A stretch of 64,000 nt of DNA from Opisthorchis felineus (taxonomy: Eukaryota; Platyhelminthes; Trematoda; Opisthorchiida; Opisthorchiidae). Every line of letters begins with the position of its first letter. Position 1 is the stretch's first letter. Both the position numbers and the translations under genes were made by a program. The stretch lies in contig SJOL01006601.1 of assembly GCA_004794785.1 (NCBI GenBank), positions 385,809-449,808 on the forward strand, in the 5' to 3' direction. Positions 1 through 64,000 of the stretch are shown piece after piece. Below the pieces are notes generated by a model, which saw only the letters and a program-made list of their open reading frames with translations, had not been told where the DNA came from and did not search any database.

Positions 1-1324
1 TTTCGGCTAGTTGTTGTGTGGAGTAACCTTCCTCTAATGGTTGTTCACGCTGAATCTAGCATTCATTTCCAAACACTTTCAGACGCCTTTTTAGATGAAT
101 CCTCGCGCTGGAAGATTACTGCCTCGCGCTGAGAACTTATAGAGCAGTGCTACATCCTTTTTTCGCTTGTGCCTTTCAGGTGAGCAGAAGCCGCTGAACG
201 ACAAGAACAAACCCGACCCGGGAAGTTTGGGCGAAAGCCTTGATCCTGTGTATCAATAAGTGGATCCGTGAAAGCTCCAAAAGCGTGCACCAAATCGTTG
301 TAAAGCCATGGATACCTCGCGATCTGCTTCATACACAGACCGAGTGGATTGTTTAGTTGCCGCCTGTGAACATCGGCTGGCGTCTACAATGTTTTTTGTG
401 GTCAAAGTGGCCAGTTCAGAAGATACCAAAGGAACTGAGCTTGTTCAACATGACTGGCGATTCCGATGTCTACGGAACACACTAAGATATCTGTGTGGCA
501 AATGTGTCGCAGCGACAAACACGGGATGTGAGCAGAGGTTACACGGGCTCCAACTAGTAGCCAGAGCTGTGCGTCTAGCACTCATCCGAAAGGGTTCTCG
601 TCAGCATACCAGTTGAGCGATCATCTATAGATCCTAAATTCTCTACTCCTCTAGGGGTGTCTGGTTAACAATGGATAGAAGCCTAGTTGGAGGTCCCTTT
701 CAATGAGACTAGTCAGTAGATCCTTGCATCCGAAGGTAGGGTGGATCGACTAAAGACAGGAGTAGCGAACGCAAACCATCAATATTAGCGAATCCCCGTT
801 TATCTCAGAAGTCGTATTACGCCCAAACACCTACAAGTTACGAATGGCCTGGGTAGCGGAGAGGATACCAATTTATTGCGTCCAAATAAAGACATCGGAA
901 TAATACTTCTGAACGAAAGTGATTATGTTAGCAAGCTGACTGACCTTATACCACATCTAGGCCGTACTCTCAACATACAATTGTTATTTAATGTCACTAT
1001 CTACCGATAAAAAGGTGGAGTTGTAGTGGGTTGTACCCTCGTTCCCAATGTAGCTGGTATCTTTGTGACTAACCCCGAAAACGACGTTTTAACACCAACT
1101 GTGTGACGGCTGACGTTTTATAAACTATATGTTAATGATAGTTTTGCTAACTATGGACCTAACACGACAATTCTAGCACTGCAAAAGGGCTTTTTAACAC
1201 TGCCGACACTATACCGCGTATTGGTGGGGAAAAGTACTGTGGCAGCTTGGACATCGTACTGATTAGGAGTCCGGACGATTCACTGTAAAGGGTGTAAAGA
1301 AAAACTAAATGGTCTGATCGGTAG
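1..1324. other. No supported gene
   Basis: I see no recognisable gene or repeat here. One 102-codon frame at 308-616 (+) opens with an ATG in a good context (gccATGg). Its product matches no family I know and I see no convincing splice sites, so it is not called. Confidence 0.5.
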
Positions 1325-1356
1325 AACTCAAATCCACAAATTTGTGGATTTGAGTT
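1325..1356. repeat. Perfect 32-bp palindrome
   Basis: The two 16-nt arms, AACTCAAATCCACAAA and its exact reverse complement, abut with no spacer. Symmetry ends at both outer bases. It could form a cruciform in DNA or a hairpin in RNA. No gene, repeat terminus or target-site duplication was recognised around it, so its origin is unknown. Confidence 0.9.
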
Positions 1357-4300
1357 ACAAAAAAGAGCTTTGTAAAATGGCTGGTCCGTAGGATATGTAC
1401 AGATAACGCTGAATTGCAGAGAAGGGAACATTGGTAGAGAGCAGTTACCCGGAGCAGCTTGTACGGAGACATTTGGACTAATATACAGTGGCCAAGGGAA
1501 GAAGCCCGATGGCCGCAAAATGCCCGTATACTTTCAGCTAACGTTTAAAGCGACACAGGTTCAGGAAAGTTAACCGTGTGCTTGACTACCGGTTTGAGTG
1601 GAGGATACAATTCAGCCACGTTTGACTGCTCAGTGCTAAAGTGCAGGTCCAATATTCCTCTGTGGTTATATATTGGTTTGTTTGTGAATATTCTGCAAAC
1701 CATGTGGAATATCTCAGAGAACTAAGGAGAACTGGAAAACTGGAGCAGCCAAACACCTGGTTTGTGTTGTCACCAGTGGCCTGGTCCATACAAACCACCG
1801 GATCAATTCGATCGAGTCACCCAGCGTATTTATCAACTGCTGAAAAGAAAATCAATCGTCAACGACTGCTCGAAACAGGTGAAGCGATCGCCATTCGAAT
1901 AGGTGTGCCCTCTCTTTGCCAGCACAGAGAGACAATTGAAAGCTGTCTTTGTCTTGGTCCACCAATCAAAGCTTCCCACGAACAAGTAGACAGTGTTGTT
2001 GTCTTTATACAAAAATTATAGCAACACTCTAGGGAATTTTAACTGAGTTGTCTATTTTATTACCGTTTTTTTCGACGAGAGACGAATAAAACTGGTCGTT
2101 CGTAAACTTGGGTGTTTCCTTATTAAAACGTGAATATTTAACAAATTAGTTTGCTTTAGTGAGAATGGGCACATTACTTCCAGAGTAAAGATCTATGTAT
2201 ACTGTTCTAATACTGACTACCTGAACCATGGACTACGGGAAAGGGAGATAAAGGTGAAGTCGGATGGTAGTGTTCGGAGGATAAAGCTTGCAAACCTATG
2301 CACCATGTAAGTGAACCAACGCGACAACTTGTTTTGCAAAATAGACAAGATATCTGGTTTGGGATAGTCGAAATACCTCACAAATATTAACACGCCCGCA
2401 CAATAACCGGACACATGAGTGTGAGTTGGTCTAGTCGACCGCCGCCTCGTCTCCGCAGAAGATGGTTCACTGACGTTTACAATTTCATATAAAGGTGGCT
2501 ATTCGGAGTGAGCTCAAACAACAAATAATGGATGACCTCCTGGCTGTCGCTCAAATGCGAGGCTAAATAGTCGAACGTCTGAAAGTACAGTACAAATGAG
2601 GGAGTAACAGATTATCTGAGGCTGGAGATAGCATATGCTTATTCTTTGGACGCTAAAACTCAATTCGGTCAGTCATTTTACACTGTGAAATGCAGGATAG
2701 TAATCTACCTTGTCGTGAGCACACCTGATCGATCTTTACCAGGCTGCTAGGTTTCCACTGCCTATTTGGCGTTCGCAAGTTATAATGTTGTGAATGGTAC
2801 TCACATCACCGTGAAGGGCCACGCATCTTCTATGAACGGATCTACTTCGCACGAAGACTAAAAATAGTTAATATTTTCCGCATCCGTTCAAGCCACTTTT
2901 GGAGTATTTCCTGCTGCTCTGAGCTGCTGAGATGCTGTCTGACCGAACCGCGGACTACTAAGGGGGACCAGTTGAGAGGGCGCCGATGAACACAGGGACA
3001 AAGCTGGACTGCATGCAGAGCGCAAGTAAATAGTGCCGGCCGATATCGCAAAACGGATACAGGCGTTTGCTGGCATGGTTGGTGTGTCTAACACATAAAC
3101 TAATCGCACAAGGAATGGACATAGTAAAGGTACTGTCAGAGTTTCAATAATAAGTAGCGGCCGTACCAGAACTATGCATGAAATTTCAGGTGCTTTCGAA
3201 GAACATGGAAATGTAATGCACCCCATGGTGGCAGTTGTAGAAAAACCCTTGAGAGAAATTCATTGTGGGAGTGAAGTAATTTCTTCATTTAGTCAACGAA
3301 ATAAATTAAATAAAAAAGGTAGAATCTACGTGAATGAGTTTGTGCACAAAAGACATGAACAATAGTTATTGGTCTGTTCGTCAAACTTGACAGTTCGCAT
3401 GCAAACGGTTCGATACTATTCTGATTGACATCCTTAATGTGATGTTTTCTCAAATAGTGGCGAAAGGTTTGCAAAGTGATCGATAACTCATGGCGAACGG
3501 GCTGAACCCAAGCTACCACTATTCAGTAACACCGCAAGATTATGATCAAGACCACACCTGTATTTTGGGTTTTGTTATACGGATTGATGGCCTAAACTAA
3601 GGGATTTCAAATTCTCTAGCCCTTGTCAACTCATTTCATCGTGTGGATAAGTGCACTCCGGCATTGAGTCATGTGACTTTAATAGGTAAATAATACATTT
3701 CACGTTGCTATGTGGCATAATTAAAGAAACTAACGTTGTGCGCACAAAACAACCATTCCAACTAAAATGTATTCGAATTTCAGGAGCTTAAGTCTGTGAA
3801 TCTGTGGTTCATATCCCCCTTTTGTAAACGCAAGACTCCCCATGTTTAGGAACGTTGGGCAACCACTAGATAAGCTGGTGACTGGGGCCTAATTTTCTCC
3901 CTGAAACCTGTGAATAATTTGAAACACTCAATGCGTAAACATTCTAGTATGAATATCGCCTGCAATAAATCTGCGTGGATTGCACCTAAGTGCCCCATTT
4001 GCACCGAAAGAGAGGCTGATACTGGTATGGCCATTCTAGCTGCATCGAGCCTTGACCCCTTGCGACATTAATGTAACAGCGTCAGTCTAATGTTTTAAAA
4101 ATCATCCTCCAGCTAACCTGTCTTCACCTGCTTCGTTTGGAACACGTCAGGAGGAACATGTGTGGCGTTTGAACCCCTCTTCCTCCGTACACTACCACGC
4201 GATAAGTTGTTTTTCCCAGCTGCTGTGTCTATGAATGTGTGAAAACAGCCATAATCTCCTATTTAATTTAATGAGTGCCTTTCGCTGAACGGTTGTCGAT

Positions 4301-4382
4301 TCACATAGCAGCTTAAACGGTGCCGACATGCATTCGTCCGTGTCCAGGCTCGTACAAACGCAGATGTTCGCCTCAGTGGATG
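1357..4382. other. No supported gene
   Basis: No recognisable gene was found. A frame at 1641-2021 (+) runs 126 codons but starts at GTG and its product is not recognised. The rest has short frames only. Confidence 0.5.
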
Positions 4383-4402
4383 CACACACACACACACACA
4401 CA
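4383..4402. repeat. (CA)10 microsatellite
   Basis: Ten uninterrupted CA units, followed after TG by three more CA units. This is an ordinary dinucleotide repeat. Confidence 0.95.
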
Positions 4403-4856
4403 TGCACACAACTCATCCAGGTCCCGATGGGCGAACTTGTATCTTCCTGTCTCGCTCTCCTTCCCCGAGGAATATTTTTCAATTTTATTTCTTCCCGGGT
4501 CAGTGTCTAATTATATGCTAACGCTCGACAGTGCCAATTATCTCCTCACATTCAGTAATGGGGTGTAAATTACGGGATCGGTCTGATTAGCCTTGCGTTC
4601 CCGTTGCCACGATTTCCTTGCCCCAGAAGAATCTCGCACCTCGAGCGAGACCGAAAGAGGGACGATCAGGTGGAATGACGCAGCCAAACAAACACTTGCA
4701 AACACTTACACATTTGGCATGTGTGAACGTACATCTGCGGACGAGTGCGCATGCTGATGCTCGCCCATCGATCTATATCGTGACGAGTGAAGACGCGGAA
4801 AACAAACGCATGACAAAAGACCAGTTGAGAAACGATTTACACACAGTCTAGGCACA

Positions 4857-5545
4857 GCACACTACTCATGAGGGTGCTGAAAACTTTTTGAAAACCCATG
4901 ACAGGTTTCGACCTTCTAGGAGCTCATAAGGCAGGCTTAGTTCCCGATTTTCCGTCAAACTTATGTTCTGCTTGAAAGTCACATTGTGCGAAATTGTCCG
5001 AAATACACCTACTTGCAAACTAAGTTGTTGTTCATGGGATACTCAAACGAATCACAGCTCAACCCCTCGTTGATAGCAGTCTTCAATTGAATGTGCTGCA
5101 CAAAGGCTGCCTCAGGTTTCGGTTGACACGATAATCGAGATACATTTTCCTGATGGAACATGCTATTCATAAGGTTGCTGAATATTTCTCGAGAACCCAT
5201 AACCCGTTTCGCTGTTCATGGGGTTCATCCTGTATTCGTGTAGTTCACCAGATGCTTACAATATGGCAGTCATGTAGGGCTTAACGCTGATGGAAACTCA
5301 GACTACGCCCATCTGATGGGGTCAAAAAGAGCGAAACCCGCATGAGGCTGCAAAAGAATTTTCATCAACCTATAACTCACATTTGCATGATGAAACTGCC
5401 TGAGTTATAGACTTGCTGTGACACCTCGAATATCCTTCCCACGAGTTCATGAAGCGGCCTTTGTGCAGCACATCCGGTTGAGAAATATCATAACTGAGGG
5501 ATTCAGTGTAGTTTCTCGTTAACATCAGCTTGATTTACAAGTAGG
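4857..5545. repeat. Degenerate hammerhead-family repeat, tandem plus head-to-head
   Basis: This is a decayed copy of the ~300-bp hammerhead family. The left part (about 4857-5235) reads in the minus-sense orientation. The landmark 'CTCATRAGGKTGCTGAA' recurs about 303 bp apart (near 4866 and 5169), giving the monomer length and showing more than one tandem unit. The right part (about 5240-5545) is an inverted copy in plus sense, with the counterpart of 'TGTGCTGCACAAAGGC' readable on the minus strand near 5460. The ribozyme cores are mutated: minus strand at 4923-4929 has CUUAUGA for CUGAUGA, and plus strand at 5313-5319 has CUGAUGG. The GAAA boxes survive. None is expected to be active. Confidence 0.7.
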
Positions 5546-6488
5546 TTTATTTCACTAGGAAGGTCAGTTATCCTACCATGATGATTCACGAGCTATTTAA
5601 TCAGATGCCACTCAGTTTTAGCTAAGAATAAACCAAGAATATACTTACCAGATGCCCAAGATAACCTGAATATCACACTGAATTTTCCCGGAAACAGAAA
5701 CTGCAAGAAATTTGCGTCTCGTAAACATCCATAGCGGGTCTTATGGGGTTACAAAAAGTCTGTACCTCTTAACTTCGAAGGCGGGGGTATGAAAAATGAA
5801 GCGGGTTTTGAATCTTTTCTCACGTGAGCAAAAAGACATTTTTTGCAATGCTTCCACTCCAGATATTCCACATCATCTGCGGATCTTAGTTGCACTCATT
5901 AGTCGGAAATTGGCCACCTACCCGTTACCCTTGATCCAGTCGGAAAATACCCTTTAGCGGCAATTATTAACTTCCAAGGTATTCCATTGGCAAGATGCTT
6001 TAGGAACACAGGACATCTTTATATCTTTGGTAAGTTGAGTAATGCAACTAAGGGACTGATTTTTACGACTTTCAGAGAATCAGCGCAGCAATAGCAAAAG
6101 GACCAGTATCTGACTCATTTTTTCAACGGACTTTTGGAGGAGCATGCAGGGTTTCCTCGATCTCAGTAAGAACACTACTCGACCATTATTATCACTATTA
6201 TTGTCCTTACTCACAGAAATACACCAGTAACATATACTGATGTTTCACTCCCACCATCAGATAACATCAGCTAAAAAGGAATAAACCGAAGGCAAGCAAG
6301 GCGAGGTTAGAAACAGAACTTTCCTAGAGTGACTTACCCGTGAAATAAGTTACCGCCTGAAAAGGTTTTCCCAGCACTACTTCAATGAGCGACTTTGTTC
6401 TTAACGGTTTGGAACCCACTTGCAACTCATGTGTATGGGGACAGCCTGGCTCTGAAAACGACTGCAGTGATTTGAAATTAGAACACAA
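5546..6488. other. No gene or clear repeat
   Basis: Only short frames and moderately AT-rich sequence. Nothing is recognised before the next hammerhead-family insertion. Confidence 0.5.
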
Positions 6489-6686
6489 AAACGGACACTC
6501 ATTTCCACATCAATTTGGTTTTGCGGGAGACTTATCTGGGACCCACCTGAATCTCTCGTTTATGATGTTTTTAAGCAACTCAGTGTGCTGCACCAGGTCG
6601 CCTCATGTTTCAGTTGGTACGAAGATATCGCGATACATGTATAGATGTAACACACCACTCATAAGGTGGCTGAAAATTCTTCGAAA

Positions 6687-6729
6687 GCTCACGACCGGTT
6701 TCGCCCATCTTGGGGCTCATCAGGTAGGC
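6687..6729 (-). ncRNA. Type I hammerhead ribozyme motif
   Basis: Read on the minus strand. The 5' strand of helix I is GCCUAC (6729-6724), then the invariant CUGAUGA (6723-6717). Helix II is GCCC/GGGC closed by a six-base loop (6716-6703). GAAA follows (6702-6699). The minimal helix III ACCGGU is self-complementary (6699-6694). The cleavage-site C is 6693. The 3' strand of helix I is GUGAGC (6692-6687). Helix I has one C/A mismatch and one G-U pair. All invariant core bases are present. A zero-loop helix III is typical of hammerheads that act as dimers or in multimeric RNA. Activity is inferred, not shown. Confidence 0.78.
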
Positions 6730-6764
6730 GCAGTACCCGAGTTTCCGTTAACCTTAGGTTCTAG

Positions 6765-6801
6765 CTGATGAGCCCCAAGAAGGGCGAAACCGGTCGTGAG
6801 C
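6765..6801 (+). ncRNA. Hammerhead core, helix I lost at the repeat junction
   Basis: Plus strand: CUGAUGA (6765-6771), helix II GCCC/GGGC with loop (6772-6785), GAAA (6786-6789), helix III ACCGGU (6789-6794), cleavage C at 6795, then GUGAGC. The usual upstream strand GCCUAC is missing, because the inverted segment starts at or one base before CUGAUGA, so helix I cannot form in cis. It faces the ribozyme at 6687-6729 across a 41-nt loop and is likely inactive alone. Confidence 0.6.
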
Positions 6802-6840
6802 TGCCGAGAATTTTCAGCACCCTGATGAGTGGTGTATTAC

Positions 6841-7504
6841 GACCACCTCTCTTGTTTTTAGCTCAACGCCTGAGAACCTAAACAGCTTATCCCGCAATGA
6901 ACGAGTTAAGTCAAGGTGCCTTCTGCGAGTAGGGAGCACAGGTCGGTTGTATATTTCAACGTGAAACGTTGGCAAACACTCTGAAAACCAAAAGGCACAG
7001 AGCAGCTATTTATTCCTTGTTTATTCTTTGTGCGTCTCACGAACCCCTAGAATGATTTCTATTCTCAGCTATTCGGAGGAAAATTGAACACACCATCTTC
7101 GAGCTGCGGACATACGGCATGTGTCATCCTTCACAGGTGCTGACTCCTATTACATAACTCTGTTGACAGCTGATTTTCTGCATACAGTTTAACGGAAATA
7201 AGGGCACTTCTCATGCTAATGTGACGTCATTTCTGCGCAAATTACTTATAATTCATATGTACTGGGAAGATTTTGGGGCAAACTCCTAGATTTATTTTTG
7301 AATATTCAGTAAGATTTTGCTAAAAGACCTCGTTTCGAAAAGTTGGGCTCGTTCGACTCTATCGATGGTCACTAAATACTGGGAATCGCGCTTCTCATTC
7401 GCAATGTTAGTTGACCTATTCCCATTGGATTTTCATGAGGAGACAAAGTGAGACACTAATATGAATAACGGTATCAACAAAGGATGAAACTTGCGTGCTT
7501 GTAG
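6841..7504. other. No gene or clear repeat
   Basis: No recognisable coding or repeat sequence. Confidence 0.45.
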
Positions 7505-7950
7505 CATTTCACAAATTATTGGCCTGCCAATTCCTAGTAAACTGACTATGCTTCACAAAGGCTGCCTCCTGTGTCAGTTGAGTTGATATTCGAGATATCG
7601 CAGTACGATGTCCAAACACGACACACCACTCATAAGGTTGCTGAAAACTATTCGACAGCTCATGATTGATTTCACCTTGATTGGCGCTCATCAGGTAGGC
7701 ACAGTCTCCAAATGTCCGTCATCTTGACATCTGACTTGACCCAAAAACATGTGCAACCAAGCTTGAGCTGTCAAAGAGTTTTCAACAACCTTTTGGTCAA
7801 TACTTCTTTAAGAAAATGGATTTCGATACCTCGAAGGTCGTGCCAACTGAACCATGAGACGGTTCTTTTGTAGCAAATTTAGTTGATTAATATCAAAAAT
7901 CAGGGACTCAGCTGGGACTCAGATAAACATCTGAGCAATGTTTGCGTCTC
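7505..7950. repeat. Degenerate hammerhead-family foldback
   Basis: The left part (about 7505-7730) is in minus sense: the TTCACAAAGGCTGCC block, GATATTCGAGATATCGC, CACCACTCATAAGGTTGCTG and a decayed hammerhead. The right part (about 7765-7950) is inverted. The counterpart of 'CAGCTCATGATTG' appears as TTGAGCTGTC near 7763. The segments 'GCCAACTGAACCATGAG' (about 7843) and 'CTCAGCTGGGACTCAG' (about 7907) are reverse-strand versions of family landmarks. Boundaries are approximate. Confidence 0.7.
7658..7700 (-). ncRNA. Decayed hammerhead ribozyme
   Basis: On the minus strand CUGAUGA (7694-7688) and GAAA (7673-7670) are intact, with the usual GCCUAC helix I strand. Helix II (7687-7674) no longer pairs well, helix III has become AUCAAU, and helix I has two mismatches. 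It is probably an inactive relic. Confidence 0.5.
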
Positions 7951-9242
7951 ACTTTTCTCGCTTTCCAAAAAGCAAACTGTAACTGAACAAGAGATAGAGC
8001 CGAATAAAATCTGGCATCGAAAACCGGCGTGATTTTGTAGCGACTGCCAGGTTGTTTCCTACAACTAGAGTTTACACCACAACTTGTAGCTTTTCGGACA
8101 GGTGTTCTGTTACGTGGTCCATTGCGTCTTTTTGATTTCTGCATGCCAGTACCAGAATGACTGCCGGATAACTGAATGATTGCCTTCCACATTCGAGGAC
8201 AGACGTAATGACTCAAGCAAGCCATGTAACAATAGCCGCACAACGATGCCTGTGCACTTAGAATGTGCGCTGTATAACTGATGCTTCTGTTGGACAGATA
8301 TGGTTATGCCTGTTATTTTTATACATCAGTTAAACATATTTGTTAGGGGGTGGACAGTCAAATTGGAATGAAAATAATTCCGCCTCTCTTAAGACTTTTG
8401 CGGATCTCCCCATCTAGGTCAAACATGTGCATTAAGGAATGTTGCGGGCACGCGCATAGACTGAAACATGGTCAAAACCCCAGGTGTCCTAGTGCGATTC
8501 ACACTTAAGCGGGCATTTTAATTTGTACGGAAATCGAAGGTGAAATCGTCATTTTTGTGCACAAAAAACAACCGTGCCTCATGTTTGAACTGGACTATGA
8601 ATGAAGCGGTAATGCAGGGGAACAGGAGCGCCAATAAAAGACGACCTGTATCCTTCAGGGACTGCGGCGGGACAGGAGTATTGCTTTGTCAGACAAACAG
8701 TAGCCGCATCAACTAGTCAACCTTCCGGTTGTGAAAGCTAGTTCGAAATACAGGGATCTTGAAAGAGGTCGCAACACGTGGAACAGTATCTTAACCCCAA
8801 ATGAAGTAAAACATCCTCTCCGGTTCTTTTACCTCTAATTTAGCAACTCTCTGAAGAACGCACTCCACATAAACGAAGAACTCCGAGGCGAATTCAGAGC
8901 CTCTGATCATTCTCTCATACCCCTCTCATAAATGCTATGACAGAGATCTTGCTCTGTGCTGACCACATTCTAGGTAGAGATCGTGAATGTGCCATTCTTT
9001 AATCAGTGTCTGTCTGCATAGCAGGATTCGCAAAGTTTCGGACAAGTGACTATAATAAAAAAACATACAAAAATGAACTAAAATAACAATCCCACAGTTA
9101 GAGACAATCATTTGTGCGATCGAAGGAGTCCATTATGATCCCTTCGTAAAAATCAGAAAGAGCTCGACCACAGCACGACTTACAGACACAGGTCATCAAG
9201 CTAAACCCGTGAAAGCCTTCGGAGCATCCTGCGAGGCTAGTA
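7951..9242. other. No supported gene
   Basis: No gene, tRNA or recognised repeat. Open frames are short and unremarkable. Confidence 0.45.
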
Positions 9243-9446
9243 CTACGCCACCAGGGAACTGGAGTTGAACTGATTAGCATCCAAGAGGCCGAAGCTTTCA
9301 GAATTCATATAACTGGACTGCGTTTCCAAAGCGTTTGTTTCCATTCCAGTAATATGGCAAACGATCGATCCCAGTAACCCTGGTTCTCGACTTGACTCCA
9401 GACAATCTAGTCCCCCATCCTGCTCATTGTAATGGTCAGACTGCAT
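9243..9446 (-). CDS. Possible coding exon, unknown protein (low confidence)
   Basis: The frame is open from about 9453 down to a TAG at 9243. Its composition is protein-like, acidic and Ser/Asn-rich, unlike the Cys/Leu/Phe-rich noise frames elsewhere. Residues after the first Met read QSDHYNEQDGGLDCLESS, and the C-terminus is NSSSLVA. A possible acceptor (TATTAG) sits directly upstream of the ATG, with a weak pyrimidine tract. I know no family match. It lies 465 bp downstream, on the same strand, of the candidate at 9912-10223. That frame ends in its own stop without a good donor, so the two do not join simply. It could be a terminal exon, a pseudogene fragment or chance. Confidence 0.3.
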   Translation of the reverse strand: MQSDHYNEQDGGLDCLESSREPGLLGSIVCHITGMETNALETQSSYMNSESFGLLDANQFNSSSLVA

Positions 9447-9911
9447 CCTAATAGCACGTTACCTTTGAGTTCGGCGTTTTGTGCCATTACTAGCCATAAT
9501 ATCAGCATTTACTGGCAAAGGTTTTGAGCCATACATATGCGACGCTTTTTCTTTCGGCAAAAGTAATCACCAATGCCAGTTTAAGGATGTGGCCATTGTG
9601 GAGGACGGTTAACAGAACAAGAATCCGGTGTTTATAGCACAAACCCACAACACAGTTCAGCTCTGTGCCTTGGCATGAAGGTTGGTGATTGGTGAAATTA
9701 CTTCCGCTGATCGTATACCTACATCTACCACTTCCGTTGAGAGACTGAAGAATTCACATTAACCAGTGGCTGCGCATTAAGACCGCTAATATTTTTAGTT
9801 GTTACAATTTCACCAGATCACTTTTGGCTGGTCCGGAAGGCGCGACTGTCTTGCGCGCTGACTGAAAACCAGAGTCAGATGTGCTGCGGGTGCATGGTAC
9901 TAGGTAAACGT

Positions 9912-10223
9912 TTAGGAGCCTCGCATTGGAAAGTATTGCCTCAAGTGGGTAGTTGTGAAGCTTCGTGGAGTCGGCAGCCCTGTATCCGCCATTGCCACTT
10001 CAGATAGTGAACATCCGTTGAGAGAGATGTCTGATTCCCCGTCGGATGTGCAGAAGTTGTCCTTCCCCAATACAAGTGCACATTCTTCCGGCCACCGTTT
10101 TATGCTGCTTAACATGTGACCGTGAGTTGGTTCTGTCGAGCAGTATACGGATGACATAACAGCGACTTCCGCTCCAAATGGCGGAGATGGTGGGTCAGCC
10201 ACCTGGTCACTATCACAACCCAT
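9912..10223 (-). CDS. Possible coding exon, unknown protein (low confidence)
   Basis: A frame of 103 codons ends at TAA. Many codons begin with G and use mixed third positions, and the product is rich in Ser, Glu, Asp and Pro (for example GKDNFCTSDGESDISL), as in disordered regulatory tails. It stays open upstream for about eight codons, to a TGA. AG dinucleotides lie there (near 10236 and 10245) without a clear pyrimidine tract. No GTAAGT or GTGAGT-like donor occurs within it, so if real it is a 3'-terminal coding exon. No polyadenylation signal was found before the next candidate. No family is recognised. Confidence 0.33.
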   Translation of the reverse strand: MGCDSDQVADPPSPPFGAEVAVMSSVYCSTEPTHGHMLSSIKRWPEECALVLGKDNFCTSDGESDISLNGCSLSEVAMADTGLPTPRSFTTTHLRQYFPMRGS

Positions 10224-10943
10224 CAGGAGGCTAGATTGGCTTATGCACCAAGTTCAGTATGTTACTGTTGCATTTTCACCGTTTACCAGCAACCGGCGTC
10301 ATGCGGAACACAAACGGTCTCTTCGTTTTGCCTGCATGTACTTAGGTGATTACCCGTTTGACGGTCGAGTCAAAACAGCCAACTGGTGATGGGCGTTGGC
10401 TACAGGAAAGCTTAAGCTCTAGTACCGACCACTACACGGCTGCAATCATGTTTCAGTGTTGTATTCAATATGTTATGGGGAAGGGGGGGGGCGAGAGAGA
10501 TAGTGCCAGGCTATATGTATCTAATCATTTGCCTACTTGGAGAAAGTATCCACTTTTAACCGTCTCTTGATTAATACACCCAACCGAATCGGGTGACATG
10601 CCTTACTAGTACGAACGTAACTGTACCCAAAGATACATTTAATGTGGTAAGCGCAAACACATGTCAGGAGGGCCCACTTGTCCGTATCTTGTGTCCCCAG
10701 ACAAGGGGCAGACGATGTAGTGCCTAAAGTCCACACACTCCAATCGCTCAGGGGCTGATGTAGAACACCGACTTATTCTCTAATTTAGGCGAAATATCCT
10801 TGAAGTCAAGATCCTGGCGCCGCTTAACACTCGCCTAATGTACACAGATTGTCAGTGAACCAAATTAAGTTACTTAACTAAGAAAAAGTGCCTTCGGTTG
10901 CTTTTGCGGACACCACCGCTCACACAACTTCTCATTATGAAGA
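10224..10943. other. No supported gene
   Basis: Contains a 9-G run (10483-10491) and otherwise nothing recognised. Confidence 0.45.
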
Positions 10944-11097
10944 GGAAAAAAGAGCGAAGTACACCAATTTGCAAACTAATTTGGTTTTGCGGGAGACTCA
11001 CCTGAATCCCTCCTTTATGAGCGACGAAACCGGTCGTGGGCTGTTGAAAAATTTTCAGCAACCTTATGAGTAGTGTATTAAGTCTAGGGAAAAAAGA
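10944..11097. repeat. Hammerhead-family insertion with a 10-bp TSD
   Basis: The 10-bp direct repeat GGAAAAAAGA at 10944-10953 and 11088-11097 flanks the element at 10954-11087. The left half is minus-sense sequence beginning at the family 3' terminus (GCGAAGTACACC, then TTTGGTTTTGCGGGAGAC). The right half (from about 11018) is plus-sense and begins inside the ribozyme: CGACGAAACCGGTC, then the GAAAAATTTTCAGCAACC and ATGAGTAGTGTATTA blocks. CUGAUGA and most of helix II are absent, so this is not a functional ribozyme. Confidence 0.85.
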
Positions 11098-12879
11098 TTA
11101 ACAGTCATGTTGTTCACGTCATGCCCTACAACAATAATCTTTTCCTAATGGGATAGTTTATTATTCGATTTGGTCAAAATAGAAGAACTGTGAAGAAGAT
11201 AATGCGAGCTTTTAGAATTTGATTAGTGAACAACCAAAACAATCGAATTCCATTGTCCATATGTACAACCTCTGGAATAGACCAGTAATAACACATGATT
11301 TAATGCTTCGCTCATCATTTTAGACGCGGATACACATGGGCTCGAATATATAAGGCGTAATTGATCGCCCGAACAAATCTCATAATTGTGGTGTATGGGG
11401 CGTGGTACAAACCGGATCATTACTTGGCAAAGGCTAAAGTGTGCGACTTTTCGAGCAAACCGCCTTTGGATTTAGGTAGAATCAACAAGGTGGCATTACG
11501 TAAAACGCGAGCAACCCATAAGCGGGAAAAAACCTCAGCAAGCACTTGAAATAAGACTCTGGTAGACAATAAAATTGACAAAATGACCTTGTTTGTGGTT
11601 GCGCAGACCCACGTTGAATGAAATTCAGCAGTATGCGGATCATCATTATGAGGAATTCCTGCGGACCCGAAACCCAAAGTGTCTATCTGCCTCAGACTGT
11701 CCGAACCCGTACGTATCTCACCAGATCTAGGGACGTATTAGATGTGCAGAAGATTCATTTTGATGGATCGCCCATCGAATCGGGTCAAATGAGTCAAATT
11801 CCGCAAAGTACGGATAAGAACCCATCACTGATCCTAACATGAGACGAACCAAGAACGGCCATTTTCGAAGCATTAATTAGAAAAGGACTTCGGAGAACAC
11901 GGATTGCTTACCGAACGGTCCAAACAAGGTGATTAAGGATCAAGAGGGAGATGTCCTCATTTAATTCATTCATTTTGAGAAGTTGTCGATATCCAGTGGG
12001 ACTAAGAGGGTGTCATTATAATGCCCTTATGTAAGGCGGAGGGGAGACGAGGAAAGGCGCAAAGTTATTCTGAACTCAGCCTAATCTACGTTGCTGGCAG
12101 AATCTGCCCTCAGTTCAGGGTAAACGCTGACATCCCAGGTGAAGCTGTTTCATGGAATTTGTATCTATTCTGGAGCAGCCTAGTAGTCACTACAACAGAA
12201 GTCGTTGGTCTGGTGAACGGGAAGCCATTGTGGGGAGGTTTTAGGAAGTTAGGCTAATCAGGCAGATTTGCCACCCTTTTCGATTAGTTTCATGCTAAGT
12301 TCGGTCATGAAGGATATTTTGAGCTTGTAAAACTGCGTCTTCAGACTTCAAGAAAGTGTGAAGCGAGGGTGTTCAAGTTGTTCAACTTCTATTTAGCCGC
12401 AGTCTGAGTGGGAGCGGCTCGAACTTCAGAGACGGTTCAGCTGCGCCGCATTTTCTGGATGGCCCCAACTCAGTCCTATATGCTTCATTGCCAAGAAAAT
12501 GCCGCAGGACAAGAAGGCCTATACGCTGATTTTTGCTCGCGATCTTGATTTACTCGCATATTCTGAGACAGACTTAAGGCGTCTAACAAAAACATTTGCA
12601 CCTGCAGCCTCCCATATGTCTGTAACGCTTGCTTTCTACAAAACTGTTCCTCGAGGGCACTAAAATTTTCTGAACGTGGTGGTGAAATGTAGTGGGTAGG
12701 TTGATAATCGTACAAACCTCTTCAATTTTTCTCCCCGATCTTACTTCCCCGGGTTCACAGACTCACAGGAAGTAGCACATCTGGCTCCACACAAGCGATT
12801 TGTATTATCGCATTTATGCGCAGACGTCAACCGGTTCAACCACTGTTGATAGAAGTTGTGCCAGATGTTGATCAGTCGA
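11098..12879. other. No supported gene
   Basis: No recognisable gene or repeat. Frames at 11361-11842 are short and unrecognised. Confidence 0.45.
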
Positions 12880-12902
12880 ATATATATATATATATATATA
12901 TA
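12880..12902. repeat. (TA)11 microsatellite
   Basis: Eleven uninterrupted TA units preceded by an A. Confidence 0.95.
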
Positions 12903-13159
12903 TGCACATCTATGCAAATGTCAGATGAATGAGCTCCTCAGCCTTTTGGGACCTACAACGTTCCTGAGCTTTCAGCAATCCCCACCGCTGTTGACAGACT
13001 TTCAAATGACAGCATCAACCTTCTGAGCTTAAGGTCCGTGAGATTGTGGCTATTTAATCTAGCAGAAGCCCTTACTACTTGGGACAGTCAAGTTTGAAAG
13101 AATGTGGAAACAACCCAGAAATATAGAGTTAAACACCACCGCATTACTCATCACAGTGA

Positions 13160-13370
13160 GCTCGAGACATCTCAGTGGTTATGGCGCGAGCTAAGTATCG
13201 GGAAGGTCCAAGGTTCAATTCCAATCCCGGCATCTCAACTGGTCCTGTTTGGACTTGGGCAACCTGACAGTATCTCAGCCCCCATTCTTCCTTCGGTTAG
13301 CATGACAGCTAGGCACCAAAAGGATATTTCAACTGAACGGTGGTCATTCATCATCATCATCGTCAACAAC
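13160..13370 (+). mobile_element. tRNA-derived SINE
   Basis: A tRNA-like head carries an A-box-like sequence (CATCTCAGTGGTTATGG, near 13168-13184) and a B box (GGTTCAATTCC, 13212-13222), an internal RNA polymerase III promoter arrangement. The unrelated body begins CTGTTTGGACTTGGGCAAC and contains ACAGTATCTCAGCCC. The 3' end is a trinucleotide tail (CATCATCATCATCG, about 13352-13365). The copy at 44.6 kb shares the head, the body landmarks and the '...GAACAACTG' region near the tail. I did not find a clear target-site duplication. It is non-autonomous, and its LINE partner is not visible here. Confidence 0.75.
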
Positions 13371-14734
13371 TGTAAAAACCGCGTACTTGCCGTACAGTGG
13401 TTAAAGCTGCCATAGTTCCTTTCGCTAATGAGCTGGGCGGTTAAGGTAGTTAGCTAGGCATTGGAGTCGGAACTAATACAATTGATGCGTAAATCTAGGG
13501 GTTTCAGTGGAACTTTCGTTGAGGAGATTGGGAGGGGAGTTATGCGTTGAAGGCAACAACTAGGATTCGTGAACGCCACTGAGGGCGTCACTAGGCCATG
13601 TGTCTGACCACTGATGCATCCCTTCTGGGGGTTTCCATCTAGGGAGACGGCAATGACCAACACAGCTGAGTTTCTGGTAATGACTTTCATACTTCACTGC
13701 CAAGTCATCGTCTGAACTCTCCTAACTCATTTCCACCTTTCGCGCGGTTGTGCGACAAAAGAACCCTTCGAGGAAGTCGGCCGACTGCTATACGGAGCAC
13801 TTGGCCAAACCAGCGCAACCTATGCAGTGCGATCAGTCCATCTATTGTTAGTGAGTCAGTTATTCCTTAAAGCACTCGACGTAGCCTTTACTTGCCACTA
13901 AATATCTTGCTGAACGAAATAAACGAACATGCTAAAGTTCAGTGGTTCGCAATTTCGCGCCAGTGGCTCACATCACTAGGTTTTTTCTCCCGTTTGGAAA
14001 ATGCAAAATGTTACTTTTGAGCAATGATTGAGTTAGTGAACTGAATTTTGGGAGACAAAAGTTGGTGAGACGGCACTCAAATAATCGATTTAGGTAAATT
14101 AAGTTCAGTGACCCGACAACAACCTTCAGATGAGGAACACCTGATGCATCTGCCGACCGACGGGATTTTTTGGAAGATTGCTGACAGAGTTTCAATGCAA
14201 GCGCAGTTAATTTGCAGTATGCGGCAACTTACTTGATCATCGAGAAAATAGTTCAGAATATGTTACGTCTAGCAGTTCAAGTAAATCGCGTGAAGTGAGG
14301 ATGGAGTTTTCGACGGCAGAAAATGAATATCCTGGTACAGATGGTTTAATGCTGCAATCACACGACCTTTTTGCAATAAAAGACCTCATCGATCAAAAGA
14401 ACCATGGTTAGGTTGAATTTTAGAACAGTCGTAAGTGGCTTTTGAAATTCTACCAACTATACGCAAAGAAATCCCCTGATGTCATTGATGAAACCAGAAA
14501 ATTTCAGACAGTTACGCCAGAATTGACAAAACCGGTTTTCCATATTTTACTAAGACAAAGAATATCCATATTTTATAGATTGCATTTACAGAAGCCTCCT
14601 TGTTAAGAGATTACGCCCTGGATGATATAAAGAGGTTGAGGCAATCGAAGCCACTCTGGCTAGAGTGCATTTGTTAAGAAGAACGACCAAGTGGTTTGGC
14701 TCTTTGGAAGAAAGAAAGAAAGCAAATACTTAAA
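13371..14734. other. No supported gene
   Basis: No recognisable gene or repeat, apart from a short GAAA run near 14709. Confidence 0.45.
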
Positions 14735-14845
14735 CTGTTACTAGTGAACTACACTCATTTGCAAACAAATTTGGTTTTGCGAGGGACTCACCTGGAACCC
14801 AGCTGAATCTCTTATGAGTAGTGCATTATGAATTAACCTGTTACT
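14735..14845. repeat. Short hammerhead-family insertion with an 8-bp TSD
   Basis: CTGTTACT at 14735-14742 and 14838-14845 flanks a 95-bp insertion. The left side is minus-sense and begins at the family 3' terminus (AGTGAACTACACTC, TTTGGTTTTGCGAGGGAC, ACCTGGAACCCAGCTG). The right end is a very short plus-sense piece (CTTATGAGTAGTGCATTATG). The ribozyme is not included. Its two-part layout matches the larger foldback copies. Confidence 0.78.
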
Positions 14846-15388
14846 GTTTAACAAGTTGAGGTTTTCTTGCGAGAAGAACCTCAATGCGTCAAAATTACAC
14901 GCGATAGTTGAATAACCAAGGGGCCCTGGAAACTGAAAGTTTACCCCACCCCTCAGCCACAATCCAGCCACTAAAGTTATACAAACAACAGAGCTGATGA
15001 ATCGTTTGAGTATCATATCTTCAATTAACATTTAGTCAGGGAAAAGGCTAGATCTTGATGCCAACTCTCGAAATATTTTCGTGCCTATTCTGGATAGAGT
15101 AAACTGACTGTAAGATTTAGGAGTCCATTTCTTCTAAAATTCTAGTAAGGTTCGGTTAGGACTCAGTTTAGTCTCCCCTTAGCACCGACTTAATGTGCAG
15201 AGAGCGTCTTCTGTACTGTAAGGATGAATGGGACAGAAGAGAACGTCAGTGAAAACTACGCCTATTTGGTGAGCCCAGATAAGGTCAAAACAGGTATTGT
15301 ACTGTTGAAGCTCGTTCATTTACCTTATAAGTTGTATCCTGTGTAGGATAACGATTGATGAGTTAGCAATATGTTAATTATGATAAAA
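14846..15388. other. No supported gene
   Basis: Nothing recognised between the hammerhead-family insertion and the solo LTR. Confidence 0.45.
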
Positions 15389-15807
15389 AGTGGTGTTATA
15401 TCTGACTGCTTTCCCCGCTCCAGTGCCTAGTGCCGGAACGAGACTCGCCGACAAAGAACACAACGGCTTTATTGCAACAAGCGAGTGCGCACGAGTGCGA
15501 AAGTTACAACGGCCCTGCGCTATTTAAGGGGCACTTTTTGACACTGATCCAGGCTGTCTGATCGGCGTTTAGTGGACATCCGTCAACATCGCCCGCACTT
15601 CTATGAAATGCCTGAAAACTTATGGTAGTCGGTCGTGCTTCTATGGCGTGTCTGAACACTCATCGGTTTTTGCTGAATTGATTGAGTGACTGACTGGCCT
15701 GGATGCTTGCCGGTTTCTCTGTTGAGATTTTAGTGGAGTTTTAGGGTCTCAGTAGGTTCCGGGTGTTCTGGGGTTATTTTCAGGAATCTGACCTTCCTGA
15801 CAAGTGG
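15389..15807 (+). mobile_element. Solo LTR (409 bp) with a perfect 5-bp TSD
   Basis: The element at 15394-15802 starts TGTTATATC and ends TTCCTGACA (TG...CA termini). It is flanked on both sides by AGTGG (15389-15393 and 15803-15807). A 5-bp duplication is typical of Ty3/Gypsy-like, BEL/Pao and related LTR retrotransposons. A TATTTAAG box lies at 15521. No internal region, primer-binding site or gag-pol frame adjoins it, so it is a solo LTR left by recombination between the ends. Compared with the copy at 54143-54430 it has about 110 extra bases containing two imperfect ~47-bp tandem repeats (CTTCTATGRMRTGYCTGAA). Orientation follows the TATA box and is tentative. Confidence 0.88.
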
Positions 15808-18800
15808 TCTGGATAGTTCTGCTTTTACCATCAAGGCACAGAGGAGTGCAATATTGCGCCAGTGTCTGAAGTTATTCATCCTACACAGCATATGGAACTC
15901 GTTATGAAGTGTCATTGTTACGACAGCATTGTTGAAAGATGTCATAATTCGTTAGAATGGACACGTTCGAAGAGAATTTACTGAGAGTTTGCGGCCAACT
16001 TTTCATTTGTCCGAGATAGCATATCCTTAGGGAGGGAATGTTTTGTCCGGTTCCCGCTGTGTCCGCTTGCGTGTAACACACCACAGCCGGTTTTTCGGAC
16101 AATGAGCCCAGAAAAATTTGCGGCACAAAGATCCGGATAATCTTATTACGAAAAAGACTGGAAGGGCACATGTGAGCTTTCCGACCAGTAATTCTGGGAA
16201 CTCGATTTGGAAAGGCTGGATGTGAATCAATCATTTTTCGAGACAGTAAATCTGGCCTTTAGCTCTGAGATGACGTTCAACACTCAGCTCCATTGCGGAC
16301 GTTAATTCCAGTTCTGGTCGTCACCGTGACGAGGTAAAACAACACCCGGTGGTGTTAAGGAGGACCCGGAGCGATTCCTCGCGTATAAACTGTCTTTAGA
16401 GTCATGTCCATTAATCTTGAAGATAATTCCTTCTATTTTAAGTATAACTGTTTTCATATGAGCAAGGGAAGCGTAGAAAACCACGCTGAAATAGTCAAAG
16501 TTTTGTTAGCAATTCACGGACAGGTGAGAAGTGGTCAGCCGATAAATTAGAAATGAAATAATTCAAGCATAAATTAGAACATACATGGACAATAATCCAC
16601 TTCTGACTGTCACTCGCAAGACGGGTAATCGGATTAAACAGTTTGTGAAAAAAGGTCTGAAAACAGGGAATGTCTGTCGTCGCGGGTACATAGCGACCGC
16701 AGAAGATTAAGTGTGACTGAAGTAAACTTTCTGAGGTTTTATATCGCATTATATAATCATTTCCGTTTGATTTGAGTTAGGACGCTTGCTCGCAAGTGCT
16801 AAAAGCATTTAGCCGAAAATTTGCACATTTTTCCCAGACATTTGCTTGTGGCCAGTTAGCTTTGAAAGAGCTAATATGTTGAGGGCTAATGGATTTAAGA
16901 AATCCGATTACCATAGTATTCAACCATTTGGAAACTAGTGTTAGTCCGATTTAGAAAACACTGTGATCCCTTTCCATGAGGAGGACGCGTGGAGCCTGCT
17001 CAACGCAATTTCTCCCGGAGGAGGTTGATTTGTATTATGGATTTCCATCGAATCCTCGGTTTAATGTGAAAGCTGGATGAACCTTGGGTCATCTCATCAA
17101 CTCTTAAGGAAATCCGTTCTGTCCGCTTGTACTGCAAACTATTCTCTTCCTCCGTTTAGGCTAGTTCGGAGTATAACGCTTGGACATTGGTAACTAACCA
17201 TAAGTTTTTATTCTTAGGGGGAAAGTTCTTATTCTTTCGCAAAAACGACTACAAGGAGTTTGTATGTGAGATTCCTTACGACCTAGGAAGCAGTCTGCTA
17301 TTCTTCTCATTTGCCTCATTACCTTCAATCAAACTGGTCTGGTGTTCATTTGCAGGTTTCTTGGTCAGCTAGAGAGAAGCCTCTCGGGTACAAAACTGGA
17401 CGTAAATTTGTTGACGTTTCCTAGTTGACACTTTGGACATTTGTCATATCTGCTGCAGTCAACCGACGAAGGTGTTCAAAAGAGAGTTAAGTGAACACAA
17501 GTACATGCAGACTTCACTCCATGTAGAAATTCTATCGACTACAATTTGTGCTACAGTGCAACCTGTTCCATAGGGTGTTGTCGTACACTTATCACAGTAT
17601 TAATAATCTGCGTAGCCTAGTTACATTTAGGAAAGAAGGGCCCTTCAGTATGGCGTCCAGTGTGTATTAGAAGTGCGTGGTATATCAATCATTCGAAGTG
17701 ATGGTTGCCTAGTGAATGAAAGTATATGAAAAATAGAGCTATAGCGGCGGTTTTTCCACGTGTGGAACGACCAAACCGGAAGAGAAGCCAGCTCTAAATG
17801 GGTTGATGCTTTAACAGGGATGACAATGGAGAAAATCCCTTGCCGCTGAAACCCCAACCCCTCGAAACGGGCGAAGATTTCTCGTGTCATTGATAAAACA
17901 TCTCCATTGGCTTTGGCATATATCAGCTAATCTAGATGGTTCCGTATTACCAACACCATTTGTTTCCGCTTCCCTCGCAATTGTGGTGACACAGATAGAG
18001 GGGCTTTAGCAAACTAAATTCTATTTGCTTCATGATGTGTTCTGTTTACTTTTTTGGTCACATATCGAAATAGATGAGGATTTGGTTTGGATCTGGGGAG
18101 TAAAAAATCTAGTCCTCCCATTGCCTTCAAACTGACCGCCGACTAACAATAAGAGGTTTCAAACATAGCCTTTGTTTTCATTGTTTACTATTCTTAATGG
18201 AAAAGTTTTCGACAACCAGCTGGATTTGGTCTATGAATCTATCAGCATTTCGTTTATTACTGTTGGAAAAGGAAACACATTTGCAGAAAGCTTGTTTTCG
18301 CCTGAGATTCGAAAGAGGACTCGGGCAACCGTTGATGACCTTGACATAAAAGAATAACAGTGAGCGAGATTAAAATGGAACTCCAATCACGGGCCGGATC
18401 ATGGCAATTAGCAGCAATATGTCGTCCAATATGTGACGAGTTAGTTCGGACAAAGTCGGTTTGCATGGTTTTTTGTATTTTCTACATGGGAGCTCTGTCA
18501 TATGGTCTCCAGTTCACCGGCTGCTAACAAAAAATGGAGTATTTGTCATAAACTACACAAACTCTCACTAACAACTCATCGTTTTACACCAGTGGGTCTC
18601 ATACAACACAAAACATATCTATCCCATCATTCTTTCTTTGCGTGTTCATAATACTCGTGTTTTTGTGTGAACTGACCCCTTTAACCTTGATCTCTCTCGC
18701 TCTCTGGTTGTAAGATCGGAGAACGTCTGTTTGCGTTGTATCGGCTGATTGAACGCGGATGTTTTCTGTACATAACACGTGAGGAATGTTCTGTCTATCT

Positions 18801-21800
18801 GGCTCCAATTCCCATTCTGGTGACACTAAACACGGATGTCGCACTGCATCCTTCCTAATACGGCCTGCTTTTTAACTTCTTAGTGAACCTATTGCGAACT
18901 AAATTGATTTCTTACGGTGTTCTATCCACCAACTTATTCACTCTCGACCCCTTCGCCCGATCAGGAACATGAGGGGGAATGGGGTGGGGGTGAACCATGT
19001 TGTTTGACATGTTCAGATAAGTAAGCAACTTGTCGCGGTCAACTACAACCCGCTGAAACATCACATGCGTTTTATTCAGAAGCAATCGGCTTCCGTATGT
19101 GACCGAAATTTGTCCACAATAAACTGTATAGTAAAACGGTCATAAACGTGTACGATTGGGGTGTGTGTAGACAAACCAGTTGGAGGGGATCACATCGTTT
19201 AGGTGGATGAGGATTTGAATGAGTACAACCACAGGGGAGCCAAACAATGGTTTGATGTCTGCGATATGGGATGAATGAACAAGATGGAATCACTGGAATT
19301 ACAATGGGACAATCAATCCCTTTTACTGATCGTCTGCGTGAAAAGAGGACTTATTGCACCCACTGCTCAGAACATGTTAATTCATAAAAGAATCATATGG
19401 TTCTGTGATTGAATCGTATTACTGGCCACAAACCTGGACCATGGGAAATTTCAGAGGTATGATAGATTTCCAAAATTGTGCACCTGATCATTTTGGTAAA
19501 AAGCAATGAGGCTGGTTACCTTACAGCAACAGTTGTAATCTCAGTGGGGCCTAGAATGTCACTGATTTAGCCGACAACATGTTCCCACTGTAACTGAACT
19601 GTAGCGAACTAGCATAGTTAGGATTAAGTCTGCTTGCTTTATAAGCTCATGCGTGCACTTTGGAAGCAAACGCCAGAACAAGTAGGGTTATTCTCGTAAG
19701 CACAAGCAACACTACATCTGCTATGCAGTTGGGACCTTCAGCTGCGCTGCCTGATCACTGCTTTGTATGTCATGGAGACAAAGAGAACCACAGTATGATA
19801 GTTCCTAATCACAAGCACTTCCTCCTTACCTTGTGATGAGGGCGGTGTATTAAATAACCCATAAGCCGTGATCCTGAATGACCTCTAATTTGCCCATTTC
19901 TGTTCTGGGATTTTTAGTTGACTTACCTCAAATATTAGATCGGTAGCTTCGTGGACACAGGCCTGCGTCATTCGAAGCCAAGACTCCAGTCAACCATGTG
20001 AGGAATAAAGATACATCTCAAAGTACTTCGGCACAAAAAGACCGCTGTCCACCTTGACTTCTGGATCATGCCCAAGAGAATAACCGAAATGACTACTATC
20101 GAAAATTTTGCTTTCAGCCAATCCTGTGTATTCCTATCTCACACCTGCCCATTCAATACTGAAGTTGATTCATCAGCTTGATTGACTAGAGAAATTGTCA
20201 TTCATTGGGTGCCACGCATATTGGCCGGTCTTTATATGAACTTTTATAATAGTTTCGGAATCCAAACAGGCCGTATCATCGTTATGAGCAGTGTTTGATA
20301 CGTTAGAACGACTGGGTAAGGTAAACCTATAAGTCTACTGAAGTGCGCTAAAAGAGTTGACCTAGATGATAACTGTGACCGGTAACAAGTGGTTTAAAAC
20401 TCTTACCCAAGGTTGTTTTCCTGAACAGTGGGAAAAGCCGATCATAGTTCCAAGATATGAGACAGTCAACGGAAGTGCGTACCTGCCATAACACAAGGTG
20501 AAAACGGGTTACACAGGAAAACAGCAATCATTGCATCTTCAAAGATGCATCGCAGATCAGGCAAGTGAAAAGCGATGAACACGACAAACTGCGTAACTCT
20601 TGTTCATGAGTAGCTCACAGCTCTGCTTGTCACGAGCACCCACGCAGGATTTTAAGCAGACTGCATCATACATGAAGATGTTCATGCCCCGTGACTTATT
20701 TGTAAGCCTAAAAAATAGTGACGTTGCATAGGGTTAAGAGAGACATATCCCGGTGTCGATGACAAACCGACAGTCGCAGATCTAACTCAGATCGGAAGGA
20801 TTCATTACATTCCAGTCACCAGTGGCCAGAGAAGACGGACGGAAGGATTCTCTGGCATTTTTGCACATCTTTACTCCCGAGAAACCACCTTCAGACAACC
20901 AGTCCACCCAAAATCCACAATGAGGGAATACCGCCCTCAATTACTGAGATTTGTTATGATTGTCTGTAAACGTGGCCCGACCACACTCTCTCTTACAAGG
21001 CAAGCTGAACGTGCCCCGAAGATTGCTGGAACGAAAGGCAATAATGTATGCCAAAGATGTCGATGGCTTATGGGTACCCAAAATGTTTGATTCTTCACAC
21101 AAAGATCCTTCCAGAATAAATGGCTTTAAACTGATAGGATTAGAAGACTTCTTTCACAGTGACCTTAAAAAACACTGCTAGTGAACTGAACCCTAAACTG
21201 CAGTCAGCATCCCGACGCAGGTAGATAACCGCAAACCCATGACTGTTGCTAACTTCAATAACTGGGATAATGTGTGTAATCGACGAACTCTGTTTGACTC
21301 AACACATCATCTTCTTGGTTTGTGAGTGCCTAAAAAGAAATGGAATGAATGTATGGCTTTTCAGTCCACTCCAACCGGATATACAAGCTTTGGAGTTGGA
21401 AATGTCTCGGGTGTCGAAACGTTTGATTGCGTGCAAACGTTGAAAGTGTTTGTAAATTAGCTTTGCTTATATAAAATATTTCCGTTTGTCTATTGGTTAT
21501 ACCTTCTACTGGCCTGAATGTCTATAAGGCAACTGGTGGATCAATAGAGAAACAGTGACACGAGCACAACTGCGCGCATGTTCGGAAGCTTTCGTCTATG
21601 AAGCCCTGTCTAACGAGCATTTGTATTAGAGGTAAAGGGACACGTTGAGTGACAGACAGACAGCACGTGTTATCCGTTTGGGAGAACGGTGATCGGGCAA
21701 GCCCAGTGTGTCAAATGAACGAGGCCAAGCCAAGTATAAAGGCTGCACAGACTGCTTGTGAATGCACTAAGACCGGCTCACGGTGTGGATGGCTATGACT

Positions 21801-24800
21801 TCAGCTGTGAACAATATTCAGTCTCCTTGTGACAATCTTCAGACAACCTGGTGTATGACAGTAGATGCCGACCCAGAATCGATTCAATATCTTGTCTGTA
21901 GCAGACGTGCTAAAAGCAAACTGTTACGTGTCCGAGCCAGCACCTTGTCTATCCAAGGAGGGGTTGGCCAGCAGCAATCGTCATCCTGCCGGTTTAATTA
22001 GCTCAGCAGGAGCAACTAATCTGACAAGCGCACACAGAGCTGTCACCGTGAGGCCCTTGAACTTCAAACATTTTTTAGAACGGATGACTAGCAAAGATGA
22101 CGCATAGTTTGACAGTCAAAAACATGAGTTTCCGTCTTACTAGGTTACCCTTAGCGTGTTTGCGGAAACAGACTGACTCCCGTACCATTGTACCACGGTA
22201 CTCAACGGCCTAACGTAGCGCAATTTTCGTTGAAACATAGTTTGGATAGCCAAAATTTATTAAAAATCAAACGAGGGAATCACGTCAGCTGAGCACGGTA
22301 CTCCTGGTACAAGACTCCTCAAGTTTCTTTTCACCTCCAGAAGAACAAAAGTGGCTGGCCGCATACTAAAAACATTCGGGAACGCCTACTGACTCTCATA
22401 TTTTGTTTCACATTGACATTAGTACAGGATTAGCTGAATGCAGTGTGGATGCTTCTCGCTTACGGTCGGCACCGAATCATCGAACTACCTACGGTAGAGG
22501 TTTGAGGATATCAGTTCTTCTTGAAAATGTGTTCTCTAATTTCTGATTGGTACCACTGAACATGAAGTGTACACTCATGGTGCACCGTAAATTTTTCGGT
22601 TAAGTTCTACAGTGGAATACACGTACGACCACTGTTTGTCTCAGTGACGTCACATATACGGAAGTATGGACATGAAAAAGGAGAAGCAGTATCCACAAGA
22701 ACAGTGTTTCGTTCGGCAGGTGTTCAGTGCAAGCAAGGATGTCACGAATGCCATAATTTGTTGTGAAGATTTCAGAGTCATGAGAGTTTTATATGATCCG
22801 TTTGCAGTGTTATGATGCGGGAAGTTATATGTATCCACCAAGAGTCGTAAAGCCATTCGAGGTTCACAGACCCTGGATAAGCCGTCGAGATGAAATGCGT
22901 GTTTCTTAATAGGCCGTAGCGTTTCAAGTTGTTCTTGAGGTATAGAGCCACTATCATTCAGCTTTCTGATAGAAGAAATAAACTCAGTTTTCTTAGCACT
23001 TGGAATCTAGTGCTTCATTTTGCTTACATGATATCAACGGCTGGACAGAACTACATCAGCTCCCTTGTCCCCTTTAAAGAGGTCATTCATGTTCTTTAGC
23101 TCCTTGAATTCTCAAAGTGCCTTCCTGTCAATAAAGGCCTATTAATTGAGCCAGCTGGATTAGTAACAAGAGCTGGCCAGGATCAACTCGATTGCATCTA
23201 CGGTCATATCAGAATGTGCAACTAAAAAGCGCCTTTGAGGACGCTTTTAAATGAAACTTTCTCTGTCTAGCCTCTCCTCATGAGAGTATACACTACACCT
23301 AAAAATGGGAGGACAATTCGTCTGTTGGCTGCAGCAAGTTCAGCGGATGTATACATGCCGAACTTGACCTTTTGGGAATCCAGCTTGCAGGGGTTTATTG
23401 ATTTTAAATTCGACTTCTATGCCCGTATTACTTTTTTTCTAGTTTCCCTTGGCTTTTATCGACTGTTTTTTTGTGCTTAAGAGACAACAACTTCCGTTTA
23501 ATGTGGCCCGTTTGCTAGTTGTATTACAACAGTTGCAACTTTCAAGCACTTGTCCTGACTTGTGTTCACTTATGTACTCATATGGAAGGAGGTTATCTAT
23601 TGAAATACATTTCCAGATTCCTTTCTCCAAAACTGGCTAACACTGCAAGTCTGTTTGAAACAATTCTTCCTGCGGTGAGACCCAGTGGTTCCTGTTTGAG
23701 GTCTCCTCACAAAGCTCTTCGATATTTTCATTGAATCACTACCGTTGTTGCGGAGAGGGGAATATTCCTATAAAACAACCTATGCTATAATGACCATATT
23801 TAAAGAGAAAATTCAGAAGCTTATATGTGACTTGACTGCTATTCTTAATACCAGTCACTTTCAACACCAGTCAGAGTAATTCACCATTTTCTTCTCGTCT
23901 GTTCCCAAACTACTCAAAATGATAATGCGACCTTATGAGACCGGGTCTTACACGTAGACTGTCCACCAGGGGTATTCGAACGAAATTTGACCGAAGGTTT
24001 TTATACGAACTGGAACATGTAGGTTGTCGCATTATTTAATTTGTTTCTTTACCGGGTTTTTTCTGAAAGCTTATCACACCACGAAGACCCTAACTTCAAA
24101 TTACGCGGAACGAAACACGGCAATGAATGACCGTCATGCGCTTTGATCCGTCATCCCAACCCACGCTACAGCGCGATTTCTAAACATGCCGCTTAGCTGG
24201 AAGTTTCTGTTTGATTCTCTGTTGTAGTAAGACACCTGCCAGATACGGTATACAGCAGAGTATGTCAACTAGCACTGCCGGGTGTTAGAATCCTATTCAG
24301 TCCTCTGAGCGGTGGGAGTCTGAGTCTGGGAACCCTGACAACCTCAACTATTGAATCGAGTCCACGAGGCTTGGGCGTGCTAATCATACAGTTGTCGTCT
24401 CAACCGTTGCATTTCCAACATCTTCCATCAGCGTTTGCTCACCGAAAGCATGGTCGTCATCGACTTACTTAAGCATCAATACCAACCCTTGCGTTCAGTG
24501 AGGAGTAAGATGACTTTGACAGTGTAATTGGCTGGACTTTGACTTAAACAGTACTGGTTTAGTAACATGTGACATGTGACATGACCACAAATGGTACAGA
24601 AAACTCGGGTAAAACGTAGATAAATCGAAAAGTAACATGAGTCGACCAAAACGTGTAAGAGACACCCGTTATTCAAAACTGCAGTTTATCTGGCAGCCGA
24701 GAGCTGTCCGACTTGACAAGGCAGCAAATTGCATTAGTGAGGAGGTTAAGCGATCCAGCGATTCAGGTGAATCTGCAATTCTTCGTAGGGGATGTTTTTT

Positions 24801-27800
24801 AGGCCCGCATCTCAACAGTCATCTTCCCGTGTACACACCATCCCACACGTGTGTTCCTACCTCTATAACCTGAAGTCTGATGTTCCCAAAAAAAGCTTGC
24901 TAATGTGCATTTTCTTGAAAGGTTGCCAACTTTCTGTGATATCACGATTACCTTGAACTAAAAAGTTCCTCTCACAATTTCGTTCCTTGAACATCCCCTC
25001 ATGTGCATGAACGTCTTAAAAGCTTTTCCAACAGGCACTCCTCCAGGTGTCTACCGCACTCTGCCGATCAAAAATAGCCGCAGCCATCACATACGTTTAC
25101 TTCGCATGCCTTGTGTTCAAGTTTCACCAATGTCCCATTTGTATCTCCATCGTAATGTGAGTTTTCTCGCCCTACGCAATCACATTTTCCGAACAATCTC
25201 ACCGATGTGGCAAAAACACAAATCCCTTGGTGGTGCATTGCAACTAAACTTGCAATGCTCGACACTGTTTAATGAGCGGGGAAAGCCAAGGCACATCAAT
25301 CCAGTAGATCGGGGTAAACCTTCGCTGTATATTAACTACACATGCTACCTTTAAGGGGGCAAATACCATGTTCTTGCTCCTCTTTAATTGATGAGTGCGT
25401 TGGCAACAACAGACGCCTATGTGGATACCAAAGGACATGGTCACCAGCTGGTGAAGTTACCGTAGTTTATCACATTATTTCCGACTGCTTTGTAAAGAAG
25501 CTTGATTACGTTGCACGAATGTTAGAGTGTTCGCACAAGAAGAAAAATCCTAACCCTCAAATTTCTCGGATTGCATCATCATTGATTGACTTCTCATTCA
25601 TTAAAATCTACCACAGTCAGACATTTATGCTAGTTAACGAAAGTGAAGGGGACAATAAATATGGACAGTGGGACCTTATGAACTATATCTGCCTTTGAAT
25701 GCAGGACGCAGGTACAGTCATCTCAGAGGAACACCAACTATGGGGAAAAGAGATGATACATTCAGTTCAATTTTACTCTTGTTGTGTTTACTGCAAACGA
25801 GCCATTTTTTGGTTTCCACACGTTTAGCCCCTAGCTACCAGCCCACGCTGGAAAGCTTGTGTTGATTATGATGATGAGGTGATGATGAATACTCATTGTA
25901 CCGTTTATCGCCCTCCAAGATCGGACGCATGATCAAGCCGAACACATATGTGTAGTCACAAACACATGAATCCCCCTCCCCTTACACTGCGATGTGTGTT
26001 TCATGGGCTGACGTGCGTGCGTATATACGCACTCGTATTATGAAAATTATTACCCTTCTTATTGCTACGCCGCCAGATTACTTTGGATGTTGCTTGCACG
26101 CTCCGATAAATTATGGTTTTGTGCGCTCCTTACACTCCTCTGTTTTGTGCCATCTACTCGCAACAAGGCTTTGATAGGCTTGAAGTTAAGTCGTTCGCAG
26201 TTGAAGGACATTATCTGCTCCCACCCCCACCCCAAACCAGTCATGGACTGCCTAGGGTACATGCAGGTATTCCAATCTCGTTTTGTCTCCATATTAGGAG
26301 TGAGATCGGTACCGGCAGTAATAGCTAACAGGTAGCAAAACGCGTACATCAATAACAGGTTTTTCCGGCGCATGGTTTATGAGGCGGGCTGGCAGGCGGG
26401 CACACAAGTTATGATAGCATAAACCATTTACACGTTTGATACGATCAGATGGGGAAAAATTACCCACGCCAAACCAGTTAGTACGCAAATTTCTTAGGGC
26501 GCCCTTCCGCTTAGGCATGCGTGCTCGCGCTTGTGCATTTGCACACCCTTGCCTACTGGCTAGCACAACCAACTTAAAGGGAAGCTTGGTCTATAAAGTA
26601 TTCGGCACACGGAGTGTTGATGGCCACCCGCTCGGATTTTACGACATTTTTGCTTTGTGTGTGAACTACGGAAAGACAGAAAGTTGGTAGCAGGTATAGT
26701 AATAATAACCGATTTCAAGATAAGTATCAAGGTTTCAGCGATGTTTTTGGTCCCGGTTTCCATGGTCAGTCAATTTTCCTCCCAAAAGGGTTAGAAGAAT
26801 TAAGTTTACGGTGTTGAACAAGTTGAGGCTAACAGAGGCTGACAAACAGGAGAACAAGCCTGTTTATACCTCCATGTTTTTTCTTCAGATTTATGAATAA
26901 GGCTTTGTAAACGAGAGCGCAAACGGTCAAACTCTTGTCTAGCAGACATTTTTCAGGGTGGGATACTGTTAGCGAAGCTTGAAGACTCAGGAAGTGGTTT
27001 GTGTGAGTATGCATTATTTTGCCCACACAATGCAAAAGATCAACCGCATCCGTATTAGCGAGGTATCACGTATGAAAATTGACCAGCGTGGTTACATTTG
27101 GTAGCGTGCATCCTTCTCAGTGGTGATCATTTGCGAGACCCGGCCCATTCTTTTACCTCTCAAGAAGAGGTGTCAGTTGCTAACCTCGTGGAGTCCTTTG
27201 TGTCAACCAGTTCGGTCCTTGAGGGCAATCTCACTGTTCTTGAGAGGACACGGTTGATGGTTCAATTACGCTTATCGGTCGTTGAAAGGAAGTACTCTTT
27301 CAGAGGAAAATAATAGGAAAAAATGAAAAGAACAGAAATTGGTGTAGGTCTTCAGGGTACAGGGCCGGGATGACGTTGGGATCACAGCTGGCAGTTCGAA
27401 TCAGCATCCACGGGACACACGAAAATTGTTATTTCAGTTTAATCACTGAACGCTAACATTTGGCGATTTGGACTGCACTGAGTTATGCTTGGTCATTGAT
27501 GGATACGGGTAACGGGGCCTTGATTGACAGCTTGATAACTGTCGTTGCGTCAAGTTCACTAAGTAATTTGGTAGGTTCTCTGTAGAAATCTCACCCAATC
27601 TATCTGCCTAGTTGTCTCCGTAGCCGCATTTAGATTGATGGATGACACAAATGGAGGGAATTTAGATTATTCGAAGTTTACTGGTCTGTAGTATGAGTCC
27701 TGGGGTAGCGTGTGTCGCCCTTATTTGGGCTGCTGGGTAAGCAAAACCAGCACAACGGCCACTCTATCTTGGAAATGGAAGTATGTTATAGCCTGTTGAA

Positions 27801-28907
27801 GGTTTTTGCAGGAAAAATTCCTCCTTTGGGACTGTCGGTGTGGGGACCGGTTTATATTTTATTCAGAATGGAACCCTCTCGGTTACCAACTGCTTCTTAG
27901 GGTCTGCTTTAGGTGTGGTTGTTCTCCGGCTAGCTCGTCGTTATTACAAAAAGTTTCGTGAACTCAGTAACCTCCTATTCAAACTATTTATGTCTCGTGA
28001 CACTAACCCGGATCCGATCATATATCACATCATTCCCATGTTTTTTATCCGTCACCGTGTGTGAGCAGCTGATGAAAATTAGTGATATACTGACATCTTC
28101 CCAGTTGTGCATTCTGGCCAGCATTGTTCAGTGAATCAAAAGAGCTCGATTAAAAGTAACTGGAACTACTTCAAATTGGTTTCCTCGGCGCCGTGCGTTT
28201 TTCCACTGGAATCTCCTAGCAGCATATTGTATGCTATCCCAATTTTTTCTCATTTCGACCCTGGTTTTTGTCCCTTATTCAGCTATCTTCAGTTTGGTCG
28301 TCTACTTACCACCTTATATTTCCTTTGTCACAAGAAGGTAAGCCTAACGTCAAAGAACAATTCCTTAGAATATCAAACCTGTTCACGTTCGCCTCAAATT
28401 GAAAATTGCTCGAATTGAGTGACTTGTACTTTGCCTCGCGGTCCTTCAGGCTGATCGGCCTAACAGCCTACTTTAAATGAAGCCGTTCTGCTTTGTTTTG
28501 TAGCCTTATGGCTCCTACTTGGACCAGAAGCGGATTGCACCAACAAGTAGTGCCCGTTACTGTGGTAACCAAGAGGAGAAAAGCTACCTGAAAAAAGGTC
28601 TGAGACCAAAGTTTCTCAGCGTGTCTTCTGACATGGCCAGTTGTGAATTTCCCACGTTGAGGTTTTATAGAAAGAATTACCTTCACCGCTACTGGTTTCG
28701 GTTTCATTGTGCCAATTGCTGAAAGGAGTGTTAACTTTATCCTTGTTACTGAGACTAAAGAATGCACGGTAGGGCCACATTTCATTGCATGGGATTGCAT
28801 GTGGTCAGCCAGTGCAGATCAGCCATCCAATTTGCGGTAGCCCGTCATCCATGGCTCAATTACATGGTGAGGGGATTTTCATTCTGTTGTTTGCTAGGAA
28901 CTCCTTC
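15808..28907. other. 13 kb with no supported gene
   Basis: No frame has a recognised domain, and I saw no tRNA-like or rRNA-like sequence. A frame at 27098-27313 and one at 25342-25698 have mildly protein-like composition but start at non-ATG codons, lack convincing splice signals and match nothing known to me. Diverged repeats I do not recognise may be present. Confidence 0.4.
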
Positions 28908-29121
28908 AAGGTAACTAGCGAAATACTAATTTGGTTTTGACGGGGGACTCACCTGGAACCCAGCTGAATCTCTCGTTAATGATGCTTTTAAGCAACTGAA
29001 TGTGCCGCACAAGGCCACCTCATGCTTCAGTTGGTACGATATTAGAGATATCGCGATAAATGTGTAGAAGTAATACACTACTCATAGGGTTGCTGTCTAA
29101 AAGTTCTCATTTAAGATAACT
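28908..29121 (-). repeat. Hammerhead-family insertion with a near-perfect 9-bp TSD
   Basis: AAGGTAACT (28908-28916) and AAGATAACT (29113-29121) flank 28917-29112. The insertion is one minus-sense piece starting at the family 3' terminus AGCGAAATAC and including TTGGTTTTGACGGGGGAC, GAACCCAGCTGAATCTCTCG, the CACCTCATGCTTCAGTTGG block and GATATCGCGATAAATGTG. It ends just after CACTACTCATAGGGTTGCTG, so it is 5'-truncated close to the ribozyme and carries no hammerhead. It shows no inversion. Confidence 0.82.
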
Positions 29122-32100
29122 TAGCGTCAAACTAGTTTCACCTGGTTATAGAGTTGACTTTATTTACAATGAAATCCAAAGATGTGGGAAAAATTCCGAT
29201 AAAGAGTGACCTAAGTACCGAATTCGCCAGTTTTTCCACCTTTACTACAGGTGAAAATAAAATATTTTAATAAAAAATTAATCAGACCTGGGGAGTTACT
29301 GCACTAAAAGTCTCTTAGCAGTTCATGCGCAGACTGCGTTCTTTGTCGTGTCAGACAATCCACATTGCATTTGAGTGACCGTTTTTTGTTCATCAGACTG
29401 GGTGATTGGGTTGCGAAAGTTTCCTCACCAATCGAGGTGACATCATCGGTGTGCAGTAGTGTTGCGTCATTATTCAGAGGTGCATACACACCAACGCATT
29501 GCTAAATGATGAGTCAGCGCTAATCCGTTAGGCAGGGGTGATGTTACTACTGCCACCCAAGGAACCTGAGCCACTACAATTCTCTTCGTCGTCTATGAGT
29601 CCCACAAACCTGACAGCCGCTCTAGCTTCAGCGTCACCTTCATCCAGCTGTATTTCTCAGCATTTTGTAGCTCAAAATCACATAATTTTGAGAGAACGTA
29701 GTGATCTAGCAATTTATGAGAGCAACGTTAACAGAGGTTTTCTTTGACTCCAGTACACCCGAAAGCTAGTTCTCTACTTCAAGTATGAAAACGCTGTTGT
29801 TGGGCTCACACCAAAAAAACAAAGCCCATTCGGGCGCTTTAGTACAGCATTCGAACAGTTATACACACAACACGTAAGGTCACGTGTGCACGTTCCAGTG
29901 TTTTTTACCCCAGCCTCTGCGGCAGTTTTTCGATAGGCTACCCGATACATCGCTTAAAGATCTGCTTGTCCTATAGATGGGAACTACTAAACAGTTGAGG
30001 AAAAGGGCGGTTTGATAATTTTAGGAATGATGCATGTATAATCAACTTTATGGTCTAACGTTAAGCTTAATTTTATCAGGTTACATTACTCCCCACGAAA
30101 GCAAGTAAAACAGGTCAGGTAGCTTCTCCTGGAGGGAGAACCTAATCAGGAATCCGCATCTCAGGGCGCATCAGATGAAAAACACCTTTGTGACATTTTC
30201 GCGAGAGTGATCTCCTGAAAGAAAGCACTTTCGCTCTGTGGATCACTGCGTCTGGTATCAAACAATCCGGGTTAATCAGTCAGGCTAGTTTATGCGACTT
30301 ATGATCAGTGCCGCTGAGTTATCACGAAGTTATCCAAAATGTGTTCTCGGTGGCAGTACAAAAAGACAGCACTGTGGGATGCACTTTGTGGAAGCTCCAG
30401 TCTTCCGAAGTTACCTACTTGGACGTATGCAAGCCGTTACAGTGTAGAGAGGTTTCTCCAGACACAACTTCCTTGGATTATCTCTGGTGAACGTTTTTAT
30501 ATACACTTATCTACATGATCACCAACCTGCTGCTAACTTGTTGATCACTCTTTGATCCGTAGTGGTTTTGCTACCCCAACTGGGGAGAGGTCGCACAATG
30601 ATTACTTACAAAGAACATCTCTGAGCATGAGAACTACGTTACATCTTTAAGTCCTGAGTCGAATAGTGATGTGCCAGTCCTTGAAGTGATCTAGTCAAAG
30701 CGACACAAGATTGGTAACTCTCACGTATTTCGTTGAAAAATGGATTGGGCTGACTGACTGACAGCTCCTCAAACATAACTGCGCTGGTGCCCGGTGCTCA
30801 AACTTGAAAGGACTTCTGTGTTATGATGAGTATCCCCAAGACCCCATTAGGGCTGTCCGACTAACTAGTGACAATTAACTCCCTTCCGAAGTTTACTATA
30901 CACATATTATTTGTGAAATACAGCCCAAGTGGCATACGGCTTCAGAATTAGGTTCATTGGGGTTCATTAGGGAAGACTTTCAGCTACTCACGAGTAGTGT
31001 AAAATAAAACCAGCTTTCGTCGGAAGCACGGTGCCAAGAGGGTGCCAAGAAGAACGTCAAGATTTGGCGATAGGACGCTTGGACTTGATGAGTGTAGACG
31101 ATGCCATTTGAGCGTGGCTATCTGTCAGTATCATCAAGCATTATTTGACCGAGTACTGTGAAGGCTGCTTTCATAGAATCATACAATACATGCTTTGTGG
31201 GAATGACTGGACTACATGGTTTTTAATTACTTCCATCAATTTCGATGTTAAGACCTCAGAGTAAAAGCTAGCGCAACTAAAGGCCCATCTGTTGAGCCTA
31301 ATATCACGCCATATTTTCGAAATATACTCGTGATACCTATGCTAATATATGACAGAGCATATAACTGTCTCTTTACTCCTGCATTCAAATGAGAACCACC
31401 AATGAGCAAAATTCACAGTGACGATTTTACCGAGGGATTTCCGGACTAACCCTTAAAACTCTGTAAAGAAGTGAAATTTATGGGGTATGAATATGTGAAG
31501 GCTTTTAAAAGATAAAACACTGCACAGAGGACTATTTATTGCTTTCTTTTGTCGGATGGGTAATCTACCAAAAAATACTGTTTGTAGTGTGATTACGCAG
31601 ATGAACTCGGGCATGATTCCTTCCATGTTTTCATCGCGAAAACAAGTTTAATTTTTCATGGTAGAACACGCTACGGGTCACTTACTAGCTACTCACTTTC
31701 GTTGAGCAATCTCTAGTTAAATTTTCTAGCCCTAATAATGATTAACTAGCTGAACATCAATTCCCGACTGCGCGTATCTTGTTAGTCATTTTGGGGAGTT
31801 CGGACAAATACACTTGAATGGTTGCTAAATTGTCAACTGAAAGTAGAGAAATTCCAGGAAGCAAGACAACGGTACAAGCTACGGTGGCCACAGAGAGGCT
31901 GTTTTCCAGTTTGACAACACATAACATATATAAGCCTGTTTACGCAGTCAAGCCCCGACCTTGGTGACTGAGTTGGTTCAATTTGGTTGTAATTTTGCAC
32001 TCATTATTCCAGAACTGATTGTCTACTCCTGTAATCGGCTCAATGTCTTCTAAAGACGGTGGTGTTCTTTGAAAGGGGATTGCTCGTAATACCAGCTTGT

Positions 32101-32966
32101 CTGTCGTGGTTTCTAAATAGGCGACTGGTAGGCAGGATCCCAACTAACCTGATACACGGTTCAGCCTCAGTGTGTCGTCGCGGGCTATAATTTTGAACTC
32201 ACTTTCCATCTCTTTCTAGAGTTGACTTCAAATTTCCGACACATGTATAATGCTACCCATCGTACTTCGTCACACACTACCTGCTACGTCGTCGTGTTAC
32301 TTTATGGCTATGGTAAGGATTCGCTTCTCCCAAGCTGTCCCTTGGTGCTTTATCCTTAGGGGACTTCTCTGGCAGAGCATATCACGTGGTCATTTAGGGG
32401 GGTCGTCAGAACGATCAATGTGCACGCTGTAGTAGTGTTCCTGTGCCTGCTTGAACCAGGCCACCATGTTAAACAGAACGCAGAAAACGATGTGCACCGA
32501 AGGTGTTTTGAGTGGAATGGGACATGTGGCAAAGCGTATAACAAAGGGCTGACTCAGGACTGAAGACAACATAAACAACTGACACGGCTGACTGATGGAA
32601 CGAAATTCTGTCACGTCACGCGGTCACAGGGTGATGCATTTTCGGGTAAGGCTAGACTCCATGCTCCATAGATATTCTAACCAAAATCCACCGCATAGAT
32701 GTCTCAGAAACTTAGTGTCCCAACAAGCGCGCCTGATCAACATCATGAATCGAATCACAGTTCGCGTCACGTGATGTGAATTTGACGGGCTCCCCACACG
32801 ACGAACTTTCAAACGAACGCACATATGAAGTTGGATTTTTCCTTCCTGTTGACTTTGATGTCTGTTCAACCAGATACTTCTAAAACAGGTGTGAGTGGCG
32901 AATACTGGACACAATTATATGCTTTACTGCTACGATAATGGAAATCTGGCTTCCACTGCTTAGGAG
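29122..32966. other. No supported gene
   Basis: A 69-codon frame at 29538-29747 (+) has a Ser/Pro-rich, protein-like product with an ATG at 29541 and an AG just upstream (29534-29535). It matches no known family and is not called. Short tandem duplications (GGTGCCAAGAG near 31031) are incidental. Confidence 0.4.
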
Positions 32967-33288
32967 ACCTTGTACCGTATAGACGTAATACACTACTCAC
33001 AAGGTTGCTGAAAATTCGACACCCTACGACCAGTTTCGCCTTTCTTGGGGCTCATCAGGTAGGCACAGTCCCCGAGTCTCCGTCAACCTTTTGTTCCACT
33101 TGAACCCAGATTACACGAAATTAGCGAAATACACTCATTTGCAAACAAATTTGGTTTTGTGGGAGACTCACCTGGAGCCCAGCCGCTTGAAAACATCATA
33201 AACGAGAAATTCAGATGGGTTCCAGGTGAATCTCCCGCAAAGCCAAATTTGTTTGCAAATGAGTGTATTTCGCTAAAACCTTGTACCG
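32967..33288. repeat. Hammerhead-family foldback with an 11-bp TSD
   Basis: ACCTTGTACCG at 32967-32977 and 33278-33288 flanks a 300-bp insertion. The left arm (32978-33183) is minus-sense. It holds the best ribozyme of the window and continues past the AGCGAAATAC landmark (33123), so it spans a monomer junction. The right arm (33184-33277) is plus-sense and ends at the family 3' terminus GTATTTCGCT plus AAA. Sequences 33123-33180 and 33217-33274 form a ~58-bp inverted repeat around a 36-nt loop. Because the left arm crosses a monomer junction, the template must have been longer than one 300-nt unit. Confidence 0.9.
33022..33064 (-). ncRNA. Type I hammerhead ribozyme, best-preserved copy
   Basis: Minus strand, 5' to 3'. 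Helix I strand is GCCUAC (33064-33059), then CUGAUGA (33058-33052). Helix II is GCCCCAAGAAAGGC (33051-33038, three strong pairs and a loop). GAAA is at 33037-33034. Helix III is ACUGGU (33034-33029) and the cleavage C is 33028. The second helix I strand is GUAGGG (33027-33022). Five contiguous Watson-Crick pairs (CCUAC/GUAGG) form helix I, supporting real ancestry rather than a chance match. Compared with 6687-6729, helix I regains full pairing while the core stays constant. The near-zero-loop helix III suggests cleavage of dimeric or multimeric RNA. Confidence 0.85.
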
Positions 33289-36200
33289 CTTTTATCAACT
33301 GATTTGCTCTCACGATGTATCATACTGAAGTTAAGCTGGGTAGACTCTACGAACGATTGTCGGCAATGGCTTACAGTAACCTGGAGATTCTGATTTGAAG
33401 CCATGAATAGTAAAAACCAAAATCTGCATACCATGTTTGCCCCTGTAGCATTTGTCCATAATTTTAATTCGACGGTTGATGAAACGCCCACATCCTAATC
33501 CCGAAACCCGCCGTACAGCTCAGCAGCCATTTTTCGGGTAAGTTGACAGCTTGGGACTGTGACAGAGGACTTGGCCTTTCTGATGAACTGCTGTCTTCTC
33601 AGACCTGAAGAACCTTAAGTCACGTAGTTCAATGCTCACAAACAAGCGAGCCACTTCATAGGACTGTACAAAGTCCAGTACAATCACAGTAACATGGGAG
33701 TTCACCTCTTACAGACGCGCATGGTTACGGAGAAGCGCCTATCCTAGCCACAAGCTCACTAATTTCTCAAACGAAATCTTCAGCGTAGTGTGAAGATTAA
33801 AACTGTTCCCCACGCTGAGCAACTTCCTCTTGACTATGCTGTTCTTCTGTAGGACGACAGTACCAGCAGCTATCTGACTGCTGGTTTGCCGCCTGGCTAT
33901 CCATTACCAAGCAAGTGGGTGGAAAACAGTACTGTCCAGAAGATTCTTAGAGTAAGTTTTATGGTGGGAATGTGGCGCATTGCTCTGTCTCTAAGGGATT
34001 GGCAACTCACATCGGTGCCTTGATCTTACTGCAGACGCTTACCTGGTTATCATCAAATTAAAGCTGGCTGGTGGCGTTTAACAGACCTCTCACCTTTGGG
34101 TCTACATAATCATCGGCACCTTACACTTACCACTTTATTAGGATCCACACAAACCAAATTGAGTTGAACAGCTGTGCTCAAGCGTCCGGTGTTTCGAAAG
34201 CTTCTGGCCATTAGATCCGACTTAGGGTCCAGCCATAGGCTTGAAGAATGGGGTTATATTCGGCAAACGGAAAAACTGGTTTATGTGTGGGGTTCGCAAG
34301 TTTCATGAAGAAAAGGAAAATTCACAGCATATGGGCTGTTGTGGCACATTATGTGACCAGTGAGAGCTTGACATCATGTGGTTACAGTTGCCTCTCCCAA
34401 AATTATGAACGCAAATGACCATTTCAAACGTTCTTCTGTCGTAGAACCGTGACGTTCGTCCTTGAGACACTGGAAAAACTAGCGTTCATTAAATAATTCC
34501 CTAAATGGCTGCATTGTTTCAAGGGGCCTCAGAAAATCAGTTTGAAAAGCTTGCTCGGATAACGATGGATGGTCAATTAGGGGAAAATCATGGAGCATTT
34601 GCATCAAACTTAAACCCCATAGTCAACCGTTGGACGATATCTCCTGAGTGGAGTTCTCCCACGATTATAATGACTGAGAAATCACTCACAGCAATACCTA
34701 CCACCCCTCATTGTTTGGTGGGTTTCAGTATGGCCACCAGTAATCTCCGTCGGATGGGTCTGTGTATGGTGACGTTGCGGAATATAGGGACGCACTACTT
34801 GGTTAGTCCGGTAGAGAAGAACCAGACCACAAAGCGAGAAGGAAAGGGGCCACCCAGAACGCGGAAATATAAATGTCGAAATGAAGGCATCCAACAAACC
34901 AACTAAAATCAAGGAACTGAGACCACAACTCAACTCAGACTTTGAAATGACCAGTCAAATGGTACGAAAACTACCCGGCGACTAACTGTTCACGTCACAG
35001 ATATCAGATACCGTTTAGAAACCATATAAACACAAGCACTGGAGAAGGATTTTACCCACCCAAACATCTGACGACATCACATCGCTTGGTGACGAAATCT
35101 TTACAATATTTGCTATCTAGCTGCCAAGCTTGAGGAACGGACATACAACCAGGGCCCTACATTTGTCAAATCATTCGAAATAAGCCACTTTCTGGGTAAT
35201 TTGGTTTCACAGAAAAGCTTTAGCCATCGTCTAATTTGTGTGCTTAACTATGGATCAGAGGAATCTATGGGAATTAGATAGGGTTATCACAAACTGAACT
35301 GCAAAATGCAAACGGCGTCATATGGCATCTGTCCAGTCCATGACTCAAACAGCAGGCCCAACGTATGCAAACGTTTCGACATTTTGACCTACTTTCAAAA
35401 ATATGGTGTCCGCAATCGATAGAAGGGGAACGGTTTGGGTGCATCCTAAAAGATAGTGGCTCGTTGAATACCTGCTAATCCCCACAGATTACCAGCTATC
35501 TGGTTCTTCTAGTGTGTCTGTCTTCCTAAACGACACCTCCCATCTAGCAGCACATTTGCCTTCCTTCTTTGTTATCAACAGAGCTGCACAGAACTCTTTG
35601 TGCCTTCTGTACACATTTGAACCCCATTCATATAGTTTGTACATTGAAGGCTTCAGAATTTCACTCACATAGCATGTTGTGAAATCAAATAATCAACCAC
35701 TGTTAGGGTTCCGATAATATCGGAAAACAAACACGTGACGTTGAACACTCTTCATGATTAGTCCACGGCTGCTGTTTGCTGGCTCTGCGGAGATGCTGGA
35801 TAACCTGAACCACTCCACTGGAATTGGAAATGACTGCATACCGGACACGGAGGTGAAACGTGTAACCGGTTAGGCCGCCTCTGACGACACGTCCATGTAT
35901 GAGTGGTACACGGTAACGATAATGTTGATGTCAAAAGAGCGAATAAACAAACCGCATAAACGTTGTGGAGGATCTGGTGGTTCCGTCCAAATGAATAACG
36001 GAAAATAATCGGCAGCCATATATTCGGTTGTAAATTTCGTAAGCCTGATTTCACTGCACTATAGCAGAGCAGTTTGTTCATATACATTTCAAAACTGTCA
36101 ATAAATTTGTTTGAGAACTTTGGTTTCGCCTTGTACCTATAACTAATCAATAAATAGCAAGAAGGGGGCCACACCCCGGTGTTAACAGCATAGTCAATTA

Positions 36201-39200
36201 CGACGTGGAATTGGTTTCTTTTTTTGAAGAAAACTTATGCATTGACTAGCCTTTTATAAATGAGTATGAAGGAGCTAATTTACGTGTTTTCATACCATGC
36301 GAATAAGGTAACTTTCGAAACCATAAAATTTAGTACAGTTTGATCTGCTTCGTCATGTGGGATTTCACACCAAATCTCAAATGAAAGAAATAGTTAACCA
36401 ACCCCTCTACGGAACTCGCTTCTCTCACGAGTGTCCTCATTCGGCCGTTTTGAAATCTTCAGGTGACAGGGATACAGCAAACGTTCGCCATCAGAAACCG
36501 CACTAAATGCCTAGCCTCTGCGTGACCTGCATCAAAGTCCAGGACTTAATTCGTGGCCCCATTAAAAAACCTCCATTGTAGATGAAAGGGGATTTGATGA
36601 GGTCTTCAAAAACTGCTCACTGCTTGGTTATCAGACAGGTACCAACAAACTAACGAACACATATCAACAGTGGCTTCAGTTACTGGCTTCAAAAACTGAC
36701 CTTGAGCCAAAAAATGACTGTATATTATGGGGACTTGGCCAGGTAAACGGTTTAGTCCTCGGACCCGTTTCTAGTAACTTCCTCTGCTAAATAAGTAGAG
36801 CGATAAATTAAACAGGGTTCGTTCATCCACAAAAGGATTATCTGTTCAAAGTTTCATCATTTACAAAACATAGGAACTGCCTTTTCTTCTGACGCCCATT
36901 TGCGTGACCTCACTTCCTGTCGATGCTGGGGTTTGTAGTTAACTACTAATTCCACGCAGCTGACGAAAGACCCACTAATAAATTCAAACGTCTGAGTAGT
37001 TGATTTGAATGTAGTGTTTGTACCATACCGTACAAAAGTAAACATCGGGCTGGAGCCAAGAAAGAGACTAGAGTGGCAACGCCTTAAACTGATTTTTTGA
37101 ACACGTTGATGGTGTTGTTCATACTGTTTTGAGAAAGATTATAACAGTTGCGCAGTTACTGAATCGCTTTGACAGTGTTTCATCTCATGGCTACTCATCT
37201 TCGAGTTTTTATGTTCTATTTCTCCGTTTACCTATGTACAAATTTGAATTAAAGCTCCAAATGTTTATCCTCAAATGCAAGCTTTCTGCTACTATGGAGG
37301 TTTAACTTCGTAGGCCGAAACAACTATTTGAAGAAACTTTGCTCCTCAAAACCTGCCATTGAAAAGACTTTAACTAAAGAAGGAGGGCAGTTATTCCGTA
37401 GGCGACCTAACGTGACAAATGAAGTTCGCTAGCGGTCAAGCGTGCTGAAGTGATGAACAAAGGAAAGCGTAGGTCGAAGACGTCAGAAAGTTGAAGCACT
37501 GCTGCTACTGTGAAGCATTTTACGATACTGCTGAGAAAATGCGTCCAGATTCTTCAGGTTGCTTGAAAAAGCTGAATGACTGGGACGCTCTACCACCTTG
37601 GTTGCTCATCTGTGAACACGTCATCAGACGCTAAAGTATCATTTAAAACAAGTCTACCAAGGTCAGGTGTTGGTTAGAGTTGACCAAGGAGTTGCCGATT
37701 TGAATTTTTATATTTATAGGAATGAGGTGGATTTGCTACGTGATTGACACAGTTGCGGACGTCCTTCATAACGACAGCATCAAGGAACAAAAATTAAAGA
37801 ACCTAACACTACGGTGTAATATCCGCAGTGATTTGAGGCGAGTGAAATATCCTCTGACTTAGAGGGTTACTGAAAATGACAACTGTGAAACATAAAGCTG
37901 GTGTGTAAAATATGGATGAACCCATCCTAACTTCTGAACAACGCTAAGCACTAATTTGTGCTGAATGGTGAAGAGAGCTCCTCCAACATCTACTGAAGCT
38001 GTCGAGTTTTCCAATGAATTACAGCCAGACTTGTAACTGGGGATAATGTGAACGTGAAGGGGTCGGGGTATTAAAATTTCATTTGTGTTTACAGAGTAAA
38101 CCCCTCTCCGTTCGAATACCTAAGGGATCAGTAAGTACGCTATATACATATTTTTACCAATTCAGCTAAATGATGCATTGATTACGGTAAGATAGATATT
38201 CACAGGACCTCTAAGGAAAGACAATTTTAATTGATATTTTAGTATGTTTCCTCAGGCCCGGCTAACAGTGCCCATCAAACTGAATAGGTCCATGTTCATT
38301 TCACCCGTCTTCCACCGTAAAATCAAATGACGGTTTTTCGTGGAACTAAGAGATTCACCGACCGATTTGAGGTGGATAACACAGCCTCTGTAGTATGCAG
38401 TGTCCAGATCCCCTTAATGCATGTTCCTCTCAGCATTGGTCGTTAGAAATTGCTTACAGTATGTAAGTTTGTGACGCACCGGTGCGAAAAGTCTCAACAC
38501 ATACTCCGGTGTTCCGTTCTTGCAATTTATATGGCATCATGGGTAGTGAGGTGGCAAGCGTGCAAAGGAACCGAGACAGTCTGTCTTTTGTGTACAGTGA
38601 TCACCACTCAGGGAGAATCCTTTTAGGGTAAAATCCTCACTCGGCAAGTCGGCTCTATTTGGCTTTGATTTGTTTATACTTGAGTCACGACACGAAGGTC
38701 GACCGATACGAACAGTGTACACCATTGGCCGCATTCGAATCCTTAAAAACTCTAGATCTTCAGTTCCGCTTTGAATATTACGTAACAGGTTTATTGCCTA
38801 GTCTTCCGAGAATACGTCTCATTAACTCCTGAACTCAACCGATTTTGTTCAATAATGACTCCAGAATGAACAAAGCATCTATATTTATTCATTTTTATCA
38901 ATCTGGGCTAAGTCGAAGCTGAAAGACAGTGGGCAGCATGGCCTTGCTAGCAAGACGGTCTGCGCTACCGGGGCTGCATGAGAACTCAAATGCCATTTCT
39001 GAATGAGACAAATTTAGCTACAAAAGCGTTTGTTTCTGGCCAGTTTTGCTCACGCGCCAATGTTTCGTTACTCACAAGCAACGAGCAATAAAGGTCAGCG
39101 TATGCGACAGCGGTTTTTTGCGTCTTTGTGCTTGTATTTCTATGCGAAGCAAGCGGTATGAAACGTAACGCAAAGCAGAAACTCGGTGTCGTGACATTAA

Positions 39201-41264
39201 GAAAAGCGTTCACCTAGTACCCAATGACCTGGTGAAGATGCGCTGCCTCAAACCCCCAAGCCTACCCACCAGTATAGGGCAGTAAGCAGTCAGAGGAGGG
39301 CGTTGTCAGTGAAGATCCAGTCGAGGATACGAGTATGCGAAAGAAATGGACTTGGTCCGGTGTACTCATTTCGTTGCGGCAAGTCAATTCAGAGAAGGAA
39401 ACAACTCAGTCAAATCCGGAAATGACTGAAAGATGAGCAAATCAACCAACGATTCAGTCTCCTCGCTTTTCAGACTTATTGAACGCTCTTGAAAACCGAG
39501 TACCCTCTAGCGCAATTCACATGCAAGAAGGTGATCACGGTTGTTTTCTAAGTGATCCTGTTGGGGACGAATCATACTACAACAAACAAATGCTTTAAAA
39601 AGCATCCAAAATTCAAACTTGATTTGTTTGCATTCACAAGGCAAGAGATTGATGAAAACGCGTGAAATTCAGGGAGTTCCAAGTTTTGTTCTGTGTGTTT
39701 GTATTAGCCTTCTTGCATACAGGCGATTGCTAACAGCTAACATTCCTACTAACCGAGAGCTGAGAAGATACGCGTGTTAAGAAAACATTTTACAAAACAT
39801 ATGCATTTTCCGGCAACCTCCAGGGGTGTGCATGGGTTGTCAGTAACTGTTCATACGAACGTTGTATTAGTCTAGGCTTGATTCCTTGAAGAATGCTGCG
39901 GCTTCACTCTGCCAAGCAGATTTTTCAGTCATAGACCGTTCTATTTACCACTGTAGGCCAGTTTTCTGTGGAAAGCTGCGTCATGCAGTGCGTTTGATCA
40001 CTTCATATCATACATCTGCAAGATAACAAAATGGGTTTTATGAGCTGAAAACATAGGCAACTGAATCACCGAAAGGTAATCGGAGATTTTGCCCCTTTTT
40101 TCAACGCTTCACAAACTACATCAGTGTCCATCCGTGCTCTAGTCACCTGGCTTTTTGGGGGCCTTTTAGTGACTGTCTATATGTCGATAAATTCACTTTA
40201 AGCTGCATGCATATTTAAGAATGAAGAAGACAGAAAAGGGTTCTTCCATTCTGATGTCTGTCCCAGTTCAGCCTCTGGAAATATTCCAGAGAGTCGGCAA
40301 TTGCGACCTACCAGTTGTCCCTAAAGGTGCAAATAAACATCTTTCTTCTGTCTGATCTCCTTCCCGAGCTTGGCAATTAACCTACAAATGTTTTGTCACT
40401 GAGGCGCATCATCACCGGGTGAAGATGACTGTTTCCAAGTATGCCCATGGACGCAAATCGCTACTCCTCGTTTTATAAAAAAAGTACACCGGAAATATTC
40501 ACCAAGAAAAATTAAGCCACTTACTGTGAATCCCTTAGAGACGGCAGATTCTTTGTCATGTACACAACAACACAACTTAGGAGCAAAAACAACAGTTTGA
40601 GGGATTCTCCATCTAAGATGTTCAAGGAGCACGTGCTGAAAACGTGGGGATAAGAAGCGAGCCACCAGCTTGTAAATCAAGGACAAAAGCCTGTGTGATC
40701 TAAATGAGCAAGTCCGCGGTTTGACTCAACCGGCTAGAGGTTTAATCCCTTGCTATGACACGTGATACCTTCTCCGGTGATAAGAGAATGGATAATGAGC
40801 CTTTTTCCACACTGAGGATCACACTTGAACATATCATGACCCAGCATCGTGAAAATTTGTCATTAGCACACATCAACCAGGACCAAAAAGAAGCTTATGC
40901 CCACTGAGAAACATTAAAATGCTTTCTGACGGACCACACAGAACAAATACCTCATCGTCATTGTCATCAGCGTCGATGTCAATACAGCGGCCGTAAATAC
41001 CGGTTCTAAAATGCCATACACCCATGAGAAAGAAGGTCCTAGTAGGGACTGGCGAGACAGGGGAAGGGCGTGGACTCATTACCTTATAAAAAAGACCAGG
41101 AACTAAGTGCTTAGACCTTGGGAAGACAAGCAGATAGACGCAACTGGGCATCTTATCGAAGTCTGCGAGCGAAGCCCTTTTCGAGTCTCACTAAACGTGC
41201 ACCCGCCGTATAACGACAAACGAGCTTTAGCTAGGCACTCCGATTAGGAATCTAAGGTATTTTT
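33289..41264. other. 8 kb with no supported gene
   Basis: No recognised gene. The largest frames are 34505-34906 (+, 133 codons, ATG start, product unknown, partly mirrored by an open minus frame) and 35758-36174 (-, 138 codons, Cys/Pro-rich C-terminus). Neither has family features I can name, so neither is called. Confidence 0.4.
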
Positions 41265-41302
41265 TCTCTGTGGGACCAGTATGGCTCCATGTCCCACAGA
41301 GA
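41265..41302. repeat. Perfect 12-bp hairpin
   Basis: TCTCTGTGGGAC (41265-41276) is exactly complementary to GTCCCACAGAGA (41291-41302) around a 14-nt loop. It is preceded by a T run. No linked gene or element was identified. Confidence 0.8.
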
Positions 41303-43950
41303 TTCTGAACGGGTGCAGGAAGGACCCAGCGGACTCCAGCTAAGAAGGCGAGTTCTCTGTAGCGCTCCCTTCCACTATAGCCGCCTTACTTTCACTCTTC
41401 TAATTCACCTTTTTTTCACGGGCCCCTGGCCAACAAGAGTTCGATGCAGGAAACGGTGCTAGCTTTGGTAGGAAGTAGTTCGGTAAGTGTAGTGCGTGCC
41501 CCGGCTACACCTTAGTCTGAGCTTCACTTGTATTACCTTTATTCCATTTCACCAATACGTTTTCGCCTATATGTCACTTCATTTCCACTAATCTGTGGCC
41601 AGCCAATGCCTGCTGTAAGACGAAGGCACCGATGGCAGGATTTTTGAGTCCGACCGGTGTCCTCGGATTGAAAGGATCAAGTTTCATAGCCTTAGGATAA
41701 ATCGGATCCTAGAGCTGACTTCTAAATACGGCTCTTCAACTCCGTTGAAATTCAATCCTGCTTTATATATGAAGCAAGTTTGCAAATGCTCTCCTTTTTC
41801 CAAGTATACTTAGGAAAACTGACATATCCATATAGTAAGGGGCTCTCTAGAAGTTGATGTTGTTGATTAATATGGTTTTACTGAAGCAGTGAGCGTCATG
41901 TGAACTTGTAACCAGTGCATCTCATACCCGGGCTTTCGGACTTGAGTCTCACGTGCCCAGAGGTTAAGTTCCGTACTAGTGATGTCGCCAGTATCCGTGA
42001 TTTGACAAGCGTCAAGCTGATCCCTGTATGATTGGAACTGTCATGTAGTGTACCTTGTTTGAACAGAGGCGTGATGATCAGTTGGCCCCAGTTTTCTGGA
42101 ACGAGTTATTTTTCCAAAATAAGCTTGAAAACGTAATTAAGATGAAGCACAGGAGCGTCACGATCTTAGCGCCGATGGGAGCTCATCTCTCCCTGCAGCC
42201 CGAGTGAGTTTCAAGACAGAAAAGCATATTGGTGCATCATCAACTGAGGGAGGATCTAAACTCATAGAACAAGGGTCGAGCTGAGCGGGTTGAATGGACC
42301 GTATAAGTATAGAGATCCGTGATCAAATAGACTGTTGCTTAAAATATTCTCTCCAAAGGCCTACAAAATGGGTTTGTTTACATATTAGATTTCGAATATA
42401 TAATCTGGCTGTACTTAGGTCCTGTTTTTCGGGTTAAATAGAGGAATTTCCGAAAACTCGCTACGTAAACAGAAACTTTGTTTGAACTGATGTTTAACAG
42501 GCCTTTTAGCCTGAACTATGATACGGCCCCGAGGGCGTAAAACTTCCTGTAGCAAGAACTGACAGTAACCATTTTGAGATTCAGTGGTCAGTGTGCCGGC
42601 GCTCAAAAACAATGTATACCGATTTTCCAGCGTCACACATGGCGGTTGCTATCCTAGTTAAGACTGCTATCTTTTGAAGTGACTGCCTTCAAAACATAGG
42701 CTTGGTATGTTTATTTGATTCCTGGTTCATAAAGATTTTCAACTGCTAGGCGGGAAGTGCCCTTCTTAGGTATACCTTGGGAATCAGTGAAAACCTAAAT
42801 TGGATGACAGCGTGTACAGAACCAACCTTTGTATCCCATAATCATCGTCCGTACTGGGCCCATCAACGGTTGTTCAAAAATTGCCTGATGAACGTGGTTC
42901 CACAGCTGTTCAGAAGTTCGGAGACGATAGGTGAGACAACGGCGTTCACTGTGCCTAAACTCAGTACTACTGAGAAACAACTGATAGCTAGCATAAAAGG
43001 AGTTGATCATCATAATCTCGCCTTTGGTCTAAACTAACCGTGCCACCAGATCACACCTCGTATGAACTGAGGCGTCCTACTTTCACACGAAAATCTCCTG
43101 GCATTTGGACCATATCTGAACTCTTTGTGGTGGATACGAGAGTGGTTACTTCTTGACAGTATTCCCTTCAGAGATAAAAGCCACTGTTGACTGACACATA
43201 AGTGGAAACTATGGGCAAACAGCAATTATCATTGCAGCCAGTGCTAGTCCTTACGAAGTGGACCAACGAAAGGGGGTCCGTTCAAGCAAGGAAGCCTCAG
43301 CTTGGATGCTGGGGGCTACATCAAAACTGGCGTAACCAGCTGCTGTGGCTGAAGAATCACCTGATTTGTGCAGCCGATATTGTTCAGATTGCAAAAGTGC
43401 CGTAAGCTAGCTTGCACTACTTAGAAATTGTGTTCCAGCCTCAGAACTGCAACAAACATCTGTCGATAAAGTATCAAGAAAGTGCGCAAGAGCAGCTTAT
43501 TGGTCAGCTTTCTTGAGGCCTCGAACATCAGAGGCAACAACGAAAGCGAGGAAACGGGGTCTGAGTAATGTGAACTCAGAGCGTAGATGTGACTGGTGAT
43601 GTGCAGTCGGCTGCTTCCCTGAACATACAACTAACACGTTCATGAGTGGACTGTCAGGAAGCGTTATAAACAAATGGGACGGGATGGGAGGTAAGAGAGC
43701 ACAATGAAAGAAGACGGGAGGCTTAAGTAGTAGCCTGTTTCCGCCTATCCGCCCCACCTTATGCTACGAATAAGGCGATCAGACTGACGTCACCAGGCGA
43801 TGGCCGACTTGGTGTAAAAGTATTGTTCGATTTCGTAGTTCATGTTGGAATGTGGATTATGGTACTGTCTGAGTACCGAAACTTGGGTGTAAGGACGATA
43901 CGGACCTTCAACCAAAGTTTCTGGCTTAACGGTCTGACTTCAAAGTTACG
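41303..43950. other. No supported gene
   Basis: Unrecognised sequence, GC-richer than its surroundings near 41.3-41.7 kb. Frames at 42777-43037 and 43202-43405 (+) have mildly protein-like composition and lie upstream of the ketoreductase-like relic, but I could not tie them to it. Confidence 0.4.
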
Positions 43951-44526
43951 GTGGTCGGCTTAAGACTGGCTTTTAGGAAACAGGTTACCATACCTTTTTC
44001 AAACCCCAGCCTGTTTGACCATGAAACTATTTTTGCCGCAGCTCAATTCGCTGAAGGACCTGGTAAGAGAGGTTCTGTGCTTGGCGCTTGGGTGACCTCC
44101 AATACAGCCCAATGGGTTTCTGTGGTACGCAGACCATTGTACCAACATATGGTAAAATTTCATCACGAAGGGAACAACGGAATAATCATCTACAAACCAG
44201 GTGGGTATGATGGTGTATTTTTGTTGAGCTACATAAAGAAAACAAAGTTCCAGTTGTTGTCTAACGCAAAAATCTAACAGATGCTGAAACGGTTGATAAA
44301 ATGGGCCATATATCCAAAGAACTACAACTACTCAAACCAATTGGTTCGCATATCTTGTGACTCTATAGCTTACTGGACCTTCATAGCATATTCCCTTCTC
44401 CGACCTGTCCTCGACGTGGACGGTTATTCATATTGCTTTAGTTCCAGCGGTCATGCAAAATCTCTAAATTTGCTTGCGAACTGGTTGTCCAATGGAGCAC
44501 AAAGGATAGTTCTCATTACAGTGGAA
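43951..44526 (+). pseudogene. Ketoreductase-like relic (FAS/PKS type), tentative
   Basis: Frame 1 at about 44030-44145 reads GSVLGAWVTSNTAQWVSVV, resembling the cofactor-binding start of a type I fatty-acid/polyketide synthase ketoreductase (pattern: hydrophobic-A-x-W-L-x-x-x-G-A-x-x-hydrophobic-V). The frame then shifts. About 44226-44357 in the next frame reads VPVVV, a stop, then NLTDAETVDKM and LQLLKPIG, the order expected next in the domain. A second start-like piece, LNLLANWLSNGAQRIVLIT, follows at about 44464-44520 in frame 1, so two partial copies are implied. In-frame stops (44262, 44275, 44358) and a frameshift argue for decay. An alternative is exons split by a short intron with CAG/GTGGGT (44200) and AACAG/ATG (44281). 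Recognition is by eye only. Confidence 0.35.
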
Positions 44527-44609
44527 GTATGACGGACATTCTTCTATGGGACACCACTATGTTTTAATTAGATGTGTCTTTCATATGTGCTACTAAATCT
44601 TAACTAGTA

Positions 44610-44790
44610 GGAACCGAGATAGCTTGATGGTCAAGGTGCAGACCTACTGACCAGGAGGTCCTTGGTTCAAACCCAACCTCAACATCTTAATTTCTTCTGT
44701 CTAGACCTGGCAATATCTCACCCGTTGTGCTTCCTTCATGTGTCACCCATAGAGCGTTACAGCTGAACAACTGTTATTATTTATTACACC
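44610..44790 (+). mobile_element. tRNA-derived SINE, second copy
   Basis: A-box-like TAGCTTGATGG (44620-44630) and B box GGTTCAAACCC (44664-44674) form a tRNA-like head. The body CTGTCTAGACCTGGCAATAT, then CTCACCCGTTGTGCTTCCTT, parallels the copy at 13.2 kb. The 3' end is GAACAACTG followed by an ATTATTTATTA tail. It is more diverged and shorter in the body than the first copy. Duplicated target sites were not identified. Confidence 0.7.
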
Positions 44791-47650
44791 CCAACCAGTG
44801 CAGAATTTGTGTTCACACATAAACTGAACTCAGGAACGAAGAGCTCACTGGACAAGATAGCATCACTAAAAATGACACAGTAAAAAAATCGAGTACTGAA
44901 TTATGTGAATCGCTATTTATGGTGGCTTTTCGGCTATTCCTCATCTGAAACTTGTCTTCTTGGTCTGGACGAGAAGTGTTGGGCTGCAATAAGAATCGAC
45001 TCTGAACAGCTTTGCTTAGTGAAGTGTTTGCTCTTCTCTGCTAACTAACTTGTGATATCCTTTGGCACTAGGAAGCACAGAAGTTGCGATGCTGGGCCGG
45101 AATTCATTTTCGCAATTGACTACCACATCGTGCTGTGCCGATGGAACCCCTCACAGGTAGTTCATGTTGACTCATGCTCATCCACGTACTCGGTGCAAAC
45201 TCGCGGGAGTATGAATGAAGAGTGGATAGGGGGGAGAAAAGGTTCAAAGCCATAGACATTCCCAACGAGCGGCCCCTAACTGTCACATCAAATGAAATCC
45301 TGAGCCAGATGCAAAGGGTGGTCCGGGTCACTCGTGAGATTCTTTCCAAGCACGCACACATTGCTAGCTAGTACCAGTCATTATTCAGCTAGGCATGCAC
45401 AACAGTGGTCACAGAGGGTCATCTCGATCACTGTTGTGGGATTAGCCCTCCGGAATGTACAACGTTATTTGGATCATTTGCACATGGGTGTATGAAATAC
45501 ACATAAACAGAATGGGTAAGTATACATCAAATCATAAATGAGAACACTAAAGTACAATGTAATACGAACTGTTTAAAATAGGCCTGAGAAAAGAATGAAA
45601 CAATGGACAGCCTGTGGGAACCACCAACGACATTCTTAGGATAGGGAAATGATGACAATTAGGTAGCCGGTGCTCACAGACTTTACAAAAGTTTGTCTGG
45701 TGACCTGTATCAATAACGAAGAGCATGCATACACAGCCAGCTAATTGTAGCAATTACTCGGTTTGGTCCACAAAATCATCCTCAGATGAAGTCGCTCGGA
45801 GAACCGTTTCAGACTGGGCACTCCGGGCTATCAAAACGAGGCTTTAATGAAACAGATGAGGACATTCTAACAGTTAAACCCAAAAGAGGCTCACTGCATA
45901 TAAATCAGGGGACTTCATTGTCAATAAGCCGAAGCCAGAATACATCCCCATGGCGTTCTCTTGTTTCCATAGTTCGGCTTGATTCCGTCTACAAGGCAAT
46001 GATCATCAAAAGTCAATCCTAGTATAATCACAGGTTCAGCACACTGATTCCCTTGGTGTAGTAAGGTGTTTTGGTTGGTTTTAGCCCGCATGGCGATAGT
46101 CACATAAATTCCTTCCCAATGCCGTTGCAAGCCTAAACATATGATGACTTTAGAAGGATAAGGCCAAGGATAAGGCTTCACCGACGCATCGCCATGTGTC
46201 CGCTGGTGACCGATGCAGCGAACATAAACACAGTCACACTCTCTACAGATCCAGCCTGTTCCGTCTACAGATCCAACAGCTCCGATGGTGCTATTTCATC
46301 CTGCATGCTTTCTCTCTCTACCCTAAAGTTGGCGCTTGTTAAAATGGTGAACAAGAATCGTACTGTTACCCTCCACCACGTCGTGTTTTGGGCTTCCGCA
46401 TCCGATTTCATGAGATCCATGTCAGCAGCCTTTAAACTTTCGGCAAGAAAGTTCGAATAACAAAGCTTTTTGTCTGCCAGGGTTTCAGTTCTTAGTAGTC
46501 ATTTGATCTTACAGAAGCCTCCCCAGGACAATGTTTTCGTCCATTAGGGAAACCTGTCCAGCCACCATGGACGGCTGAATCTAACTGTCCCCTCTATTCT
46601 GTCAGAACATGCCCGTCAGAAGATCTCCGTGTCCGGCACTCGGTTAATCCGGCGAACAACAAGTGTCGGCCTCAGGCAATGCGTGTGAAAGCTGTCCAGT
46701 TACCAGATATTGTGTCGGAACATTTGTGGTAGCGCTCAAACAGACGACATATTCAAAGGAACCCAAGTGCATTACCTTAGATAAATGCCTTCGAGTTGAA
46801 GTAGGAATTTATAGTCCTTGTTAAATGAGAGATGGGGTCACCCTCGGGCCCGATTCCAGCTGATATATAAACGGCCAGGCTAGAAAGCACCACACTCAAC
46901 ACAGCAGCGTCTTCTGTGGAATGTTCATAAGATACATTGATACTACTTTATCAGCATGTGGTGCCGAGAATTCCTCTTTTAGAATCATTTAACGCGCGAA
47001 ACCAAAATCCATCTTGCAGTTGAAGCCATGGAACCTGAGGTTTACATGATGCCGAATAGGGTGGGCTACTGTAATACGTTCTTGGGCTTCGGTGTCGTTG
47101 AATAAAAGGGAAATTTTGTGCAATAGAAAAATGCATAAAATTTACACTGTAACACGAAGTCGAACTAAATGTAAACACCCTTATTAATGGTGCCGACTAT
47201 CCTGGTAGTTTCTTGAAAAAAATATGAAAGCAAGTAAAACGAGCATCGTAATCTCTCTAATGCCAATGTAGCTTGTTTATCTGAATCTGCGATGCAACTC
47301 TGACAGGGTAAGCTGGCCATTCACAGAGAAGCTCCCTCTCTCTCTCACTCCAAAAGCATATGTCACACAACCGGTCTACAATGCAAACCAGCTAGGTGAA
47401 ACTTTTATGCTATGCTTGTCATCCTAGTTCTTACATGTGCCCACATCCGGTAAAACAGTCTCATATGAAATGATGAAAATTATATCACAGTCGCTCAGAT
47501 CATTGCTAAAATCAACGAGATTTACATGGACGCTGACATATTCTGATGCCGGATATCATGCAGTCCTTACTAAGAAGACAGTGAACTTAGTTTAAAGACC
47601 CTCTACTGGTTGTTTATCCGGTCAAAGTCCAACGAACTGGCATCTCTAGC
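44791..47650. other. Upstream flank of beta-mannosidase, no supported gene
   Basis: No recognised gene. A TATATAA box (about 46862) lies 0.9 kb before the beta-mannosidase start and could be a fortuitous or transposon-derived promoter element. Frames at 45786-46022 and 46194-46460 are unrecognised. Confidence 0.4.
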
Positions 47651-47693
47651 GTATATAACCACGCAGTGTACTGCTCTAAGAAGGCACATCGCG

Positions 47694-47728
47694 CTGATTG
47701 GTCAGCCAGTTGGCGGGCATGTGATTGG
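47694..47728 (+). promoter_or_regulatory. Two inverted CCAAT (NF-Y-type) boxes upstream of beta-mannosidase
   Basis: ATTGG cores occur at 47697-47701 (within CTGATTGGTCAGC) and 47724-47728 (within GTGATTGGCTGAG), 27 bp apart. GTTGGCGGGC between them is a GC-rich, E2F-like element. NF-Y sites usually sit 60-100 bp before the transcription start, so initiation would fall near 47760-47800. That supports the ATG at 47801 and a short 5' UTR. A TATATAA at 47652 lies farther upstream and would conflict unless it is fortuitous. Confidence 0.5.
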
Positions 47729-47800
47729 CTGAGCATGGTACAGAACAGTGTATCAAAGGTCTACGTGTCGACACCTCTTCGGAAGACCGTTCCCGTCCAG

Positions 47801-48874
47801 ATGTCTATACGTACCGGATTAATTTTACTTTCGTTTTACTTGGTGTCGGCTCATGGACTACCATATCAGACACGCCGTTTGAAACTTTCCGGTGTATGGT
47901 ACCTTATTGGATCCAGCGGCAGTTGGCCCGTCGTGTGCGAGAACTCCGGTGTAGATGCGTACAGTACTCAGTGGATAGCCGGTCTAATTGGTGATCCTCT
48001 TGTCGACCAGCATGATACAAAATACCGATATATTGGCCGGGAAAACTGGACGTTTTTGCATCATTTTCGTTTTCCACCTACATTCGGCAATCCTAGTGGT
48101 ATCGAACTCCGTTGGGATGGAGTTGATACATTCTGCGATGTTACCCTGAATGATGTTCACCTCGGTTTCTTGAACAACAGTTTTCTGTCGTTTGAGTGGG
48201 CGGTAGAGAAACATATTAGACCAAATCGGCTCAATGCGCTTCTCCTTGATTGCCATTCGACAATCTTAGTTGCATCCGCCTTGGCCCAGGCAAGAAAAAA
48301 GAGTGGCTTACCCAAAGTGCCGCCGGAATGTTGGCCAGATAATTTCCATGGAGAATGCAACATTAATTTGATTCGCACGACGCAAGCCTCTTTTGGGTGG
48401 GACTGGGGTCCAGCGTTGCCCACACAAGGATTTTGGTCGCTCCCACAATTAATTCTTTCATATGCCTCTGTTCGTTTTGGTGAAGGTTTCAAATTCTACG
48501 CCATCCCTGGCCGGCCCAATGGTCGGGTGTCTTATTCAACTTGGAGTGCACACGCCGTTGTTGAAGTAGTACCAGTTGGAACGGACGAGGAAACTGTCCA
48601 AACCAGGCAAAGCTTTTGCATCAACTTTGATGTGGATAAATCCCTGAATATCGGGAATGTAGAGCAGTGTTTTGTAAATGTGACTCTTCGTGAGAACCGA
48701 GACTTTTCCATCTTACTGTTCGAACGCAAGGCGGGAATACAGCCCTGGTGGCCCAATGGAATCGAGACTGGCCCACGTACCTACACCCTTCAGATGAAAC
48801 TGACAACTTTAGAGGGTCACCTAATTGACCGTGCAAAACATCTGATTGGATTTCGGGAAGTTAAACTGGTGGAA
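47801..48874 (+). CDS. Lysosomal beta-mannosidase (GH2), exon 1 of a partial gene
   Basis: Encodes residues 1-358 of a beta-mannosidase, the lysosomal exoglycosidase that removes the single beta-linked mannose at the end of N-glycan breakdown. The start at 47801 gives a classic signal peptide (MSIRTGLILLSFYLVSAHG). The frame is open back to 47666, but that begins at GTG, and an ATG at 47735 would bury the signal. The N-terminal sugar-binding-like domain (about 22-190) holds GRENWTF, WDGVDTFCDVTLND, a conserved Cys pair (PPECWP, GECNI) and the family signature SFGWDWGPALPTQGFW. An immunoglobulin-like domain follows (about 195-345), with IQPWWPNG near its end and GFREVKLVE leading into the catalytic barrel. 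NXS/T sites (NWT, NNS, NVT) fit lysosomal glycosylation. The exon ends in phase 0 at GGAA/GTAAGT. Confidence 0.95.
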
Positions 48875-51800
48875 GTAAGTATGGCGTCAGTCAGTATGCT
48901 TTAAGTTTGCCAGTCATATTTTTAACAGATTTGATTCTTAGCTCCAACAATGAGTAGTTGAACAATCACGATATAGTGTGCTGATTCCAGCCGTTAGTTC
49001 TGATCAAATGGCGCTACTTGGCTGACCTTATATTGAGGGGTTTATGCTTACATTGTTGGCAAAATAATAGGCAACTCTGTAAAAGCATATTACACCCATT
49101 GTTGAAGATAATTTAACGTTAGAACACTCGAAAAGAGCAAACCCCCATACTACTCTCGATTTCGTAATTTATATATTCCTGTGAACTGGTGTTTTTTGTT
49201 GTTGATTAGTATAGAAAGAAAGATGTGGCGTTCCTGGAGAAAAACCTCCAAACGAACGGATCGAAACTTGGAAAGTACCAATAAGAATCGGCTCGCCTGA
49301 TACAAAAATGAGTTATTTCTAGCCACCGGCGCAAGTTGAAACGCACTGATAAGGCACTAGAAATCTTCTGAAAACATACGGAACATGAAACTTGCCTGGA
49401 TATTCCCACATGTTCATCAACACAGTCGACTGGTTGTCATTAAAATTACGGTCTTATTCAAATACGTGCAGCGAAATTGTCTAAAGAGCTATCGAGCTAC
49501 CGGATAGATCTACACTTGTCACATGACCAAGGCAGACTCGGATTTCGCAGGAATCGTTCACTACAGCATGTTGCTGGGCTTCACATTGTGGCGCCACTGC
49601 ATTTGATGCAGTGAACTGATATTGGTAGTACTCTGTAGATAACGCGAAACCACCCGCTAGGTTTGGTAACGTGACTAGTGCCGATAAAGAGTGACCCAAT
49701 CCAGCCTTGCATCGTGCTATTTAGCCTAGTAGTATCCGAATAAACGAGATGCTCATGTATTCTCTGAGCATGATCTTGGGTCGTGTTCCCTGAATTTGCC
49801 ACCAAACAAACCAGCTGGCTACGTGTTACCGTCTTTTAACCATTCATGTTTGCTCATTAAATTGTTTGTCCCCATCCTAACCATTAGATATTTACAGACC
49901 TGATGAGATTCTGAACATGGGAGTTGTCTATTTTGAGTAATATCGAAAAACACCAGTGATTATTTTGGAGTCGTACCATGTGCACCCTAAATGCGCATAA
50001 ATCCAACTCTTCGCTCAAATGCTCTAGTTAGTTTAATTGCGGATAGTGTGTTTACTCTTGAATGCTGTGACTGGTTCGCCCGACACCTCGAAGGACACCT
50101 CAGTAACTGTCCTGGTTGTATCAACCGGTTGAACTTCCTGTCAGCGCGTCCCAGTCAGGTAGGGCCACGGAGGTTGCAAACCTACTGGACAAATTCTGAT
50201 TAACTGTAAGTGGTTGCGGGACTTATGGAATTTACACTTTCCACTTCTCAATATTATTAACCATAGTAATAGTTTTCGGTGTTAGGTGCTATGGCCTCAG
50301 TGATTACATTTCATCTTTAGTGGTGTTTTTGTTTGATTTTATTTATACGGAGTGGTCCCTAATTCCAAATAACTTAAATGATGAGTGTTGGTGATCGGGG
50401 TTCTCCGTGTATTCGCCCTAGTACCTGTGGGTCATAGATGGTAACGGTGGTGGTAAGATGACAAGTCTCGATAAAGGAATAATCTCGGAAATCACCAGAA
50501 GCGCTTTGAAAACCCAAACTATGAGACGACCAAAATTTGTTTTAGACATTTGACCTACATTAGCTCATTTTGGGAAGCGGTGGAGACGGAACTCCCGCCA
50601 CAGCTCGTAGAAAACAATGTTGCGCATTCGAAAATGCTTTAAATTATATATTTTAAGCACATTACTACAGTTTGATATCAGTAAAATACTGTTGTTTGGT
50701 GGCACAACACTCGGGTACGCACCAAACTAAGCTGGTGGTGGATCCTGCGGTGGGGCTGTTCGTTGAGTCGTTTGATAGGCATGCTCTGGCAGTTTTGAAG
50801 TACAGGTTGTCGGACGCGACAGGATTACAGAAAAGATTCAGTGAAATATCTAACTTTGGTGAAAAACTGTACGTATAATCATGTCTCTGTAGGAACTCAA
50901 TTCATTGTGAAAAGGCCAAGTGCATTTTTGCCAAAATAATCCAGTTTTTACTGAGGTAGGATGGCATCATGGTAGTGTATCCATCCGAAAGGGCTTTCAA
51001 AACGGCTGATCTACGGATCAGCTTTTGTTAGCATCCATCAAGCGTCAGCCGAAGGTAAGCGCTGTACTGGGTGGGGAACAATCAATTCTGATATCACAAG
51101 AACAGACGTGTTTCACATGCAGGCGAACTTTCATCTTAACGCTGAATTTTTAATACCTCGTAGTCATTTTGTATAATCACGACATAAGGTGAACAATAGA
51201 TGTGCATTTTGATGCGGAACATTCATACTCATAAAGCTTTGTGATTCACTGGGGTTTTATCCTTTTATGTTTCCATAGAATATTTTTTATATTACCTGCT
51301 TTCACATCTTCCACTTATCTTCTTTCAAGCAAAATAGTAAACTACTCCGAAGGCTTGTGGAATAATTGTGTCGAAAAGTCAGTTGACTATTATGTTAGGA
51401 TAACAAAACTTTCGGACATGGATCTCTTCCTTTCCTTTTTTGGAAAAAAAACTGAACTTTCTGTAGTTTTTTAGCCACAAAGACAATGCGTGATTGTGGT
51501 GCGTAGCGATGCCATTGTGTTTTGATCTTGTAAGTCCAATAAATAGACGACGGCTACTTTAATGGAATCCGGTCGCTAGTTGATTAAGACGAACGATGTC
51601 GAATTTCACCTCCACTGACTGCCTAACGAGTTGATCTACTGTGTGTCCGAACTTTGGTGAATACCGGAACGAATCGATATTAGCCCGTATCCATCGAGTC
51701 TCTCTGTTCTGCCTCCATTTAGGGTTCGGAAGTTTACAGAAATCAACTTAAGTAAACAGGATTTGATAGTGTGGAAGGTGTTTAGCGATAAGTACAGAAT

Positions 51801-54800
51801 TGGTCAGATTAATTTGTGAACTAGCATCATCATGCTTGTGTGTTTCACGTTGCTTCTTTTTCATCAGGAGCCAATACTTTTCAGAAGTTTTACAATGTCT
51901 AATATCAGCCAATTAAATGCCGTTCGGTCGAAACTCTTGACAGTGCATAGTTCATATTTGCTTAGTTGTGAGCTGAATTGTGGTAGCACACTTTGTGACA
52001 TCAACACCCTGAAGCATGTCGGTCGGTAAAGTTGGCACTGCCTAAGCCGCAATTCCATCATTCGATCAGTCTTTCTAGTGTCAACAGCTTTGATTATTGG
52101 TTCGCATTGTATATACAAATACATCACGTGTTTATGAAGTGAACGTCATGATGAGTATCGGATATCCACGCTATTGAACTTCGTTCGAACACCACATAAT
52201 TTTCATTACACAGGCGTTAGGGCACCGCTTGTTGACAGAAAGCAACCCTTGTGTTATGTCATGAAGACCGTGATTTGGACACACTACGCTAGAGACCACT
52301 CAAGAACTTTGAACGGTCATTATCGAAACCAAAGACGTTCACCGAAGAAAGTGCATGAAATTATTGCCTTTTTATAGCACAACTCCTTTCTCGCAGTGAC
52401 CCATATTCCAAATATGTCGTGCCTTGGAAATGTCCTTGTTCAGTTTTAGGTCTTCACATCTTCTTCACAGCATCAGCCTTTGGTGTCGTGTGACATGCAC
52501 TACTGGCTTCTCCCAATGTGAATAGAGCTGATAATTGTCGCCCATCTTTCTGCACAGAGCGACAATAATTATGAAGCCAAAAATCAGATATAAATTTTTC
52601 AAATTCCCTCACAGCTACTAAAAAATGTGCTAAATAAAACCTCCTATGCGATCTTACGTACCTTCCTCTGAGTATTCATCAAAGGAACCGGCCAAAACTA
52701 AGACATGCCATACAGTTTTGTGAGGATGAGTAATGTATGCTAACTGCTCTGTTCGTTAGCCACCATAGTTTAGGCTTAGTGCCATTATTAGACTGTTGCA
52801 GTATTGTCCCCCAAGGTTCGGAATGTAGACACTTTAAATGAATCAAGATCAAAGCGAATCACTTCTAAGGTGCCCTCCGATTCTAAGTGTAGCTTGAAGT
52901 TGTTCTTGTGGGAAGAAACCCATCAGTGAATTCGGATATCTCACAATTTCCAATATAGGCCACCAACTACCCCTTGAAGAAACGTATAACGCGTCGGGAT
53001 GTGAATAGGTTTGGGGGCAAATTTGTGTCTACCAGTATTTTAATCCGGGTAATCCTATAGTTATCTTGTTAGGATTTTCCTTCGCACTGTGCTCGGTATT
53101 TTTATTTGTGTGGTGTTACATCTTTCAGTAAGTTTGGGTACCCTTTTCCATCTCGTATAACTCGGATGGCATGTAGAACAAGATCCTGAAATGGTAGACC
53201 TCTCCATAAATATGAATTCTTTGGACAACACCAAAGCATTACGTGTAAACCACAAGCAACTTCTATGACTAGACCGACAGGGTTGAAACTCTGGCTAGCT
53301 AAGAACCTTTTACTTATTGCTGGAGTTTGCTGATTTTATTGATCATAAAAAAACCGGCAACAGTTGTCTAAACACTAGAAGAGGCTAAAAACCTTGGGTA
53401 CATGCAAATAAATGCAATGAGAACATGCTTGCCATTTTTTAGAACTCGTACGACGTAACTAACTACACTAATAAAAATCTAGTTGAATAAGAGGAATACA
53501 AGGATTGACGAAAGTAATTTTTTAAAGAGGTGAACCCTCCTTTACTAATTCTTTATACCTTTTGGCAGGTAGTGTAATCCTCACCGTTCTGAGGACGCTA
53601 TTGTTCTTGTCTTCCCGGTGCATTATCCGATTGCTGAACGGGTCTACTTCAAAAGCCCTTCAATCTGGGCCTCAGAGCCTGAGTTGTGGTTTCTTACTGT
53701 AGAAATGCAACACAGCACAGCACATGACACAGCAGCATAAGGTTATTTAAACTGATTTCTCATGAAATGTGAGCATCCTACAGTAATCCACGATAGAAAA
53801 AATCCCACGGTGAATGTGAACACTTTGTGACTAGCCAATGAGATGTGCAGAAATTAAGATGTCGATGCTATTCGCTTGATCATAGCTGGTTAGTTCATAA
53901 CATTTGAAACTGATTTGAAATTGGGACAGTAAAAAAGGCATATGTCCTTTTCTTTTTGTTCCCAGTTTCTAATACTATCCAAAGATTGCTAATTTTCTTG
54001 ATATTTTCCCGTAAATCGGGCAGCCTGCCAGTCAGCCACTCGTCAACCATTCGGTCAATCTTTTAGTTAGCCCGTCAGTAAATCAGATACGTCGTGGAAC
54101 GTTAGCTATAATTTCACTCTCTTCGCTCACAATAAGTGAGGCTGTCAGGAAGGTCAGATTCCTGAAAATAACCCAGGAATGCCCAAAACCTACTGAGACC
54201 CTAAAACTTCACCAAAATCTCCATAGAAAGCCGGCCAGCATCCAGGCCAGCCAATCTATTAATCAATCAATTCAGCAACAGCCTGGATCGATGAAGGGTG
54301 AAGTTCAAGTGGCGCGATATTCCTTGTAACTGTTGCACTCGCTTGTTCGCAATGAAGCTATTGTTTCCTTGTTGGCGAGTCTTTTTCCGGCACTAAGGCA
54401 TTGGAGCGGGGACAGCAGTAAGATATAACACAAGCAGGCAAGGAAGCTAAACGGATTGACAAACAGCAGTAGGTTCTGGTGTCACGTGATCAGGTTTATG
54501 GCTGCTGCTCGAAAAATTCTCGTGCACCTGGTCGATGAAGTTCGGTGAGACTAGCTTCCCTGACTGATGAATTTGGGGGTGCTGTCTTTGTAACAACACT
54601 CGAAGCGAGGATTCTGATTTGATTCGGTGACCAGTTTACAGCTGATGTGATTTGACCTTGCACTTTCGGGTGAAAGCTGATCAACTGCTTGAATGGAGCA
54701 CCGCTTTACAGTTCGCGCAAATGCATTTTCGCAAATTTAGGAAAGCTGACAAATTACATGGGCGGCAGGCAGATCACGCCTTTGATAACCGGGTTTTCAG

Positions 54801-57800
54801 GTAGTTTGGATAACTTGTTTGGACAGCAACCAGAGGGGGAGAAGCCAGGTTTTGCCTGATGTCTCTCATCAAACCGTCACTCCTAAATTGCAGAAATAGT
54901 TGGGCTTTTTGCAGCTTTTTACTTACCGTTTCACCATGAAATCTGACGAAATGTCCGGGTTACAATCAAATGGACTGCTGCGTGATCAGCAGCCAGACTA
55001 CATTTAACTTAACTTGAATCTAAAGAGGTATGTGGAACTCCTGAGTTTAAGGAAAATGAGGGAGGTTAGGATTGGGTCTGATCGTGAGCGTTTTTTAAAT
55101 TACAACCATGGCTTTGTGTTAGAATGCGCCAAATGTTCACAAACACCTCAGCAAATATAGGGGTGCAAACAATCGTCTTAGGTGCACAGCAATAAAAGAA
55201 ACGGGTGGGCAATGGAGGTTGCGGTATTGATGGACTAAAAGCTAACAAAAATATTCAGGATAAGTCTATAAATAAAGATGTAGTAATGGTAGGCCATGCC
55301 TCAGCTAACGTAAAATAGATGAGATAAAGAAAAAACCGAAAGAGGGGAGATGAAAGGTGCCGAAAAAGTAGAGATTTTCAGGTCTGTTTTCGAGATATTG
55401 GGCCGAAGGTAAAACGGGGGCGCTTCCTAGTTGACTAATGCTAGTTCGGTATTTGGAACCTTCCTTTGGGTGTTTCTGCAAAATCATTCACCTGGCTATT
55501 ATTTATTCAAGTTGGATTCCAAAGCTCGGCAGAACTGCTGGAACCCTCCTGTCGAAATCTTTTTATTTACCTCAACGATTGTTTTCATGAAAATGGAACA
55601 CCCAATTTCAGGGTTTCACCATACGAGGTAAAAATTCATTTACCATAAACTTGCACAACTTTCTCGGTCTTCGTTCATCACCTGCTCAGTGTATGACAGC
55701 GTTGCCTTAGCTTAAACCCGATAAGCTAAATCAGGCTAACCATCATACTCAGTGTTACATTACATTACAGTGAAAATACAATTCATCCAAATGAATACAG
55801 ATTCAGTGCTCTTTAACACAGTGACCGCCCAGAACTGAACAGTTCACTTTTAGATCCAGCTGTTCGGAAGAAATTTCCCAAGCGAGTTCCAGACATATCT
55901 CAGACGGTTTCGTTGTTTGGTAAACGGGCGTTAGTCCTAGCAATTATGTTTAACAAGAATTCTGTAATCTGTTTTGTCCCAAATTCTTAGTTCCTACAGT
56001 GTGACCAACCACTAACATTATCCAGCTGCACTGTCATCGGTGAGAAACGTCGGAATGAACGCAGCTAACGAGCGTTGAGTAATCTTTAATGTTAGCATTA
56101 TTCTTATCAACATTGTTATTATCAGTGAGATGCTATGTCGATATGCTAAAATTAGTACAATAAAACGAACCCGGTAACTGCTGTGGAATCTGAGCTACAA
56201 AAAATATAACCTTATAAAAGTCCCGACCACAATTTCCCAATTTTGGCTGTCTTTTTATTCGGTTGACTCTTTGGTTGTTTTTTAGCCCTTAACCACTAAG
56301 TTAATGAGGAAGGCCAATGGTGTTATTATATTACTATTGAAAAAATGGCAGTAGTATTCGAGGGACAACAATCCATCCAGGTAGGATGGTTCATCTTCCA
56401 TCTTGAGGGGATCGCCTTTGCACTGAGTTCAGTGGAAAAGCCGATGGACTAGCGTGATTTGTTGTTGTTCTGTCTGTTCTGGAAATAAAATGTATCTTCC
56501 CTAAAATACGGAATTTCATTTTTATATGCAATTTCTAACTACAGAATACTTCCAGTGATGGAAATGCTTGTTGCCCTCTGGCTACCAACTACAAATGAAC
56601 TAGCATAGTTTAACACATTCGTGAGAGACTTCTGAAAGACAAACTCAAATCAAAGCAAATCGGACGGCACCACCATGCGTCAGTCCTTCTAAAAGCAAGC
56701 GCAGAGTTTTTATGCATCTCGTATGACCTCGCAAAAGACACGATATTATTTTCGATCAAACGCACAAAAGGCAAAAGAAGGTCTTCTTGGATAAAACTGA
56801 TTATATTCACAGGATATCCAAAACGCTGGTTGGTGAAAATACACCCAATCTAAAAAACTAGAAATACCGTAAAGGAAAACTAAGAGCTCAGCTGGAGTAG
56901 GCAGCTAAAAAACAAAGAATACACAGCAAAAAACACTACGATTGCCCGAGACTGATAAGTATGCATATCTGTTGCATGAAAACGACCCTCCAAGGTTTTT
57001 AAATCCACTGGTCTTCTACAACTCATGGTTGATATGACTAAGTGCCAGTTTCACTGGGTGTGTTCGTAAAAATCCATTTAACTCTATCCCATGTGAAAGC
57101 TCTGGCTTTGGCGACTCTGTCCTGGATGTTCAAGTGTTGGGCAAGAAAATATGCTCCGATGATTTATGATCTCTTTTTACCAACTTTCGTTTTTATTAAA
57201 AAAATTTGCGTACGTCTGTGACCATATAAACCACCCCCTGCTTTATCCCATCTACTCTTCGAATCAACTATAAGGAACTGTTTTTTCGTCTTGTTTAAAA
57301 TACCATTTTTTATTCAGTGCGATCATTTATAGACAGACGGATGGAGAGTAGGTGAACTCCTCAGTTGCCCTACTTGGTACATTACTTTCATAATGACCTT
57401 ATATTAGCGCTGTGTTGATGCTGTTCATTATTATTATGCATTATTCGAACAGTACGATCGAAGAGCCTCTTCGACTTCTCACTTCAGAATATATGGCATC
57501 GCTGTTTACCATGGAAGGGAAAACCGATGGTATCGCGCTTACCCGAAAATAGGATGGCATGCTTCAGGGACTAGCATGCTGGAGGGTCACCTAGTCCGGC
57601 CAATACACACACTCTACAGTTTCGTTGGGCGAAACCTTACCGAGTGTCTGGCTTACAGGATGCGTAGCATATGTAACGGCGATATGTTGGGTGCATAAAA
57701 AACTTTGAGTGAAAATAACTACCCCAATAAATATCTGCCATGACTCATGAGGCGGATGAGCAGTGGTGTGAAACAATACAACCACTAGACTGGAAATAAG

Positions 57801-59056
57801 TCGACATGTAGTCAACCCCTCAATAAACCTGACAAAGTTTCTAAGATGGGTACGGTTTGTCACATACTATTCTCAGAATAACATTTAATGTCTTCTGCGA
57901 AACTGAGAACACAAGTAAGTAGATGCCGAATGATCAACACTAACGTGAACTACAAGGTTTGTCCACAACTTACCTGCTTTTATCGTTTGCTTACAAAACG
58001 TTTCGCAAGCCATGTGGGTTGTACAACACTGCCTGTCCATAAGGAGTGCCGAGTAGGTGTCCTGTTGCGTGCGTCCTGCTAAGCCAAAACACGTGAATGG
58101 AGCGAATGCAGCCCAACTGACCTATACCAGTCACCGGTTCCAGTGGGTGGACTCGCTCCGTGTGATATATAAAGTGACAAGAAATCGCTTCAAGGCCATC
58201 AGAAAAAATGCGTTCGCAACGATTAAAGCAGCAGTTTGTCTCCAGAAGCATCGCCTAAAAGCCCTGGACCTGGCGTGGCCAGTTAACCCTCTAATTCAAA
58301 GGGCTTACTTACCATAAACAGCTCTGTAACTTTGAGAGTCGTTACTGACGCCAGAGGCCAAGTGTAATGACGTTTTCTCCTAATTTTGTCCTACTTATTT
58401 TTTACGTGCGCACTTGTCTGATGGAATCATGTGGAAATCATATAAATGCATCTTATGAGATCTACGGTGGCCAAGTAATATCCAGGGCACGGAACGATGA
58501 GGCTCAGAGTGGTCTGCTTTTCCGAAGTGGGAGAACTCATCGCCAAGTTGATTTTATTAGAAACGTATACCTTCGTAGCCCACATGAGCAAATTTTCCTC
58601 GTTATATTATCCATTATTAGACGAAGAACATCAGTAGTGACTAAATAACGTGGGCTGACATAGGGTTGAACAGTTTATGTTAGAAATGTCATTAGTTTAG
58701 CCTGACTGTCTCAAGTTGTGTATGGTAGTTTCTAAAAGATTGATTTACCCAACTCCTCATTTGGTTACAAACTCTAGTAACAGGGCTGAGTGAATTTTCG
58801 TCCTAATTATTCTACATTTACGACTTTCTAGAACGTCTAATGCTGCTGTCGAAAGGTTGAGAGATGGTTTATCAAAACTGGGTTGTTTGCAGAACGTCTA
58901 CAACATCGAAAACATATTTGCTGGCCCGACCGGTTGAGCTGCAAAGTCATGGGACGCTAATCAGTAGCAAATGTTTGGTTTATAAATTTTAACACTACCT
59001 ACAATTTGGTGCCTGGCACATTTGGTTTCTACAACTTTTTTTTAAAATTTTTATAG
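48875..59056 (+). other. Intron 1 of beta-mannosidase (10.2 kb)
   Basis: The donor is GTAAGT and the acceptor TTTTTATAG/GAATGG, with a T/A-rich tract just before it. The intron contains an antisense solo LTR-like copy (54143-54430) and a GTCACGTGAT E-box near 54481. No other gene or repeat was recognised. A 58367-58648 frame is unrecognised. Confidence 0.9.
54143..54430 (-). mobile_element. Second LTR copy of the 15.4-kb family, antisense in intron 1
   Basis: The reverse complement starts TGTTATATCTTACTGCTG and ends TTCCTGACA, collinear with the LTR at 15394-15802. Shared blocks include GACTCGCCRACAARG, GCTGAATTGATTGA, CCTGGATGCT and TTTTAGGGTCTCAGTAGG. It is 288 bp and lacks the ~110-bp internal tandem-repeat segment of the other copy. 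The flanking pentamers (GAGGC and CAAGC) do not match, so the target duplication has decayed or the copy arose by recombination. No internal retrotransposon sequence adjoins it. Confidence 0.85.
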
Positions 59057-59385
59057 GAATGGGTAAGGCCCGAGTCTCCTAAATTGGGTCGATCTTTCTA
59101 TTTTCAAATCAATGGACTCCCGGTCTTCGCAAAGGGCACAAATTGGATTCCTTCCCGACTGTTACCTGGTCGAAATGTCGGGTTCATGCGAAATTCCACA
59201 TTGGATCCACTTTGGGCAGACAAACGGCTGCTTCGATCGGCCGCACTGAGTGGGATCAATATGATACGAATATGGGGAGGAGGTCGCTACGAATCAGCTA
59301 AGTTTTACGAGGAAGCTGACAAACTGGGTCTGATGATCTGGCACGATATGATGTTCGCGGTGTCAACTTATCCATCAAGGGAAAG
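59057..59385 (+). CDS. Beta-mannosidase, exon 2
   Basis: Continues exon 1 in phase 0 and encodes 109 residues (359-467) plus two bases of codon 468. It opens the TIM-barrel catalytic domain. FYFQINGLPVFAKGTNWIP corresponds to the family's F-x-I/V-N-G-x-P-I/V-F-x-K-G-x-N-W-I-P block. INMIRIWGGGRYE is the conserved N-x-x-R-x-W-G-G-G substrate-site segment. GLMIWHDMMFAVSTYPS matches the L-G-I-M-V-W-x-D-F-M-F-A-C-x-x-Y-P block. An NST glycosylation site is present. The donor is GAAAG/GTATTC. Confidence 0.95.
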
Positions 59386-59537
59386 GTATTCACAACTCTG
59401 TCTGTAGCTTTTAATCGAAGTACAACTGTTTCAATGTAACATTCCAAAGCCTGAAGTACAAGCGTGTACGACTCTTTATGTAGTGTCCTAACAGTTTGTT
59501 TGCCTATCACTGTTCCCACTCTCTCCGTCTCTCACAG
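59386..59537 (+). other. Intron 2 of beta-mannosidase (152 bp)
   Basis: GTATTC donor and CTCTCACAG acceptor. Splicing restores codon 468 (AG+G, Arg) and joins conserved sequence on both sides. It is very short beside the 10.2-kb intron 1. Confidence 0.92.
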
Positions 59538-59868
59538 GAATGACACAATTGATACAGTCGAGAGAGAAATACATCGCCAAATACGGCGATTGCACGCCCA
59601 CCCATCCATCATTGTTTGGGCTACAGACAACGAGGTAAAACAAGCCATAAGTGATGGATGGTACGCAACGCCAATGGATGCGAGTATGTTGAACGCATTT
59701 AGAGGTAGATTTGTCGAATCTGTAGCTGAGGTGATCCGACAAGAAGAGCGTTTTGCGGGCAATCTGTCCAACAATGGCTTCTCTTATCAACCCAGGAGGT
59801 GTCTGATATCTTCACCGGGAAACGGATTGCTGACAGAACAAATGCATGGGCTAGATGAAAACCCACAG
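59538..59868 (+). CDS. Beta-mannosidase, exon 3 (last exon in window)
   Basis: Encodes residues 468-578. RLHAHPSIIVWATDNEV contains the predicted catalytic acid/base Glu500, directly after the conserved Asn. The usual W-S-G-N-N-E is W-A-T-D-N-E here, so the Gly and first Asn are replaced while the N-E pair is kept. CLISSPGNGLLTEQM and DENPQ match the S-S-P-x-N-G and N-P-N region that precedes the G-D-V-H-F-Y block of the family. The exon ends in phase 0 at CACAG/GTAATT. Mammalian enzymes are about 880 residues, so roughly 300 remain, including the nucleophile Glu and the C-terminal domains. I found no matching exon before the window ends, so the gene continues to the right. Confidence 0.94.
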
Positions 59869-61890
59869 GTAATTACTGGGATTTATTCTTCTGTAGTGTA
59901 GAAAGTTTTATCTTAAATTATGGGTCTGTTCGAGAAATCTGTAACTAGTTCACTGCGCTGTGCAGACCAGCTAGTATCCACAAGCCAAAACCCCTTCACA
60001 CATAAGGGAAGTCTTCGTCTGTGGAGCCAGTTCTCTTCTCCGCCAATGAGAAGTTACAAACGTCCCTGTCAGGGTGACCACCTGGAGCTACTAATCAAAC
60101 ATGGTTTATTTTGGGCTTGGCTTTACTATATAAATGTGTTTAAACGGCTGCCAAAATCTACGTGTTCCTATGTTTGGTTCCTCTAGAAAACGATAACCTC
60201 AGCCCTTTATTTGTCCTTTAATGTTTTTTAGTACCAAAGCCACCTCAGAAAAAATTTTTTGCTGGCCACTTCAGCTGAACTGTTCAAATAGGACAACTGT
60301 ACCAAGGACTTGAATACATGTATCTAGTTTCCAAGTTCTCTGGATGGATTTTTTCACGCAACGTGCAACGAACAATGTGAAAGATGCACATATACTTTGT
60401 AGTGGAGTAGCTCAATTAGTTTCACCAAATTTCTTTCAAATCTTGCGGTCTTTAGCGAGATGTTAACATCTACCTGGGATAGTGCAACAGGGTAGCAATA
60501 AAAAACGTCGTCGATAGTCTAAAGGTTTCGAGGGTTAGCTCAACAAGGATGCATATCTGTTACGAGCGGTTTCAACCACACTCATGAATGGATACCCTTC
60601 AACCGATGGAAACTTGCCCCACAGAATAAAGTCTTCTGGTGCCACAAGGTTGATCGTTATTCTTGTCCTTATTACTGTGCCCTCAGTTTTAGAACATTTC
60701 CTCAAAATATTGACTACTGAAGTCGGATGAAGTAGCGGTTTTAGGTTCAGTATACTTGTTGCACCGTCCGTGATGGAAGGCTTGTCATGACCCTAAACAA
60801 GGTAATCAGGTCAATTTTGTATGAATGCGTTGCACCAAGTAAAAATATTTCTCCTACCTCATGCAACCACCGTAAATTCAAGCTGTGTAACAGTCTTGGG
60901 CTCATTAATAATCAACACTTCCACATGACAAACCGAAGAAACTTCACTCCTACCTTAGCCAATAGTGATGAAGGTGATGCACACTCTGAGGTTCGCTTCG
61001 GCGGACTTTCTTGCTGCATCCCACGATTGTTGGCGTCTGCACCCTTGTTCACAACACCATCCTGCACGTGTGAATACTACGTCCAGACTCGCTGATATGC
61101 ACCAGAGATAACGGTAGACACAGAGCTTCCAAAGGATTTATCATCGATGTCTTGAAGCTTGAATGGGTTTTGTGAGGCCAGCCGCTTTATCGACGGAGCT
61201 GACGATACTGCACACTCTTTGTTCTAAGAGTCAGTTACAAGAGCCGTCCTTGCTAGCAAGTCTTATCCCATCCAGACTGGTGTTTCGCACACTATCTCAA
61301 ACAAAATTTGTGATTACACCTTGTGAATGCTGTATGATGACACGTCGCAAAATAAGTAAGTTATTTACTTTTTTTGGATTTTTTGACGGCGAATCATTTT
61401 TATATGAAAACTTGTTTGCTAGGCATACAGCTCGAAATTCGGTGCGTGGAATTTGTTCGTGAAAAATCCTTTACCAATGGTGAGCTTGTCAAATTCAATT
61501 TTAGGAGGTAAGATGACTTGTGCACGGATATTTCAAACGCAGCTCGGCCGTAACCCCTATGATATTAAGCTAGGCGGTCAGACATGAGCGAACGCATTTG
61601 CAAAAGTTCTCAAGTTCATATGACGTATGAGGAGTGTTGTGAATGACCAGATCAATCAGTGTAACGAAGGCGGAACACGTGATGTCAGCTAGACGAATAA
61701 AATCGATTCGTCACGGGGGACAGCAAAAGGGCGCATTAAATGTTCCAGCATAATGACAAAGGATAGAAACTGTTCACCGTTATGCCTATGCACAACCAGC
61801 TTGCAGTTATTTTTCAAAGTTACACGTTATAAAAAGACAAACGATGTCGTAACGAGGAGGTCGTTGGGACCGGCACTCGCGTACATTTTC

Positions 61891-61917
61891 ATACATTCAT
61901 TCATACATACATTCATT
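61891..61917. repeat. CATT/CATA microsatellite
   Basis: Mixed ATTC and ATAC tetranucleotide units, short and ordinary. Confidence 0.8.
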
Positions 61918-62041
61918 TTGTGAAAACTCTCAGAGATCTATCGTCTATTATCATCTTCCGGGACTACGATCAAGCGAAATAGTTTCATCCTACACTCAGA
62001 AACGCCTACAACCATTTAAAATTTACAGCAGAAGTGGAAAA

Positions 62042-62229
62042 AAGACAGAATAGTGAAATACACTCATTCGCAAACAAATTTGGTCTTGCGAGAGACTCAC
62101 CTGGAACCCAGCTGAATCTCTCGTTTGTAATGTTTCCAGGCAACTGAATGTGCTGCAGCAGGCCGCCTCATGTTTCAGTTGGTACGATATTCGAGATATC
62201 GCGACACATGTATATACGTAAGATAGAGT
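62042..62229 (-). repeat. Hammerhead-family insertion in intron 3
   Basis: A single minus-sense piece (about 62052-62219) starts at the family 3' terminus AGTGAAATACACTC. It includes TTTGGTCTTGCGAGAGAC, ACCTGGAACCCAGCTGAATC, CTCATGTTTCAGTTGGTACG and GATATCGCGACACATG, and is 5'-truncated before the ribozyme. AAGACAGAAT (62042-62051) and AAGATAGAGT (62220-62229) match at 8 of 10 positions and may be a worn target-site duplication. It lies antisense to the host gene. Confidence 0.75.
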
Positions 62230-62548
62230 AGTGTTTTTTGATGTGTTTCTGATGGGCAGTGTGGTGCATCACACCCTCGTGGCAACTTCAAGTAAGCCAC
62301 TTTGACGGGACAAAGTATGTGGCCTGAAAGTTTTGCTCCTATTAAACAAAGACTTTTTTCCACAGTCCCTACCGTCTTGCCACACCTGATAAAATTACAC
62401 ATGAATTACAAGTGCTCAGAGACGGTTTCGGTTGGAATTAACAGAGGAATAGTGTAGCCCTCAATACACGCGCCATGTGATTCTAACTGTTATCAAAGCC
62501 CACTCAAGGGGTTTTTACCATCTAAGGGAAATAACTTTTTGTCCCCGA

Positions 62549-62806
62549 CTAGGCGTCTTCTAAAAGCAGCGACCAGACGAATGTAAAATTCTGCTCACTT
62601 GGTTCTTCTTCTTCAACAACAATGTGAATCCCAACCGAAAAGGATCCAGTCACCATGCGTTCCAAATTCAGCCTAATCTGTCCATTCGGTTGTATCTGCG
62701 GCGCCAGATTCATCAACAGAACCCAAAGCCACCGTGGGACACAAATAGAGGGGTACATTCCGAAGCGGCCTGCCAGAGCAGAGTGGCGCTGTCCGAAATC
62801 TGACAT
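62549..62806 (-). CDS. Possible coding frame, unknown protein (low confidence)
   Basis: A frame of about 85 codons runs from an ATG at 62806 to TAG at 62549, with the protein-like C-terminal segment VGIHIVVEEEEPSEQNFTF. It lies antisense within intron 3 of beta-mannosidase. A possible acceptor, GATGTCAG (62799-62806), could instead open the neighbouring frame, which is also open for about 45 codons. No family is recognised. It could be an exon of a nested gene, an old insertion or chance. Confidence 0.22.
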   Translation of the reverse strand: MSDFGQRHSALAGRFGMYPSICVPRWLWVLLMNLAPQIQPNGQIRLNLERMVTGSFSVGIHIVVEEEEPSEQNFTFVWSLLLEDA

Positions 62807-64000
62807 CACCAAAGATCTTTAGGTAGTGGTCAGATTGTAGACTCAAAGACGGCTTTCAAAGTAATTTTTACATCTAGTCACGGACAATAGCTTAGCATTG
62901 CTCATTTATTTGCAGTGCATCGACTTAATCCTTCTATATCTGCGCCAAAGCAGCTAACTAACACAAATTCAACTTGGTACTCCATTTTCTTAACATTTAC
63001 TTTATTTTGTTAATACCCTGTTGCGTAACTCTACCGCGCCGTTACACTCACCGAAGCTGTGAGCAGTTTCTATCCTTTATTATCGTGATGGCACATTTGA
63101 TATGCTGTTTTAGTCACCCGTGACTAATCAGTTTTAGTCGTTTAGCTGATATCAAGTGCCCTACTTTCGTTACACTGATCGGTCTAGCCATTCAAGCCAA
63201 TCCTCACATGTCACATGAACTTGTGAACCTCTGTAAAGGCACCCGCGTTTCTATGACTGTTTGATTTAATAGAGTATAGGGTTGTGATTGTGTACAAGAC
63301 ATCTGAACGTTGATTTGCCATTGCAAAGACGAAGCCAAGGTCAAAACTGATAACTGTAAGCACTTTTTCAAACTGCTGAACTGAAGCCTTATGAATGGCA
63401 GCAGTGGAAAATACAGATTATTTACTATGGCTCAGTTCCGCATCGATGTAGGCAGGGTTCCTAAATATCTTAGTTCAGTCTATGCCATTGAGAATAGAAT
63501 GGGGGACCCAATTATATCACGGTTGGAAGGCCGTACACACACTTAGTATCATCATGATTTTCTGGAGAGATCTTTATTGCACTGCAATCAGTATGGCTAC
63601 AGCTCTTTAGGCACACCGAGACTCAATGATTTGGAAAGCCAATCAATGCCGTGCACGTATTAATTGGTACATTTTTGTTGCCACGCGTCCGAACGACTTT
63701 CTTCCACTCAAGAAAATTAGTTAGATTAACTCATAACGATGTGAGTATTTTGCATGAAGATTGAACATTTGCCTACTTGAAAACTGCATTTTTTAAGGGA
63801 ACCTCCGATAGGGTCTGCGGTAATCTTGAGATAAGCATTTTTGGCGAGATGTGTTTGTGCTTCAGTTGCTCTAAACAACGACAATTCAGTAGAAATTCTA
63901 CTGAATACAAATGTTGAATTCAAGAAGACACCAGTCCTAGTTGTGTAATCATGTACGTACCTATTTATATTTATGTCAGTGTATACCGGATTCTGTCGTG

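Follow-up and report, generated by a model that had tools for sequence, protein, structure and literature searches.

The closest described relatives of the repeat family analyzed here are the metazoan non-LTR retrozymes (Cervera & de la Pena 2020; PMC7229834). In the parts of that paper available to us, they share with this family a type I hammerhead, tandem units of ~300 bp, a GC content below 50%, an occurrence both as dispersed copies and in arrays, target site duplications (TSDs) of more than 4 bp, coexisting Penelope elements and a strongly self-paired monomer, and platyhelminths are listed among the hosts. The same source holds that the circular RNA needs a primer, which either the DNA target or a small cellular RNA would provide, and regards Penelope elements as a strong candidate for mobilizing retrozymes. 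The Sm-alpha and Sj-alpha repeats and the W-elements of Schistosoma, compared here by description only, likewise combine a flatworm host with a type I hammerhead and a short interspersed or satellite-like repeat (PMC8490949, the accessible part of which cites Ferbeyre 1998 and Laha 2000 on schistosome hammerhead repeats).

A second group with parallels is formed by the Penelope-like elements, known to us from excerpts of PMC11167929 and PMC3846280. What is observed or proposed below has its counterparts there in head-to-head repeats, TSDs of 8 to 10 bp, a hammerhead with reduced helix III that acts as a dimer, reverse transcription that starts internally, in a stem-loop, cleavage and extension of both target strands, and AT-rich targets. 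Published Penelope insertions contain direct and head-to-head repeats and are flanked by 8- to 10-bp TSDs (PMC3846280), the Anolis Penelope enzyme acts on both target strands, which it cleaves as well as extends, and begins copying at a stem-loop within its RNA, and the Anolis element carries a minimal hammerhead at the start of its ORF (PMC11167929). In contrast to these elements, the unit described here contains, as judged by eye, no ORF, and its similarity to two Penelope loci of the same genome does not exceed chance.

The window, i.e., the whole 64,000-nucleotide stretch of Opisthorchis felineus DNA that was analyzed, contains the focal copy and several further insertions of the family (Table 1). 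Judging by those features that can be tested from sequence, the element would be a further metazoan non-LTR retrozyme.

Table 1. Family insertions and their parts in the window
Feature	Position	Strand	Basis or remark
Type I hammerhead ribozyme	33023..33063	-	Motif reading; helix III ACUGGU; Rfam HH9 score of 24.1 bits (below gathering)
C17, nucleotide after which cleavage is predicted (C33028)	33028..33028	-	Motif position
Left TSD copy, 11 bp, ACCTTGTACCG	32967..32977	.	Exact repeat, abuts element end
Right TSD copy, ACCTTGTACCG	33278..33288	.	Exact repeat, abuts element end
Focal retrozyme insertion (putative), ~300 bp, two arms head to head	32978..33277	.	TSD-flanked
Arm with ribozyme, outward end near phase 53	32978..33183	-	Aligned segment 32977-33183, unit phase 151 to 53
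Short arm in inverted orientation, lacking a ribozyme; outward end near phase 213	33185..33277	+	Aligned segment 33185-33276, unit phase 122 to 213; inverted repeat
Second insertion, two cores head to head (6693-6723 -, 6765-6795 +)	6495..6842	.	Motif and unit alignment
Older insertion, degenerate direct repeat ~301 bp apart and inverted arm	4860..5371	.	Unit alignment
Older insertion, core 7694-7664 (-) with degraded helix III	7540..7916	.	Motif and unit alignment
Short head-to-head remnant	10954..11080	.	Unit alignment
Fragment, outward end near phase 208	14746..14812	-	Unit alignment
Fragment without ribozyme	28925..29095	-	Unit alignment
Fragment lacking a ribozyme, with its outward end near phase 208	62055..62221	-	Unit alignment

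Read on the minus strand from 33063 to 33023, the focal ribozyme has the form CCUAC-CUGAUGA-GCCCCAAGAAAGGC-GAAA-CUGG-UC-GUAGG, with the order and spacing of a type I hammerhead: CUGAUGA, GAAA, and UH follow one another in the right order, and helix I is open-ended. The core occupies positions 33058-33028, the helix I strands are CCUAC (33063-33059) and GUAGG (33027-33023), and the ribozyme is predicted to cut after C33028. The bare pattern CTGATGA-N4..24-GAAA occurs 6 times in the window versus 1.24 times expected by shuffling, with none of 100 shuffles reaching 6, and the specific 31-mer core is found three times with at most 3 mismatches, a number seen in none of 100 shuffles (mean, 0.00). 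Motif reading and shuffling agree in supporting the minus-strand type I hammerhead with a CCUAC/GUAGG helix I that the initial annotation had placed here. The same annotation described this copy as well formed, which holds for its order, spacing, and helix I but not for helix II, where 3 pairs and a C.A mismatch stand against 4 pairs in the family form; compared with the family helix I (GCCUAC/GUGGGC), a U-A pair has been gained and the outermost G-C pair lost. The focal ribozyme is a slightly decayed copy, and better-formed ones, including the best, are found elsewhere. The additional copy annotated at 6723-6693 (-) with an imperfect helix I does have one C.A mismatch in this helix; head to head with it lies a third core, 6765-6795 (+), which the annotation did not include.

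An Rfam scan of the whole window recognized no family at the gathering threshold. Below the gathering score of Hammerhead_HH9 (52 bits), this model matched the focal copy with an E value of 6.5e-4, the two cores of the insertion at 6495..6842 with 29.6 and 28.7 bits, and, at the highest scores of all those tested, array copies of the family (36.6 and 36.0 bits). Hence, the expected covariance-model matches to a hammerhead do exist, but all of them, in the window and in the array copies, are below gathering. The helix-preserving changes that had been anticipated among genomic copies did not exceed the level of shuffling. Of the 57 motif rows, all chosen beforehand for an intact core, 40 were aligned after removal of array-unit repeats and duplicate places. 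In this alignment, both sides of a pair had changed in 2 of 518 cells versus 2.2 +/- 1.3 in shuffles, and 88.4% of the cells were paired, a value reached by 349 of 500 shuffles; slid versions of the alignment gave 29 to 43%. We read this absence of covariation as the decay of dead insertions, as expected if insertions die on arrival; it gives no support to the helices, which rest on the family sequence instead. The ribozyme core, used as a pattern, had 0 matches in the viral contigs of IMG/VR.

The family form of the ribozyme is GCCUAC-CUGAUGA-GCCC(CAAGAA)GGGC-GAA-A(CCGG)U-C/GUGGGC, where the slash marks the cut. Helix I comprises 6 bp, helix II 4 bp, and helix III is the palindrome ACCGGU which, as a single hairpin, amounts to one A-U pair closing the palindromic tetraloop CCGG. 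Because of this palindrome, cleavage is predicted to depend on dimers. Folding calculations point in the same direction: for two strands, the unconstrained minimum free energy (MFE) structure is the classical double hammerhead (-36.7 kcal/mol), whereas in one strand the hammerhead fold (-8.2 kcal/mol) loses to another fold (-16.3 kcal/mol), so that the family ribozyme would be expected to cleave as a dimer. For the focal copy, the double hammerhead fold (-18.6) falls just short of the best one (-19.6). A similar one-pair helix III with a palindromic tetraloop, for which dimer cleavage is likewise expected, has been described in the newt/axolotl satellite hammerhead HHR_Amex1, which, as far as the accessible part of PMC7229834 goes, differs in its 330-bp unit, its other helix sequences, and the phylum of its host. 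Folded as a circle, the 307-nt unit has an MFE of -100.0 kcal/mol, compared to -78.1 +/- 5.1 kcal/mol for dinucleotide shuffles, none of 200 of which was as low.

In the genome (630 Mb in 1,848 contigs), the exact 39-nt family ribozyme is found 1,885 times (933 + 952), with 0 matches for the reversed control. An exact 61-mer of a young unit, taken outside the ribozyme, is found 355 times (178 and 177; control, 0), and a search with the focal copy returned at least 40 scored places out of 4,543 first-look candidates. Among the 61-mer matches listed (99 counted of 355), which form 52 clusters on 44 contigs with up to 11 units in the largest, all 47 spacings are exactly 307 bp; same-strand neighbors less than 1 kb apart among 100 listed 39-mer matches of the 1,885 have spacings of 307 bp (13 cases) and 293 bp (10 cases), and the latter reveal a second unit length. 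Both tandem units, each with a hammerhead, fall within the ~150- to 450-bp range of retrozymes. Together with the circle-like self-pairing, the exact copies of the ribozyme and of the 61-mer and these spacings bear out the proposal of the initial annotation that the hammerhead lies inside a dispersed repeat of ~300 bp, and they fit a repeat of the retrozyme kind. In contrast to the retrozymes of PMC7229834, as described in its accessible part, single or incomplete insertions outnumber arrays here (37 of the 52 clusters among the matches listed are single).

Contigs C789, C835, and C1508 share an identical 307-nt unit, repeated exactly over 1,577, 1,521, and 1,591 bp; as these runs reach the edge of the DNA taken, the lengths are lower bounds. 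The three arrays lie in different outer flanks. The unit has a GC content of 46.6% and, by eye, contains no coding sequence, PBS, or PPT. In the window and 200 kb beside it, 39 insertions account for 3.0% of the 252,478 readable bases, which, scaled from this one contig, gives a rough figure of ~97,000 insertions genome-wide. The 293-bp units carry the same ribozyme, e.g., in C188:36221-37138 and C192:65084-66294. At L030, L034, and L042, identical 307-bp arrays adjoin diverged older copies of the family, and the switch from one to the other falls at phases 303, 247, and 270, respectively, i.e., no more than ~60 bases before the cleavage site; these junctions could reflect insertion into old copies or homogenization of the inner units.

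The ends of the insertions were compared after aligning all segments to one real 307-nt unit, numbered so that the base directly following the cut has phase 0. Two data sets were used, namely, the window with L001 to L020, loci chosen without regard to the element, and loci selected by similarity; L021, which is the window's own place, was left out of the end, layout, TSD, and A-content counts, and L032, which is nearly identical to L031, was left out of the TSD, A-content, and end-site counts but kept in the layout count. Sense-3' ends fall in phases 39-59 or 200-219, i.e., in 13% of the unit length, in 37 of 56 segments of the former set and 47 of 57 segments of the latter, compared to 4 of 56 and 6 of 57 for 5' ends, although the significance of this clustering is overstated because the two ranges were set after viewing the histogram. 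The two sets agree, but they share one analysis. Neither preferred site coincides with the cleavage site; in the predicted structure of the 307-nt unit, the first lies in an 11-nt loop and the second at the 3' edge of a 5-nt loop. Inner (5') ends are not random either, as 26 of 113 are in phases 118-138, beside a predicted 9-bp hairpin, where the reverse transcriptase could stop or the transcript could start. An 11-nt motif seemingly shared by the two end sites (AGTGCATTACG and AGTGTATTTCG) was rejected, since its 9 of 11 matches in the young unit were equaled by 32 of 476 random site pairs.

Both outer ends are sense-3' in 34 of 76 insertions and both are 5' in one; in the other 42 of the 76, two outward 3' ends were not seen, some of these insertions being cut by locus ends or masked. 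Among the 100 listed 39-mer matches of 1,885, all 8 pairs of opposite-strand neighbors less than 1 kb apart run minus then plus, and the position of the head-to-head join varies from insertion to insertion. Exact flank repeats of at least 9 bp, in keeping with the more than 4 bp of retrozyme TSDs, are present in 19 of 68 insertions, as against 0.9% of 1,332 mismatched flank pairs, and those of at least 10 bp in 16 of 68, as against 0.4%; the repeat at L054 has 14 bp. No exact flank repeat of at least 9 bp was found in the other 49 of the 68. At a distance of 12 to 15 bp outside the ends, A accounts for 45 to 61% at one kind of end (n = 38) and 37 to 52% at the other (n = 46), with a background of 28%, and on either side the A-rich tracts are thus found beyond the TSD. 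Head-to-head repeats together with a TSD are the pattern of Penelope insertions in the available text of PMC3846280. Head-to-head insertions and two preferred end sites were not seen for retrozymes in the accessible part of PMC7229834.

Our preferred reading, to which we assign a probability of about two in three, is that the focal sequence represents a decayed copy of a metazoan non-LTR retrozyme that is non-autonomous and non-coding and has a unit of 307 nt (and a sister form of 293 nt); the circular or multimeric RNA of this retrozyme would be copied by a Penelope-type reverse transcriptase from two internal sites. The A-rich target flanks and TSDs of ~8 to 14 bp would also suit a retrozyme mobilized through twin priming by a LINE-type enzyme, in which case the head-to-head layout would be an L1-like 5' inversion; 5'-inverted insertions are indeed known for L1 and for trans-mobilized RNAs (PMC2912911, in the part available). 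However, the ends carry neither poly-A nor a simple tail, the start sites are two, fixed, and internal, and the A-rich tracts are located outside the TSD at both sides, all of which makes a LINE-type mobilizer unlikely.

Penelope-like elements are abundant in this genome. A search for GIY-YIG found six places, one of which, L055, contains the Pfam GIY-YIG domain (29.3 bits versus a cutoff of 22.6) in what we otherwise take to be the C-terminal part of a Penelope-type protein. With this 114-aa GIY-YIG piece as a query, all 150 scored candidates, the best 150 of 3,666 first-look candidates, were matches, and groups of 17 and 18 rows among these 150 have identical scores, which suggests recent activity. 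Open frames of up to 858 residues occur within the 89% group of these matches, and longer frames are listed too, some of them perhaps running through masked stretches. A ribozyme-like sequence stands at the start of the Penelope-type ORF at L055/L056 (contig C1143) and L057 (contig C909). In the tandem Penelope copies of L057 (C909:1300-1900), the ORF seems to start within CTGATGATGTCACC-TCGATT-GGTGATGAAACGTT, which, read by eye, is a putative minimal hammerhead. Rfam did not recognize this sequence and, as far as our searches show, has no family for the small Penelope-type hammerhead variants.

This abundance, and the presence of hammerheads, head-to-head arrangement, and 8- to 10-bp TSDs in Penelope pseudo-LTRs (PMC11167929 and PMC3846280, as excerpted), would fit an explanation in which the repeat is not an independent element but the pseudo-LTR of an autonomous Penelope element, left behind as solo pseudo-LTRs. 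Against it stand the pure 307-nt unit arrays, which have no intervening coding sequence, and the two Penelope loci compared, L055-L056 and L057, which carry a different ribozyme-like sequence and match the retrozyme unit at chance level (best E values of 1.6 and 2.2). In addition, judged by ORF length alone, no reverse transcriptase or GIY-YIG ORF was noticed beside 29 selected loci, and we consider such an origin to be improbable. For the preferred reading, this lack of a sequence common to a Penelope locus and the monomer leaves specific recognition by the Penelope protein without an explanation. Finally, a DNA element with a dead ribozyme, be it satellite arrays disseminated through extrachromosomal circles or a cut-and-paste element of the MITE kind that has short terminal inverted repeats, might account for the inverted and faintly similar outward ends and, through DNA circles, for identical arrays at different places, but it is very hard to reconcile with a head-to-head junction that varies, whereas a cut-and-paste element passes on its inner structure, with flank repeats of varying length, and with a ribozyme core that is intact in 1,885 copies.

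Under the retrozyme reading, we infer a cycle of cleavage, circularization, and priming on both strands by an enzyme of the Penelope type, which would proceed as follows. Tandem retrozyme units would be transcribed, and neighboring hammerheads, paired through the palindrome ACCGGU of helix III, would cut as dimers 3' of GUC. Ligation of the unit-length RNA would give a strongly self-paired circle. A Penelope-type reverse transcriptase would then cleave both target strands at A-rich sites ~10 bp apart, and each target 3' end would prime copying of the circular or multimeric RNA at phases ~46-55 or ~207-219. Two cDNAs meeting head to head would produce a head-to-head insertion, and one cDNA running several times round the circle would produce a tandem array. 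The two internal end sites, the TSDs, and the head-to-head joins together suggest priming by the target, from both of its strands. A more general proposal, which we advance tentatively as it may well not hold, is that circular-RNA retroelements undergo dual target-primed reverse transcription, in which both nicked strands prime, each at one of two fixed start sites, and a single event writes the head-to-head insert.

If this is true, the outer ends of the inserts mark the start sites, so that the genome records where a circular RNA is primed, and the priming step left open in the retrozyme literature is addressed; the two start sites are narrow enough for direct biochemical testing. The layout of these insertions, shared with published Penelope ones, speaks to both the priming and the mobilizer. 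No description of this layout in retrozymes was found in the literature searched, which did not extend to supplements or to Cervera 2014 and Lunse 2017, reportedly studies on Penelope-like elements with minimal hammerheads.

Two further features of the window deserve mention. The long hairpin formed by the inverted ribozyme pair at 6687-6800 matches several microRNA precursor families with scores below gathering and could give rise to false microRNA annotation. Finally, the window contains exon-like open frames of a beta-mannosidase-like gene at 47591-48904 (+) and 59455-59901 (+), the latter resembling a glycosidase piece by look alone. The 380-aa mannosidase-like piece encoded by the former had eight protein matches, four of them named and all four from flatworms, with the best in Dicrocoelium dendriticum (46% identity), followed by Trichobilharzia, Protopolystoma, and Anoplocephala.
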